Shown: positions 1 through 64,000 of the stretch, in pieces
How the letters are laid out: every line of letters begins with the position of its first letter
Numbering within the stretch: the stretch's first letter is position 1
Source of the DNA: Alistipes sp.
Lineage (GTDB): Bacteria > Bacteroidota > Bacteroidia > Bacteroidales > Rikenellaceae
Assembly: GCA_021201825.1 (NCBI GenBank)
Contig: JAJQED010000004.1
Coordinates: 62,001 to 126,000 of the forward strand
Length of the DNA stretch: 64,000 nt
Reading direction: 5' to 3'
Program-made: the position numbers and the translations under genes
The notes under the pieces: generated by a model
The model's input: only the letters and a program-made list of their open reading frames with translations
Database searches by the model: none
What the model was told of the DNA's origin: nothing

Positions 1-266
1 GAGCAGGCAAAAAATAATTGGTGAAAACGTCGCAAGTGTTCTTTTGCTTCGACGGGTCTGTTTTGATTTAGGTCCTGTGACAGCGCAACCATAAGAGATT
101 TGCCTTCATCGAGGACGTATATTTTTTGTCTCTGTGACTCGGCAAAACTTAGAGCTTGCCACATACTCCAGCACGAAATTACTACCGCCGCACCGATTGC
201 GATCCCTACGAATATTTTAAGTCCTTTAACGGTATCGGTAATGTTCTTTAAGCTTTTGAATTCCAT
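1..266 (-). CDS. traK: TraK-like conjugative transposon protein, 3' truncated by window edge
   Basis: Not in ORF track; reverse translation from ATG at 266 gives MEFKSLKNITDTVKGLKIFVGIAIGAAVVISCWSMWQALSFAESQRQKIYVLDEGKSLMVALSQDLNQNRPVEAKEHLRRFHQLFFAC, open to window start; position next to traJ. Confidence 0.85.
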   Translation of the reverse strand, partial: MEFKSLKNITDTVKGLKIFVGIAIGAAVVISCWSMWQALSFAESQRQKIYVLDEGKSLMVALSQDLNQNRPVEAKEHLRRFHQLFFAC

Positions 267-277
267 AAATGAGTTAG

Positions 278-1369
278 TTAAGTTTGCGAATTACGTCCTC
301 TGTTATTGGGCTGCCTTCGTTGACGTGAGTTATCCAATTTAGGCCGGGAACTGTTTACAGTATGACCGGCTGCCCGACCTGAATAACCGCCAAGATTTGC
401 GGCAATCCTATTGCCGACAAAAAGAGTGGCCAAATTCATTCCTCTTGTATAATTACCCATACCACCCGTCTGTACTATCCAGGTCGATACAGTGGGGATC
501 ATAAATATTCCTATGGTTCCGATTATAAGGAATATCAAATAAATGAGACCAGATGAATTAAACACATAAAATCCGTAATCATACATTATATCCATCTCCT
601 TTTGTAATGCCATTATCTCCAGGCGATTGATAAGGGCAGTAAAAATATTGCAAATGGGCAACCAGAGGAAGACCGATATATATTTAGATAACCATTGTAT
701 AAGGCTGTTTTGGAAGCCGTCATAGATGGAGATTGCGAAAGCGATTGGCCCGAGTATGGTTAATATGATAAGGAAGAAAGTTCGCAAGCAATCTATACCG
801 ATGGTTGCGGTCTTAAAGAACAAGTCAAATAACCACCGCATTATTTTTCTTAATGTAGCTTCCAACAGAGAATCGTTTGCGACCGCTTTTAACGTATAAG
901 TGATCTGCTTTCCAGCATGACTGTACCATGGAATTTCCTCTAACTCGCTTTCCATCTCTTCGTCTTCTATGAATTCATAGCCATAACGTATTCCTGAATA
1001 GCCGGCCCGGAGTTGATCCTTCTTCTTTTGTAGGATTTTCTTGTTATAGTTCTGTGAATCGACCATTTGATTGGTACCATCTACAAGTGGATTGAGAATG
1101 CCATCGATGGAGCCTATTACAAGGGTATTAAACGTAAGAATACATATGCCGATGGCGAACGGCCGTAGAAGAGGAAAAACATCTATCGGTTCATTGCGGG
1201 CCAAAGACTGCCACACACGATAGGATATGTATAGCAAAGCACCAATCCCACCTATGGCCATCGAAATATCAATGAGATCTTTACCTATATCCATCATATC
1301 GGCACGCACCACCTCCAGCATTGAATGTATCGAACCTGTTGACATTGGTATAGTCATAAACCTAATCAC
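278..1369 (-). CDS. traJ: Conjugative transposon TraJ-like inner membrane protein
   Basis: 363 aa multi-TM protein, order in tra operon, TraJ-like sequence. Confidence 0.85.
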   Translation of the reverse strand: MIRFMTIPMSTGSIHSMLEVVRADMMDIGKDLIDISMAIGGIGALLYISYRVWQSLARNEPIDVFPLLRPFAIGICILTFNTLVIGSIDGILNPLVDGTNQMVDSQNYNKKILQKKKDQLRAGYSGIRYGYEFIEDEEMESELEEIPWYSHAGKQITYTLKAVANDSLLEATLRKIMRWLFDLFFKTATIGIDCLRTFFLIILTILGPIAFAISIYDGFQNSLIQWLSKYISVFLWLPICNIFTALINRLEIMALQKEMDIMYDYGFYVFNSSGLIYLIFLIIGTIGIFMIPTVSTWIVQTGGMGNYTRGMNLATLFVGNRIAANLGGYSGRAAGHTVNSSRPKLDNSRQRRQPNNRGRNSQT

Positions 1370-1994
1370 CTAATGAGTCTATGGTCATACCAGTGAGATC
1401 CTCGAATAATTCAGACTCATATTTAACTGCTCGACGTTGCTGTGCGATGGCATTGTACTTATCCGAATAGTAGTTAATCAGTCTGTAATCCGTAGAAAGC
1501 TCCCGGTGTAAACGGCTTATCATGTCAAGTCTTTCCTTATCGGAAAGGGAGAGATCGGACGGGGATATGAGTTTTTTTAAGTCTCCCAACCGATCTCCGC
1601 TACGTTCGAGAATATATGTATACCCGTATCCAATCGTGGACAGTTCGTCGTACGAAAACTGATTGCTTGAAAGTATGGAGTTATAGCCGTTAATGTAAGT
1701 TCGCGAAATGTCATTTACAAGATGAATACACTGGGCAACCTGCCGGGAATTTTTTACCGAAGCTGTGACGTTTAGTAGGCGATCATAGTAGGCTTTTGAC
1801 TGCTCATAGATCTTTACGGTTTCCTGGAAATTATTAAGCATATGCGAGGATGTGGTGGAAATCTGTAATATCTCCTTCGACGAATTAATAATATTCTGGG
1901 TGATATGCGTAGGATCGATAACGGCCATTTGTGCCCGAAGCTGCATGGTAGTGATCCCTGCCATCACCATGCAAACGATTAACATTTTTTTCAT
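1362..1994 (-). CDS. traI: TraI-like (DUF4141) periplasmic conjugation protein
   Basis: 210 aa with signal peptide, tra operon context. Confidence 0.75.
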   Translation of the reverse strand: MKKMLIVCMVMAGITTMQLRAQMAVIDPTHITQNIINSSKEILQISTTSSHMLNNFQETVKIYEQSKAYYDRLLNVTASVKNSRQVAQCIHLVNDISRTYINGYNSILSSNQFSYDELSTIGYGYTYILERSGDRLGDLKKLISPSDLSLSDKERLDMISRLHRELSTDYRLINYYSDKYNAIAQQRRAVKYESELFEDLTGMTIDSLGD

Positions 1995-1996
1995 AA

Positions 1997-2449
1997 CTAA
2001 TTGAAAGGCAAATCAAGTTCCTGGTCTTGTCCAGCAATAGACTGAAGATGATATTCTTCGATTAACTGGGTGCATTCGGGTACGAACGCACCCATGTGTC
2101 CGAAATACAGAATGTCTTTAGCCTGGTCATATTCTGCGTACTCCCCGGTAGGTACACCGGCCGCATGAGTTAGGACCAATTTATTTTTGCGGAATTCGAT
2201 ACCGAGTGTTTTTTCTACCACCTTGTAATTTTTTGAAGTATTACACACAACGGCCTGAAACCCCTTACTACTTTTACGGATGAGTAAATTAATTTGCCCG
2301 TCTTCGGCTATCCAACTTCCGCATATACTGTCGAAGAAACTCTCTGAAATGTATTCACCAATCCCGTTCAGTGTGTTTGAAATAAGCTGGGCCGTTTCTT
2401 TTAAATTATTGAAATCGGCAATAGATTGGTTTTTTTGTGGCTTTTTCAT
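1997..2449 (-). CDS. Hypothetical protein, DUF3876-like
   Basis: 150 aa ORF within tra operon, tight spacing, 'GSWIAEDGQINLLIRKSSKGFQAVV' style motif. Confidence 0.6.
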   Translation of the reverse strand: MKKPQKNQSIADFNNLKETAQLISNTLNGIGEYISESFFDSICGSWIAEDGQINLLIRKSSKGFQAVVCNTSKNYKVVEKTLGIEFRKNKLVLTHAAGVPTGEYAEYDQAKDILYFGHMGAFVPECTQLIEEYHLQSIAGQDQELDLPFN

Positions 2450-2452
2450 TTT

Positions 2453-2821
2453 CTAAATTTTAGGTTTTTTGTTTATTCGAGTGAATGTGGCTCCTCCGGG
2501 AAGCATGGTCAATTTGTCCCCGTGGCGAACGAGCATTCGTAACTGACCATTATCGTCAAACATGAGACTGTAGTTACTCTTATGGCCTTCGAATCGTTCG
2601 GTGTTAGAACTTCCGTCTTTGGCGATTAACAACAGCGGTCGATTTTCATTGAATTGCACTGTTAAACGCTTCCCCGAGGAATCCTGCCAGGTTCCCGTAT
2701 AGGGTTTTTCGCTAAAATCGAAAAGTGGGAAAAGCAGATACCTCATAAAAAGAAGCGTTGCAATGATTGAGATAAGTCCGCAAACGGTTGTTGCGATTAT
2801 TTCTATTACTCTACTATTCAT
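2453..2821 (-). CDS. Membrane-anchored DUF3876-like protein
   Basis: N-terminal TM helix and 'GTWQDSSGKRLTVQF' motif similar to the preceding ORF; overlaps traG. Confidence 0.6.
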   Translation of the reverse strand: MNSRVIEIIATTVCGLISIIATLLFMRYLLFPLFDFSEKPYTGTWQDSSGKRLTVQFNENRPLLLIAKDGSSNTERFEGHKSNYSLMFDDNGQLRMLVRHGDKLTMLPGGATFTRINKKPKI

Positions 2822-5315
2822 TATTTTTTGTTTTATTTGTGGTTATCTCTCTTAAAGCTCTTTCGATGTCTCCATCATGTTTTTCGATGGCATTCTGTAC
2901 TTCCATCTTTTCGTTCTGTTCGGTAGTGTACATGCAGTATTCTTGCGGACTTACCTCGGTGGCGTACACCGCTGAATGGGTACCGCCTAATCCAATCCAA
3001 ACCTCCTTGTAAATTCGATTGGGGTCGTTTGCCTGGTTGATCGACATTATTTGAGATTTTTGCTTATCGGTAATACCAAGCAAAGATTGGATTGCATCGA
3101 ATTTATTCATATACTTTCTCTGGTCGAGCAGTATCTTACAGTCCGCATTGTTTATAATTGTCTCCTTTACTATGGGGCTATCAACAATATCATCAACTTC
3201 TTGTGTCACAATAACAGCCTCTCCGAAATGCTTACGGACGGTTTTATATAAGTACCGAATGAATTCACTCATCCCTGCACTGGTTATAGCTTTCCAACAC
3301 TCCTCAATCAGTATCATTTTACGGACACCTTTAAGTGTATGTAGCTTTTCTATGAAAGTTTCCATGATAACCAGTGTAACAACAGGTAGCAGGATACTAT
3401 GTTCACCTATCTCATCGAGTTCAAACACAATAAACCTTTTGTTAATAAGGTCTGTCTCTGACATGTTGTTTAGCAGATAGTCGTATTGACCGCCTTTGTA
3501 ATATGGCTCCAGAACATTAATGAGAGTTTCAATATCGAAGTCTTTCTGTCTGACTTTTTTCCTCTTCAGAACGATACGGAAATCGTTAGATAAAAACTCA
3601 TAAAATGTATTGAAACATGGATGAACCGAGCGGTCATTCTGAAGGTAGTTTAGATACATATTTACTGCATTTGCCAAGTTAACTTCCTCGGCTCGTGTTG
3701 GCGGTTCGTCCTCCCTCTTCCATAGTGTCATTAACAGAGCTACAATAGTTTCCCGTTTATTAATCGAATAGATCCGTTGGTCCGAATAGAATGGATTGAA
3801 TGAGATGGGATTTTCTTCGGTATAAGTCATGTAAATTCCGTCTTTCCCCTTTGTACGACGGTTAATGAAATCGCAAAGGCCACGATAGGAATTTCCTCTG
3901 TCAACTATAAGGATGTGCGATCCCTGGTCATAATATTGTCGGGAGAGGTGATTTGTAAAAAAGGATTTACCAGATCCCGAAGGACCGAATATTACCTTAT
4001 TTCTGTTTGTTGTAAGCCCCATTTTCATGGGTAAATCCGAAATGTCAAGATGCAAGGGAATACCGGTGATACGGTCAACCATTTTTATACCGAAAGGAGA
4101 GGGGGAACTACGATAATTCGTCTCTCCCGTAAAGAAACATGCTCCCTGTTCGAGAAAGGTGTAAAATGAATCTTCGTAAGGGTAGTCACCTGCATTGCCT
4201 GGTATTCCCGCCCAGAAATGAGTCGGCAAATCCACTGTGTTGTGGCGAGGGGTACAGCCCATAGCCGCCAGTTGTGACCCTACATCATTTTTTATTTTCT
4301 TAAGTTTTACCGGATCGTCCGACCATGCTAAAACTCCGAAATAACTACGCACGGACAATTTATTGCTTGTATGGGCTTCATCCAGATACAAGTCTATCCA
4401 TTCGCGGTTTACGCTGTTGGCTCGGCTGTAATTGGAAAGCGAATTCATGTTCCGAGCCCTTTTTTCGAACATCTTGAGCGTTTGTTCATGGTCGTCGATG
4501 AATATGACCTGATTATAGATGTGATTGCATGAGAGCAGCAACCCCACCGGCGAGGCGAATGAAAGACGGCAATCGCTCCGATCCGTAGAAAGCTTTTCAA
4601 ATCGACTGTCGGTATATACCACCTCCGGTAAATCATCGACGTCGGTGAGCGTGTGCAGAGATAGAATGTTGTCACCCACGCGCATACTTCCCGGATCGAT
4701 ACGAACATCCTTTAGGGTTCTATTTGTCTTACCAGAAAGAGAAAAATACTTATCTATAATACCTGTGCCTGGTTCGCCTATTATATCATTTTCATTCAAG
4801 CGATGGAGCTTCAAATGGCCACTATCGTTAAGTATTGATTCGAACTGGCCGACGGCATCCATGAATGCATCGATTATGTCTTGGTCCGGAAGACTTTTAT
4901 GGAGTATGTAAGAGTGGCAAAGGGAATTATTTATACTCTTACCGCGTGACCGTTCTTTTGTAGTTTTAGTTACGAAAAGGTAGCACTCGTGACTTAAGAA
5001 CGGTCGCTCGGAAAAATTTAACTCAAAAGACCGTGTTAGGTAATTCGCGTCCCCTTTAAGGTTAGGTTCATAGTTGTCTGCTGTAAACCAATCCTGTTTT
5101 GCCACGATTGTATAATGTGGCAATAGCCGTATAGCCTTACACCATACTGCGTGTAAGGCTTCAAAATCGTCATGGTCTTTGGTAAAGATCTCCGCAAGAT
5201 CCACTTTAAATGCCACAGTTATTTCCCCCTGTTTACTTACAATGCATCCGTTTTCCACTGCCAGAAGAGGGAAATTCCTTTCCATTTTTACGGTCTTAAA
5301 CTTACTTACCATCAC
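2814..5315 (-). CDS. traG: TraG-like VirB4-family conjugation ATPase
   Basis: 833 aa with Walker A 'IFGPSGSGKSFFTNHL' and Walker B-like 'RKMILIEECWKAI'. Confidence 0.95.
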   Translation of the reverse strand: MMVSKFKTVKMERNFPLLAVENGCIVSKQGEITVAFKVDLAEIFTKDHDDFEALHAVWCKAIRLLPHYTIVAKQDWFTADNYEPNLKGDANYLTRSFELNFSERPFLSHECYLFVTKTTKERSRGKSINNSLCHSYILHKSLPDQDIIDAFMDAVGQFESILNDSGHLKLHRLNENDIIGEPGTGIIDKYFSLSGKTNRTLKDVRIDPGSMRVGDNILSLHTLTDVDDLPEVVYTDSRFEKLSTDRSDCRLSFASPVGLLLSCNHIYNQVIFIDDHEQTLKMFEKRARNMNSLSNYSRANSVNREWIDLYLDEAHTSNKLSVRSYFGVLAWSDDPVKLKKIKNDVGSQLAAMGCTPRHNTVDLPTHFWAGIPGNAGDYPYEDSFYTFLEQGACFFTGETNYRSSPSPFGIKMVDRITGIPLHLDISDLPMKMGLTTNRNKVIFGPSGSGKSFFTNHLSRQYYDQGSHILIVDRGNSYRGLCDFINRRTKGKDGIYMTYTEENPISFNPFYSDQRIYSINKRETIVALLMTLWKREDEPPTRAEEVNLANAVNMYLNYLQNDRSVHPCFNTFYEFLSNDFRIVLKRKKVRQKDFDIETLINVLEPYYKGGQYDYLLNNMSETDLINKRFIVFELDEIGEHSILLPVVTLVIMETFIEKLHTLKGVRKMILIEECWKAITSAGMSEFIRYLYKTVRKHFGEAVIVTQEVDDIVDSPIVKETIINNADCKILLDQRKYMNKFDAIQSLLGITDKQKSQIMSINQANDPNRIYKEVWIGLGGTHSAVYATEVSPQEYCMYTTEQNEKMEVQNAIEKHDGDIERALREITTNKTKNNE

Positions 5316-5628
5316 CTATACTTTTCAGAAGTTTGTGAAAGGGTATACGGCTGGTGATCCGACGGGGTATTATCCGTCCGACAAACATTTTTCCCAAGCC
5401 TTTTGGTCCGTATTTATTATTGAGATAATATGTGCCATAAAGCATTACAAGGGCTACTATGCCAGCACTTGCCATACACGCTATATGCCCGAACCCGATA
5501 AGATACATTACCAGGTAGAGGAAAATCACGCAGGCAATACCGATTGCGAAAATGAATAGATATTGGGCCTTGAGACCCTTAAGTTCAATGTCTCTGCCTA
5601 TCCCTTTATTTATTTCGTACTGTGCCAT
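5302..5628 (-). CDS. traF: TraF-like (DUF4133) membrane protein
   Basis: MAQYEINKGIGRDIELKGLKAQYLFIFAIG...; ATG at 5628 preferred over the upstream ORF-track start. Confidence 0.85.
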   Translation of the reverse strand: MAQYEINKGIGRDIELKGLKAQYLFIFAIGIACVIFLYLVMYLIGFGHIACMASAGIVALVMLYGTYYLNNKYGPKGLGKMFVGRIIPRRITSRIPFHKLLKSIGDGK

Positions 5629-5639
5629 TTGATCATGAT

Positions 5640-5942
5640 TTAGAAAAAGAATGATGAGAGTATAGTTGCAGCCACGATAAGGAATATACAAGCTCCCATC
5701 CAAGCGGCGGCTGTCTTAGCGGTTTCAGGGTCCCCGGAGGAAAATTTCTGATAGACTTTGATGCCGCCAATTAAGCCAATGACGGCTCCTACGCTGTATG
5801 TCAGGGTTTTAAGTGGCGCAAAGTAGCTTTTTACCATACTGGAGGCTTGAGTAATTCCTACGGTTCCATCGCTTTGTGCGTAGAGCGAATAGCCAGTAAG
5901 AAGTACCCCGATTATTATAAATGCGATCTTTTTTTTATTCAT
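5640..5942 (-). CDS. traE: TraE-like (DUF4134) small membrane protein
   Basis: 100 aa, signal peptide + TMs, VirB2/pilin-like organization, tra context. Confidence 0.85.
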   Translation of the reverse strand: MNKKKIAFIIIGVLLTGYSLYAQSDGTVGITQASSMVKSYFAPLKTLTYSVGAVIGLIGGIKVYQKFSSGDPETAKTAAAWMGACIFLIVAATILSSFFF

Positions 5943-5967
5943 TATTGCTGTGATTTAAAAGAAATAA

Positions 5968-6002
5968 AAAGCCCTTGTGACCATACCAGGCACAAGGGCT
6001 TT
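5968..6002 (-). terminator. Perfect 12-bp-arm hairpin followed by T tract on minus strand
   Basis: aaagcccttgtg / cacaagggcttt, minus strand continues ...tttttatttc upstream of traE. Confidence 0.75.
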
Positions 6003-6103
6003 AAACCGATATATTTTATTATAAGGGTTTATCCGTAATCATTGAAGACGGGCCATGCCATAGCAGAGATTTTTTAGTTTTGGTGATTAATTAATACTCA
6101 TGG

Positions 6104-6703
6104 TTAGAAATACGCCTCTTCATCCGGGTATAAATCACTGCCCGTTGGTATATAATTTTCGTCAGTAGAACTCAATATTGCTCCCATCAACGAGGATACA
6201 TTCTGCTTTGTAGCACTGTATTCTTCGAGGGGCATCCTCCCCGTGAATACTTCATCGACATTGATGTCGGTGCTGTGAGCTTTAGAGGAAATTGGTTCAT
6301 TTACAATTTGTTCATATTCCTCTTTTTGGCGTAGATAACCACTATAAGAAAGTGTCGATTGAGCATTTTCCCGGTAGTTTCCCTCGGTCATTACTGATGG
6401 GCCGGGTTCTGCTTCGTTGGTAAAATTATCAGTTTGTATTTTCATTGATTCCACTATTTCCGCAAGTTCCTTTTTATTCACTTTTATTCCTTCACCATAG
6501 TGCTTTAGCGTTATAAGGCTATCATTCGGCATGGGCATATCAAAAGGTTGTGCAGTTGGTTTAGCGGTGGGTAAAAGAATATTGCTTGTTCCAAGTATTT
6601 GCTTCCAACCATCAACAAAAAGCCGTGGCAGTTGCCAGTCTAACAAATAATTAAGGGCGAGAAAATAAAATGTGGATACGGTCAAAACGCATAATAATTC
6701 CAT
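6104..6703 (-). CDS. Hypothetical tra-operon membrane protein
   Basis: 199 aa, N-terminal TM, co-directional with tra genes. Confidence 0.55.
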   Translation of the reverse strand: MELLCVLTVSTFYFLALNYLLDWQLPRLFVDGWKQILGTSNILLPTAKPTAQPFDMPMPNDSLITLKHYGEGIKVNKKELAEIVESMKIQTDNFTNEAEPGPSVMTEGNYRENAQSTLSYSGYLRQKEEYEQIVNEPISSKAHSTDINVDEVFTGRMPLEEYSATKQNVSSLMGAILSSTDENYIPTGSDLYPDEEAYF

Positions 6704-6704
6704 G

Positions 6705-7109
6705 CTATTCGATTTTAGTATTAAGAATAAAAAGTTCGTTCAAACTCTCTTTATAGTTGTCAAGATGATGCTGTAATACATTCTCTATGAATTGGTTTAC
6801 GGTCAACTCTTTTTCCGTGATTATTGGAATGTATTTGTCCAATTTCTTCTTGACTTTCTCACTGATATATACACACCTCCTGTTATTAATTTTTCCGCTT
6901 CTAAGAAATTTCTCTGTGTATGCTGCTGCGGCGGATTTCCTTGTTCGGTTTTCAGCAATTACGAGTACCCCGGGGTTTGGTTCAACTGACTGCAACTGAT
7001 CCTTAACTGGTTGTTGCCGATTTGCAATAGAACCGTCGACATGAGAATTCACAGAAAACTCACGTAGCATATTCTCATCGATATTTGCTATTTTTCTATC
7101 TCGCGCCAT
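6705..7109 (-). CDS. traB: TraB-like DUF3408 protein
   Basis: 134 aa; 'CVYISEKVKKKLDKYIPIITEKELTVNQFIENVLQHHLDNYK' DUF3408-like C-terminus; located after parA-like traA. Confidence 0.7.
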   Translation of the reverse strand: MARDRKIANIDENMLREFSVNSHVDGSIANRQQPVKDQLQSVEPNPGVLVIAENRTRKSAAAAYTEKFLRSGKINNRRCVYISEKVKKKLDKYIPIITEKELTVNQFIENVLQHHLDNYKESLNELFILNTKIE

Positions 7110-7111
7110 TT

Positions 7112-7873
7112 TCAGATATTCATAATTTTCAGCATTTCTTCGACAAATTCATCAATACATGCATCTCTAAGGAACTTCTTTTCAGGTGGAAGAATAGTCG
7201 TGCGGTAAGCCGGTTCATCGCCTGTAAATACTTCTTTCGAGAATTTTATCCTTTGTGGAATGTGTACTTCCATTCGAGGGAGACCCAGTGCGTCCACAAC
7301 TTTTTCGTACTGGTCATAAAGATGGGTACGTTCTCTTTTGTCTATCATATTCCAAAACATGTACAGGCCGCGTAGATAGACTCCCGTTTTGTTTAAAACA
7401 TGCTCATTTATGGTACTTGCAAATGCCAGTGTACTTTCCATAAAGATCCTATCTGCTTTCATAGGGACAAATATGTAATCCAGACGGGCAAGAGTTTTAT
7501 AGATTCCCTCACTTGAGGTAGTACCTGGCATATCGAAGAAAACTATATCGTATGCTATTCCCGATTTTTTAATGAAAGTATCGACATCCTTAATCGCATC
7601 TTTTATCGACGTTCGAATTATAGGGAATATACCGAACCCGGTCGTTGAATAATTCTGTGTTGCGCGGGCTTTTAGCTGATCGCTGCTTTTAAGCAGATTT
7701 AGTTCTCGTACACGGGTCTCATACGAACTGCATTGCGGATAGTCCATATCTGCAAAGAGTACCTTATACCCCAGAACATAGTTAAGGTAACTGGCAGCGA
7801 TCAGACTAAGGGTTGATTTACCGGTTCCACCTTTTTGGTTTGCGATGGATACATAAACAGTTTTGTTTTCCAT
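7112..7873 (-). CDS. traA: TraA-like ParA/MinD family ATPase
   Basis: Deviant Walker A 'NQKGGTGKSTLSL', 'DMPGTTSSEG'. Confidence 0.9.
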   Translation of the reverse strand: MENKTVYVSIANQKGGTGKSTLSLIAASYLNYVLGYKVLFADMDYPQCSSYETRVRELNLLKSSDQLKARATQNYSTTGFGIFPIIRTSIKDAIKDVDTFIKKSGIAYDIVFFDMPGTTSSEGIYKTLARLDYIFVPMKADRIFMESTLAFASTINEHVLNKTGVYLRGLYMFWNMIDKRERTHLYDQYEKVVDALGLPRMEVHIPQRIKFSKEVFTGDEPAYRTTILPPEKKFLRDACIDEFVEEMLKIMNI

Positions 7874-7929
7874 AGAGCTTCACTTAGTATTACAGTTTAT
7901 TAAGGCATTCTTGTACTTGAGAACTACTT

Positions 7930-8055
7930 CATGAATGCATTAATGCATTATGTGGAGAGTAAATTAATGCATCGGAGATTTAATGAATGAATTCATTAAG
8001 TCATGCTTTCATTACGTCATTAATGCATTATTGCACTTATTCCTTATTGCATTTC
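7930..8055. repeat. Iterated ATTAATGCAT palindromic motifs upstream of traA
   Basis: gcattaatgcatta (~7937-7950), aaattaatgcatc (~7961-7973), cattaatgcatta (~8018-8030), plus flanking attcattaa/aatgaatg words. Confidence 0.6.
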
Positions 8056-8264
8056 TGCATCGATTCAGTCTGTCATTCAGATGCGAATATAGTTAGCGCA
8101 AGGGTCGGTATTACAGGACTTTAGTCGTGTTCCGCGCCTTTCCCTTCTATTCAGTCCCCGGGTCACTGCGCCCCTGTACCATCACAGGTATTTTGTCGTT
8201 AAACTTGCAACGGCTGTTCTTTTCGCAGCCCGACGCTACGGCGCCAGTGGCCAGCGCACAGTCC

Positions 8265-8378
8265 AACCCCGCACCTGGGTGCGGGGTTAATTCGCGCCCG
8301 CGAATAGCAAGCTGTACTTTCGTGTTACAAAAACTCACGTTTTTGCTCTACGAAAGTGCTTGCCCCGCATATGCGGGG
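8265..8378. promoter_or_regulatory. oriT: Putative oriT: cluster of hairpins immediately upstream of mobilization genes
   Basis: aaccccgcacc-tg-ggtgcggggtt (8265-8288), ttcgcgcccgcgaa (8291-8304), nested actttcgt..caaaaac/gtttttg..acgaaagt (~8316-8357), ccccgcatatgcgggg (8363-8378). Confidence 0.6.
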
Positions 8379-8421
8379 AGTGGTCGAACTCCGAAGTCGT
8401 TCAACCTTTTTAGGTAATATT

Positions 8422-8829
8422 ATGGGAAAACAGAAGACAGGCAGGCCAAAGGCTAAAGACGGAAAAAATTATCACTATCAGTTCCGAATGAATGAGAGAG
8501 AGAATATGGTTTTTATGGAGAAACTAAAGCAGGCTGGATACCAGAAAAACCGCTCAAAATTCATTGTAAAACTAATTCTTGACGGAGGGATCAGCGTAGT
8601 GAATTCAGAGAAAAGCGAGGGTAATTATCCGTCTGTTTTAAATGATTTTAGTTTGCAAATACGAAAGATAGGTGTGAATTATAATCAGGTTGTAAGAAAA
8701 CTTCACAGCGAAACAAGAGATGATAAGATCATGAAATATCTTAGTGAGTTGATAAATCTTACCCGAAGGTTAAGTCATTTTTCAGGGATTATTCAACGGA
8801 TTTTGGAGGGCGCAAGGAATGATAGCTAA
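8422..8829 (+). CDS. mobA: Mobilization accessory protein (MobA/MobC-like, ribbon-helix-helix type)
   Basis: MGKQKTGRPKAKDGKNYHYQFRMNERENMVFMEKLKQAGY..., 'LNDFSLQIRKIGVNYNQVVRKLHS' motif; overlaps relaxase. Confidence 0.85.
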   Translation: MGKQKTGRPKAKDGKNYHYQFRMNERENMVFMEKLKQAGYQKNRSKFIVKLILDGGISVVNSEKSEGNYPSVLNDFSLQIRKIGVNYNQVVRKLHSETRDDKIMKYLSELINLTRRLSHFSGIIQRILEGARNDS

Positions 8830-10225
8830 GGTCACTTCCGGCTCGTCATTGTACGGAGTTATGGCTTACAATCAGATGAAGATTGACACGGGATGTGGAG
8901 AAATTATCCATTCCAATTCGGTTTATGGAACCGATGGAACCATAGAGTCGATAAGATTATCGGATATTCAAAATGCCTTTGATAAGCGTTTGGATTTAAA
9001 TAAAAACACCCGGAAAAACTTTATTTTCCATGCGTCCATAAATCCCCATCCGCAGGATATAGTTTCCGATCTTGACATGGGATATATTGCCGATTATTAT
9101 ATGGACCAGATGGGATATGGAAACCAACCTTACGTGGTTTATAAACATACAGACATCGACCGTACCCATATACATATCATTGCGCCGAGGATCGATGAGA
9201 ATGGTAATAAGATCGACCACAATAATGAGGGTAAACGTTCCAAACCAATAATGAGAGACCTTGAAAATAAATATAACCTTATACCTTATCAACCAGGGCA
9301 GGTATACGCTATTGATGGAAAACCGAGAATAATTAATTACGCCAATGGCAATCTGCGCCAACAACTCACTTCAGTTGTGCGCTATATAGTTGATAGGTAT
9401 GATTTCCCATCATTAAGGGAGATGAATTCTCTACTAAAGCTGTTCAATATTGCTGGTGAAGATATAAAAGGGGAAGTAGACGGCAGGCAATATCGCGGTT
9501 TACTTTATCACGCACTTGACCAGGATGGTATTCGTGTCGGTCAGGCAGTGAAGTCGAGCAGGATAGGGAAAGACGTAGGTTTGAAAGCACTCGAAAAGAA
9601 ATTCAATAAGACTGAAAAATTATTTAAAGGTGAAATAATTAAGCAAAATAAAGATTACACTTCAATCACACCAAGGATTGACCAAGCTATGGACAGCGCG
9701 AAAAGCTTTTATGAGTTTGAGAATCTATTGCGACAATCACAGATCTGGCCTATTTTCAAAATTAATGAGGATGGACGTATAACCGGAGCGGTATTCCTTG
9801 ACCAAGAAAATCGTGTTGTTTTCAACGGTTCACGGATTGGAAAGAAATATAGTGCCAATGTCTTCCATGAAAAATTCGGGCTTCAGAATAAAGATAGTAA
9901 CGAACCTATTCAACATGTTATTCGCTCTAACGAGAATACTAATAATGAATTGACACAGTACCTTGAACCTGCCGATGAAACGTTGGAAGATATATTAATG
10001 CCGCAAACTGATGATGTCCAAACCCGGGTGGAATATGAATTTGATGACATTCCTATTAGTTGGCTTGAATCAGTTTTGTGGGATGTATGGGACATTAATT
10101 ATGAACAACAGCAGACAAAACCCTATTACATTTCAAAGTCTGCTAACCCAAGACTTTCTCGTGCACCTGAACCACAATTCGAGGTATACAAAAAGAAGAG
10201 GAGAAAAAGAAAACCCAAGTTTTAA
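8819..10225 (+). CDS. mobB: MobB-like relaxase (MOBP family)
   Basis: Relaxase features: 'NPHPQD', 'YVVYKHTDIDRTHIHIIAPRIDENGNKID' (HxH-type metal site). Confidence 0.92.
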   Translation: MIAKVTSGSSLYGVMAYNQMKIDTGCGEIIHSNSVYGTDGTIESIRLSDIQNAFDKRLDLNKNTRKNFIFHASINPHPQDIVSDLDMGYIADYYMDQMGYGNQPYVVYKHTDIDRTHIHIIAPRIDENGNKIDHNNEGKRSKPIMRDLENKYNLIPYQPGQVYAIDGKPRIINYANGNLRQQLTSVVRYIVDRYDFPSLREMNSLLKLFNIAGEDIKGEVDGRQYRGLLYHALDQDGIRVGQAVKSSRIGKDVGLKALEKKFNKTEKLFKGEIIKQNKDYTSITPRIDQAMDSAKSFYEFENLLRQSQIWPIFKINEDGRITGAVFLDQENRVVFNGSRIGKKYSANVFHEKFGLQNKDSNEPIQHVIRSNENTNNELTQYLEPADETLEDILMPQTDDVQTRVEYEFDDIPISWLESVLWDVWDINYEQQQTKPYYISKSANPRLSRAPEPQFEVYKKKRRKRKPKF

Positions 10226-10526
10226 AAGTGACACGTTCATTTAAATTACGTGATTATGCAATAGGTTAAACGCATTGCCGATAACATTTTCTGTAAAAAG
10301 AGAGAGGTGTGATTACTTGTTTAGATACTCCCTACGGACTGATAATGTCATATTTAGGTTTTTTTTTACGCAAGTCGATCACAGGTATTTAAAAAAATAA
10401 TTAATGTCATATTTTTGCCTTTAATTAATTCGCTTAATAATCCAAATAAAACCTTATTACTAACATCGAATTAAACCTCATATGTAATTTATGTAGATCC
10501 AAGGGTAATTATATTTCTAAGATATT

Positions 10527-11231
10527 TTGAAATTTCTTTCATCCGGCAACGCCTTTGTTGCCGTTCTATATAATCCCTATATGATGAAAGGTTGTGTTTA
10601 CCTAAAACTACATTACATGATCACTTCCTCTACAAAATTGTTCCGGACGCTGGCGACTGCCAAAACTCAAAAATTTTTTAAATTATCAGAGTCGTACATT
10701 GAGAGTGCATACAGCGAATTTGTCGATGAACTGGAACAGCTTGTAAGGCGAAAAGCCTATTATTTAGACACACTTAGAAATTTATACAACATTGATGTTG
10801 ATTTAGATTATAATATAGAATTGATATGCAAAGACGTTATGCATGAGCACCGTTTATTGCAAGCCATTATTAAGAGGCTAAAAAGTAAGGTTCAGTATGA
10901 GATTCAGATCGCTAATTTGCGGATGAACAATCCCGAATTGGATGATTTTTCTTCCAAAGATTATCAGTCACCTTTACATTGGGACACAACAGAGTATACC
11001 CAATCTGATCTTATGGAATTGATTAGTGGATTTTACGAGTTGAAAGTATTGCGCTGCATAAATGGTAAGCCTGCGAGTTTGAATATGTTGGTTCAAGAAT
11101 TCCAAAAGTTTGTAAATTTAAAAATCACTAACTCTGATGCAGCCCGCTGTTCTATACTGAACCGAAAAAAGGAGGTTGCCAAATTTACCGGTCGGATGGC
11201 TTCATGCCTTGTTGAACGGAGCCAACTTTGA
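10527..11231 (+). CDS. rteC: RteC-like regulatory protein
   Basis: C-terminal 'YTQSDLMELISGFYELKVLRCINGKPASLNMLVQEFQKFVNL' resembles RteC family; true start probably internal. Confidence 0.7.
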   Translation: MKFLSSGNAFVAVLYNPYMMKGCVYLKLHYMITSSTKLFRTLATAKTQKFFKLSESYIESAYSEFVDELEQLVRRKAYYLDTLRNLYNIDVDLDYNIELICKDVMHEHRLLQAIIKRLKSKVQYEIQIANLRMNNPELDDFSSKDYQSPLHWDTTEYTQSDLMELISGFYELKVLRCINGKPASLNMLVQEFQKFVNLKITNSDAARCSILNRKKEVAKFTGRMASCLVERSQL

Positions 11232-11279
11232 CGGAATGTAAATGAACTAACAGGAACACTTAATTATTATTAGTAAGGC

Positions 11280-11325
11280 AATTAGGTGAGCGAATATTTT
11301 TACCGAAATATTCATTCACCTAATT
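11280..11325 (+). promoter_or_regulatory. 20-bp-arm inverted repeat just upstream of the T4CP start codon
   Basis: aattaggtgagcgaatattt-ttaccg-aaatattcattcacctaatt (18/20 arm match), ends 8 nt before ATG. Confidence 0.7.
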
Positions 11326-11332
11326 TTATATT

Positions 11333-13339
11333 ATGCAATTTGAAGATGATGTAGCTGGTTTAGCCAGCACAATGCACTTTTTAAGGGCAATCAGCATCAT
11401 AGTATTACTCACACACTTTTATTGGTACTGCTACCAGTGGTTTGTCGATATAAATTTAACTCTGGAATTCATTGACAAACTTTTTGTAAACCTTAACCAA
11501 AACGTTGGTTTTTTCAGGCATCCTGTTATCTCAAAATTTTTTTCCATCATTTTTCTATCCCTTTCACTGATAGGAACAAAGAGTGTAAAGACAGAAAGTA
11601 TCACTAACAGGCAAATACTTTGGTCAGGACTTTTAGGATGCTTGTTTTACTTTCCCAATTCCTGGTTATTGTCTTTGTCCGGCTCTATAACATTTAACGC
11701 AGTTGCTTACATTACTGTAAATTCTTTCGGATATCTACTTTTAATATTAAGTGGAGTGTGGATCGGTCGTAAACTTAATTTTAAGTTGGCCGAAGATGTT
11801 TTTAACGATGAAAATGAAAGTTTTTTGCAAGAGGTACAGCCTGTTTACAACGAATATTCGGTTAATCTCCCAACCCAATTTTATTACAAGAAAAAGTGGA
11901 ACAAAGGGACTATAAGTGTGGTTGCTCCGTTTCGCGGCTCAATCGTGATGGGCACACCTGGCTCCGGCAAAACTCATAGTGTTATAAATAACTATATAAA
12001 GCAACACATTGAGAAAGGTTTTGCCATGTACATTTACGACTTCAAATTTGATAACCTTAGTACCATCGCATACAACCATCTATTAAGGCATACAGACAAA
12101 TATAAGGTAAAGCCGTCTTTTTATGTAATAAACTTCGACGATCCCCGTAAGAGTAACCGTTGTAATCCGCTTAATCCGGCACACATGACGGATATAACGG
12201 ATGCCTATGAGTCGGCCTATACGATTATGCTCAACCTTAATAAATCCTGGGTGGAGAAAGCCGGTGACTTTTTTGTAGACAGTCCGATTATTCTTCTGGC
12301 AGCTATAATATGGTATCTTAAAATTTACAAAGAGGGGAAGTATTGCACTTTCCCTCATGCCATTGAATTTCTTAATAAAAAGTACGGAGACATATTCTCT
12401 ATTCTTTCTGCTTATCCGGAACTTGAAAACTATATGAGTCCTTTCCGTGACGCTATGATTGCCGGTGCTAACGAGCAGTTACAAGGGCAAATTGCATCGG
12501 CAAAAATTCCTCTCTCGCGAATGATATCTCCACAGCTTTATTGGGTGATGAGCGGCGATGATTTCACTTTGGACCTTAATAATCCCGAAGAACCAAAAAT
12601 ACTCTGTGTGGGTAATAACCCTGATCGGCAGAGCATATATTCCGCCGCGTTAGGTTTATATAACTCAAGAATAGTAAGGATTATCAATAAAAAAGGAAGA
12701 TTAAAGAGTTCTATTATTATCGATGAGTTGCCTACCATATATTTCAGGGGTCTGGATAATTTGATAGCGACCGCGAGAAGTAATAAAGTTTCTGTTTGTT
12801 TGGGTATTCAGGATTATTCACAGCTTAAAAGAGATTACGGCGAAAATGAAAGCAATGTGATAATGAACACCGTCGGAAATATCTTCAGTGGCCAGGTGGT
12901 GGGTGAGACTGCACGAATGCTATCTGACCGGTTTGGTAGAAATGTACAGAAGAGAGAATCCATATCAGTCGCTACCGATAGCACTACAACATCAATAAAT
13001 ACTCAAATGGACGTGCTTATACCACAATCGAAGATTAGCACTCTACCTCAAGGTATGTTCGTAGGAGCAGTTGCGGATAACTTCGGCGAAAATCTATCAC
13101 AGAAGATGTTTCATTGCAAGATTTTAGTTGATAGTAAGGTTTTGAAAAATCAAACGGAAAAATATGTTCCAATACCACAAATGTCAACATTCTACAATGA
13201 AAATGGGGAGGATGTAATGGAACAAACAATACAGCTTAATTATATGCGTATCCGGGAAGAGGTGAATAATATAATTAAGGATGAAAAGGAGAGGATTTCA
13301 AAAAACCCGAAGTTATCACATTTGTTAAGCGTGAAGTAG
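11333..13339 (+). CDS. mobC: Type IV coupling protein (TraG/TraD/MobC-like)
   Basis: 668 aa, N-terminal TMs, Walker A 'MGTPGSGKTHSV', 'SIIIDELPTIYFRGLDNLIATARSNKVSVCLGIQDYSQL'. Confidence 0.93.
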   Translation: MQFEDDVAGLASTMHFLRAISIIVLLTHFYWYCYQWFVDINLTLEFIDKLFVNLNQNVGFFRHPVISKFFSIIFLSLSLIGTKSVKTESITNRQILWSGLLGCLFYFPNSWLLSLSGSITFNAVAYITVNSFGYLLLILSGVWIGRKLNFKLAEDVFNDENESFLQEVQPVYNEYSVNLPTQFYYKKKWNKGTISVVAPFRGSIVMGTPGSGKTHSVINNYIKQHIEKGFAMYIYDFKFDNLSTIAYNHLLRHTDKYKVKPSFYVINFDDPRKSNRCNPLNPAHMTDITDAYESAYTIMLNLNKSWVEKAGDFFVDSPIILLAAIIWYLKIYKEGKYCTFPHAIEFLNKKYGDIFSILSAYPELENYMSPFRDAMIAGANEQLQGQIASAKIPLSRMISPQLYWVMSGDDFTLDLNNPEEPKILCVGNNPDRQSIYSAALGLYNSRIVRIINKKGRLKSSIIIDELPTIYFRGLDNLIATARSNKVSVCLGIQDYSQLKRDYGENESNVIMNTVGNIFSGQVVGETARMLSDRFGRNVQKRESISVATDSTTTSINTQMDVLIPQSKISTLPQGMFVGAVADNFGENLSQKMFHCKILVDSKVLKNQTEKYVPIPQMSTFYNENGEDVMEQTIQLNYMRIREEVNNIIKDEKERISKNPKLSHLLSVK

Positions 13340-13352
13340 TTGAAAATATGGT

Positions 13353-13380
13353 AAAAACCGGGGATAACGCCCGGTTTTTT
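13353..13380 (+). terminator. Rho-independent terminator
   Basis: aaaaccggg-gataacg-cccggttttttt after T4CP. Confidence 0.85.
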
Positions 13381-13451
13381 TCATTTGAAATAGCAAACTT
13401 AGATACAGTTAACGGAATAGTTATGAATAGGGCGGAACAGGTTGAAAACCA

Positions 13452-14936
13452 ATGATTGGAGTTAATATATTGCGGACGCATATGAGTCAACCATACTCAA
13501 AATCAATTTCAATTATGGCAAAAAAAACAGATGAAGTAAACAACGAAAAACAGCATCAAAAATTAAGTCCCGACAAAGAGGTTCTTCTTATGTATGATGA
13601 GTCGACAGGTGCAATTAATATGGTGTCGGATATCGATGTTAAAAAAGGTCGACCGACTACCGTAACGCCTCTGGCCGAAAATTCTCACTCTTTTTTCGAA
13701 GCTAAAGAAAGCAGCGTACTTGCGAATTTTCTTAGCGCATCCCGGCAGGGCTGGATGGAGACACAGAACAAAAACAAGTCCCTGCCCCGAGATCAACATC
13801 AAAAACACCAAAGTGAAGTTACCCATTATTTCCGTATTCCTGAATCGATGATGCCGGAAATGGTTGAAGCTGTGAATAAGGTTCATAAAAAAGTTGACGA
13901 TCCGGATAGCAGGAACCTTATGAATAAATACCGGATAAGCGAGAAACAACTTAACCGTATTAAATTCGACATGAAAGATATTCCCTGGCCGGAGCTTGCC
14001 ACGATGGGCATTACCAAAGCCGAAGTTATGGGTGACAAACCGACCCTTGACGGAATGCGTGAGGGACGCGAAATAGTATTGAACAGATCCATGAATCTCT
14101 CCCCGTCTAACAATATGAATATTGATATTCCCGCCAGCAGTCTACAACTTGCCCAAAATAGGGACGGGGATGTTGCGGTAAAACTTCGCGCAGCTTTACC
14201 AGTCGCGGAATTCCTTACACAAGAATTCGAAGAAAAGCATTCGCTATCCAATGATGAGAAGAAAGCTATGATAGCAGGCGAAACCCTCCAGCGCCAACTC
14301 AAGGAATATATCCCGGAGCTCCAGAGAGAAGAGTGGTGCTATGCCGGTTTCTCCAAAGAAACTAACAGAATGGTACTGGTACCCAGATGTGACGTAACAG
14401 TACCCCAGTACCTGATGGGTGGATTTGTAGCTCCTGAAAACAGCGAAGTTTTAAGTAAAGCCGGTCGTACAGAAATACAGAATTGTAAACTTAACGATCA
14501 GGAACGAACACCGTTTACCGGAACATTCCAATATAACGTGCACACCCAAAATTGGGACACCGTTGAAAGGAAATTTCAATCCGTCTATATATATCCTTCT
14601 CTTGCACGTCAACTGGATGAGGGACGACTGAAAGATCTCAAAGAAGGGCTTACAATTCCAGGCAATGGTCTTAAGGGCAGCAATGGTAAAGATTACGACC
14701 ATTTATGCATAAAAATCAATAACCGTACAAACACCCCGGACTATATGTTAAAATCAAGAATGTCAGCGCATGATATTGCAAGTGTTGAAAGCCGATATCC
14801 GGGATCTTTTGATAAGACAGTGAAAATAAATATCGCCGATAAGCCGGCCGAAGAACAAAATAACAACAAAACCCAGGACATCGTTCAAATCCCCCAAGAA
14901 AATAACAATCAGAAGTCTCAAGGACCAAGGAGGTAG
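13452..14936 (+). CDS. DUF4099/DUF3945-like ICE protein
   Basis: 494 aa; duplicated 'GTFQYNVHTQNWDTVERKFQ...' type segment, 'MNIDIPASSLQLAQNRDGDVAVKL', ICE context. Confidence 0.65.
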   Translation: MIGVNILRTHMSQPYSKSISIMAKKTDEVNNEKQHQKLSPDKEVLLMYDESTGAINMVSDIDVKKGRPTTVTPLAENSHSFFEAKESSVLANFLSASRQGWMETQNKNKSLPRDQHQKHQSEVTHYFRIPESMMPEMVEAVNKVHKKVDDPDSRNLMNKYRISEKQLNRIKFDMKDIPWPELATMGITKAEVMGDKPTLDGMREGREIVLNRSMNLSPSNNMNIDIPASSLQLAQNRDGDVAVKLRAALPVAEFLTQEFEEKHSLSNDEKKAMIAGETLQRQLKEYIPELQREEWCYAGFSKETNRMVLVPRCDVTVPQYLMGGFVAPENSEVLSKAGRTEIQNCKLNDQERTPFTGTFQYNVHTQNWDTVERKFQSVYIYPSLARQLDEGRLKDLKEGLTIPGNGLKGSNGKDYDHLCIKINNRTNTPDYMLKSRMSAHDIASVESRYPGSFDKTVKINIADKPAEEQNNNKTQDIVQIPQENNNQKSQGPRR

Positions 14937-14945
14937 CAGGGTAAA

Positions 14946-15389
14946 ATGTCTTTTAATATTAAGTATACCAAAGGTGTATCATACTTCGCAGAAAAACTTC
15001 GCTCATTTATAGCAGAGTTCCATCCAGAAAAAGTTACCCGCGTGAAGATGGTTGAGCGCAGAAGTTACGAGGCAGAACGCGTATATGAGCAGTCAATAAA
15101 AAAAGGGGATGGTGTAGCTAATGCCATTGAAAAGGCAGAAGCGGTTCTTTATCGGGATCTCATTTTCTCGAAGTATGATACCCTTAAAAGAATCCTTACC
15201 GACGAACTCCCGCGGCATGGAAGAAGTTCTATTAACACTCTCATAAAAGAACTGGGTCCCGTTTGTGAGCCTATTTTTCGGCAACATGTCCTTTCGGATG
15301 ATTTTTATAACGAGCCCGAATATAACCGCATGATAACCGAACTTCATTTAGAAGTTCGGGAATTTCTCGACAGACATGGCATTTTTTAA
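14946..15389 (+). CDS. DUF1896-like protein
   Basis: 147 aa, position between DUF3945-type protein and the giant helicase. Confidence 0.65.
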   Translation: MSFNIKYTKGVSYFAEKLRSFIAEFHPEKVTRVKMVERRSYEAERVYEQSIKKGDGVANAIEKAEAVLYRDLIFSKYDTLKRILTDELPRHGRSSINTLIKELGPVCEPIFRQHVLSDDFYNEPEYNRMITELHLEVREFLDRHGIF

Positions 15390-18300
15390 TTCCAAACAAC
15401 ACCTTTCAGATAATCTTGAAGCCATTGGCACAGCTTTCGAATTAAAAAATTCGGGTGCTGTGGCCAATGAGCGTCAACTTCATATCCTGTCTAAATACTC
15501 GGGTTTCGGTGGTCTGCCCTATATATTATACCCGGTGGATACCAACATGCAGAAAAAGGAATTTATCGACGATCCCAATCTGATTCCAATACTTGAAATT
15601 CTTTACAAAACTATTGAGGAAAATAGCTCCGATCACTTACAATACCGTAAGATTGTTGACAACCTTCGGGCATCAGTCCTCACATCCTTTTATACTCCAG
15701 GGCCAATAGTGTCGGCTATGATTGATGCTGTTAAATCAACCGGAATTCAGGTAAATGACTTTCTCGATCCTGCCGCCGGTACAGGCATCTTTTCAAAATA
15801 TGTACAGACCATTTATCCGGCATCTACCCGCTTAAATATAGAGCAGGATATCTTAACTTCTCTAATCCTAAGCCACCTGCGACCTGATGATTTCAACCGA
15901 ATGGGGATATATGAAAACCTGGAGCCGCAGTTTAATGATCATTTTGATTTTGTAGCCTCAAATATACCATTCGGCAATCATCGTGTATTCGATGGATCCT
16001 TTACAAATATTAAAGATAAAGCCAAAAACAAGTCTCTCGAACGGATACATAATTATTATTTTATCAAGGCGATTGATAGCGTAAGGGATGGAGGACTTAT
16101 AGCATTCCTTACCACAAGGGCAGTGCTCGATACGCCGGGGAACGACCTAATAAGGAAGTACATTGCCGAGAAATGTAACTTTATAAGTGCCGTTCGTATG
16201 CCGGATAATTTGTTTACTGCTCATAGCGGTACATCAGCGGGTACGGACATAGTAATTCTACAAAAGAATTCTGGAAAGAAGTATAATGCCCAACGCGACA
16301 AAAAGATAACACAGCTCTTATCATACAAAAACCAGACTTATTACAATCGGCATTTTTGGGAATCACAAAACGTTATTTACACTTCCCGCCAAGAGGGGAC
16401 GAATCAATATGGGAAACCAGCGATAAAATATTTACACGCGGGTACCTATGAAGAAATCGCATCCGAAACAAAACGAATGTTGGTGGCCGATCTGAATCAA
16501 TACTTCGATAAGGAACTCTACACTTCCATACAAAAGGAACCAAATAGCCTGATTGCCGATTTTCATAAAGCTAAAGATCAAATTGTAGTCGAAGAAAAAG
16601 TTAGAATTTCAAAACAGAGTGATTCTTTTCTGGTGCGTATGGGTCTTGTCGATTCCCAAACGGATTCCGTCAATGAGTTGATACCATTCACTGGAGATTT
16701 ACCGGTTTATCCCAAAGAGGGTATGATGGTAAATTATAATGGTGAAATCGGGGTTATCACAAACCTGAAATCATCTACTAAGCAATTTACACCGCTTAAA
16801 TTATCCAATATGCAGAAGATTCAGGCCGAGATCTACCTGGATTTGAGGGATGCTTATCGTAACTTATTTTTCGATGAAGCCGATAATGAGAAAGAGAACG
16901 AGGGGCTGCGCAAAGAATTAAACAACAGCTACAATACATTTCACAAGCATTTCGGCAATCTCAATGACCGTGATAATGTTAAGATGATACTTTTCGATAC
17001 GTGCGGACGTGAGGTTCTATCGCTTGAAAGATTCAAAGACGGAGAGAAAAAGCTTGCCGACATATTCCATCATCCAGTTAACTTTAAAGTAGAAGAAATC
17101 ATCCATACGGATAATACAGTCGACGCATTTGCCCTTTGCCTGGACAAGTTCGCAGACTTTAACCTTTCCTACATCACTGATCTCACGGGAAAAAGCGAGG
17201 CTACTGTTATCGATGAGTTGCGGGGTAGAATCTTCTTCGACCCATCGAAAAATAAATGGGAAATATCGGAGCGATTCCTTGCAGGTAATATTTATGAAAA
17301 GATAGAACAGCTCAATGCGGTTAAGGACCAGTATACGGCGGATAGCCCTTTTGATGATTCAATGCAGGCATTGATAAATGCTATCCCTAAGCCTATTCCG
17401 TTCAATCAATTAGATATTAACTTCGGGGAAAGGTGGTTGCCCATGAGCATTTATAATGAATTTGCCTCCGAATTATTTCAGGTAACAACACGCATTGAAT
17501 ATAATCAGCTTACCGATCAATTTTACATACTCCCGGAAAAAGAAAACGCATTAATCAATGAGAAGTTGGCGGTTAAAGCTTCTTCTGGAACTATCGACGG
17601 TGTAGCAATTATGGGCTATGCTTTTAATGACACAATTCCAGACCTTACCAAAACCATTCTTATTGACGGTAAGCAGCAAAAGGTTACTGACTTTGAAAAA
17701 ATGGATGCATGTCTGAATAAGGTCACCCAAATGCGGGAAGCTTTTGAGGCGTGGCATCTTAAAAGACCGGGAGAGGTTAAGCAAAATATAGTAGATATAT
17801 ACAACCGTAAATTCAATGCCCAGGCCATACCAGAATATGATGGCTCGCATCTAAGTCTTTCTGATCTTAATCTTGAAAATTTAGGATATGATGAAATACG
17901 ACCGAATCAGAAAAATGCTGTTTGGATGTGTCTGCTCAATCAGGGAGGAATTATTGACCATAAAGTCGGCGGAGGGAAAACTTTAATCGGGTGTATCGCG
18001 GCTCATGAAATGAACCGGCTGAAATTGAGAAATAAAGTCGTCATGCTGTGCCTGAAAGCCAATGTAGATAAGGTAGCTACCGAATATATGCTTGCATATC
18101 CAAATGATAGACTGCTTTATCCCTCGGAGGATGATTTTAAACCGGAGAATCGCGAAAGGCTCTTCTACGATATGATGAATAATGACTGGTCTGCTATAAT
18201 AATGACCCATGAACAGTTTGGTAAGATTCGTCAGCCATTAGATGTACAGTATGCCGTACTAATGGATGAACTGGACAGTGTTGATCGCAACCTTCAGCAG

Positions 18301-20478
18301 TGGGAAGAGGATAATCAGTCAGAAGCGTCTCCCAAAATGGTTAAAGGACTTCAGATAAGAAAGAAGAATCTTATATCAAAGATAGCCGATGTCAATTATC
18401 AAATGGAAAAGAGGAGAGATGATACAGTTGATTTTGACAAAATGGGAATAGACCATATAATAGTAGACGAATCACATATTTTTAAAAATTGCCCTTTTAA
18501 TACACGCCACACTATGGTGTCCGGCTTGGGTAATCCCACCGGCAGCCAACGTGCTTTAAATATGCTTTACAGCATCCGATACTTGCAGGACAAATACGAC
18601 TGCGATCTTCAGGCAACCTTCATGTCGGGTACGACCATATCAAACTCTCTTTCGGAGAAATATATACTTCATAAATATCTCCGTCCGCGAGCCCTTGAAA
18701 AACAAGGTCTAAAATCTTTCGATGCATGGATAGCAACTTATGCCCGTAAAAGCAGAGAATTTGAAGTGGACGTAACGGGCCGTATTGTTCTGAAGGAACG
18801 TTTTAGGTATTTCATTAAAGTACCAGAATTGTCTCGTTTTTACCGTGAAATCACCAATTATTTCGGGAACGAAAATAAAGAGATAGCAGAGCCGGATATC
18901 GAATATAAAGTCCACCTTCTGGAGCCTACACCGGAGCAGTTATCATTTCGAGATGATTTGATAAAGTTTGCTGTCACTGGCGATGCTAAGTATCTGGGAC
19001 TGGATGAAATTTCAGACTCGCAGCATAAAGCAAAAATGCTAATAGCCACCAGTTACGCTAATAAGATGGCTGTTGATATGAGATTAATCGACGCCGGATT
19101 ATACCATGATCATCCAAATAATAAAGCAACGGTGTGTGCTCAAAATATTGCAGAGAGTTACCATCGGCATCAAGGCAAAGCAAATCAACTCCTTTTTTGC
19201 GATTTAGGTACTTACAAAAAAGACGAGTGGAATGTATACTCGGAGATTAAACGTAAACTAATCCAAGACCACGGCTTTAAGCCAACTCAAATAAGATTCA
19301 TTCAGGAGACAAGCGATGCGGTGTCTAAATCCAATATGGTCGATGCCTTCAATCAACGCCAGATACAAATCCTTATGGGTTCTACCAGCACCCTCGGAAC
19401 GGGAGTAAATGGACAGGTACATACCTCTGATGTGCATAATCTTGATATACCATGGAGATTTACAGATCTCGAACAACGGGACGCACGGGGAGCCAGACCC
19501 GGAAATAAATTCGCGCCAATGTATTCTGACAATAAGGTGATTTCTCATATATACGCTTCTAAATTATCGCTCGATTCCTATAAATTCAATCTGGTCCACT
19601 TAAAAAAGATGTTGGTGCGTCAATTAAAAGACGGAACTATAACCGATAGGACTATTGATGAGGGAGCGATAAGTGGTGCGTACGGTGTGGATTTCGACCA
19701 TTTCATTGGAGAACTTACGGAAAATCCGGATTTGATTGAAAAATCAAAGGTTGAAGCAAGGATAAAAAGACTACTCAACGAAAGGTCCACTTTCCACATG
19801 GATCGATATTCTGCCGAAATCAAACTTGAAGCTACCGTAGAAGACATAAATAGGAAAGAGGGATTAATTGGGGATATGAAATCAGACCTGGAGCTTTTTA
19901 GTAAAGAGACCCAAAGTGTGGTGCAAAACTTTGGTTTAAAAGTTAAGGATGAGAATTGTCAAAACCCACATCAACTCTCGAAAGAACTTAATCGCTTGTC
20001 TCGCGAAACAGATACCAAAGGCCAATACTTTGTTGTTGGTTCTGTCTATGGATTTGATGTTGTACTGCATACTCGGAGAAATATCGTAGACGATTCAAAA
20101 CAAAACAGATTCTTTGTCCGTAGCAGGGGAAATTCAGGTTACATGTATTCATATAATCATGGCCAGATAGCGACCAGCGATCCGATACTAACTATATCAA
20201 ATTTTCATAAAGCTTTAGAGACCATTCCACAACTTATTGATAACAATAAACGGAAACTTAATGATATGATTTCCGACCGAAAAATACTTCAGGCAATAGT
20301 TGACAACTCGGACTGGCTTAAAGAAGAGCAATATAAGCAAGAGAAAGAAAACTTGGCAGCTCTCGATAAACGCTTAAAAGAGGCGATTGAAAAAAGAGAA
20401 AAATCAATTCTAAAGGAGGAAAATACCGTAGGGAAAACAACTACGGAAACCAAACAAATATCATTAACCAGCCGGTGA
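15376..20478 (+). CDS. Giant N6-methylase-like / SF2 helicase fusion protein of Bacteroidetes ICEs
   Basis: 1700 aa; 'FLDPAAGTGIFSKYV' (SAM motif I-like), 'VASNIPFGNHRVFDG' (motif IV position), 'DHKVGGGKTLIG', 'IIVDESHIFKN', 'QRDARGARPGN'. Confidence 0.9.
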   Translation: MAFFNSKQHLSDNLEAIGTAFELKNSGAVANERQLHILSKYSGFGGLPYILYPVDTNMQKKEFIDDPNLIPILEILYKTIEENSSDHLQYRKIVDNLRASVLTSFYTPGPIVSAMIDAVKSTGIQVNDFLDPAAGTGIFSKYVQTIYPASTRLNIEQDILTSLILSHLRPDDFNRMGIYENLEPQFNDHFDFVASNIPFGNHRVFDGSFTNIKDKAKNKSLERIHNYYFIKAIDSVRDGGLIAFLTTRAVLDTPGNDLIRKYIAEKCNFISAVRMPDNLFTAHSGTSAGTDIVILQKNSGKKYNAQRDKKITQLLSYKNQTYYNRHFWESQNVIYTSRQEGTNQYGKPAIKYLHAGTYEEIASETKRMLVADLNQYFDKELYTSIQKEPNSLIADFHKAKDQIVVEEKVRISKQSDSFLVRMGLVDSQTDSVNELIPFTGDLPVYPKEGMMVNYNGEIGVITNLKSSTKQFTPLKLSNMQKIQAEIYLDLRDAYRNLFFDEADNEKENEGLRKELNNSYNTFHKHFGNLNDRDNVKMILFDTCGREVLSLERFKDGEKKLADIFHHPVNFKVEEIIHTDNTVDAFALCLDKFADFNLSYITDLTGKSEATVIDELRGRIFFDPSKNKWEISERFLAGNIYEKIEQLNAVKDQYTADSPFDDSMQALINAIPKPIPFNQLDINFGERWLPMSIYNEFASELFQVTTRIEYNQLTDQFYILPEKENALINEKLAVKASSGTIDGVAIMGYAFNDTIPDLTKTILIDGKQQKVTDFEKMDACLNKVTQMREAFEAWHLKRPGEVKQNIVDIYNRKFNAQAIPEYDGSHLSLSDLNLENLGYDEIRPNQKNAVWMCLLNQGGIIDHKVGGGKTLIGCIAAHEMNRLKLRNKVVMLCLKANVDKVATEYMLAYPNDRLLYPSEDDFKPENRERLFYDMMNNDWSAIIMTHEQFGKIRQPLDVQYAVLMDELDSVDRNLQQWEEDNQSEASPKMVKGLQIRKKNLISKIADVNYQMEKRRDDTVDFDKMGIDHIIVDESHIFKNCPFNTRHTMVSGLGNPTGSQRALNMLYSIRYLQDKYDCDLQATFMSGTTISNSLSEKYILHKYLRPRALEKQGLKSFDAWIATYARKSREFEVDVTGRIVLKERFRYFIKVPELSRFYREITNYFGNENKEIAEPDIEYKVHLLEPTPEQLSFRDDLIKFAVTGDAKYLGLDEISDSQHKAKMLIATSYANKMAVDMRLIDAGLYHDHPNNKATVCAQNIAESYHRHQGKANQLLFCDLGTYKKDEWNVYSEIKRKLIQDHGFKPTQIRFIQETSDAVSKSNMVDAFNQRQIQILMGSTSTLGTGVNGQVHTSDVHNLDIPWRFTDLEQRDARGARPGNKFAPMYSDNKVISHIYASKLSLDSYKFNLVHLKKMLVRQLKDGTITDRTIDEGAISGAYGVDFDHFIGELTENPDLIEKSKVEARIKRLLNERSTFHMDRYSAEIKLEATVEDINRKEGLIGDMKSDLELFSKETQSVVQNFGLKVKDENCQNPHQLSKELNRLSRETDTKGQYFVVGSVYGFDVVLHTRRNIVDDSKQNRFFVRSRGNSGYMYSYNHGQIATSDPILTISNFHKALETIPQLIDNNKRKLNDMISDRKILQAIVDNSDWLKEEQYKQEKENLAALDKRLKEAIEKREKSILKEENTVGKTTTETKQISLTSR

Positions 20479-20487
20479 TCACCGGCT
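20470..20487. other. Perfect 18-bp palindrome overlapping helicase stop codon
   Basis: agccggtgatcaccggct. Confidence 0.8.
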
Positions 20488-20504
20488 AAAATCAATTAAT
20501 CATT

Positions 20505-21524
20505 ATGAAATACTTTTTTATCTGCCTGTCGGCAGTAGGGCTACTTTTTGCCTGCGACAAAGCAACCGAAAGCAACCACTTACATGATGGCCTGCCTGTC
20601 TCGATCACATTCGATGATGCATCGGATGCTCCAGATACAAGGGCATTTTTCCAAACGAGCGCCAATGCGGAAACATGGGAAAAGAACCTAACCAGTCTTG
20701 TAGTGTATGTTTTCAATCCAACGGGAGGGATCGTGGTTGAACGTAATTTTACCAGCGCAGAAATTACAGCTAAAAAAGCTGATTTTTTTGTACCACGTTC
20801 GGCAGCAGGGTTAGCATGCGAATTTTACGCAGTGGCTAACATTCATCCCGGAAGCGTCACTACCAAAACAGAGTTATTGGCGAAAGTGGAAAATATTGCT
20901 CAACAGTATAACGGGACGTTTGATGACGTAAATACAAAATCGGTTCGAACTGCCGGATTTACAATGTCGGGTAATACTTCTAAGACAGTCGGTAACTCCG
21001 ACACTAAAACCAGTGTGGCAATAACGCTAAAACGTACCGTGGCTAAAATTGCTATTCAAACTTCACTGCATTCTGATTTCTCATCCAAATACCCCGGTAA
21101 CGTAAAAGTTAATTCCGTAGTGATTTCAAAAGGTGCCATGCAATCTTCCATAGTTAAAAAAGGCAGTAATGTTAGTACAGGAACTATGACCTTTAATCAC
21201 ACCCAGTCACCTGAAGAGCAAAGCGGTAAATTCAACAACCTGTTTTATGTTTATGAAAATGGAGAATTACCTGCCGGAGACCGTGTTTTTGTAACAATGG
21301 AAGCTATATATGACCATGATGGTGATTTTGCCACCACCACAGATCAGACTCCTATTACATACACATTCGAATTGGACGGCAGTAGCGGAGGTAAAATCGA
21401 CCGTAATGGTTATTACCGTATAGCAGTTTCACTTAACGGTCTCACAGGTTCTGAAATATCTTCAGCCATAACAGTGGCCGAATGGGAAACACCCGCAACT
21501 CAAAATTTAACACTCGGCTCTTAA
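20505..21524 (+). CDS. Fimbrillin-like lipoprotein (type V pilus subunit, Mfa1/FimA-like)
   Basis: Lipobox LLFAC, 'VVYVFNPTGGIVVERNF', 'FYAVANIHPG', 'LKRTVAKIAIQTSL' fimbrillin-style motifs. Confidence 0.82.
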   Translation: MKYFFICLSAVGLLFACDKATESNHLHDGLPVSITFDDASDAPDTRAFFQTSANAETWEKNLTSLVVYVFNPTGGIVVERNFTSAEITAKKADFFVPRSAAGLACEFYAVANIHPGSVTTKTELLAKVENIAQQYNGTFDDVNTKSVRTAGFTMSGNTSKTVGNSDTKTSVAITLKRTVAKIAIQTSLHSDFSSKYPGNVKVNSVVISKGAMQSSIVKKGSNVSTGTMTFNHTQSPEEQSGKFNNLFYVYENGELPAGDRVFVTMEAIYDHDGDFATTTDQTPITYTFELDGSSGGKIDRNGYYRIAVSLNGLTGSEISSAITVAEWETPATQNLTLGS

Positions 21525-24325
21525 TGAACTCATTAAGAAATATATTCATAAGCTGCGTTTTGATCTTGCTCTTTGGTTTATTTTCATGCCAAAGCGTGAG
21601 TCTAACGATGCCGGATGAGCTCATTCCTGTCAGATTCGAAATAAATCCATCGAGCGAGTTAATAATCACAAGGAGCACTAATGAGATGATGATTAGGGAT
21701 GTTAACATTTTTTTCTTCGGCAGGAACAGTGGCGTTACTTACAGTTACTACCTTTTCAAGACCTCGTTTACCGCCAATCTGGTTCCCGATACATACGATG
21801 TATTCATCGTCGCCAACCACGGCCAGGAAATACCATCGATGAGCAAAGATCAGATAGAAGCTTTTGAGGTTAATTTTCGAAACTTTTCTGAAACTGATTA
21901 TCTACCAATGTCTGTGTCGACTCGGTTGGAAATAACCCCTGAAAAGAATCAAAGTGTCTCAACGATATTTTTGGAAAGATGCGTGGCACGGTTGGACTAT
22001 AATATAAATATCGATGCACAAGCATCGAATATCAAATTGCTCTCGGTCCAATTCAAAAATAATCCGTGTAAATCTACTCCGTTTGGAGATGCGTTAGTTT
22101 CTCCCGATAAAAATCACTACACAGATGGTTCTCTGAAAGACATATCATCAACTCCTTCTAATTTCTCCGGCAGGGTTTATCTGCTGGAGAATTTACAGGG
22201 AACGGTGAATTCGATTAAATCGGAAAAAGACAAGAATCTAAATTCTGCGCCTGGTCATGCCACGTATATGCAAATACGCGCAACCGACGGGCGTGAGGTG
22301 TATGATTATATGATTATGCTCGGGGAGAATACCATTAGCGATTTCAACGTTCGACGTAATACAGCCTTAACGCTAAATGTCTTAATTAAAGGGAAAGATG
22401 AACTGGACTCCCGAATTCATAATTATATAGTTGAGATCGTAGAGACAGAATTAAAATTGACCGACCTGAACAACATTCCAGACGTTAAACTGGAAGTTCT
22501 GGTCAACAGTAAAAGCGGTATATATGACTTAACCTGCCGTATCGAAGTCGATTGCATGGATAATAGTATGGTTATGATTGATGAGAATCGTACTAATAAC
22601 CATCAATTCCCTCTGCCGGTTAACAATATCAGGGAGGTGAATATTTTTACTTCATACGATGTAATAACGTCGGTAAATAATAATCTCATATATAGGGTTA
22701 TTATTGAGGATAATTTCGGCTTCAAACAGATACATACACAACAAGTTACTTTATATAACCATGTTGTTGTTACCTCGAATAATACCGATATATTTCCAGA
22801 TGCGGGGGGTATAAGGAATATTATAGGCTGTGATTATGTAACGTTCCCAGAAAGTGTCTCAACAGGGACATATCTTGTCATGGTCCCACATGGTGGAGTC
22901 TTTAGTTGTGATATTCAAGTAAATCGAGGTTATAGGTTCAAAGGATGGTATGAACATTCTTTAAATGACGGTTACATAACCCAGATAAGTGATATAGATT
23001 GGGATGATGCCGGTACACGTTTACGGAGTATTTGCTATGATATTGAAAAAGCAGCAATATTTATTTCCGTCGATCTCTCGATGATTAATTTAACCACACA
23101 AAACGAATTCGAGATAATACCGGAAGAAAATCAGATACTAATTTATGGTACGGAGAAATGTAGTATCAGGTTTACCCGAACTGGCATTCCTTTTAATGCA
23201 TGGCTTGACAAGGAGGGTAATATTCTTTCGACAAGCCAAATTTACTATTTTGAGCCGCAGGAGGATTTGCATCTAATAATGGACTATGAACAACCCCAAA
23301 GACTTGATGTAAACCAAACTGCAAACTGCTACATTATAGATATAAATAGCATTGATCCGGGTAAACCATATTGCTTCGACGGATCGGTAAAGGGAATAAA
23401 TAAAACTGTCGGCGACTTAAAAGCAACACCACATGTTGTGCATAGTGCTACCAGACTATGGGAAGATTATTATTATACCGGAGACCTGGTCACCCGCTGT
23501 GGAGTTTACGGAAACGATGTTGAATTTACTTTAACGGGTACTGCGGGAAATGCACTTATCGGTGTACTGGATGAGAACCGTAATATCGTGTGGTCATACC
23601 ATATCTGGATTGCCGACACCCAGCAAGTTGTAAACCCATCCAAGATGGTTGGACATAACGCAGAGTTTATGGCAGCCAATTTAGGTGCTCTAACCGTTAC
23701 CTCTCCCGGACTATATTATCAGTGGGGCCGAAAAGATCCATTCCCTGAAGCCTCGGATTCTCCAAGAAAGGTATACTATTATATAGATTATTATAAACAG
23801 TTTGTTAGTGCAGCAGATTTCGGTACAATACAATACGCAATCGCTAATCCGACTCACTTTATTTTAGGACGTGCCCAAACAAAATATGGATGGATGTTGA
23901 ACCATGACCCTACACTTTGGGGTAGTATTTATAATGGCAACGAATTTAATACCAAAACCATATATGATCCCTGTCCTCCCGGATACAGAGTTCCATACGG
24001 TCATATATTCGATTGCGTTACGATACCTTTTGAAAAAGTTATACATGAACAGGGCTACATTCACTATGACGCATCAGGTCCTTTGGGTCCTCCATCTTAT
24101 GTTTATCTGCCTTTAGGTGGTTCTTATTCATATTTGTGGGGAGAACATAAGTTTGTAAATCTAAAAGGTTCAATTATTTCAGCTTACGCTCCCTTAAATA
24201 CAGGTGCTACCGTCTCCTCACAAGGTCATAACATCGAAGTGCGAAATGATGGTTCCGTTGGAATGGATTTTAATACTGCGAATCTTACTTCGGCAGGTTC
24301 GAATGTAAGGTGTATAAAAGAATAA
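21524..24325 (+). CDS. DUF4906-like large lipoprotein, putative pilus tip/adhesin
   Basis: 933 aa, lipobox LFSC, 'DVNIFFFGRNSG..', C-terminal 'LYYQWGRKDPF...YDPCPPGYRVP...NVRCIKE' (FISUMP-like); ATG overlaps the preceding stop (taatg). Confidence 0.75.
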   Translation: MNSLRNIFISCVLILLFGLFSCQSVSLTMPDELIPVRFEINPSSELIITRSTNEMMIRDVNIFFFGRNSGVTYSYYLFKTSFTANLVPDTYDVFIVANHGQEIPSMSKDQIEAFEVNFRNFSETDYLPMSVSTRLEITPEKNQSVSTIFLERCVARLDYNINIDAQASNIKLLSVQFKNNPCKSTPFGDALVSPDKNHYTDGSLKDISSTPSNFSGRVYLLENLQGTVNSIKSEKDKNLNSAPGHATYMQIRATDGREVYDYMIMLGENTISDFNVRRNTALTLNVLIKGKDELDSRIHNYIVEIVETELKLTDLNNIPDVKLEVLVNSKSGIYDLTCRIEVDCMDNSMVMIDENRTNNHQFPLPVNNIREVNIFTSYDVITSVNNNLIYRVIIEDNFGFKQIHTQQVTLYNHVVVTSNNTDIFPDAGGIRNIIGCDYVTFPESVSTGTYLVMVPHGGVFSCDIQVNRGYRFKGWYEHSLNDGYITQISDIDWDDAGTRLRSICYDIEKAAIFISVDLSMINLTTQNEFEIIPEENQILIYGTEKCSIRFTRTGIPFNAWLDKEGNILSTSQIYYFEPQEDLHLIMDYEQPQRLDVNQTANCYIIDINSIDPGKPYCFDGSVKGINKTVGDLKATPHVVHSATRLWEDYYYTGDLVTRCGVYGNDVEFTLTGTAGNALIGVLDENRNIVWSYHIWIADTQQVVNPSKMVGHNAEFMAANLGALTVTSPGLYYQWGRKDPFPEASDSPRKVYYYIDYYKQFVSAADFGTIQYAIANPTHFILGRAQTKYGWMLNHDPTLWGSIYNGNEFNTKTIYDPCPPGYRVPYGHIFDCVTIPFEKVIHEQGYIHYDASGPLGPPSYVYLPLGGSYSYLWGEHKFVNLKGSIISAYAPLNTGATVSSQGHNIEVRNDGSVGMDFNTANLTSAGSNVRCIKE

Positions 24326-24329
24326 GGCC

Positions 24330-24866
24330 ATGAAATATATAACATCATTCGCATTGCTTTTAATAATAGCGTTACCATTAAAAGCACAGTTTTACACGGT
24401 CAGGGCTGATGCCCTGACCGTTGCAACGGGAACCATTAAAACAGGTGTGGATATTTCAATAAACCAGAAATGGACCCTCGGAGCCGATATATCCTATAAT
24501 CCACTCAAACTTAAAAACTTTTCAATCAACCATGCAGCTTTAACTCTTAATGCAAAAAGATGGTTTTATGAAAGTTTCGTAGGATGGTATTACGGTCCTC
24601 ATATTTCTCTCTTCACTTACGACTTAAAACAAAAGGGTGATCATTACAAGGGAAATAGCATTGCGGCAGGTTGCACAGTGGGTTACCAGTGGGTGCTGTC
24701 TAACAGATGGAGCTTATATGCCGAAGCCGGATTAGGATTTATGTATTTGAAATATAACAGACGGCAAATTCATGTACCGGACGAAGAACATTTAACCTTT
24801 AAAAATGTCCGCAAAATAATATTATCTCCAACCATTGCAGGTGTCGGATTCTCTTATCTTTTCTAA
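24330..24866 (+). CDS. DUF3575-like outer membrane protein
   Basis: 178 aa, signal peptide, beta-rich, 'GCTVGYQWVLSNRWSLYAEAGLGFMYLKY'. Confidence 0.75.
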   Translation: MKYITSFALLLIIALPLKAQFYTVRADALTVATGTIKTGVDISINQKWTLGADISYNPLKLKNFSINHAALTLNAKRWFYESFVGWYYGPHISLFTYDLKQKGDHYKGNSIAAGCTVGYQWVLSNRWSLYAEAGLGFMYLKYNRRQIHVPDEEHLTFKNVRKIILSPTIAGVGFSYLF

Positions 24867-24868
24867 CT

Positions 24869-26518
24869 ATGGGTAGTATACGCATTTTAAGGTTTATAAT
24901 AACCTCTTGCATTGTATGTTTAATCTTGTCTTGCTCCGTAACAGGAGGTTTGGAAAGGAGGCAAAGCAAGGCATTTGCTTCACATCTGACAAAAGAGGAC
25001 AACACGGTAATAAGACAAGAATTGTCGGAGCAACTTTGGAAGGTCGAAAGTGACAGCACGTCATTTTACCTGGTTCCTTCAACGGTCAACCAAGATGGAG
25101 CCCCTGTTGGAATTATCCAAATGGAAAAAATAACAGTGTATTCAAAATCCAAAATGATACCGGAAAGGGAGGGTAACATCAGAATCGATTTTGTTGTCGA
25201 AATCCCTAAAAATTTACAGGGCACTTGTCGCAGTGTCACTCTGCAACCCTGTATAATCCAGGGAGACGAATTCATTAGATTGCAGGAATTAGTGATACGT
25301 GGTGCATTATTCAATAAGGTACAAAACCGGAACTACTGGCAGTTCAACCACTTTGCAGCGACAAAAAGCGATAGTATTGCACTTGAAAAGGCTTTTAATC
25401 GATTCATTAAATATCCATATCCCGAGCATGTCCGCGTGGACAGCATAATTAACAATCCGGCTTCAATCACCTTTCATTATTCTCAACAAATACCCACCGA
25501 TGGAATTTCCCCAAATGTAAAGATCGTCATGGAAGGAAGCGTCGCGGGCCTCGACGGAAGTTCGTATAAGATGCCAGTAACCGATACTTTGCAATACAAT
25601 ATTTCCTCAATGATAAATTTTATTGATACTACTGCACGTCATAAATTAAGAATCATTGACAAACATGTTGTAGCTACCGACCGGACATACCTCCAATTCT
25701 ACGCGAACGATAGCCAACTTATCGACACCCTGGGAGATAATAAACTGGAATTGGATAAAATAAAGAGTTTACTGGAACGGGTAATCGAACTTGACGAATT
25801 CCACGTAGACAGTATAATCATCACTGCGGCTGCTTCACCCGAGGGACATTACCACATAAATGAAAGGATAGCTAAAGAAAGGGCATTGTCCGTTCGTAAT
25901 TATATGGCGGAGCTTTATCCTGCATTGGAGGAGGGTTTGGTTGTTCAATGGATAGCCGAAGATTGGGATCACTTACGCCGACTTATTATCAATAGTGAGG
26001 CACTTTCCAATAAAGAGGCTATTATAACCATCATTGACACGGAAGAAGATGCCGATAAGCGGGAACGAAAAATACAAACAAACTACCCCATAGATTATAA
26101 ATATCTCCGCAGTGAGTTTTATCCCTTTTTAAGAACTGTGGATATTAAATGTAGTTTGCGCCGAAAGGATATGGTAAAAGACACCATTGTGACACGGGAA
26201 GTTGACTTGAATTATGCCCGCGGGGTTGATTTTTTAAGAAAACGAAAATATGGAGATGCTATAAGCATACTTTATGAATATCGCGACCGTAACACTGTTA
26301 TAGCTCTTATGTCCATGGGCAATAATGAGGCAGCTTTGGAGATACTGAATAAGATGGAGACCACTGCTATCCATGAATACTTGAAAGCTATATTAATGTT
26401 AAGGCTGGGGCGAAGAAAAGAGGGGTTTCAATGTTTTATCAATTCATGCAACCTCGACGAAAATATGCAGTTCAGGGCGAAGCTTGACCCGGAGATAAAC
26501 GAATTAATTACAAATTAA
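24869..26518 (+). CDS. DUF3868/OmpA-like lipoprotein of pilus operon
   Basis: 549 aa, lipobox ILSC, DUF3868-like N-terminus 'QMEKITVYSKSKMI', OmpA-like 'IIITAAASPEGHYHINERIAKERALSVRNYM'. Confidence 0.78.
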   Translation: MGSIRILRFIITSCIVCLILSCSVTGGLERRQSKAFASHLTKEDNTVIRQELSEQLWKVESDSTSFYLVPSTVNQDGAPVGIIQMEKITVYSKSKMIPEREGNIRIDFVVEIPKNLQGTCRSVTLQPCIIQGDEFIRLQELVIRGALFNKVQNRNYWQFNHFAATKSDSIALEKAFNRFIKYPYPEHVRVDSIINNPASITFHYSQQIPTDGISPNVKIVMEGSVAGLDGSSYKMPVTDTLQYNISSMINFIDTTARHKLRIIDKHVVATDRTYLQFYANDSQLIDTLGDNKLELDKIKSLLERVIELDEFHVDSIIITAAASPEGHYHINERIAKERALSVRNYMAELYPALEEGLVVQWIAEDWDHLRRLIINSEALSNKEAIITIIDTEEDADKRERKIQTNYPIDYKYLRSEFYPFLRTVDIKCSLRRKDMVKDTIVTREVDLNYARGVDFLRKRKYGDAISILYEYRDRNTVIALMSMGNNEAALEILNKMETTAIHEYLKAILMLRLGRRKEGFQCFINSCNLDENMQFRAKLDPEINELITN

Positions 26519-26528
26519 TCTTTACATA

Positions 26529-26651
26529 ATGATAGAGGAAATGAATTTGATAGCCATAGTGCTAACACATGATCGCATATTAATAAACTATCATAGCCCA
26601 ATCAGTTCAGGAAGATTCAGAATCGGTTCAGGGGAAAACTTTCGGATTTAA
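26529..26651 (+). CDS. Possible small ORF (40 aa)
   Basis: ATG..TAA: MIEEMNLIAIVLTHDRILINYHSPISSGRFRIGSGENFRI; no homology claim. Confidence 0.25.
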   Translation: MIEEMNLIAIVLTHDRILINYHSPISSGRFRIGSGENFRI

Positions 26652-26665
26652 AAGGAGTAATCTTT

Positions 26666-27865
26666 ATGGGAATCAGAATACCGAAAAAGGCCATCGCCGC
26701 TTATGATCCACAGGGATATGTAGTTGGGTTCGGAAGAGCGGCAAAAGAGTCAGAGTTAAAAGCGCAAAACGGTGATTTTATTATAGATCTTTGCCGTTCT
26801 ACCGAAAACTTCTCAGATTTTCCAAACCTCGAAATTGGTGAGGTGGAATTTCCTGATGAACAAGTTGGCTGGAATGTAACAAAGGACAGGCTTTCTGAAC
26901 TAATTGAATCTAATCCCAATAAGATTTCCTTACTTACAATGCCAGCCGCAGTATTGGAGGGAAATAAAAGTTCCATTTATAAGGAACAATATAAGCGGCC
27001 ATATCTGTTTTCTATATATGATTTTGAGAATCCGAAAAACCGCTCTAAACTCCGGGATATGGGATTTAAAGATGCACGTGGGGATATTAAACCTAATGAA
27101 CATGTAATAGCCAGGGGATGGCAGTTGGATGTTGTGCCAGCAGAAGCTTTTTTTGCGGAGTCGCGCAGGCTTCAAATCTTATATGGTATCAAAGAAATTC
27201 CTTGTCTTAGCGTGGAAAGACTACATCAACAATTTAATTATCAACAAGAGGCGGATATGGAAACTTATTATAGCGCCGGTTTACACGGGTCTATTAAGGA
27301 ACTTCCTTATCATAGACGTACTGGTATCATATGCGAAAAAATGTTGCCGGATATGACCACCGAGCAGTTACAATACATCCCGGGTTCGGTGCTTAATGAT
27401 AAATTAACGAGTAAAATTCTTAAAAATCATCCCGATGCCCTGGATTGGTTGGATAGAAGCTTGTTCACGGAAAAGCAAATACACACAGCTTTCTGTAATA
27501 GTAATTCACCACGGTCAGTCATAAAGTTTATGCATCCCAATATGCGTATCGATGAAAAAGAATGGAGCTCTGCCGTGAAAAAAGACCCTATTGTTCTCCT
27601 ATATGTTCCCGCACATCTGAAGAATGAAAAAATGTGTAGAAACATTTTATCATCTAATGTACCCATCCCGTCTTTGGTACTTGAAAAAATACCTTACCCG
27701 CAAGTAATTGTCGACTCGGTAAAGCATAATTCAAATATCGGTTATACTTCTACAATTGATGGTCTTTCGCCAGTAATTAAACAAGAGGTGGACCAATTAC
27801 TTATTAACGAAAGCAGGTTTCATAATGAACTTGATACTAACAAGAATAGGGGCATTACATTGTAG
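26666..27865 (+). CDS. Hypothetical protein, 399 aa, possible helical-repeat C-terminus
   Basis: AGGAG ribosome-binding-like sequence 5' of ATG; long ORF with coding-like composition. Confidence 0.6.
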   Translation: MGIRIPKKAIAAYDPQGYVVGFGRAAKESELKAQNGDFIIDLCRSTENFSDFPNLEIGEVEFPDEQVGWNVTKDRLSELIESNPNKISLLTMPAAVLEGNKSSIYKEQYKRPYLFSIYDFENPKNRSKLRDMGFKDARGDIKPNEHVIARGWQLDVVPAEAFFAESRRLQILYGIKEIPCLSVERLHQQFNYQQEADMETYYSAGLHGSIKELPYHRRTGIICEKMLPDMTTEQLQYIPGSVLNDKLTSKILKNHPDALDWLDRSLFTEKQIHTAFCNSNSPRSVIKFMHPNMRIDEKEWSSAVKKDPIVLLYVPAHLKNEKMCRNILSSNVPIPSLVLEKIPYPQVIVDSVKHNSNIGYTSTIDGLSPVIKQEVDQLLINESRFHNELDTNKNRGITL

Positions 27866-27889
27866 TCACACCTTTAAAACTTAATAAAT

Positions 27890-28069
27890 ATGAAAAGACC
27901 AATAGTTATTATATACATTATCGCGCTAATTGGAGGATTACTATTTACCGGTTGTAGTTTGTATGAGAATACAGAGTATAAGGTTATCGAGCGTCCAGCG
28001 TTAAATACAGATGCGGATCCAGAAGATTGGGATGGCCACCATCCCGATATACCACAAATCGGGAATTAA
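27890..28069 (+). CDS. Small lipoprotein (59 aa)
   Basis: MKRPIVIIYIIALIGGLLFTGCSLYENTEYKVIERPALNTDADPEDWDGHHPDIPQIGN; lipobox LFTGC; not in ORF track. Confidence 0.6.
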   Translation: MKRPIVIIYIIALIGGLLFTGCSLYENTEYKVIERPALNTDADPEDWDGHHPDIPQIGN

Positions 28070-28092
28070 TACGTCCTCCACGGTTTATAGTC

Positions 28093-28118
28093 GAAGCCGG
28101 GCATTTCTGCCCGGCTTC
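28093..28118 (+). terminator. GC-rich hairpin, 11-bp perfect arms
   Basis: gaagccgggca-tttc-tgcccggcttc. Confidence 0.6.
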
Positions 28119-28296
28119 ACTGTTCGAGGGAAAACCATTTTGTTATGGTAAACACTATTGCTTACCTCTATGGCAAAGATATAAATAAATAGCAACGACG
28201 GAATAGCACCGAATAGATAGGAACGATTGCAATTGTCCTAAAAATCGGATCCAGGAGGAGATATTTTCGCTGGGTAATATAAAAACTTAGCCCTGA

Positions 28297-30960
28297 ATGA
28301 AAACATTAATTTTATTTACTGTCGTATTAATATTGGCAGGCTGTCAGAAAGTGAAGGTTCATGATACAAGTGAAAACCTTACACCTGTCAAATTTAAAGT
28401 GAGTGCATCCGCAAGTGTAGTGCAAAGCCGTAACACAGTGGAGTCCGACATCCAAATTATGTTGTTCGGAATAGACAATGTTGTAAACTATTGTATAAGT
28501 TCTGTAACCGGAGATATTTCTATTTCCGTAGTTCCGGGCAGGTATAACCTCTATGTTATTACCGGTGTTGAAACGCGGTTAAGTGGAATGAAAGAACATG
28601 AACTGAAAGATTTTGAGTTAACGGATGAATTGTTAGAGTTCCAGATACCGACCACCCATCACAGTGTAATTAATATACCGGACCAATCGGCCGTGTATAT
28701 AATACCAGAGATATTAACGTCCCGAACAGCTGCAAGATTAAACTGGAACGTGCAGGTGTCAAGCGAGGGTATTGAATTAGAGTCGGTATCTTTATGCAGC
28801 GTACCAAACTCATTTAATCCATTTGCAGTACAAAGTAATCCTGTATTTTCGGATGGAAAACCAACTCGGTTATCGGGTCAATCTGCTAACGGTATTTTCT
28901 ACCTGTTCGAGAATCTGGCCGGCATAAACACAAATATACTTAACCATCGGGACAAATCCCCTGAAAATGCTCCTGACAACGCAAGCTATTTACATATAAG
29001 AGCGACCGCCGATAATCGGATGATCGATTACTTTGTGTTCCTGGGAGGCAATAACACTACTGATTTTAACATTCATAGGAATACGACCTATACCTACCTG
29101 ATAGATATTAAAGGTCCTGATGAAATCGATACCAGGATTTACGATTATGCTATACACATCGTGGAGTCAGGCACACTATTACCCGGGTATATTGCGGCCG
29201 GGGATTCGATAAACGGAAGAATAGATATTGAGGGAAGAAACGCGATCTACAATCATTCATATGAATTGGAATTTTACGGCAATATACCTTCTGGCATTAC
29301 ACTGAACGGTGCTGCCGTTACAACGGACCCGGTACCGATTTCGAATGAGTACATTATCGGGTTCAACCCTCACTCTGTCGTTGTAGATAACACTATGTTG
29401 TCCTACACTATATATGTCACAGATAATTATGGCTATAAATGGTCATTTGAACAAGATTATCTATGCATGAATCTACTTGAAATCGAGTATTCCGGGTTGG
29501 CTGAAAAGGAGAACGTTATAGTTTCTATTGATAAAGGATATGTAAAAAAACAATCGGGTTCTAAAGACCTGATACTTTGCCCCGGCAACATCCTGTTGAA
29601 TTTTGAGACCGACGGGTATTCTATTTTAAAGGGGCTTTATACCGAACCGCTACGGCTAACATCCATAACCAGCGATAATACTTATAATTATCTTGCCACT
29701 AAACCGGCCGAGAAATATTATGCCGATTTCCATACTGGTTTCGTTGATATTAACACAGACCCGGACAGGGTTGCTGTGGAATCCGAAGTTGAAGTAATAA
29801 GACATGAGCATGGTTATACATTACCTCGTCACTCCGTTGTTAGACTAACTCCAATAACAAAGGGACAGAATTTCGAGAAATGGATTACTGACGAGAAATA
29901 CAATCCGGTGAATGGAAATACAATACAATTAACCATTGAAGATAATATCGAAATTCAAGCCGTTTTCCAGGAACCTTTAAATCTATCAATCGCAACTACT
30001 TCAAATTCCTATGTTACTTCCAAACGTAACCATTCATATCGATTTAACGGTCTGATTAAAGGTAATGGGGTAACTAACGGTATCGACGTAAACCCTGCCA
30101 ACGATTTTAAATATGCCGAAGTGCTTTGGGAAACAGGAAATACCCGAGGGGAGGTAATCAGCGAGGTGTTTTCTGATGGAAAGGATATAACGTTCACCAC
30201 AGGTGACCTTATAGGAAATGCCGTAATTGCTGCGTTCAACGGTAATGATGAAATCGTATGGAGTTGGCATATATGGTCTATCGATGGTGAATTGACTTCT
30301 GTTCATCTGACGGACGGACATCAGATAATGGATCGCAATCTTGGTGCGTTGTCTCTGAAAGCTCCCGAAAGTTATGGGTTGTACTACCAATGGGGACGCA
30401 AGGACCCTTTTATGGGTCCCAATAATGCAGCTACAACAGTAAACCTTGATAATCACTACTGGACGCAAACTATTGGCACTGTTGTGTTATCTAAATCATT
30501 TGAAATGCCCATGAGGATCCTAAATGGCAATGGCAGCGGTAGTACGCATGATTGGCTTGAACCACAGGATTACCGGTTATGGGGTTTAAGGGAGGGTGCA
30601 ACGGTTTCCTCCGAAGTAATTAAAACTTTGTTTGACCCTTGTCCGGTCGGGTGGAAAATTATGCATGTTCAGAGTTATTGGGAATCATTCTTTCTGGCGG
30701 CAAACAGATCTTATACTGCTAACTCCGTAAAATTCTCACACGGTGGTCAAACCCTTGAAATCCCATTCGGGGGTTTGTACGACACTTATGAACAAACATG
30801 GAACAATGTGGGAGAACATGCATATTTTTGGTTTGGTTCCACAAATTATAATTATACCATTTCGATGGGTTTCATGGATTACCTCGGTTGCTCGAATCAG
30901 ATTTCATCTAACATATGGAGGGCAAATACAGCACCGGTACGATGTATTAAAGATAAATAG
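28297..30960 (+). CDS. Second DUF4906-like large lipoprotein, paralog of 21524..24325
   Basis: 887 aa, lipobox ILAGC; shared 'GLYYQWGRKDPF', 'DPCPVGWKI', 'PVRCIKDK'. Confidence 0.75.
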   Translation: MKTLILFTVVLILAGCQKVKVHDTSENLTPVKFKVSASASVVQSRNTVESDIQIMLFGIDNVVNYCISSVTGDISISVVPGRYNLYVITGVETRLSGMKEHELKDFELTDELLEFQIPTTHHSVINIPDQSAVYIIPEILTSRTAARLNWNVQVSSEGIELESVSLCSVPNSFNPFAVQSNPVFSDGKPTRLSGQSANGIFYLFENLAGINTNILNHRDKSPENAPDNASYLHIRATADNRMIDYFVFLGGNNTTDFNIHRNTTYTYLIDIKGPDEIDTRIYDYAIHIVESGTLLPGYIAAGDSINGRIDIEGRNAIYNHSYELEFYGNIPSGITLNGAAVTTDPVPISNEYIIGFNPHSVVVDNTMLSYTIYVTDNYGYKWSFEQDYLCMNLLEIEYSGLAEKENVIVSIDKGYVKKQSGSKDLILCPGNILLNFETDGYSILKGLYTEPLRLTSITSDNTYNYLATKPAEKYYADFHTGFVDINTDPDRVAVESEVEVIRHEHGYTLPRHSVVRLTPITKGQNFEKWITDEKYNPVNGNTIQLTIEDNIEIQAVFQEPLNLSIATTSNSYVTSKRNHSYRFNGLIKGNGVTNGIDVNPANDFKYAEVLWETGNTRGEVISEVFSDGKDITFTTGDLIGNAVIAAFNGNDEIVWSWHIWSIDGELTSVHLTDGHQIMDRNLGALSLKAPESYGLYYQWGRKDPFMGPNNAATTVNLDNHYWTQTIGTVVLSKSFEMPMRILNGNGSGSTHDWLEPQDYRLWGLREGATVSSEVIKTLFDPCPVGWKIMHVQSYWESFFLAANRSYTANSVKFSHGGQTLEIPFGGLYDTYEQTWNNVGEHAYFWFGSTNYNYTISMGFMDYLGCSNQISSNIWRANTAPVRCIKDK

Positions 30961-31005
30961 TATCTTTTTAGAAAGGCGTATCAATTCATCCGCGTTCACA
31001 ATAAT

Positions 31006-31121
31006 AATGAGTCCGGACCACAGGCAAGGCTTTCCCTGTCCGGTGCCAATAAAAAAGTTCTGCTTATATAGCAGAACTTTTTTTATCTGGCAAGCCTTGC
31101 CAAGTGTTCCTGGGACTCATT
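31006..31121. repeat. Nested ~116-bp imperfect palindrome around a terminator-like hairpin
   Basis: aatgagtcc(31006-31014)/ggactcatt(31113-31121); ggcaaggct(31023-31031)/agccttgcc(31093-31101); inner aaaaagttctgc/gcagaacttttt. Confidence 0.75.
31051..31084 (+). terminator. Rho-independent terminator (inner hairpin)
   Basis: aaaaaagttctgc-ttatata-gcagaactttttt. Confidence 0.85.
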
Positions 31122-31204
31122 TTAGCGTTACCGCAGAATAAAATGATAAAGAGTTAAATCATAATTATTTTTTTTGGAATTATAGTAATTGATACCTGAA
31201 GCTT

Positions 31205-31393
31205 ATGAGACGGTTTTTAAAAATTATGTTCGTCGCCATTTTAGTGGCGGTGATCTCAAGAGAAAACATAATTACGAACCTTGTTCTATTATGGTTCTTT
31301 AGCAATGTGCTTTACATCTTTCTAAGGTCACTTACAAAAGTGGCCTTCTTTGTTCTCAAAACAGTAGTAATATACGGTATAATCTTTCTTTAG
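31205..31393 (+). CDS. Small hydrophobic protein (62 aa)
   Basis: ORF with two TM-like segments. Confidence 0.4.
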   Translation: MRRFLKIMFVAILVAVISRENIITNLVLLWFFSNVLYIFLRSLTKVAFFVLKTVVIYGIIFL

Positions 31394-31401
31394 CTCAAAA
31401 T

Positions 31402-31740
31402 ATAAAAACTTAATGTTAAGTGTGATCACGAAACCAAACAGCAATGTTAAAAAGCTCTAAAACGGCCATATCAATATAAACCTGAATGAAAAAATCGAAG
31501 TTAAATAGCTCATTATAAAAACTTAATGTCATGTGTGATCACGAAACCAAACAGCCGGTGTAAAACAGCTCTAAAATGGCCATATTAATATAAACCTGAA
31601 TGAAAAAATCGAAGTTAAAAGCTCGTTATAAAAACTTAATGTCATGTATGATCACGAAACCAAAAAGCCGGTGTAAAACAGCTCTAAAACGGCCATATCA
31701 ATATAAACCTGGATGAAAAAATCGAAGTTAAATATCTCAT
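31402..31740 (+). repeat. Three tandem ~112-114 bp degenerate copies of the 5' part of the downstream small gene
   Basis: TGTGATCACG-like anchors at 31421, 31533, 31647 and 31761 (intact gene); each degenerate copy has a stop about 10 codons in. Confidence 0.9.
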
Positions 31741-31757
31741 TATTAAATCTTAATGTT

Positions 31758-31931
31758 ATGTGTGATCACGAAAACAAACAGGCTGTATTAAAACGAGCCG
31801 AAAACGGCTATACCAATATAACACTTATTGAAAAAGTCGGAGATAAATGGCTGGTAGAAATAAACGGAAGCGGCAACCAAACCGAAGTTTACGAAGATGA
31901 ATTCATTGTCGAAGATTATGAACTACGTTAA
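31758..31931 (+). CDS. Small protein (57 aa), intact last unit of the tandem array
   Basis: MCDHENKQAVLKRAENGYTNITLIEKVGDKWLVEINGSGNQTEVYEDEFIVEDYELR; the ORF-track start at 31713 lies inside a degenerate repeat. Confidence 0.65.
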   Translation: MCDHENKQAVLKRAENGYTNITLIEKVGDKWLVEINGSGNQTEVYEDEFIVEDYELR

Positions 31932-32023
31932 TTAAGCCAGAAATACCTAAAACACAAAAAGTAAAAAATAATCGGATACAGCGGCCATTTATGGCTGCTG
32001 TTTTCATTTAATAATATTTCAAT

Positions 32024-32458
32024 ATGAAAAGACAGAAACTTGCAATCGAGACAATCGCAGAGGAGCTTGCGATGATCGAACTGTGCAAACAGTACAGAAG
32101 TGAAAAGGGAATAGTAAGGATCGACGCTATTTACCGACACTTATTTCCACGGCCTGTGATGAAAAGTGAGCCGCAACAACTATTTGACAGCATATACCTG
32201 ACGACTTTGGAACGACTAATGGACCAAGAGGGAATACCTGCCGTCACACTGCCGCACATCCCGGGGGACAATTACTACGAAACCCGGAATGACTATATAA
32301 ATCATCTCGCAGCAGAAAACGGTGTTGATGCTTACACTGTTAAAATCTTCGCCGAGTTATATGGCCCTGACGAGGATTTCGGTGCGCTTCCGCTTGCAGT
32401 AAAACGTGAGAGCGCTATGCGTAAGTTTCCATCGGAATGTTGGCCGGGGGATATATAG
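32024..32458 (+). CDS. Hypothetical protein (144 aa), overlaps next gene
   Basis: ORF with 22-nt overlap with the PP-loop gene ORF. Confidence 0.6.
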   Translation: MKRQKLAIETIAEELAMIELCKQYRSEKGIVRIDAIYRHLFPRPVMKSEPQQLFDSIYLTTLERLMDQEGIPAVTLPHIPGDNYYETRNDYINHLAAENGVDAYTVKIFAELYGPDEDFGALPLAVKRESAMRKFPSECWPGDI

Positions 32459-32460
32459 CG

Positions 32461-33294
32461 ATGAAGCGTAAAAAACTTGTTATATCGTTTTCAGGAGGTC
32501 TATCGTCGGCATATATGACAAAGCGCCTCTTGGAAATTACGAGCCGTGATGAATGGGAAATAGCCGTCGTGTTCGCTAATACCGGAAAAGAAAGGGAAGA
32601 GACATTACAATTTATTTCAGACTGCGATAACTATTTCGGATTCAATACGGCATGGGTCGAAGCAGTCATAAATCCGCAAGCCGGCAAAGGCACCCGCCAC
32701 AAAATAGTCAACTATGATACGGCTTATCGTAACGGGGAACCTTTCGAGCAGATGATTCGCAAGTACGGACTGCCTAATATCAGGTGCAAACAATGTACAC
32801 GAGAGTTAAAGGTAAATGCGATACGATCCTATGCGAAATATACACTCGGCTGGAAGAAGTTCTACACAGCTATCGGAATAAGAGCCGATGAAGCCCAAAG
32901 GATAAGTTCGAAACGTGATGAACTTCTCTACCTCTATCCGATGGTGCATGACTTCCCGACAATCAGGCAGGATGTAAATATTTTCTGGAGTGTTCAACCT
33001 TTCACCCTTAATCTTAAGAGTTATCAAGGAAACTGCGATCTATGTTTCGAAAAGTCAGAACGTAAACTTATAACTCTTTGCCATGAAAAACCGCATATGG
33101 CGAACTGGTGGCTGGAAATGGAACGTAGGTATTCACATTATATCTCACCGGGAAAGACAAAGCAACTTGAATTACCGCTTATGTTTTTCAGGCAAAAACG
33201 TAGTATAGCCTACTTCTTGGCAAAAGCAGAACGGGGTGATTTTATCCCTGCTGCCGACGAAAGTAAAATATTAAGCCATACAAGATCATTATAG
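32461..33294 (+). CDS. PP-loop / PAPS-reductase-like protein
   Basis: MKRKKLVISFSGGLSSAYMTKRLLE (SGG PP-loop), C-x2-C motifs 'RCKQCTRELK' and 'NCDLCFEKSE'; ORF-track start 32437, ATG MKRKK at 32461. Confidence 0.82.
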   Translation: MKRKKLVISFSGGLSSAYMTKRLLEITSRDEWEIAVVFANTGKEREETLQFISDCDNYFGFNTAWVEAVINPQAGKGTRHKIVNYDTAYRNGEPFEQMIRKYGLPNIRCKQCTRELKVNAIRSYAKYTLGWKKFYTAIGIRADEAQRISSKRDELLYLYPMVHDFPTIRQDVNIFWSVQPFTLNLKSYQGNCDLCFEKSERKLITLCHEKPHMANWWLEMERRYSHYISPGKTKQLELPLMFFRQKRSIAYFLAKAERGDFIPAADESKILSHTRSL

Positions 33295-33332
33295 AAGAGA
33301 TTATTCAAGAGGATAGGTTATTTAGTTCACGG

Positions 33333-33355
33333 GCACCCGATAACGGGTGCTTTTT
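33333..33355 (+). terminator. Rho-independent terminator
   Basis: gcacccg-ataa-cgggtgcttttt. Confidence 0.85.
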
Positions 33356-33378
33356 CATTTTAATTAAACTTCAAAATT

Positions 33379-34170
33379 ATGTCATACGAATCGAGAAAAA
33401 ACAGGGCGGAAAGGTTCCGCAACCTTGCTTACAAAGCAAAAGACAAATCAAATGCAGCTTATGAACAGTCCAATAAAGCGGTATCGGGGATTCCGATGGG
33501 CCAACCAATACTCGTGGGCCATCATTCGGAAAAGAGGCACAGGGCGGCCCTAAAACGCAGTCATAATGCAATGGACATATCTGTCGAAGAGGCAGGTAAG
33601 GCTGATTATTACGAAAGGAAGGCTCATGCCGCGGAAAACAATAAGGCAATTTACAATGATGATCCAGATGCAGTGAATAAGCTTAAAGAAAAACTTGCCA
33701 ACCTGGAAACATTACAAGAGCACATGAAAGCGGCAAATAAGATATTTAAAAACAGGAAACTATCCCGTGAAGAGAAGATCGAAAAAGTTGCGGCGCTGAA
33801 AATTTCACGGCCAGAAGCAGAGTCAATGCTGGAGGGTGATTCTTGCGGAAGTATTGGATATGCCAGTTTTGAACTCGCGAACAACAACGCTAATATTCAA
33901 ACAACCCGTAAACGGCTTGAAGAGGTTATGTCACTCGGGCAAAGGGAATACAAGGAGTATCAGATCAACGGATATAAAGTGTGCGAGGACCCAAAAGATG
34001 ACCGGTTTAGAATTTTCTTCGGATTTAAACCGGATGAGGAGATCCGCAAACAACTCAAATCATCCGGGTATCGGTGGTCGCCATCAAATCAGGCATGGCA
34101 GGCAAGCCTCAAACCACTATATATTGACATGGGTAAGGCTATACTCGAATCTATGCCTACAAAAGAATAG
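33379..34170 (+). CDS. DUF3560-like ICE protein
   Basis: 263 aa; 'HHSEKRHRAALKRSHNAMDISVEEAGKADYYERKAHAAE'. Confidence 0.8.
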   Translation: MSYESRKNRAERFRNLAYKAKDKSNAAYEQSNKAVSGIPMGQPILVGHHSEKRHRAALKRSHNAMDISVEEAGKADYYERKAHAAENNKAIYNDDPDAVNKLKEKLANLETLQEHMKAANKIFKNRKLSREEKIEKVAALKISRPEAESMLEGDSCGSIGYASFELANNNANIQTTRKRLEEVMSLGQREYKEYQINGYKVCEDPKDDRFRIFFGFKPDEEIRKQLKSSGYRWSPSNQAWQASLKPLYIDMGKAILESMPTKE

Positions 34171-34757
34171 TGAATAAAATAACGGGCTGCACTGTTCGTG
34201 CAGCCCTTAAATTTAAATTTATGGGGAGAATAAAGCAAATCGGAGACTTCGAACCCACAAATGAATTGGTGGCTCTGCATCGCAAGGCAATCGAAGCGAT
34301 ACGATTTCGCAAACTTATAGAGCCAATCGTGCGGCAGTACCAAACAACTGTACTGGCAAAAAACTGTTGGATGAATCACGGGGAAATTGAGCTGAGAAAA
34401 GAGTTTGGTGCAACCGTTAAACTCGAACCGGTATACGATCCCTTAGATATATTCAAACTATCTGATGAAGACCGTAATGAATATTTGCGGCAATGCAGAC
34501 AGGAGATGGAAATACATTTTCCGGGCAAATTCTCGAAAGACGAAGTTTGTGCATTGACTTATGCCAAACACGAGGAATCGATGGCCATCAAAGAACTAAC
34601 TGTAAAATTCTGTTCAGAGAGTTCAGAGTTTCAGTTCGTGAATTCGGATGTTTTGGAAGAAATGGACTTGATGGAATTTCAGGCACTCACCGATATAGTT
34701 TTTGATAAACTAAGATGCTGTTTTAAATATTACAAACCAGAATCGAATGGAAACTAA
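34170..34757 (+). CDS. Hypothetical protein (195 aa); probable start near 34221
   Basis: ORF; a strong hairpin gggctgcac-tgttc-gtgcagccc (34184-34206) precedes the likely start MGRIKQIGDFEP. Confidence 0.6.
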   Translation: MNKITGCTVRAALKFKFMGRIKQIGDFEPTNELVALHRKAIEAIRFRKLIEPIVRQYQTTVLAKNCWMNHGEIELRKEFGATVKLEPVYDPLDIFKLSDEDRNEYLRQCRQEMEIHFPGKFSKDEVCALTYAKHEESMAIKELTVKFCSESSEFQFVNSDVLEEMDLMEFQALTDIVFDKLRCCFKYYKPESNGN

Positions 34758-34788
34758 AAAAATTAGGCGGAATTCTTAAAGAGTTGCT

Positions 34789-35688
34789 CTATTTGTGTTT
34801 ATCACTGAAAAAATCTTGTGGCATTTCAGATAACTTTGATTTTGTATGATCGTAAACAGGTGTCCCTATCTCTCTAAATTTTAATTCATTTTGTTCCAGT
34901 TTAGAAAGTCTATCCAAACCAATCTGCCGGTACTTTTCTATTTTCTCAATTCCCGTGACTCTTCTATCATTTTTTAAACTGGCTAACATTGTTGAACCCA
35001 CACCAGCATATGGATCCAAAACCCAATCAAATTTATCAGTTAGGGCTAATACACATCTTTCAACCAGTTCAATGGGATACTGGCAAGGGTGCTCCGTCTT
35101 TTCTATGTGATTTGCTTTAACATTAGGTATATCCCAAATCTCTTTTTCCCAATCATGCAGTAATATATTCCAAATATCAGAGGGGTTTTTACCCTTCGGG
35201 TTGCCGGAATATTTGCCTTTATGAGGTCCTTTGAAATGTTTTTTCCCAGGATACTTTGATGGTATCCTTACAGAATCCAGATTAAATGTATAATCATCAT
35301 TCTTCGTGAACCACAAAATAGTTTCATAACGACCAGAAAATTTTTTCGAAGAATGGAGACCGTGGCCAAACTGCCATATTATCCTGTTACGTAGTCGTAA
35401 TCCTCTTTTTTTGAATATATTATAAAATATTATATCTAACGGAAAAACCTCGCTGTCATCCACGAAATTTCCAACTTGCCAACAAATACTCTCTTGTGGA
35501 TGAAGCACCCGTATTAATTCGTCTATAACTTCTTCTTGAGTTTCCAAATAATGTTCAATCGACTCTTTTAACTCATATTCCTTACCGATATTGTAAGGCG
35601 GAGAAGTCATAATCAGTTTGTATGTATCTTTTTCGAATGTTTTGAGAATTTCCAAACAATCCCCTTCAAGATAACTGTGTTCTACCAT
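34789..35688 (-). CDS. Solitary DNA methyltransferase (beta-type N4/N6 MTase)
   Basis: 'LIMTSPPYNIGKEYEL' (motif IV, N-terminal) and 'VLDPYAGVGSTMLASLKNDRRVTGIE' (motif I, C-terminal). Confidence 0.9.
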   Translation of the reverse strand: MVEHSYLEGDCLEILKTFEKDTYKLIMTSPPYNIGKEYELKESIEHYLETQEEVIDELIRVLHPQESICWQVGNFVDDSEVFPLDIIFYNIFKKRGLRLRNRIIWQFGHGLHSSKKFSGRYETILWFTKNDDYTFNLDSVRIPSKYPGKKHFKGPHKGKYSGNPKGKNPSDIWNILLHDWEKEIWDIPNVKANHIEKTEHPCQYPIELVERCVLALTDKFDWVLDPYAGVGSTMLASLKNDRRVTGIEKIEKYRQIGLDRLSKLEQNELKFREIGTPVYDHTKSKLSEMPQDFFSDKHK

Positions 35689-35755
35689 TTATTATAAAGA
35701 TTGATTTAATTAGGTTGAGTAATTCCTATGGGTTTTAACTTTTACCAGATAGCTA

Positions 35756-36046
35756 TCAACGTGGTCCGTGGTAGTTTTTTTCAAGAACATTTTCAATCAA
35801 AGACAATGGATACAATATCTTACCGACAAGAATCGTATAGGGCAGTACGTTGTTATCGCGGTAGTTCTGTAAAGCTCTCGGGCTTATATGATAGCGATTC
35901 ATAACCTGTTCCGCTGTTAAATATATCTCTCCTGCTATATGGTGTGGCAAATTAGATTCAATATTTAGCAACGAAGCTTCTGCCTTTTCGATCCTCTCGA
36001 TTATATCCATATAGATAGGGGAGAACTTCCCTATAAAATCATCCAT
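35756..36046 (-). CDS. Excisionase-like HTH protein
   Basis: 'IYLTAEQVMNRYHISPRALQNYRDNNVLPYTILVGKILYPLSLIENVL' (HTH_17-type). Confidence 0.8.
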   Translation of the reverse strand: MDDFIGKFSPIYMDIIERIEKAEASLLNIESNLPHHIAGEIYLTAEQVMNRYHISPRALQNYRDNNVLPYTILVGKILYPLSLIENVLEKNYHGPR

Positions 36047-36356
36047 TACTATTTCGTTTTACGGTCAATTTATCAAGCCGAGCTTTAACGTCTTTTACTT
36101 TATATAATATCTTACCGTTTATATTTGAGAAAGGTATTACGCCTAACTCCCGATAATTTTGAAGAGTTCTCGGTGAGACATTAATTATCCGGCATATTGT
36201 TTTAGTATCGAGCCAACTATCCGGATCCAAATTGATTCTCTCTGCCAATTTTTGGCAACCATGTGAAAGTCGTACAACCCTAATGCATATATCATCTAAA
36301 ACTTTCTCATCGATAAGAACATATCCCATTTCTGATAAATTAAATTTACGCTGCAA
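36039..36356 (-). CDS. Excisionase-like HTH protein, paralog of neighbour
   Basis: 'SWLDTKTICRIINVSPRTLQNYRELGVIPFSNINGKILYKVKDVKARLDKL'. Confidence 0.8.
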   Translation of the reverse strand: MQRKFNLSEMGYVLIDEKVLDDICIRVVRLSHGCQKLAERINLDPDSWLDTKTICRIINVSPRTLQNYRELGVIPFSNINGKILYKVKDVKARLDKLTVKRNSNG

Positions 36357-36479
36357 ATAAACGATTTTAAATGGATGACAGAAAGGAACTTCCTATCTGT
36401 TCATATCTATTCATTAATAAGTCGGACCCGAAGGCCCGACTTATATAAAAATCATCTTAGATAGAATATGTGTAAGATA

Positions 36480-37692
36480 TTAGGCAAAGAGTTTTTTAAG
36501 ACTATCCATGTCCCGTTTGATCCCATTATCCATGACTTTAGCGTAATGCTGCGTCATCCTAATATCGGAGTGCCCCAACATTCGTGCAACATTTTCCACC
36601 GAAACGCCGTTATTCAGACACACAACAGTCGCGTAGGTATGTCTGGCAGTATGAGTGGTCAGCTTCTTATTTATCTCACAGAAATCAGCTATCTCTTTTA
36701 GATAAGAATTCATCTTTTGATTACTCGTAACAGGCAGAAGTTTATCGGTTCCGCATATTTTAGGGTGGTTACGGTATTTCTCAAGTATTCTTTGCGGAAT
36801 CGGAAGCAGTGGAATGTCACACATATTTTTGGTTTTATCTCGGGTCTTCCTAATCCAAAGATCGCCTTGTCCGTCCTTAGTAATATGGTGGGCACGGAGG
36901 TTATCGACATCAGTGTAAGCTAAGCCAGTAAAGCAGCAGAAAATGAAGACATCCCTTACATATTCAAGCCGTTCGAGTTTCAAATCTTTATTGATAACTC
37001 TGTTTATTTCATCTATCGTTAAAACTTCCTTTATAACTTCATTCTGCTTAAATTTAATTCCGACAAAAGGATCTTTGCGCATCCAGTCATTTGCGAGTGC
37101 AAGATTGATTATCTTCTTGAAGCATTTCATATACCTGACAACGGTGTTTTGGGCGCACTTACGTTTAGTTTTCAGGAATAGTTCGAAATGCCTGACCAGT
37201 TCTCCATTTATTTCATTGAATGATATATCATCTTTCTTGTAATACTTGAGTATTACTTCCTGTAAATACTTACAAGTATTTCTGTATCTGCAAACTGTTA
37301 TCTTAACATAATCCTGTCCGATTAGCTGCTCCATCTTTTCTATTTCAGCTTTGAAAGTTGCAATGAATAGCCTTTGTTCTGTAAGATTAAAAAGAGATTC
37401 GAGTATCAAGCGGGCAGAGTAGTGAGAGCCACTTAGCTGATATTCCTTTTGTATCGTGAGAGCACGAAGCCTAAGGTCATTTAGGTAATCATTAAGCTCT
37501 TTACTTTGTTTGTCTTTCCCTTTGGATTGCTGTAATCGTGGGTCCCAGAGTTTTTCCGGGATACTTCTTTTGATTTTAGCTTCTGCTCGTATACCACCCA
37601 AAGTTAGCCTGATTACAATGGGTGCTTCTCCGTTTTTCAGTAATCTTGCTTTAATAATCAAAAACAGCACATTAAAATCATGTCGATTCATA
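36480..37692 (-). CDS. int: Tyrosine recombinase/integrase of the ICE
   Basis: 'HTARHTYATVVCLNNGVSVENVARMLGHSDIRMTQHYAKV' catalytic C-terminus; start probably MNRHDFNVLFLIIK (about 37692) rather than 37802. Confidence 0.9.
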
Positions 37693-37872
37693 CCGTTAAT
37701 TTTAGAGGTTAAAGATACATTTACGGCACTATTCGAAGCGTTTGTAAAGCACTGCATTTCAGAGCAAAACCCTCGTAAAAGGTTGCTTTTTTTGGGCCTC
37801 AAAAAAAAGCAACCGAATTTGCATTCTTTTAATGCTTAAAAATGCATTATTTCACGGGTGGGGTAAAAAGAA

Positions 37873-37901
37873 AAATCCCTGAATTTGCTTGAAATTCAGG
37901 G
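37873..37901 (-). terminator. Hairpin between tRNA-Phe copy and integrase
   Basis: tccctgaattt-gctt-gaaattcaggga; minus strand followed by T-rich tract. Confidence 0.7.
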
Positions 37902-37938
37902 ACTTTTGCGTTAAGATGCTTAATTTATCATCTGTAAA

Positions 37939-38013
<75 letters not shown>

Positions 38014-38054
38014 TGTGGGTATCTGTGGGTGCTTTTAAAGTTGATTTGGTATGG

Positions 38055-38078
38055 GGTGGTTTAAACGGTGGTTTAAAC
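38055..38078. repeat. Tandem 12-bp direct repeats (ggtggtttaaac x2)
   Basis: 38055-38066 and 38067-38078; related tggtttaaacaa at the other element end (about 46583-46594). Confidence 0.8.
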
Positions 38079-38221
38079 AAGTTGAATGATTAATATTAGG
38101 TTATCTATTTGATAATTATGTGAATGGGTTAAAATCGCCACTCAAAAAATCGCGCCATAAATTCTCGGCCCCCTTTACTTTTAAGATAATATACTGTCTT
38201 AATTAATAAAAGAAAAAAGAA

Positions 38222-38247
38222 ACCCCGCCCATTTCGGAGCGAGGTTA
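38222..38247 (-). terminator. Hairpin downstream of lipoprotein gene
   Basis: aaccccgc ccatttcgga gcgaggtt; T-rich on minus strand. Confidence 0.6.
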
Positions 38248-38261
38248 GTAAGTGATTGAAT

Positions 38262-38723
38262 TTATTCATCTTGTGGTCTATAAGCCGTGGTATTATTAAC
38301 ACTCCAGTATCTACCGTAATATTTATCTATTTTATCTTCGTATATAAACATGTGCCCGATCTTTGTTGACACTTGCCGATAGATGCCAATTTCAAATTCT
38401 ACATATTCACTTTCTGCTACTATTCCGTAATCCTTAAACGTATAACTGTGTTTGTAAATCAAATCCGTAATGGGTATTTGAAATGTATTGCCTAACCATG
38501 AAAGGATTAAAAAATCATCATCGTTTGTCAGAGTTATCGTAGTCTCAACACCCTCAATAATCTCTTTATTTACTGCTTCCCATATAGTTGCATCATACAC
38601 GCCTAAAATGGCATATAAATTTTCCATTACGAGGTCTTTTTCTTCCTCCTGATTATCGCTATCATCTTTATTACACGATACGGCTAATATTGCTAATAGC
38701 AATACAATTAAATACTTTTTCAT
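38262..38723 (-). CDS. Small lipoprotein (153 aa)
   Basis: MKKYLIVLLLAILAVSCNKDD lipobox. Confidence 0.65.
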   Translation of the reverse strand: MKKYLIVLLLAILAVSCNKDDSDNQEEEKDLVMENLYAILGVYDATIWEAVNKEIIEGVETTITLTNDDDFLILSWLGNTFQIPITDLIYKHSYTFKDYGIVAESEYVEFEIGIYRQVSTKIGHMFIYEDKIDKYYGRYWSVNNTTAYRPQDE

Positions 38724-38739
38724 TTAGTTATTGATTTTG

Positions 38740-38975
38740 TTTGCCGTTCAGTCCCTATACGGCAGTTACCAAAAAGAAAGCGTGGGACTGAAAGCTACTT
38801 TAGTTGATAAGGCTCTGACAAAGCCCTTGGTAATAAAATAGCAACAGCCCACGCCAAAGATATGACGTGAGAGAGGTCGCTTCTTCTCTTACCGTTTTAG
38901 GAATTGTCAGATTCTATCAACGAGAATTAGCTTCACACTTTCGTGTTCTTCCAAAATGTCTGTGCCTTTCGACAC
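38740..38975 (-). ncRNA. Candidate structured RNA or long structured 5' leader upstream of lipoprotein gene
   Basis: Minus strand: TATATTTG promoter element at 38988-38981; GNRA-capped hairpins; helix GTTGATA..TCTGACAA / TTGTCAGA..TATCAAC; gcgtggg/cccacgc; ttcagtccc/gggactgaa; terminal tgccgt/acggca. Confidence 0.55.
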
Positions 38976-39170
38976 ATGGCAAATATAGGAATAATATACG
39001 AGTGTTCCTCTCCTTTAGGCTGTTGCTAAAGCAAAAGTAGTGCTATCTTTCCAAAATTAATCTATTTCATATTTAGTATGTTAATAGCAATTTTGGGGTA
39101 TTGTCTTAATTGAATTTAGAGTGACACAATTTCTCAATATCTCATTCTATATACACCTCGTGAAATTATG

Positions 39171-39454
39171 TCACTCAAAAGAACGGACGATAAGCGACAT
39201 TACCTCGTCCAGATATATAGCCTGTCCTGTGGACTGCCGTCCCCACCAAAAGCAACCGCAATTCTCGATGATAACTTCGCATTTATCTTTAAGTAGTCGG
39301 GCAAGATAGGGTGTGACGAGCCACCACTCCATAACTTCAAACCACTGGCCATACAGCGATTCGTCAGGGATGAACCCGATTTTAAGAGTTCAGAAACGAC
39401 TGAACTTTGATTGTGCAAAACATAGTTCTCAACCAATTCACTTTCCTTTTTCAT
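39171..39454 (-). pseudogene. Small hypothetical protein gene with apparent 1-nt frameshift
   Basis: MKKESELVENYVLHNQSSVVSELLK then frame shift near 39380-39386 to KIGFIPDESLYGQWFEVMEWWLVTPYLARLLKDKCEVIIENCGCFWWGRQSTGQAIYLDEVMSLIVRSFE*. Confidence 0.5.
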
Positions 39455-39485
39455 AAGACATCTTTGTTGTGGTTAATAAAAGCGA

Positions 39486-39516
39486 AAAGCCTCTCCGATT
39501 TGGAAAGGCTTTAGTT
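39486..39516. terminator. Bidirectional-type hairpin
   Basis: aaaagcctctcc-gattt-ggaaaggcttta. Confidence 0.6.
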
Positions 39517-39769
39517 TTTAAGAAATGAGACTTTGATTTATAATCCTCAGATATTTTTATCTGTCTTTAGTTTGTATTTTCTGAACAAATTATACGTCAT
39601 AGTATAAACTGTGATAGGCGAAATAAAAAATCCCCCCAGTAAATGGCGAGGGGGTAGGAAATACTTATATACCTTAATTTGTATGAGTATAATGATCCAG
39701 ATAACTCTTGTGTCAAACCCGAAAATTAGAGTTAGGCTAATACCCGTTTGTGCGTAGTTAAGTATTAGG

Positions 39770-40627
39770 TTAAATAACGGTAGGGGAAGCTAAAGCAGAT
39801 AAAGATTCTTGGAAATTGAGATTTTCTGAAAATACTAAAACTTCATCTCCTACACGATTGGAAGCGCACTGGGAAAGTTTATAAAGTAATTTATTTTCAT
39901 CTGAATATAAATCGAGGATAAACTCATGATTGTCATAAGATATCATCCACTTTTTGCTTAGTTTTTTAACGTATTTTGATAATTCTTGATGATCTTTGTC
40001 TCGGTAGAAATTCATATATAGATCAGCACCTTTCCTATAATAAGGAGGGTCGAGATAAATGAATATGTCCTTTCGTTTCCGATCAATTTTATTTACGAAA
40101 TTAACTCCATCCTCATTGGAGATGATAATTCTATCTCGAAAAGCATGGATTTTTCGAATTTTCCGTATTAACTCCTCTTTGTTAAATCGAGCATCTATTT
40201 TATATTTTCCTAATTGTTTCTGCCCTCCAATAACCCCTCCTTTTATAACGCCTGAAATGTTCGTTCTATTCAAAAAGAATGTGGATTTGGCCAATTCAAA
40301 AGTTCCAACAGCATTTATATCCATTTGGATTGCTTTGTACTTTTGCCAATTTTCAATAGATATTTCTACATTAGTAATCCAATCACACAATCTGTCCACG
40401 TCATTTAATACAGTATTCCAGAAAGCATATATTGATGGATCGAAGTCATTTATATAGATTTGATTGACATATTCCTCAAAAAGTAATCTTAGTGCAAGAC
40501 CTGCTCCTCCCGCATAAGGTTCGGCATAGTTTATCCCCACTAAATTGTTCTCATAAAAGAATCTGGAAACAAAAGGGAAAATGCAATTTTTCCCTCCAGG
40601 ATATCTTAATGGAGAATAATGTTTCAT
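39770..40627 (-). CDS. Dam-like (D12 class) N6-adenine DNA methyltransferase
   Basis: 'SPLRYPGGKNCIFPFV', 'NYAEPYAGGAGLALRLL', 'DIFIYLDPPYYRKGADLY'. Confidence 0.92.
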   Translation of the reverse strand: MKHYSPLRYPGGKNCIFPFVSRFFYENNLVGINYAEPYAGGAGLALRLLFEEYVNQIYINDFDPSIYAFWNTVLNDVDRLCDWITNVEISIENWQKYKAIQMDINAVGTFELAKSTFFLNRTNISGVIKGGVIGGQKQLGKYKIDARFNKEELIRKIRKIHAFRDRIIISNEDGVNFVNKIDRKRKDIFIYLDPPYYRKGADLYMNFYRDKDHQELSKYVKKLSKKWMISYDNHEFILDLYSDENKLLYKLSQCASNRVGDEVLVFSENLNFQESLSALASPTVI

Positions 40628-40628
40628 A

Positions 40629-41906
40629 TCAATTTTTACCGTGTGTAATTTGGACCATTGCTCCTAATATTATTGATATTGCAATTGTCTGGTCATAATT
40701 TTTTGATGCTGTATAATTATGTGCTCCAATGTGCAAGTGTTGCAATAAAGACGATTCTGCAACATTATGAGAACTCAAATAAGTTTTAGCATCCTGATTT
40801 TCTTTTAACGTAGCTTTAGCTTTCTTAAAATTGGCCTTTATATATTTATCCATATCTCCTCCTGTCCTCTCTTGTGCCGCGGTTTCACAGAATAACCTCA
40901 TAGACATCCTGATCAAACAAGGGAATGAATTGGATAGAGTTTTTTTGTTCGCTTCGTAATACGAATTTAAATCGAGAATATCTCTATATAAATTACTAAC
41001 TTCTCCTGCCACTAAATATAACGGGCCACCAAATATAGTAAGTTTGTTCCCGCTTACTCGTTTAGTTTTCCTTTTTTTTACCTCTGGCTGAAATGTCTTT
41101 TCTGGAACCGATTTTAAATCAATAGGAACGAATTTATTTTTATAATTATCCTCGATGATACTTATTGTTGTTGGTTCTAAAGCTTTTTTTACTGTTCCGC
41201 GATTTTTTCGTGTGGTTATTTCTTTGTATTGAATTTTATGCGCTAAATCTGTCAATATTTCTGTTGCTTGTTCAGGAGTATATTTAGAATATAGTTGACC
41301 ATCCTTAAATTCAAAGCCTAAATCGTGCAATATGTGTTCTGTAAGCACCTCCTCTTTAACAAACCTTTGATTTAAAAAAGAATTATTACTTATCATGCCT
41401 CCTGTATTTTCATCAAAGAGTAGAAAAGTACTTTTGCCTTGGGACATAAATTTATCCACAAACATATCTCTTTCTAATGCAGACCATGAGCCAGAATCTG
41501 CATGTTTACGATAAACATTTTTTAGTGCTATATCTTCAGAGCAAACGTTACATGGAATCTCTTTGGGAATATTGGGCAAAGTATCAATATCGCTATCTTC
41601 TGCAATATCTACATATCCATGTTGAATTTTACCCAAAATTATACGCCTGTTACCATCGTAGACCACAGGTTTTTTTCCGTGGTACACAACTGTTGGGAGT
41701 TCGCTAAAATCATAATAATCTCCCATCTCTTTAGCTAACTTCTTTAAAGTCCACTTGTCATTATGATCTCTTATTGCTTTATCAACAATTTGCTGGTCTG
41801 TGGCATTTGGATTTATCGGGTCTCGCGGATTTTCTGTCCACAAAACCAAATCTTTCAATCGAATCGTCCTTACTTCTTGGCTCATAAATTGGGTTTGTTT
41901 ATGCAA
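40629..41906 (-). CDS. ParB/Srx N-terminal-domain-like protein, operonic with Dam-like MTase
   Basis: 'IRLKDLVLWTENPRDPINPNATDQQIVDKAI...ELPTVVYHGKKPVVYDGNRRIILGKI' ParB-like fold signature; 1-nt spacing to MTase start; start may be internal Met (MSQEVRTIRL). Confidence 0.75.
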   Translation of the reverse strand: MHKQTQFMSQEVRTIRLKDLVLWTENPRDPINPNATDQQIVDKAIRDHNDKWTLKKLAKEMGDYYDFSELPTVVYHGKKPVVYDGNRRIILGKIQHGYVDIAEDSDIDTLPNIPKEIPCNVCSEDIALKNVYRKHADSGSWSALERDMFVDKFMSQGKSTFLLFDENTGGMISNNSFLNQRFVKEEVLTEHILHDLGFEFKDGQLYSKYTPEQATEILTDLAHKIQYKEITTRKNRGTVKKALEPTTISIIEDNYKNKFVPIDLKSVPEKTFQPEVKKRKTKRVSGNKLTIFGGPLYLVAGEVSNLYRDILDLNSYYEANKKTLSNSFPCLIRMSMRLFCETAAQERTGGDMDKYIKANFKKAKATLKENQDAKTYLSSHNVAESSLLQHLHIGAHNYTASKNYDQTIAISIILGAMVQITHGKN

Positions 41907-42007
41907 ACATAATGATTATAAGTTTAATAACCAGAGGTAGTATATTTTTTATTGGCAGGGAAAGTGATGTAATTTTGAGAGGTTTTATAAAGAGAGATAT
42001 TTACAAT

Positions 42008-44371
42008 TTATATCACTTTTGGAAATTTCTTACCCAATAGCACCCACTTCCCTGCTCCTGCTGTTCCTCGCTTAAAATGCCCATAAAAATACAAGAGAAT
42101 ATCTCCTGCCGTTCCCCTACGATCATAACTTATCTTATACTTATTAAGAATTGGCTCCAAATACTTTTGAACGTCTGCTGTGGTATATGTAGTATTCGGA
42201 TTGAAAGCCTTATAGACATCCTTAATAACAGGCTTATTTCTTAGTTGGCTTAATCGTTTGGCTTTCTTCAATTCGGTCTTTACCGCTGAATCTTTAAACT
42301 CTAAATCTTTTATCTTAGCCAGTTTCAGATAAGGCATAGCCTCGATATATAATGAATATTCTTTTTTAAGTTCGGCTAAAAATTTGAGATCATATAAGTT
42401 ACTAAATTCCTCTATCTTTAAGAGAATGTCATATAAGAGGGTAATTCGCTTGGCTTTAGAATTATTCTTATTTAATAGGTAATTTCTTTCCTGTTCTGTA
42501 TAAACAGCATATTCTGAATCGGAATATACCATAAAAGCCTCAGAACGAATGTAAGATTTATAAAGAGTAGATGGGTATCTATAAATCATTTTCAACCGTT
42601 CATCCAGATAAGCATTGTTATATCGGAAATAGTTTATATCCCCATTTTTTTGATTTACATAACCCTCTTTCCAATATTCGGTATTCTCGATACCCTCTTT
42701 TATTATATCGCTCTCTCCTTGACTATCTGCCGCCTCATAGAGTTCAACCATTTTATGAAGTCCTGAATGTTGTTCTTTTAGATATTGCTCAAACTCTTCT
42801 CTTTCGTAATACTCCAGTTGTGGATTGGTGTCGGTTATATGTATTATTTTATCTATGCCGTTTCGGAATCTCCCTGCAATCTGTATGGCTTCTGTTTCTG
42901 GGTCTATAAGGGAATATGGTGTTTTGTCAGGTATGGTTTTATACACCCTCGAAATCATCATTACGGTAGGCTTATAATCTAATTCAATATCAACCGCAGA
43001 ATAAAATCTGCTCGTAAAGAAATTATATTTATTTAAGACGGCTTTACCGTTTTCAATCGCAATAGTGTCGAAAACATTATACCCGTCTTTCTTTATATTC
43101 TTTTTCGCGTCGCTACTGCAATATATATGTGTTTTTTCTCCAATTTTAAGCGCATCAATCATTTCTATAATACCTGACGGAGAGTTATAGAACACACAAA
43201 CAACCTCATCCTCATCTAATTGTTTAAGAGTTCTTTTAAACATTAGACTTACATTATTGGTGTGTTTTAGTTCCAATAACTGTATATGATCGTATAGAGG
43301 CTGTATCTTTATTACTTTAAAGCCCTGCTCCTCAAATCGAGAATCATTCACGACTATTGGAGTAGCCGAAACCATTGCCTTATTCTTAAACAGAAAGAAA
43401 TCATCAATCGGCAGAATGATATTCTGACGAAAGTCAATATCCGATACTATCTTATCGCACTCATCGAATAATAGAAACCAATCAGTCAAGTAATGGAATC
43501 TAAGCGCGTCTAAGGCCTTTCTTACTTTTGTCTAGCTGTCTGGGGTGGTCATTATCTTTATGGTTCCCGTTTGCTCCGAAATTCGCTCGGCTATATCTTT
43601 AGCTGTTATCTTTTCTCCGTAAACGCCAATTAGATTTGGATGTTTTAGTTGCTTGCCAATTATAACAGGCACATTAGTCTCAATTATAATCGAATTGCGG
43701 TTTTTGTTGGTTATCTCTAAATAAGTGGCCCCACAACCGCATATTGTCTTATTGATTATTGTGTTAGTTGGAATTTCAGGTAATACAGAATCAAGATGTT
43801 TCCCCTCTTTTAGATATATAATTTCTGTCGGGAGTGTGTGGGTATCTAAAACTGGAATATCCTGCTCTGGGCATGGCGAGGAATATGCCTCTATGCTTTC
43901 AAGTAAGTTATTCAATTCATCCCATGAATAGGGAAAGAAACCGTAGTCTATGCTCCCATACGGATAGTTTGCAGTGAAACGGATGCCCTTTATATCGTTA
44001 TGTATTTCTTCCTCATGTGTATACTTATCTCCGCCTCGCTTAATCTCTCTCTTTATATGCTTATATATATGATCTTCCTCTGCCCAATGGGGAATATCTT
44101 TATCTCCAATGTCAAACTTAGGCATGTCCTGAGTATTGCCCGTAAGCAAATAAGAGAATATAAACTTCTCAATGGCGGGTGTGAATAGTATTTCGTGATA
44201 ACCGAAAAAATCGTCTCCTATAGTGCCTGTTCGCAAAATAGGAACTCCTTTCAGCATTCCAATTCTACCCTCTAACCTTATGCCGTCCCTTAGAAAGCTT
44301 TGAAATTTTCTGTTTCTGCCTGAATATTTAAGGTCTTAACGGTTCGCCTTTTTGGGTTGATTGTTTGCCAT
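42008..44371 (-). pseudogene. Divergent SF2 helicase-like gene interrupted by two in-frame stop codons
   Basis: Single 788-codon frame starting MANNQPKKANR, TAA at 44336-44338, TAG at 43532-43534; motifs 'NKTICGCGATYLEI', 'LLFDECDKIV', 'VSATPIV', 'AIQIAGRFRNG'. Confidence 0.75.
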
Positions 44372-44911
44372 TTAAAGCAAGGAATTTAATTTGGCATCCA
44401 GTTCTTCGGTAGTATAGGGGAGTTTGCCGTAATTGATTGTAATACGATTATAGGTTGCCTTATATCCCGTTTCGGGGTCGTGGGTTAGTTTACTGTTTTG
44501 GCTGTCACGTTTCAGAAGATGAAAAAGATACGTTTCCTTTGCATTGGTTGCACCCACAAAATTACTCGGTATATGGGTATCTAAAATATAGTTTTCAAAA
44601 TGGTTGTATATGTAATTTAGAATGTCTTTGTTAAGATGCAGGTTCTTGGTTTCCGATGCAGAAACGGAAAAGAATTTATAGTAAGGACAATTTTTATTTA
44701 TTATAAATTCAGGGTCAATGGAAGTCCCCCATTCCATTTCCTCTTTTAACGTGTTAAATGCTCCCAGATTTTCAGTGCTTTTAAAATCCGAGAGAGATAT
44801 TTTTGTCATATTACCCTGTGAAGCCATATAATCATCATGAAGTGCATCTGCATCGAATGGGGTATTTTCTTCTACCATTAGCGTATCCTGTTCGTGGTTA
44901 TCATAGTTCAT
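44372..44911 (-). CDS. Hypothetical protein (179 aa) translationally adjacent to helicase frame
   Basis: Stop TAA immediately precedes ATG of the helicase frame. Confidence 0.6.
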   Translation of the reverse strand: MNYDNHEQDTLMVEENTPFDADALHDDYMASQGNMTKISLSDFKSTENLGAFNTLKEEMEWGTSIDPEFIINKNCPYYKFFSVSASETKNLHLNKDILNYIYNHFENYILDTHIPSNFVGATNAKETYLFHLLKRDSQNSKLTHDPETGYKATYNRITINYGKLPYTTEELDAKLNSLL

Positions 44912-44952
44912 ATTTAGTTGGATTTTAGATTATTAATTCGATAAATATATGA

Positions 44953-44992
44953 AAAAAGAGGCTGTCCGCATAATTGGACAACCTCTTTTAGT
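44953..44992. terminator. Strong hairpin
   Basis: aaaagaggctgtcc-gcataatt-ggacaacctctttt. Confidence 0.8.
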
Positions 44993-45054
44993 TTAGTGAC
45001 ATATTTTTGAACGGGTACATAAAAGAAGATTTGGCTGAATTGTGTCACTTGTCA

Positions 45055-45372
45055 TTACTTTCTGAACATACGCCAGTCCTCGAATGAAGATGGCATAAAG
45101 CGGCCATACCCTCCTTTTGCCCATTTAATATATTCTTCATACTCAGCCTTGTCTCTTTCCAATTGTTGTGCTTCTGCTTGCCTCCTTTGTATTTCCTTTA
45201 CTGCGGACTTTGTGATTTCTCTTGCTCTTATTTCATCTTTTCTTACCCTTTTACGCTCATTATAATTACCTATGATAAGGAGTGCAATAGCTGCTATTAT
45301 AAGGATTAAAAGGAAAATCATATCATCATTATTAAGATTTATCAAATTTAATGTATTATCTTGATATGACAA
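45055..45372 (-). CDS. Small membrane/coiled-coil hypothetical protein (105 aa)
   Basis: TM near N-terminus followed by charged helix; next to integrase. Confidence 0.5.
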   Translation of the reverse strand: MSYQDNTLNLINLNNDDMIFLLILIIAAIALLIIGNYNERKRVRKDEIRAREITKSAVKEIQRRQAEAQQLERDKAEYEEYIKWAKGGYGRFMPSSFEDWRMFRK

Positions 45373-45375
45373 AGT

Positions 45376-46583
45376 TTACAGCAGATTCTTCATCGCCTCG
45401 TCAATCTGCGAGTTTTCAAAGCTGTCGAGGTAATATTGGGTGACTTTCTCGGAACTGTGGCCTAATGATTCACATATTATAGAAGTCGATACACCTGACC
45501 TTTTCAAAACGGTCGCGTAAGAGTGGCGAGCAACATAGGTAGTTAAGTCAATCGGTATTCCCAACTCTTTCCCGACTTCTTTTAGATATTTATTCACTTT
45601 AGTAATGACTTTGTGAATGCGGTTTCGCTGCTGTATCTCCGTCTTGTGAAATGAAGAAAGTATAGGAAAGATATAATCCTCATCATCGTAAAAGGGGCTT
45701 ATGTACCTTTCAATGATTTCTACTGCTCTAGGTTGCAACGGTAGGCGAATCAATTTACCAGTCTTTTGGCGAGGATAGACAAGTCGGTTATCCACGAGGT
45801 TTGCACCTCTCAAATGCGCCATATCCACGAAATTAATCCCTGCCATATAATAGGAGAAAGCAAACAGATCAATAGCAAGGCGAGTGTATTTATGTTCCGT
45901 TTCGTAGTTTACAATCTTTATAATATCATCTTTCGATACTGACCGCTTTGCTGTTGCTTGGCTCAATTTAGATACCTTGTAGGCCTTGAAAGGGTAGTAT
46001 TCTGCTTTGACAATGTTTTGCTCGATAGCCAAATTGAAAACTGCTCGAAGTGTGCGAAATCTTTTGCCTGTGGTATTCTCGGCAGAGCCACCCGACCGCA
46101 ACCAATTTTCATAGCGTTTTAGCCATGCTGTGTCAATATCGGAGAAATAAATATCCAGATGCCCGTTGAATTTTTTGAGTGAATTGTAGACCTCTAAATG
46201 CGACATTGCATATCCTGTCCGCTTTTGCTCTTTTAGGGATTTGATTTGAGCGAGAAATAAATCGCCGACGGTCTTTTTACGGACAGGGTTAATTAGTCGC
46301 TCATGCAGAGAAGTGGCGGTGAAATCCTTATTTTCGGCTTGCAATTCGATAATCTTTGACCGATACGCTTTGATTTTGTCGGCCATAATCCGTTCGATAT
46401 TTACCCGATTCGGGCAGTTTCTACGGGTTTGTTCTTCTCGAAATCCCAGAATGCGGGATTAACGGAAACTCCGATACTTGAATACTTTAGCTTACGGTCT
46501 TTTGTGATTCGGAGCATTAATGGGGATTCATTGTTTGCCAATACTTTAGACTTGTAACAAACGACTTCGATAGTTACGCTCAT
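45376..46583 (-). pseudogene. int: Tyrosine recombinase/integrase split by 1-nt frameshift
   Basis: N-terminal arm domain 46401..46583 (MSVTIEVVCYKSKVLANNESPLMLRITKDRKLKYSSIGVSVNPAFWDFEKNKP) and catalytic part 45376..46386; frames join if CCC at 46427-46425 (minus) were CCCC. Confidence 0.85.
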
Positions 46584-46671
46584 GGTTTAAACAACTTGCA
46601 TCGTCCACCATTAAAACCCACCCCACGCACACAAAAAAAGACAGATACATTTCTATAACTGTCTCATTTTT

Positions 46672-46746
<75 letters not shown>

Positions 46747-46874
46747 GTAGATAAGTCAAAATAAGGAGAACCGTAAATTTTGTCGCCAAAACATTACCTA
46801 CACTCATTTTGACGGGTGCAAATGTATGTAAAAAATAATTAACCCGCAAAAATCGTCTTAAAAAATTATTAACT

Positions 46875-46882
46875 TATCTTTG
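46875..46882 (+). promoter_or_regulatory. Bacteroidetes -7 element (TAnnTTTG) for nadE
   Basis: TATCTTTG. Confidence 0.6.
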
Positions 46883-46948
46883 TGTAAGGGGGAATCCAAT
46901 AAGAACTGCGTTACTTTATATTTTATAATTTATCCGCTACAATACTCT

Positions 46949-48550
46949 ATGATGAAAGTCGCTGTAGCCCAGCTAAATTATACGGTTGGGGCTTTAAAGA
47001 GCAACAAGTTCAAGATCATCGAAAGCATCTACCAGGCCAGGGAACAGGGTGCGGAATTGGTGGTTTTTGCAGAACATTCCATTAGCGGTACCAACTGCTA
47101 CTACCTGACTAACAAGACCCAGTTCCTCGAGGCGTGCGAAGTGGCCCTGGTAGAGATCGCTTCACATTGCGAGGGTATAGCGGTCATTATCGGGTTGCCT
47201 ATCCTGGACGGAAACCTGCGGGTCAGCGCTGCCGTGCTGATCCAGGATCGGAAGATCGTCAAATATATCGGTAAGAAGAATATTACGGCTTTCGACGAGT
47301 TGAATTTTTTCGACAGTTCCACCGGGTGCGAGTTCATAACGGTTAACGGGACCAAACTTGCAGTCGTTGTCGGGGAGGATATACTGACCGAGGAGCGGTT
47401 CGGGGACAATACGGACATAATCGTTTGCATCCATTCCAACCCCTATTTCAGGCGCCACATCGAGATGCGCTACGATTATCTCAAGACCCTCTCGTTCCTC
47501 AAAAATAAAACGGTTGTTTTTGCAAACCACCTTGGTGGCCAGGCGGAAATAGTCTATGACGGTTCTTCGTGCATCTTCCGCAAAGGCGAGGGTATTGCGT
47601 TCCTGAAGAGTTTCGAAGAGGATATGCAGGTTGTAGATACCGAGGCGGCGCCGGGCATTCCCGTACCAGTACAGCACCATACAGAGAATATATACAAGGC
47701 CATGAAGATGGGCCTGCATGACTTTTTCGTTAAAAGCGACCTTAAAAAGGCATGCCTCGGCTTGTCGGGTGGTATCGATTCTGCCGTTGTACTGGCGGTT
47801 GCCGTGGATGCCTTGGGGGCTGAGAACATCCGGGTGCTTATGATGCCCTCGCAATTCTCTACGGAAGATTCGCTGCACGATGCCGTGGAAATGGCCGAGA
47901 ATCTCGGGGTAGCCTATGATGTGATTCCCATTACGGAATCCTACAACGCCATCCTGGACAGTATGAAGCCGGTGATAGGGGGTACACAGTTCGATAAGAC
48001 GGAAGAGAACATTCAGTCCCGGATCCGATGCACGATGCTTATGGCGCTGTCCAACAAGTTCGGATATGTGCTGTTAAACACTTCCAATAAGAGCGAGGCA
48101 TTGATGGGATACGGAACCTTATACGGTGATATCTCAGGGGCAATAAGCATTATGGGGGACCTCTACAAGACCGAGGTCTACTCCCTGGCCCGGCTGATCA
48201 ACCGCCGTATACGCATTATCCCCGAAAGCATAATGACCAAAGAGCCGTCCGCCGAGCTGCGGCATAACCAAAAAGACACCGATACACTTCCGTCATACGA
48301 CCTGCTGGATGCTATCCTTTATCGGCTTGTAGAGGAGAACCAAAGCATTTACGACATTGTCAATGCCGGGTTCGACGATGCGACCGTAACGTGGGTCGCC
48401 GAACGGATCAAGGCTTATGAGTTCAAACGGCGGCAGTTCTGCCCCATCCTGAGGCTTTCCGCCCGGCCCTGCGGTGCCGGGTACAACCTGCCGCTTATCA
48501 ACAAGTATATCCTCTACCCGCACGAAGTATTGTCCCGGACGGAGGAATGA
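46949..48550 (+). CDS. nadE: Glutamine-dependent NAD+ synthetase
   Basis: Nitrilase domain (MMKVAVAQLNYTVG...VVFAEHSISG) plus 'LGLSGGIDSAVVLAVA' PP-loop synthetase domain. Confidence 0.95.
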   Translation: MMKVAVAQLNYTVGALKSNKFKIIESIYQAREQGAELVVFAEHSISGTNCYYLTNKTQFLEACEVALVEIASHCEGIAVIIGLPILDGNLRVSAAVLIQDRKIVKYIGKKNITAFDELNFFDSSTGCEFITVNGTKLAVVVGEDILTEERFGDNTDIIVCIHSNPYFRRHIEMRYDYLKTLSFLKNKTVVFANHLGGQAEIVYDGSSCIFRKGEGIAFLKSFEEDMQVVDTEAAPGIPVPVQHHTENIYKAMKMGLHDFFVKSDLKKACLGLSGGIDSAVVLAVAVDALGAENIRVLMMPSQFSTEDSLHDAVEMAENLGVAYDVIPITESYNAILDSMKPVIGGTQFDKTEENIQSRIRCTMLMALSNKFGYVLLNTSNKSEALMGYGTLYGDISGAISIMGDLYKTEVYSLARLINRRIRIIPESIMTKEPSAELRHNQKDTDTLPSYDLLDAILYRLVEENQSIYDIVNAGFDDATVTWVAERIKAYEFKRRQFCPILRLSARPCGAGYNLPLINKYILYPHEVLSRTEE

Positions 48551-48571
48551 CTTATATTATTCGACAAAATT

Positions 48572-48603
48572 AAGGCGGCACCTGAAAAAGTGTCGCCTTT
48601 TTC
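48572..48603 (+). terminator. Rho-independent terminator after nadE
   Basis: aaggcggcac-ctgaaaaa-gtgtcgccttttt. Confidence 0.75.
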
Positions 48604-48648
48604 TTCAAAAAGGTAATAATTAGGAAATAGCATCTACGCTGAAATTTG

Positions 48649-48656
48649 TATATTTG
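48649..48656 (+). promoter_or_regulatory. TAnnTTTG promoter element for rseC-rnf operon
   Basis: TATATTTG 23 nt before ATG 48680. Confidence 0.65.
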
Positions 48657-48679
48657 CGCCGGACTCGCTGGCCTTACGA

Positions 48680-49102
48680 ATGAAGAACGAAATCACACAT
48701 ACGGGGTTGGTTTTCGATATTGTCGGCAAACGTATCGACGTTGCCGTAACTCCCCAGACGGAGTGCGCTTCCTGCAAAGCGGCTTCCCTTTGTGTGGCGG
48801 GCCAGTCCGGCGAAAAGATCGTCTCGGCAATTACGGAACATCCGGAATTTTTCAGCGTCGGGGAACAGGTAAGGGTATCCGCACAACGGGGTATGGGCAT
48901 TAAAGCCGTATTCCTGGCGTACATCCTGCCGTTCATAGTCCTCATGGCTGTTTTGATCATTCTTACGTCGGCCGGTTCCGATGAGGCCGTTGCGGGGCTT
49001 GCCGCTTTGGCGGCGGTGGCGGTATATTACATCTGTCTGTATTTTTTCCGCCACAGTATCGAAAGGGAAATAATCTTTAAAATAGATAAGGTCAATGACT
49101 GA
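48680..49102 (+). CDS. rseC: RseC/MucC-family protein
   Basis: 'CASCKAASLC', two TMs, upstream of rnf. Confidence 0.85.
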   Translation: MKNEITHTGLVFDIVGKRIDVAVTPQTECASCKAASLCVAGQSGEKIVSAITEHPEFFSVGEQVRVSAQRGMGIKAVFLAYILPFIVLMAVLIILTSAGSDEAVAGLAALAAVAVYYICLYFFRHSIEREIIFKIDKVND

Positions 49103-50069
49103 CATACTCTTATATACCGTCCTCACGCTATGCCTGTTGGGTATTGTTGCGGCGGTGGTGTTATATTTCGTGGCCAGGAAGTTCCATGTGTTCGAGGATC
49201 CTCGTATAGACGATGTGGAGGCGATGCTGCCTTTGGCGAACTGCGGCGGGTGCGGTTACCCCGGTTGCCGTGGCTTTGCCGATGCCCTGGTCAAAGCAGA
49301 CGATATAACACCGATGTATTGTCCAGTGGGGGGTACGGATACCATGAACCGTGTGGCGTCGTTCTTGGGCAAGGCGGCTCCGGAAAAGGAGCCGCAGATC
49401 GCGGAGGTCCGTTGCGGGGGTACCTGCGAAAAGAGGCCTCGGGTCAGCATGTATGACGGTGCGTTGTCCTGCGCGGTCGAGAGTTCCCTGTACAGCGGGG
49501 AGACCGGATGCAACTACGGGTGTCTCGGCAAAGGGGACTGTGTTTTCGTATGTAATTTCGATGCGATAGAGGTAGATCCCGATACGGGTATCCCGGTGGT
49601 GGATGCGGAAAAATGTACTGCATGCGGAGCTTGCGTCAAGGCCTGCCCACGCAATATCATAGAGCTTCGAAAAAAAGGCCCGAAAAACAGGCGGGTATAT
49701 GTCAGTTGCGTCAACAGGGACAAAGGAGCCGTTTCGAGGAAAGTTTGCACGGTTTCGTGCATCGCTTGCGGCAAATGCGCCAAGATATGCCCGTTCGAGG
49801 CTATAACGGTGGAGAACAACCTGGCTTACATAGACCCATATAAGTGTAAACTATGCCGCAAATGTGTTCCCGAATGCCCTACGTGCGCCATTGCCGAAGT
49901 CAATTTCCCACCCAAAAAAGAGGCTCCGGCCGGTGGGGATAAGGCAGGCGGCGGCATACCGGTTAAAGTAAGGGAGCAGACCGCTCCCGCCGCAACGTCG
50001 GTCACCGAGGGTATTCCGGTCGGCCCGGCTGACGGGAACGGCGATAAACCGGCCGAAACCCAGGCTTAA
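49095..50069 (+). CDS. rnfB: Electron transport complex subunit RnfB
   Basis: 'LPLANCGGCGYPGCRGFADAL', multiple 4Fe-4S motifs. Confidence 0.96.
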   Translation: MTDILLYTVLTLCLLGIVAAVVLYFVARKFHVFEDPRIDDVEAMLPLANCGGCGYPGCRGFADALVKADDITPMYCPVGGTDTMNRVASFLGKAAPEKEPQIAEVRCGGTCEKRPRVSMYDGALSCAVESSLYSGETGCNYGCLGKGDCVFVCNFDAIEVDPDTGIPVVDAEKCTACGACVKACPRNIIELRKKGPKNRRVYVSCVNRDKGAVSRKVCTVSCIACGKCAKICPFEAITVENNLAYIDPYKCKLCRKCVPECPTCAIAEVNFPPKKEAPAGGDKAGGGIPVKVREQTAPAATSVTEGIPVGPADGNGDKPAETQA

Positions 50070-50081
50070 AACTTCAGAGCT

Positions 50082-51413
50082 ATGTTAAGGACATTCAGAA
50101 AAGGGGGCGTTCATCCCCATGACAATAAAATAAGCAGATCCGCCGCTATCCAGGTCTTTCCTATGCCGGAAACCGTTGTAGTACCTTTGTCCCAGCATAT
50201 CGGCGCACCTGCAACAGCACAGGTGGCCAAAGGGGACAAGGTCAAAACAGGCCAGTTGATAGCTGCCGCTTCGGGTTTCGTTTCGGCAAATATCCATTCG
50301 CCGGTAAGCGGCACGGTAGTATCGGTAGACAATGTGGCCGATGCCGGGTTCATGCGTCGTCCTGCAATCACAATCAAGGTGGAGGGCAACCAGTGGGAAG
50401 ACGGCATAGACACGGACCCGACTTTCCGCAGGGCGGAAAAACTCGATCCTGCCGAGATCATAGCAAGGATATCTGCCGCCGGAATAGTGGGGATGGGCGG
50501 AGCGACTTTCCCGACCCAGGTTAAACTCTCCGTGCCCCCGAATAAAAAAGCACAGTACCTGGTTATCAACGGAGTGGAATGCGAGCCTTACCTTACGGCG
50601 GACCATAGGGTCATGCTCGAAAAAGGCGAGGAGCTTTTGGAGGGCATACGTCTGCTGGCCCGTGCCCTGGATGCGGAAAAATCATTAGTCGGTATAGAGA
50701 ACAATAAGCCGGACGCGATAGGCCATTTGACCGCCCTGGCTTCCGGTGATGCCGATATAGAGATAGTACCGTTAAAGGTAAAATATCCACAGGGCGGGGA
50801 AAAACAGTTGATCGATGCCGTAACGAGGCGCCAGGTTCCTCCCGGTGGCCTACCGTTGGACGTAGGCGTTGTTGTCCAGAACGTAGGAACGGCGGTTGCG
50901 GTATATGAGGCGGTCGTTAAGCGCAAGCCCCTTATCGAGAGAGTGGTAACGGTCACAGGCAAAGGAATTTCCAGCCCGGCCAACCTTATGGTGAGGGTAG
51001 GGACCCCGGTCAGCTCCCTGATCGAATATTGCGGTGGTTTGCCCGAGTCGGCCGGCAAGGTTATCGGTGGCGGCCCGATGATGGGCCGGGCCATGGCCAA
51101 TCTCGACAGCCCGGTTACCAAGGGGACATCGGGCATCATGGTCCTCGATGGCAAGGAAGCCACCAGGCAGAAGCCGGAAGCCTGTATCAAATGCGCCAAA
51201 TGCGTAGAGGTTTGTCCGATGGGGTTAGAGCCTTACCTGCTTTATAAGCTGGCTTCGAGGAATATGTTCCCGGATATGGAAGAGTATTATGCGACCGATT
51301 GTATCGAATGCGGTTCATGCTCGTTCACCTGTCCGGCCCATCTTCCTCTTTTAGATTATATAAGGCTTGGTAAAGGCGAGATAATGAAGATCATACGCGC
51401 CAGGAAAAGTTAG
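50082..51413 (+). CDS. rnfC: RnfC
   Basis: 'GKGGVHPHDNK'-like start, NADH/FMN-binding region, two CxxCxxC clusters. Confidence 0.96.
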   Translation: MLRTFRKGGVHPHDNKISRSAAIQVFPMPETVVVPLSQHIGAPATAQVAKGDKVKTGQLIAAASGFVSANIHSPVSGTVVSVDNVADAGFMRRPAITIKVEGNQWEDGIDTDPTFRRAEKLDPAEIIARISAAGIVGMGGATFPTQVKLSVPPNKKAQYLVINGVECEPYLTADHRVMLEKGEELLEGIRLLARALDAEKSLVGIENNKPDAIGHLTALASGDADIEIVPLKVKYPQGGEKQLIDAVTRRQVPPGGLPLDVGVVVQNVGTAVAVYEAVVKRKPLIERVVTVTGKGISSPANLMVRVGTPVSSLIEYCGGLPESAGKVIGGGPMMGRAMANLDSPVTKGTSGIMVLDGKEATRQKPEACIKCAKCVEVCPMGLEPYLLYKLASRNMFPDMEEYYATDCIECGSCSFTCPAHLPLLDYIRLGKGEIMKIIRARKS

Positions 51414-51431
51414 AGAAAACAGACTTTATAA

Positions 51432-52412
51432 ATGGAGAAGAAACTTATAGTATCACCGTCTCCGCATATCCACGGGAGCGACAGTACGTCCAGGCTTATG
51501 CGGGACGTACTCATCGCGTTGGTCCCGGCCCTTGCGGTCTCCACGGTGATTTACGGCACAGGAGTATTGGTAGTGACGCTGGTGAGCGTCGCCGCCTGCG
51601 TACTGTTCGAATACCTTATCCAGCGTTTTATGCTGGGCGGTCGAAGTACGGTCGGTGATCTGTCGGCAGTGGTGACGGGAGTCCTGCTGGCGTTCAACCT
51701 GCCGGTTTGCCTGCCGTTATGGATGGTGGTAGTAGGCGCTTTGGTCGCCATAGGTGTCGGCAAAATGACGTTTGGGGGGATCGGCCGCAACCCGTTCAAT
51801 CCCGCCCTTGTGGGTAGGGTTTTCCTGCTGCTGTCGTTTCCCGCCGCTATGACGTCGTTTCCCGCGCCGGATGTTCCCGATGCGGTTTCCGGAGCGACTC
51901 CGCTGACCCTTATCAAGGAAGCTGTTAAGAACGGGCAGCCTTTGAGCGAAGTAATGCCCGGGATCGGTTACGATAACCTGCTCTACGGATTGCACGGCGG
52001 GTCCCTCGGGGAGATCGCGGCACTGGCCCTGCTGCTCGGCTTCGTATACCTGCTTCTCAGGAAAGTCATTACGTGGCATATTCCGGTTGCAATTCTCGGG
52101 GCGATGGCCGTTTTCAGCGCTCTTCTTTGGTGGGCGAATCCCGAAGTTTATACCGACCCGCTGTTCCAGATATTGACCGGTGGCGCGATATTGGGAGCGG
52201 TATATATGGCCACGGATTATGCCACAAGCCCAATGAGTAAAAGCGGAATGCTGGCCTATGGTATCGGGATCGGGGTAATTACGATCCTTATACGTACCTG
52301 GGGGTCATATCCGGAAGGCATATCTTTCGCTATCCTGATCATGAACGCAGTAGTTCCCATTATCAATAAATATATGAAGCCCAAGCGCTTCGGGGTTCCC
52401 GTTAAAGCCTGA
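51432..52412 (+). CDS. rnfD: RnfD
   Basis: NQR2/RnfD membrane protein, 'VSGATPLT' flavinylation-type motif. Confidence 0.96.
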   Translation: MEKKLIVSPSPHIHGSDSTSRLMRDVLIALVPALAVSTVIYGTGVLVVTLVSVAACVLFEYLIQRFMLGGRSTVGDLSAVVTGVLLAFNLPVCLPLWMVVVGALVAIGVGKMTFGGIGRNPFNPALVGRVFLLLSFPAAMTSFPAPDVPDAVSGATPLTLIKEAVKNGQPLSEVMPGIGYDNLLYGLHGGSLGEIAALALLLGFVYLLLRKVITWHIPVAILGAMAVFSALLWWANPEVYTDPLFQILTGGAILGAVYMATDYATSPMSKSGMLAYGIGIGVITILIRTWGSYPEGISFAILIMNAVVPIINKYMKPKRFGVPVKA

Positions 52413-52417
52413 CGATC

Positions 52418-53461
52418 ATGGAGAGTAGTCTAAAAAATATGGTCCTGACCCTCGCGGCGATAACCCTCATATCTGCCGGTGCCCTCAGCGTTGTCTACAG
52501 TATGACAGAGGAGGCCATACAGTTGTCCAAAGCGGCCAAAACGCTCGATGCCCTCGGGAATGTTCTCCCGGATTTCGATAACGACCCGTCCGTGGATACG
52601 GTTACGGTTATGGCAAATAACCTCCCGGCTAAGGTATACACGGCGATGAACGGGTCCCTGCCGGCCGGATACGCAGTCGAAACCGTTACCCGGTTGGGTT
52701 ACAGCGGGGAAATACGGTTTATTGTAGGCTTCCTGCCCAACGGGGATATATATAATATTGAGGTGCTCGAGCATGCGGAAACCCCGGGCCTCGGCAGCAA
52801 GATCAAGGATGACGACAATCCGGTACTGCTTAGTTTTAAGGGCAAGAACCCTGCTGACCTGGTGATGAAAGTTACTAAGGACGGGGGTGATATCGATGTG
52901 ATAACCGCTTCCACTATCTCTTCACGGGCCTATACGGACGCCGTGGAGCGGGCTTATATAGCATTCAGGGAAGTGGCCCTTGGTGAAGAACAAACCCGGC
53001 CGGAAGCCATTAATTTCGTTGCCGCCGTCCTGCCCGCAGAAGATAACGGAGAAGAACTGTCCATTACGGCTTACAACGGGACTCACGGCGGAATATTCGT
53101 TGCATATACCACATCCGGAGATTTAGCCGGGAGTGCAGTAGAAAGTACAACAGAGGGTTATGGAGGCCCGATAAGGTTACTCGTAGGTTTCTCCCCCGGC
53201 GGAACTGTTTACGATATAGCGGTCATTGAACAGATGGAGACCCCGGGCTTCGGCGCCGAGATCGAAGAGCATGACAATCCACTGGCCGTAAGTTTCCGGG
53301 GACACGACCCCGGGAAGATGAAGATAGCGTTCCGTAGCGAAAACGGGGATGTGGACGGCATCAGCGGTTCGTCCATTACCTCGCAGGCTTATATGGACGC
53401 CGTAGCGAACGCTTACAGGGAAATGGTAAAATTCAAAGAACTCAACGAAAGAGATGAATAA
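52418..53461 (+). CDS. rnfG: RnfG with two tandem FMN-binding domains
   Basis: Duplicate blocks 'NIEVLEHAETPGLGSKI...DVITASTISSRAYTDAV' and 'DIAVIEQMETPGFGAEI...DGISGSSITSQAYMDAV'. Confidence 0.93.
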   Translation: MESSLKNMVLTLAAITLISAGALSVVYSMTEEAIQLSKAAKTLDALGNVLPDFDNDPSVDTVTVMANNLPAKVYTAMNGSLPAGYAVETVTRLGYSGEIRFIVGFLPNGDIYNIEVLEHAETPGLGSKIKDDDNPVLLSFKGKNPADLVMKVTKDGGDIDVITASTISSRAYTDAVERAYIAFREVALGEEQTRPEAINFVAAVLPAEDNGEELSITAYNGTHGGIFVAYTTSGDLAGSAVESTTEGYGGPIRLLVGFSPGGTVYDIAVIEQMETPGFGAEIEEHDNPLAVSFRGHDPGKMKIAFRSENGDVDGISGSSITSQAYMDAVANAYREMVKFKELNERDE

Positions 53462-54104
53462 ACTTGCCATATTTACAAGAGGTATAATAAAGGACAACCC
53501 GGTATTCGTCCTGCTGCTGGGAATGTGTCCTACGCTGGGTACGACCTCCTTGGCGGTGACGGGTTTCGGTATGGGAGCTGCGACGCTGTTCGTGCTGGTA
53601 CTGTCGAATATCGTAGTGTCGTCGGTGAAGAACCTGATACCGGCCAAGGTGAGGATACCGGCTTATATCGTGATAATCGCTTCCCTGGTCACTATCCTCA
53701 AACTCTGCATGGAGGCATATATGACCGAGCTTTACGAAGCGCTCGGGGTGTTCATCCCGTTGATCGTTGTAAACTGCATAATCCTCGGGCGGGCCGAGGC
53801 GTTCGCTTCCAAAAACAATATGGTCGATTCGGCCCTCGATGGAATGGGGATCGGGATCGGTTTCACGATGGCCCTTACGCTTCTCGGGGCTGTGCGGGAG
53901 ATACTGGGTACCGGGTCCGTTTTCGGCTATAACTTCGTTAAGGGCATCGGAGGCCTGCTCGAAAAGTGGGGCGCGAACGAAGCCGTCGTCAACAGTTTCA
54001 TGCAATGGGACGGGGTATTGCTGTTCGTGCTGGCTCCCGGAGCTTTCATCGCTCTGGGATACCTGCTGGTGATTTTCAACAAGGTAGCCGCTAAAAGTAA
54101 ATAG
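53454..54104 (+). CDS. rnfE: RnfE
   Basis: Rnf/Nqr membrane subunit sequence. Confidence 0.95.
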   Translation: MNKLAIFTRGIIKDNPVFVLLLGMCPTLGTTSLAVTGFGMGAATLFVLVLSNIVVSSVKNLIPAKVRIPAYIVIIASLVTILKLCMEAYMTELYEALGVFIPLIVVNCIILGRAEAFASKNNMVDSALDGMGIGIGFTMALTLLGAVREILGTGSVFGYNFVKGIGGLLEKWGANEAVVNSFMQWDGVLLFVLAPGAFIALGYLLVIFNKVAAKSK

Positions 54105-54107
54105 GAT

Positions 54108-54680
54108 ATGGAATATTTTATAATTATCATAGGGGCCGTATTCGTCAATAATATTATCCTCGCGCAGTTCCTGGGGATTTGCCCGTTCCTGGGGGTATCG
54201 AATAAAGTAGGGACGTCGCTGGGAATGGGGGCGGCCGTAACTTTCGTGATGGCCATAGCTTCACTGGCGGCATATCTTTTACAGTATTACGTACTGGTTC
54301 CACTGAACATAGAGTTCATGCAGACCATCGTGTTCATCCTTGTAATAGCGTCGCTGGTCCAGATGGTGGAGATCATCCTGAAGAAAGTCAGCCCGCCGCT
54401 GTATCAGGCCCTCGGGGTGTTCCTGCCCCTGATAACGACCAACTGCGCCGTTTTGGGTGTGGCAATACTGCTGGTGCAGAAAGAATATAATCTGCTCGAG
54501 TCGGTTGTTTTTTCGATCTCGAACGCAATAGGATTCACCCTTGCCATCGTTCTGTTTGCGGGACTGCGGGAGAAACTGGAACTGGAGGACCTGCCCGCCG
54601 CGATGCGGGGCGTTCCGGTGGCTTTGGTTGTGGCCGGGATACTCGCAATGGCCTTTATGGGATTCTCGGGATTGGTGTGA
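54108..54680 (+). CDS. rnfA: RnfA
   Basis: Rnf/Nqr membrane subunit '[20 protein letters not shown]'. Confidence 0.95.
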
Positions 54681-54717
54681 GGCCTTGCAAAACGGCAGGT
54701 GTTTTGCAAACCATATA

Positions 54718-54746
54718 ACGGGCGGCCGGATATTTCGGCCGCCCGT
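54718..54746 (+). terminator. GC-rich hairpin after rnf operon
   Basis: acgggcggccg...cggccgcccgt. Confidence 0.75.
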
Positions 54747-54786
54747 TCGGTATCGCGATTGCGGGAAAAACGTATCTTTGGAGAGC

Positions 54787-56628
54787 ATGGCATTGAAGTT
54801 TTATATAACCCTTGCAGTATTTATTTTCATCGCCGTCACCCTGAATGCCCAGAATGACCGGCATGTCAGGGAGAGGCCCATGCCGTCGGATACGAACGTT
54901 GTGAACGTTCTGGTGGAGGAGGACCTGCGGGACTCCGAACGTACCGAACGGTTCTATGACAGCCTGCGCTCAAAGACAGGGAGGACCGGCTTCTCGCGGA
55001 TGCTGTACAGCAGTGTTTTTCGCCGTAAGCGCGACACTACGGCTACGGGACGCATAGTCGACGAGACCGAGCAACTCCGCCGGTACGAAGGCCGCACGAT
55101 AAGGGACATTATTCTCGACCGCCACGATATCTATGACCAGACCGATACCCGGATCAAACGGCTGCTTAACAATACACATGTGCAGACGCGCCGCAAAGTC
55201 ATAAATCGCGATCTGCTGTTCGGTTCAGGTGACCCGGTGGACCCGCAACAGCTCGTAACCAACAAGCAACTTCTTCTTTACAGGCCCTATATGGCCGAAG
55301 TATACTTTAATGTCGTTCCGGACGAGCTTGATTCTACTATCGTGGACATTGTTATTTACACGCGCGATAAGTGGAGTATCGGCGGCAAAGTAATATTCAA
55401 GAACAGGGGCCGGTCGATGCTCGAGCTCTATGACGACAACTTCCTGGGAACCGGTAACCATCTGGGAGTCAACACCAGCTTCGACCGCAAAGAAAAAAAA
55501 TATGAGGGCAACGGGGTCGAATACAATATCCCCAACCTTCTGGGGAGTTTTTACACGGCCGATATATATGCCGGTAAATTCTTTTTCGACGAAGTCCTCC
55601 AAGCTTCCCTCTACAAGAATTTCATTAACCCGACCGATTACGAACTCGGTATGGCCTTAGGGTGGGACCGTTTCGATTACTATATGCTCTATGCCGATTC
55701 GACCGATCTGGTCAAACGCAAATCCGCAGATGTCTGGGGCGGCAAATCGTTCCACCTCAAAAAGATAAATTCGAGCATCTACCTTACCGGCCGTTACTCT
55801 TATGCCACCCATCCGGTCCGGCCGCATACTACGGCCGACTTTAATCCCGCATTCCAGAACTACAATATGATGCTTTACGGACTTGGGCTTTACCGGGAAA
55901 AATTCTACGCCGCAAATATGATATACGGCTACGGCTTCCAGGAGTACCTGGCGGCCGGGTACCGGGCCGAGCTGGTCGGAGGCTACCGGTGGGGGGAGTT
56001 CAAAGACGGCTATTATATCGGATTCAGCGCCCATAAGGGAGGCTTTCATAACCTGGGGTTCTTCCGTGGAGGGGTAGACGTCGGAACGTTCGTCGACCGA
56101 CGGACCGGCAAGTTATGGCAAACGGCCATCGACGTAGAGTTCAAATGGTTCTCCAACCTGTTCCAGGTCGGCCGCAGCAATATGCGCCAGTTCATTACGC
56201 TCAACCATACCCGTGGCTGGCACCGGGGGCAGGGGAACAATGAAGTTATTAAGTTCACCCGTGAGAACGGTCCAAGGACCATAACCGAGTGGAATATCGG
56301 CACCGTGCGGTCAGTGTTGAATACCGAGACGGTTATCTTCACTCCCTTTAAACCTCTCGGGTTCCGTACGGCGATATTCGGGTGGGCCGACGTAGCCACA
56401 CTCGGTACGGAGACAAATATTTTCCGCAATAGTTTCTACTCGACGTTCGGAGTCGGCCTTAGACTGAAGAACGAACGCCTTACGTTCAGTGCTATAGAGA
56501 TAAGGATAGGTGCCGCTGTCGGCAAAGGCGGCTTCCTGAAGAACCAATGGTTCAAGGTCGGCACGGAGCAACGTGTGATGTCCGACAGGTTCCTTCCGAC
56601 GGCTCCCACAGTCGTGGCGTTCGAATAA
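54787..56628 (+). CDS. Outer membrane beta-barrel protein (POTRA/BamA-superfamily-like)
   Basis: Signal peptide, POTRA-like 'YMAEVYFNVVPDELDSTIVDIVIYTRDKWS', barrel-like remainder; TATCTTTG at 54773-54780. Confidence 0.75.
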   Translation: MALKFYITLAVFIFIAVTLNAQNDRHVRERPMPSDTNVVNVLVEEDLRDSERTERFYDSLRSKTGRTGFSRMLYSSVFRRKRDTTATGRIVDETEQLRRYEGRTIRDIILDRHDIYDQTDTRIKRLLNNTHVQTRRKVINRDLLFGSGDPVDPQQLVTNKQLLLYRPYMAEVYFNVVPDELDSTIVDIVIYTRDKWSIGGKVIFKNRGRSMLELYDDNFLGTGNHLGVNTSFDRKEKKYEGNGVEYNIPNLLGSFYTADIYAGKFFFDEVLQASLYKNFINPTDYELGMALGWDRFDYYMLYADSTDLVKRKSADVWGGKSFHLKKINSSIYLTGRYSYATHPVRPHTTADFNPAFQNYNMMLYGLGLYREKFYAANMIYGYGFQEYLAAGYRAELVGGYRWGEFKDGYYIGFSAHKGGFHNLGFFRGGVDVGTFVDRRTGKLWQTAIDVEFKWFSNLFQVGRSNMRQFITLNHTRGWHRGQGNNEVIKFTRENGPRTITEWNIGTVRSVLNTETVIFTPFKPLGFRTAIFGWADVATLGTETNIFRNSFYSTFGVGLRLKNERLTFSAIEIRIGAAVGKGGFLKNQWFKVGTEQRVMSDRFLPTAPTVVAFE

Positions 56629-56640
56629 TTTCTTTAAATA

Positions 56641-57189
56641 TTATGGATTCCTTTTGCGGATGAGTTCCATCCCGGCCACAATGGCGGCTTCGTTGTCCGG
56701 CAGGGAGCGCCATGCCCGTTCGGGCAGGGATTTTTTGAGCCCCAGAAACGTATTTTCCATGGTAATGCCGGGTCTTACCTTAAGGTAGCCGCCTAACATC
56801 ATGGTATTGAACAGGCGTGTATTGCCGCGCCGGGCGCATTCTTCGGTTGCATTCAGGGTATATATGTCTATATCCATGCGGACGGGGTGACGTATTATAC
56901 CGTTGGTGTCGTAAATAAGCACTCCTCCGGGCTTGATCATCGGTTCGAACTTGTCCATGCTCTGCTGGTTGAGCAGGATGGCCGTGTCGAAATTGTGGGA
57001 AATGGGCGAACTGATCGGCCGGTCACTTAGTATCACGGTAACGTTTGCCGTACCCCCGCGCATTTCCGGGCCGTATGACGGCATCCAGCTAACTTCCAGG
57101 TCCTGCATAACGCCGGAATAGGCCAGGATCTTACCCATGGATAACACACCCTGTCCGCCGAACCCCGCAATGATTATCTCTTCTTTCAT
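56641..57189 (-). CDS. 2-oxoacid:ferredoxin oxidoreductase gamma subunit
   Basis: 'IAGFGGQGVLSMGKILAYSGVMQ'. Confidence 0.92.
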   Translation of the reverse strand: MKEEIIIAGFGGQGVLSMGKILAYSGVMQDLEVSWMPSYGPEMRGGTANVTVILSDRPISSPISHNFDTAILLNQQSMDKFEPMIKPGGVLIYDTNGIIRHPVRMDIDIYTLNATEECARRGNTRLFNTMMLGGYLKVRPGITMENTFLGLKKSLPERAWRSLPDNEAAIVAGMELIRKRNP

Positions 57190-57204
57190 AGTCGCAGGCT
57201 GGTT

Positions 57205-57963
57205 TTAAACGTTCTTGATATCCCCCAGCGGATAGGCCGGGATCAGGTTTTCCTCCATCCACCTATTGGCATCCACCGGGGAGAGTTTCCACCCGCTGCT
57301 GCAGGTCGCAACGAACTCCACAAGGGAAAGGCCCTTGCGGTTCATCGAATTCTCGAATGCGGTCCTCACAGCTTTTTTAGCTTTGCGGACGTTGGCCGGC
57401 GAATTTACAGCCTGCCGCGTCACGTAGCAAACCCCGTCCAACATGGCGACCATATCACCTATTTTGTACGGGTAGCCGTGAAGATTGACATCCCGGCCTC
57501 TCGGGGAGGTCGCCGTGACCATCCCGGTCAGGGTAGTGGGGGACATCTGCCCTCCGGTCATACCGTAAATGGCATTGTTGACATATATTACCGTTATGTT
57601 CTCTCCACGGTTGCAGGCGTGAATCGTTTCGCCCGTGCCAATGGCGGCAAGGTCGCCGTCGCCCTGGTACGTGAAAACCATCTTATCCGGATAAACCCTC
57701 TTGATACCGGTTGCGACCGCACAGGCGCGGCCATGTGCGGACTCCGCCCAATCGATATCGAGGTAATTATAGGCGAGGACGGAACATCCTACCGGGGATA
57801 CGCCGATACAATTGTCTTCGAGCCCCAATTCCGTAATAACCTCTCCGATTATCTTATGTATAGTGCCGTGGCTGCAACCCGGGCAATAGTGCATTACGTT
57901 GTCCGTAACCAGCCTGTTTTTAGCGTAAACGACCTGTTCGCCGGCCATACATTCCTGTGCCAT
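57205..57963 (-). CDS. 2-oxoacid:ferredoxin oxidoreductase beta subunit (TPP-binding)
   Basis: 'CPGCSHGTIHKII', 'TYQGDGDLAAIGTGE'. Confidence 0.93.
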   Translation of the reverse strand: MAQECMAGEQVVYAKNRLVTDNVMHYCPGCSHGTIHKIIGEVITELGLEDNCIGVSPVGCSVLAYNYLDIDWAESAHGRACAVATGIKRVYPDKMVFTYQGDGDLAAIGTGETIHACNRGENITVIYVNNAIYGMTGGQMSPTTLTGMVTATSPRGRDVNLHGYPYKIGDMVAMLDGVCYVTRQAVNSPANVRKAKKAVRTAFENSMNRKGLSLVEFVATCSSGWKLSPVDANRWMEENLIPAYPLGDIKNV

Positions 57964-57964
57964 A

Positions 57965-59059
57965 TTACGCCTGTTTGTCGATTAATAAATTTTTCAAAGC
58001 CCCGTAAACCTCGTCCGGGGTAGGGATCATTCCCCCGTACCTGCCGAAATATTCTACCGGTGCCTGGCATCCGGCGCTTAAGCGCACATCCTCCACCATC
58101 TGGCCCGTACTCATCTCCACGGTCAGGATACCCCTGACACGGCCTGCGAGCCTGTGAATGCGTTCCGCCGGGAAAGGATAGAGCGTTATGGGCCGCAGCA
58201 GACCGACCTTATGGCCCTCCTCGCGCGCCATCTCCACGGCTTTCGACGATATCCTTGCCGATGAACCGTAGGCCACGATCACATAATCCGCGTCTTCGCA
58301 GTTATTTTCCTCGTAGCGCACCTCTTCGCGCTCCGCCCGGCGGTATTTTGCCTGCAGGGTATTGTTGACGCCCTCCTGAACATGGGGATCCAACTGGACG
58401 CTGGTCACTATATTGCGGTCCCGGTGTTTCCTCCCGGTCAGTGCCCAGGAGCCGTACCGCTCGATTATTTCCTGGTCCGTCAGCCGGCTCACGGCGGGCG
58501 ACAGCACCACTTTTTCCATCATCTGCCCGATCACCCCGTCAGAAAGGATCATCACGGGATTACGGTATTTGAAAGCGAGTTCGAAAGCAAGGAATACATG
58601 GTCATACATCTCCTGCACCGAATTGGGCGCAAGCACCAACATCTTGAAGTCGCCGTGCCCCCCGGCTTTTACAGCCTGAAAATAATCGCTCTGGGACGGT
58701 TGGATGGTGCCCAGTCCCGGGCCGCCGCGCTGTACGTTCAATACTACGCAGGGCAATTCCGCCCCCGCCATATAGCTCAAACCCTCGCCCATAAGGCTGA
58801 TGCCCGGGCTGGAAGAGGATGTCATCACTTTTTTACCGCAGGCCGCAGCCCCGTAAACCATATTTATGGAGGCGATCTCGCTCTCGGCCTGGAGGACTAC
58901 CATGCCGGTGGTCTCCCACGGGGCCATCTCCATTAGCGTCTCGATCACCTCGGTCTGGGGGGTGATAGGGTAGCCGAAGTAAGCGTCGCACCCGGCTCTT
59001 ACCGCTGCATGGGCAATCACCTCGTTGCCTTTCATCAACCTGATTTCCGACTCGTTCAT
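57965..59059 (-). CDS. 2-oxoacid:ferredoxin oxidoreductase alpha subunit (VorB/KorA-like)
   Basis: 'MKGNEVIAHAAVRAGCDAYFGYPITPQTEVIE'. Confidence 0.93.
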   Translation of the reverse strand: MNESEIRLMKGNEVIAHAAVRAGCDAYFGYPITPQTEVIETLMEMAPWETTGMVVLQAESEIASINMVYGAAACGKKVMTSSSSPGISLMGEGLSYMAGAELPCVVLNVQRGGPGLGTIQPSQSDYFQAVKAGGHGDFKMLVLAPNSVQEMYDHVFLAFELAFKYRNPVMILSDGVIGQMMEKVVLSPAVSRLTDQEIIERYGSWALTGRKHRDRNIVTSVQLDPHVQEGVNNTLQAKYRRAEREEVRYEENNCEDADYVIVAYGSSARISSKAVEMAREEGHKVGLLRPITLYPFPAERIHRLAGRVRGILTVEMSTGQMVEDVRLSAGCQAPVEYFGRYGGMIPTPDEVYGALKNLLIDKQA

Positions 59060-59295
59060 TACGCCTCCTGTTTTTTAAGCTGCCTGAAGACCGTGATGCA
59101 ACTGTCCGGACAGACCAGGGCACAACTGGCACACCCCGTACAATTCTCCGGCCGGGCCATAAACGAAAAATGGTATCCCTTGCCGTTGACCTCCCGGGCC
59201 ATGGCAAGAACGTCGAAAGGACATGCGGCCACACATACGGCGCAACCTTTGCACCTCTCGATGTCAACCACGACCCTCCCTTTTACAGCAGCCAT
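59059..59295 (-). CDS. 4Fe-4S ferredoxin subunit (KorD-like)
   Basis: Two CxxCxxCxxxC(P) motifs. Confidence 0.93.
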
Positions 59296-59523
59296 ATTAC
59301 AGTTTATGTTTTTTCGGTTCGATATTAATGGAAAAAGAGAACTTTCCGGTTACGAATTGTTAACCTTTCGGTGTTCTTCTGCTACAAATATAACATTTTT
59401 TGCCTTTTAAACTAACAAATTCAACATTATTTTTTTACGATATCCAAACCGTACCATCTGCGTCCATGCCTGCAATTAACGGTACGCTATTTGTTAGGTC
59501 CATGCTGAAATCGAACCTGGGAA

Positions 59524-59946
59524 ATGAGATATTTTAAACTGGGAATCATAATCCTGCTGCCGCTCCTGTTTACAGGATGCGGCCAGGGCCGAACCGATAA
59601 AGGTACCGCTGAAAAGGCCACCCTGATCGGCTGTACAGGGACCTACCGGGGCATTATTCCCTGTGCCGATTGTGACGGCATAGAGGTTACCCTTACCCTG
59701 ACAGACCTCAATACTTATTCCCTCAAGACCCGCCATATAGTGAGTAACGAATCCCTGGGAGATATCCATTCGGCTTACAGCGGCCGATTCGATTGGAATC
59801 ACAATACGGGGCTCATCACCCTTCTCGATGCGGGTATGCAGCCTGACAAATACCTATGCACCGGAGACGGACTGGTTCAACTCGACTTAAATGGCAACCG
59901 TATCGCCGGTCCGCTGGCCGACAGGTATATCCTTAAAAAACAGTAA
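59524..59946 (+). CDS. nlpE: NlpE-like copper resistance/stress lipoprotein
   Basis: 'GTYRGIIPCADCDGIEVTLTL'. Confidence 0.88.
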   Translation: MRYFKLGIIILLPLLFTGCGQGRTDKGTAEKATLIGCTGTYRGIIPCADCDGIEVTLTLTDLNTYSLKTRHIVSNESLGDIHSAYSGRFDWNHNTGLITLLDAGMQPDKYLCTGDGLVQLDLNGNRIAGPLADRYILKKQ

Positions 59947-59990
59947 AGACACCAATCTTTTTATACATTATCGAATTATATGAATGTAGA

Positions 59991-60016
59991 AAGGCCCCGC
60001 CGTATGGCGGGGCCTT
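59991..60016. terminator. Bidirectional hairpin
   Basis: aaggccccgcc-gtat-ggcggggcctt. Confidence 0.8.
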
Positions 60017-60037
60017 GATTTAAGTTCACTTAAGTAT

Positions 60038-60619
60038 TCACTTCTTTTTCAAAGCGCAATGATTCTCATGGTCGTCGATAAATCCGGTTGCCTGTAAAAA
60101 GGAGTAGCATATCTTGGTGCCGCAGAACTTAAATCCCCTCTTTTTCATATCCTTGCTCATAGCATCCGACACGGCATCCCGGCAGGGGCCGCTCCAGCAA
60201 TCCGGGATATCGTTCACTACGGGCACTTCCCCGTCGAAAAACGAGAGGACATATTCGCGGAACGACCCGAACTGTTTTTGAACTTCGAGAAACAGCGCGG
60301 CATTTTTAACGGCACTGTTAATTTTCAAACGGTTACGGACTATCCCAGGATCGGTAAGAAGCCGCTCGATATCTTCTTCCCCGAATTTGGCGACCTCTTC
60401 CGGCACGAAACCTTTAAACGCCTTGCGGTAGGCTTCCCGTTTACGCAGGATCGTTATCCAGCTAAGGCCCGCCTGGGCACCCTCGAGTATGAGGAATTCG
60501 AATAATGTCCGGTCGTCTGCGACGGGCCGCCCCCATTCTTTATCGTGGTAAGCCACATATAACGGGTCGTCGCCGCACCACCTGCACCTTTTTAAATTGT
60601 TTTCGGGACTGTTTCCCAT
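60038..60619 (-). CDS. tag: DNA-3-methyladenine glycosylase I
   Basis: 'RCRWCGDDPLYVAYHDKEWGRPVADDRTLFEFLILEGAQAGLSW'. Confidence 0.95.
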   Translation of the reverse strand: MGNSPENNLKRCRWCGDDPLYVAYHDKEWGRPVADDRTLFEFLILEGAQAGLSWITILRKREAYRKAFKGFVPEEVAKFGEEDIERLLTDPGIVRNRLKINSAVKNAALFLEVQKQFGSFREYVLSFFDGEVPVVNDIPDCWSGPCRDAVSDAMSKDMKKRGFKFCGTKICYSFLQATGFIDDHENHCALKKK

Positions 60620-60726
60620 ACTGTTTATTTGGTAAATGACGGGCCGATATTACGATGCCCAAAAGTTACAAAAAATGAGGCGGGCAGGGTCGGCCCGCCC
60701 GCTTCCGTTATACTTACACTGAAGAG

Positions 60727-61968
60727 CTATTCGAAACTATGGATAACTACCCCCGAACGCAGTTTGGGTTCGAACCATGTGGTTTTCGGAGGCATTATGT
60801 TCCCGGTATCGGCAATGTCGATCAGTTGTTTCATCGAAACCGGATAGAGGGCGAACGCTACGGCCATCTCGCCGCTGTCGACCCTGCGCTCCAGTTCACT
60901 GAGCCCACGGATACCACCTACAAAATCGATACGCTTATCCCGGCGCAGGTCCTTAATGCCGAGAATTTCGTCCAGTACGAGATTCGACAGTATGGTTACG
61001 TCCAGCACACCGATAGGGTCGTTATCGTCATAGGTTCCTCCCTTGGCTTCGAGCGCATACCAGTTTCCATCCAGATACATCCCGAATGTATGAAGTTTAT
61101 CCGGTTTGAAAGCACCCGGGCCTTTATTCTCTACCGTGAAGTTTTTCCCGAGTGCGGCAAGGAACTGCTCTTTCGTAAGACCGTTCAGGTCTTTCACCAC
61201 ACGGTTGTAATCTATAATATGCAGCTGGTCGTCCGGGAACACCACGGCCAGGAAATAGCAGTATTCTTCCTCCCCGGTATGAGCCGGGTTCTGCGTAGCC
61301 GATTCCTGGCCTACACGGGCGGCTGCGGCTGTCCGGTGGTGGCCGTCGGCAACGTAAAGGGCAGGGATGCCGGCGAAAATTTCCGTTATACGGGCGTTTA
61401 TCCCCTCGTCGGCAATCTTCCAGAAAGTATGCCCGAACCCGTCTTCGGCGATAAAATCGAACTCCGGCGCCGCATTATTCACGATACCGCTTACGATAGC
61501 GTCTATATCCTTATGGGCCGGGTATGAAAAGAACACGGGTTCGATATTGGCTTTCTGGTTGCGGACATGGATCATCCGGTCCTCCTCCTTGTCCGGCCGT
61601 GTCAACTCGTGTTTCTTGATACGCCCGTCGAGGTAATCCTGGTAATGACAACAAACGGCAAGACCGTACTGCGTACGCCCGTCCATGGTCTGGGCATAGA
61701 TATAGTACATCGGCTTTTCGTCCTGTGCCAGCCAACCGCGTTGTTTCCACAACTGGAAATTCTCCACTCCTTTGCGGTATACCTGCTCACTGTGTTCGTC
61801 GGCTATAGGGTCGAAATCGATCTCAGGCTTGATTATATGGAGTAGCGACTTTTCTCCGGCCTCCTTTTTGGCTTCCTCCGAATTCAGCACGTCGTAAGGA
61901 CGGGAAGCTACTTCTTTGGCATATTTCGCCGGCGGGCAAATCCCCTGGAAAGGCTTGATCTTTACCAT
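60727..61968 (-). CDS. DUF1015 family protein
   Basis: 'VKIKPFQGICPPAKYAKEVASRPYDVLNSEEA', 'ADGHHRTAAAARV'. Confidence 0.92.
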   Translation of the reverse strand: MVKIKPFQGICPPAKYAKEVASRPYDVLNSEEAKKEAGEKSLLHIIKPEIDFDPIADEHSEQVYRKGVENFQLWKQRGWLAQDEKPMYYIYAQTMDGRTQYGLAVCCHYQDYLDGRIKKHELTRPDKEEDRMIHVRNQKANIEPVFFSYPAHKDIDAIVSGIVNNAAPEFDFIAEDGFGHTFWKIADEGINARITEIFAGIPALYVADGHHRTAAAARVGQESATQNPAHTGEEEYCYFLAVVFPDDQLHIIDYNRVVKDLNGLTKEQFLAALGKNFTVENKGPGAFKPDKLHTFGMYLDGNWYALEAKGGTYDDNDPIGVLDVTILSNLVLDEILGIKDLRRDKRIDFVGGIRGLSELERRVDSGEMAVAFALYPVSMKQLIDIADTGNIMPPKTTWFEPKLRSGVVIHSFE

Positions 61969-61979
61969 AACGGTGCGGT

Positions 61980-62906
61980 TTAGAATTTATTTACCTGGAA
62001 CCGGGTGCATCCCGTAGCGAAAAATCCCACGATCTGGTTCGCGGCGGCAAGCCCGGCGTTTATATTGGCTTCGGCCGTTTCGGCGCCCATTTTCTTTGCA
62101 GTGCCGAACACCCTTTTGCCGAACTTCTCTTCCAGTTCGGCCTGATTACCGGCGGCAATATCGGTAGCGTATTTCAAATCGGGCCGCTCTTCAAGGGCTT
62201 GGGCCAGCCCCTGCTCGTCGATCACCTCCTTGCGGGCCGTATTTACAAGGGTTCCCCCTTTGGGCATACTGGTCAACAGGTCGTAACCGATGGAACCTTT
62301 GGTCTGCTCCGTAGCGGGAATATGCAGTGAAAGGTAGCGGCTCTTGGAATAGAGCTCCTCCACGGAGTCGACCGGGACGACCCCGTCGGCTTCGAATACG
62401 GCCTTGTCCGTTATGAACGGGTCGTAAGCGTAAACCTCCATTCCCATCGCCTTGCCGTAGCGGCCGACCAGCTTGCCGACGTTACCGTAGGCATGTATCC
62501 CGAGAGTCTTGCCGTGGATCTCGCTTCCGGTACCGGGCGAGAAACAGTTGCGGGCCATATAGATCATCATCCCGATAGCCAGCTCGGCCACTGCATTCGA
62601 GTTCTGCCCCGGAGTATTCATTACCACGATCCTGCGGGCTGAACAGGCGGCAAGGTCCACATTGTCGAAACCCGCCCCGGCGCGGACGACTATTTTAAGT
62701 TTCGGCGCGGCATCCACCACATCCTGCGTAACTTTATCGCTGCGCACGATAATAGCGTCAGCGTCCGCCACGGCTTCCAGCAACTGTGCCTTGTCCGTAT
62801 ATTTTTCCAGCAGGGCCATTTCGTGACCCGCATCCCGGATTATTTTACCGATCCCGTCCACGGCTTCCGCCGCGAAAGGTTTTTCGGTAGCTACCAATAT
62901 TTTCAT
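61980..62906 (-). CDS. serA: D-3-phosphoglycerate dehydrogenase-like
   Basis: 2-hydroxyacid dehydrogenase fold 'GIHAYGNVGKLVGRYGKAMGMEVYAYDPF'. Confidence 0.9.
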   Translation of the reverse strand: MKILVATEKPFAAEAVDGIGKIIRDAGHEMALLEKYTDKAQLLEAVADADAIIVRSDKVTQDVVDAAPKLKIVVRAGAGFDNVDLAACSARRIVVMNTPGQNSNAVAELAIGMMIYMARNCFSPGTGSEIHGKTLGIHAYGNVGKLVGRYGKAMGMEVYAYDPFITDKAVFEADGVVPVDSVEELYSKSRYLSLHIPATEQTKGSIGYDLLTSMPKGGTLVNTARKEVIDEQGLAQALEERPDLKYATDIAAGNQAELEEKFGKRVFGTAKKMGAETAEANINAGLAAANQIVGFFATGCTRFQVNKF

Positions 62907-62927
62907 ACCAAGATAATTTTATGGTTT

Positions 62928-64000
62928 TCAGTTTATTTGACGGTTGGTTTCTGTAACGGGATTCCATAACCGTTTGGCCTGCGGATCGTCGAACAACAGG
63001 AATAATTCCCCGTTCTCGACGGCAACTCCCCTCGACTTGCTTTCTTGACGGTTACGTGCATTATCAACATTTACATCGATGACCCGCCCGTCGAAAAAGG
63101 AACAGATTTCATCGAATATCGTGTGACCGACGAACAGCCTGTCTGCCGCGCAAATCGTAAGCACATCCGTTACCCCCTTTTCATCGATAGGTGTGTAATA
63201 CTCATTTTCGCCCGGCCTGACCATCCCTCTGTACCATAAAGGCCCTTCCATCCCGAAAAGCAGATCAACTATCGGATAGTCTTTCCGGGTTTCCATATCG
63301 TAATACAGGCAATCACGCATTACTTTTTCAATCCGGGGGTGTCCAGCCATAATTCGGGAGGTAATATTTTTACGTTCAGGCCGGCATGTGTAAAAACGTT
63401 CCTGCCGATATGTTCAATAAAATTACGGGTGGAGAGCCATTCTCCCAACACCCAATCCGGCGTCCAAAGTTCCTGGTATTCGATCCCTAATTTTTCGGCC
63501 AGGGAAGTATATTTCGGGAACGTATAGCGCAAGTCTCCTGTCAGGACCATGCTCTCATGGTTACCCGGAAGGAAATGGACCATTCCGCCCGCTTGTTCCG
63601 CATCTGCCGAAAGTTTATATACCAGCCAGAAAATGGGCAGCACATCCGGGCCCCGGTCGAAAATATCGCCGAGCAATACGAAATGGCCGTCTCCGTATAG
63701 CCAGTTATAGTCATTATCCATTATCCCCGCTGAAAGCAGTATGGAAACAAAAGCATCCATATTGCCGTGAGGATCGGAGAGGACCGTGATCTTTTCTTGT
63801 TCCGGGTAAAAACAATCGGGGACGGTAACTTTACGGAGAGAAACCTCGAAACGGTGAATGCCGTCGGAAGAGGTGACCTCGAAAGGTTCGTCGGGTAAAA
63901 GCGGACCTATTTCCGGCTCCCCGTCCAGCACCCGAATAATAGCTAAACCGTCGTCGTCATAATGAATATATGGCCCGTCCGAATAAACGGGCGGTACCGC
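62928..64000 (-). pseudogene. Metallophosphoesterase, 5' end beyond window, apparent frameshift at 63335-63339
   Basis: 63320..63931 ('VLSDPHGNMDAFVSILL', 'LLGDIFDRGPDVLPIF', 'FLPGNHE') continues in another frame as 62928..63350 ('VGHTIFDEICSFFDGRVIDVNVDNA'); frame upstream of 63931 stays open to 64000. Confidence 0.75.

Follow-up and report, generated by a model that had tools for sequence, protein, structure and literature searches.

The stretch of DNA upstream of a small lipoprotein gene in Alistipes sp. holds one copy of a family of structured RNA elements, and we read this RNA, at a probability of about 0.55, as a cis-acting 5' leader that would switch between two folds, one closed and allowing read-through, the other resembling a terminator. 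What is shown in support of this reading is the conservation of the sequence, its base pairs, the alternative pairings that covary, where the promoter lies and the gene context. Transcription, action in cis, termination at the stem formed by strands X and Y, and the signal are inferred. The window, that is, the whole stretch of DNA that was analysed, comprises 64,000 nucleotides (contig JAJQED010000004.1, positions 62,001 to 126,000), and its copy of the RNA consists of the following parts, listed in window positions.

38980..38987, minus strand: promoter -7 box TATATTTG, of the Bacteroides type TAnnTTTG, read from the sequence
38961..38976, minus strand: variable 5' hairpin TGTGTC-GAAA-GGCACA, read from the sequence
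38773..38949, minus strand: conserved core of the RNA family, matched by covariance model R1 with 135.3 bits
38946-38935, minus strand: small hairpin P0, ACAC-GAAA-GTGT; the GAAA of the P1 5' strand is the P0 loop
38935..38942, minus strand: P1 5' strand GAAAGUGU; P1 is 98% paired in 102 sequences
38922..38926, minus strand: P2 5' strand UUCUC; 5/5 P2 pairs are changed on both sides
38915..38921, minus strand: 5' strand GUUGAUA of long-range helix h1, supported by the cross-locus pairing comparison
38904..38911, minus strand: 5' strand UCUGACAA of the long-range (kissing) helix h2, in the loop of mini-hairpin K1
38889..38893, minus strand: 5' strand GGUAA of long-range helix h3
38884..38888, minus strand: P2 3' strand GAGAA
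38864..38871, minus strand: P3 5' strand CUCACGUC, first partner of strand X; 97.5% of cells paired
38845..38855, minus strand: switching strand X GGCGUGGGCUG, whose partner is the P3 5' strand or strand Y
38835..38842, minus strand: P4 5' strand GCUAUUUU; 8/8 pairs compensated
38829..38833, minus strand: 3' strand UUACC of long-range helix h3
38814..38821, minus strand: 3' strand UUGUCAGA of long-range helix h2, in the loop of mini-hairpin K2
38803..38809, minus strand: 3' strand UAUCAAC of long-range helix h1
38794..38801, minus strand: P4 3' strand AAAGUAGC
38780..38790, minus strand: switching strand Y CAGUCCCACGC, whose partner is X (stem b), the P1 5' strand or the P5 loop (pairing c)
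38776..38783, minus strand: P1 3' strand ACGCUUUC, overlapping the terminator-like stem (b) and the U-tract
38771..38779, minus strand: U-tract UUUCUUUUU, immediately 3' of stem b
38742..38764, minus strand: P5 hairpin UGCCGU-loop-ACGGCA; its loop GGGACUG is complementary to strand Y (pairing c)
38262..38723, minus strand: downstream gene for a 153-aa lipoprotein (lipobox AVSC), with its start codon at 38723, 49 nt past the core

The lipoprotein matches no Pfam family. Relatives with a longer spacing between box and core carry a variable hairpin at the place of the 5' hairpin.

An earlier note, made from the letters of the window only, had proposed a switching, highly structured RNA here. All of the minus-strand elements that it named are present, about 1 base from where it had placed them. 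These are the TATATTTG element (38987-38980), the GAAA-capped hairpins (TGTGTC-GAAA-GGCACA at 38976-38961 and ACAC-GAAA-GTGT at 38946-38935), a split helix made of GTTGATA (38921-38915) with TATCAAC (38809-38803) and of TCTGACAA (38911-38904) with TTGTCAGA (38821-38814), the pairing of GCGTGGG (38854-38848) with CCCACGC (38786-38780), an alternative long-range pairing of TTCAGTCCC (38792-38784) with GGGACTGAA (38755-38747), and a terminal stem of TGCCGT (38764-38759) with ACGGCA (38747-38742). Its claim of mutually exclusive pairings held as well, and these are also conserved in relatives. It had overlooked the third long-range helix, h3, in which GGUAA (38893-38889) pairs with UUACC (38833-38829).

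The window copy lies within an 8.8-kb integrative element (37939-46746) situated between two tRNA-Phe(GAA) copies that share a 75-bp identical repeat (37939-38013 and 46672-46746). Encoded on this element are an integrase (45376-46386) and a D12 adenine methyltransferase; the leader and the lipoprotein gene sit at the end of the element. Two further ORFs of the element, of 493 and 241 aa (42008-44257, minus strand), look like pieces of one helicase-like gene; neither matches Pfam. An 84-aa ORF at 39200-39454 (minus strand) is an apparent frameshifted remnant of a 94-aa ORF (MITEQELVQNNVLHNQS...). In four other loci (L007, L011, L022 and L039) the 94-aa ORF is intact and immediately precedes the leader, so that the 94-aa ORF, the leader and a gene for an exported protein form a recurring trio. 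Between the ORF remnant and the leader promoter is an inverted repeat, GAGTGACATAATTTC / GAAATTGTGTCACTC (39180-39115, minus strand), which could be the terminator of the upstream gene. Reading frames that recur inside the RNA itself (MAWAVAYF...) were rejected as genes and are by-products of the shared RNA sequence.

The RNA is not confined to the integrative element of the window, and the family is spread through the order. By blastn, 75 of 268 genomes from the taxonomic family of the window (Rikenellaceae) carry copies, the best of them 65-82% identical over the matched part. The covariance model R1, built from 30 of these copies (alignment A1), matched 236 of the 268 Rikenellaceae genomes. 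In wider samples it matched 130 of 393 genomes at the level of the order, 39 of 295 for the class and 14 of 198 sampled from the phylum; these wider samples overlap and their matches are weaker. The matches extend over hundreds of genomes, with E-values as low as 1e-45. The named collection contained the RNA in Alistipes, Tidjanibacter, Dysgonomonas, Tannerellaceae, Prevotella and Phocaeicola. Deeper scoring of 12 chosen genomes gave 2 copies in the genome of the window and up to 25 elsewhere. Members of the family measure about 180-250 nt, and copies can lie in tandem (L093, 1280-1461 and 1501-1662) or convergently, tail to tail (L109 and L112). The window itself found no match in the plasmid and phage collections searched. 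When relatives were searched in these collections, one Parabacteroides plasmid and one unannotated phage scaffold were recovered. Viral contigs contained 74 exact matches to a 15-base pattern, many of them probably due to chance.

The region folds strongly, and does so on the minus strand. The 278-nt stretch upstream of the lipoprotein start (about 38987-38724, minus strand) has a predicted folding energy of -88.4 kcal/mol, compared with -60.8 ± 4.7 kcal/mol for 200 dinucleotide shuffles (z -5.91), while the plus strand of the same region folds less well (z -3.97). That the plus strand folds strongly at all is expected because the RNA gene is near-palindromic. An RNA on the plus strand was rejected given this weaker fold and much weaker model scores, which reach no more than 36 bits on the opposite strand and mostly lie between 60 and 183 bits on the RNA strand.

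To assess the fold across relatives we used an alignment of 103 copies (A3). The compensatory changes that, according to the earlier note, would support its helices are present, with 670 double-changed cells compared with 222 ± 16 in shuffles. Over the whole structure 92.9% of cells are paired, and both sides have changed in 44 of 54 base pairs; in P1, for example, the outer pair changes from G-C to A-U in 12 sequences. None of 500 shuffles reached the observed compensation values and the covariation score was double that of the shuffles. Sliding the partners by 1-3 columns reduced pairing to 34-55%.

The model R1 included P1, P2, P3, P4 and the small K2 stem. It did not include K1, h1, h2, h3 or the X-Y stem, with the exception of the P4 outer pairs, which are part of X-Y; the counts for these helices are thus independent of the fitting. 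In an APC-corrected covariation ranking that assumes no structure, the top three pairs all belong to h2, with pairs of K1, h1 and h3 close behind and single pairs of P3, P4, P1 and X-Y lower, although the ranking also contains indirect couplings within h2. In h2, 6/6 pairs are compensated. Although almost every locus has a 5' strand of h1 of its own (87 distinct sequences), the strands remain complementary to the partners in their own loci: 92% form at least 5.5 of 6 pairs with their own partner, compared with 3% with the partner from another locus. Mean pairing with the own partner versus other loci was 5.81 of 6 versus 3.66 ± 0.08 for h1, 4.98 of 6 versus 3.27 ± 0.08 for h3 and 5.98 of 6 versus 4.95 for h2, while wrong combinations of h1, h2 and h3 strands stayed at the null level. 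Very probably, then, the RNA consists of P2 and P4 hairpins with loops of ~30 nt that are linked by the three long-range helices, a fold we infer from sequence alone. By the same inference the mini-hairpins K1 and K2 kiss via h2, and h1 and h3 flank them on the two sides, each linking the P2 loop to the P4 loop. P2, h1, P4 and h3 would then form one four-way junction and h1, K1, h3 and K2 a second; that all of these form simultaneously is not established.

Strands X and Y each have more than one conserved partner. Pairing reaches 97-98% in P3 and P1 and 97% in X-Y taken together with P4, where 15 of 17 pairs show compensations. In some relatives, among them L025, L073, L083, L091 and L095, X and Y have changed in concert. 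Alignment column 227, in X, covaries both with column 116 in P3 and with column 325, its Y partner in stem b, as expected if both pairings of X matter. Strand Y is itself divided, its ACGC pairing with the P1 5' strand and its CAGUCCC with the P5 loop. The latter, pairing c, also covaries (5.20 versus 4.72 ± 0.05 shuffled); a P5 hairpin with a Y-complementary loop occurs in 71 of 102 copies, compared with 10-15 when the downstream sequence is shuffled and 25-37 with the Y of other loci. The outer pairing of P4 (GCUG/CAG) was rejected as a helix of its own: alone it showed no excess over shuffled loci, and we therefore treat it as part of stem b. Evidence for competition between P0 and P1 is suggestive only, the alignment there being very gappy.

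Taken in isolation, the X-Y segment forms the X-Y stem in the minimum free energy (MFE) structure of 103 of 103 copies, with a median of -28.7 kcal/mol. Across these copies the frequency of U is 0.66-0.92 at positions +5 to +9 after stem b (background, 0.30) and falls back to background by +13. P1 accounts for only the first four positions of the U-tract, and the U-rich stretch extends well beyond them. The family thus meets the criterion for an attenuator, mutually exclusive conserved stems of which one is followed by a U-tract, in the absence of data on shortened transcripts. The loop of X-Y measures ~50 nt and is occupied by P4 and K2, which sets the stem apart from a compact intrinsic terminator. 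A simple terminator scan limited to loops of 3-8 found no terminator; it does not cover loops as long as that of X-Y. Forcing X-Y in the window copy costs 13.5 kcal/mol relative to the nested MFE structure (pseudoknots ignored), and X-Y would therefore need help or kinetics to form.

The surroundings of the RNA are those of a leader. In 85% of 89 relatives the 65 nt upstream of the core contain a TAnnTTTG box, compared with 7% in the control. An ORF on the same strand starts 25-130 nt downstream in 68 of 89 copies, whereas a divergent ORF lies upstream in 10 of 89; the spacing from core to start codon has a median of 52 nt and is commonly 42-87 nt. A clear ORF is missing at the expected place in 21 of 89 copies. 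A cis-regulatory leader should lie between a promoter and a same-strand start codon at many unrelated loci, and this criterion is met, the effect on expression being inferred. The earlier note had left a choice between a switching leader and an independent ncRNA; because of this gene context we favour the leader, while transcription, actual switching and a sensed signal are not shown.

The downstream genes are of one broad kind. Exported-looking proteins, with a signal-peptide-like start, make up 71 of 92 (77%) versus 54 of 242 (22%) background ORFs (p 3e-20), and a lipobox is found in 36 of 92 versus 23 of 242; both calls rest on a simple heuristic and not on a trained predictor. The families represented are BspA-type leucine-rich repeats (LRR_5), fimbrillin-like proteins (Mfa_like_1), BACON, DUF4988 and lipocalin-like proteins, with no common pathway that would name a ligand. 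A short ORF (MKSNKNTPHMDYVSPRVEFYYFAVESGFLGS...) follows the leader in one locus (L107, 7090-7254), and in three others (L018, L028 and L030) a short ORF possibly precedes fimbrillin-like genes that start 190-240 nt downstream.

In the mechanism we propose, transcription would begin from the TAnnTTTG promoter that lies a few bases upstream of the RNA. The RNA would fold as a multi-branched core closed by P1, in which h1, h2 and h3 connect the loops of P2 and P4. In the closed form, P1 would keep the ACGC of Y and the first U residues, P3 would keep X, and the remainder of Y would pair with the P5 loop near the start codon. In the other form, X-Y would form a GC-rich stem with P4 as its cap and the U-tract behind it, and would stop transcription. 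Some signal, be it a metabolite, ion, protein or RNA whose identity is unknown, would select between the forms. P3 can form before Y is transcribed, and X-Y would therefore have to invade P3. A default-on leader that is turned off by a signal or by slow kinetics would fit the energetics; this polarity is a guess. Pairing c lies 3' of the U-tract and so has no antiterminator role, which hints at a translational step: P5, near the start codon and past the U-tract, may add translational control. A bolder reading, possible but in our view less likely than not, is that the family is a new ligand-sensing RNA class (a riboswitch) of unusual fold, with two linked four-way junctions and one shared signal across Bacteroidales that would set the expression of surface adhesins and lipoproteins; ligand binding is inferred.

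Several other explanations were weighed against the transcriptional switch. It is possible that the leader controls translation instead, the core and P5 (~20-30 nt before the start codon) gating ribosome access and the U-rich stretch serving as a linker. In support of this, P5 and pairing c are conserved just before the start codon and after the U-tract, the distance to the start codon is narrowly constrained (median 52 nt), and the small elements DUF805 and DUF805b lie between core and start codon in a few copies and also occur alone before start codons. Against it, U-richness extends to +9 or +11 after a GC-rich, compensated stem, which a translational switch does not need. An independent trans-acting sRNA of ~200 nt, with its own promoter and ending at X-Y and the U-tract, the adjacent gene being read through incidentally, appears unlikely. 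The promoter box, the terminator-like end, the many copies per genome and the precedent of the multicopy trans-acting FopS family in Bacteroides (PMC11697453) speak for such an sRNA, but it would not account for a same-strand start codon at near-constant spacing (68/89), the strong bias to one class of downstream gene, or the conservation of P5 and pairing c past the U-tract.

An element acting as DNA, such as a folded recombination site or the end of a mobile cassette, might be suspected from the near-palindromic sequence, the high and variable copy number and the location of the window copy inside an integrative element. We consider it very improbable, as G-U pairs are frequent, the opposite strand scores at most 36 bits versus mostly 60-183 bits on the RNA strand, the positions of promoter and start codon are fixed, and no repeat borders or recombinase were seen to be shared across loci. 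A functionless chance fold, in favour of which only the lack of expression data speaks, is all but excluded, both by the E-values reaching 1e-45 across hundreds of genomes and because relatives keep the pairings by compensation.

The RNA matches no described RNA that we could find. Rfam 15 contains no family over the core, as judged by scanning the window and about 80 related loci; weak matches such as mir-3688 and SMAD5-AS1 fell far below threshold and were rejected. Two Rfam families, DUF805 (RF03081) and DUF805b (RF02914), are cis-regulatory RNAs of similar organisms that likewise lie between an upstream element and a start codon, and they are found 3' of the core in a few loci (L077, L091/L232 and L098). 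They differ from the leader in being only 68 and 35 nt long, in sequence and fold (DUF805b has a conserved GCCGAAAA loop and a AGAGUAGGC tail before the start codon) and in also occurring without the core, and they are absent from the window and from the great majority of members scanned. With high confidence, therefore, we regard them as a neighbouring module and not as the leader RNA. One locus without the leader (L230) has three DUF805b elements in a row (120-155, 396-430 and 1501-1535), of which two or more precede a start codon by ~20 nt, and here they behave as a start-codon-proximal module.

The FopS and GibS sRNAs of Bacteroides (PMC11697453) resemble the leader in being multicopy Bacteroidales RNAs with their own Bacteroides-type promoters. 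FopS, however, consists of a single-stranded 5' stretch and one terminator hairpin and acts in trans on SusC mRNAs (PMC11697453); it has no multi-branch core or loop-loop helices, and the leader fails the criteria for FopS. Cobalamin and lysine riboswitches are 5' leaders with a branched core, a long-range loop-loop helix and an alternative stem with a U-tract. The leader would work alike in its position, its loop-loop contact and its alternative stem with U-tract, but it has no Rfam riboswitch match, no coherent metabolic regulon, no known ligand and three separate loop-loop helices. The candidates of Fremin and Bhatt 2021 (PMC8040213) and Flavo-1 (RF01705) are likewise computed motifs from gut or Bacteroidota genomes. 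The examples in the former are short (40-132 bp) and none is placed upstream of surface lipoproteins in the sections bearing on it, although overlap with the supplementary list is not excluded; Flavo-1 had no match in any locus scanned. The open-access literature searched contained no description of the RNA, and an earlier listing as a bare candidate is still possible. The family is thus missing from Rfam 15 and probably undescribed.

These data suggest a large family of regulatory RNAs, present in some of the most common gut bacteria and carried by most members of its taxonomic family. The three loop-loop helices make its predicted fold unusual, and the fold gives sharp, testable predictions. 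The leader precedes genes for surface lipoproteins, fimbrillin-like proteins and BspA-type repeat proteins, and it may therefore serve as a common switch governing how these bacteria appear to their host and neighbours.
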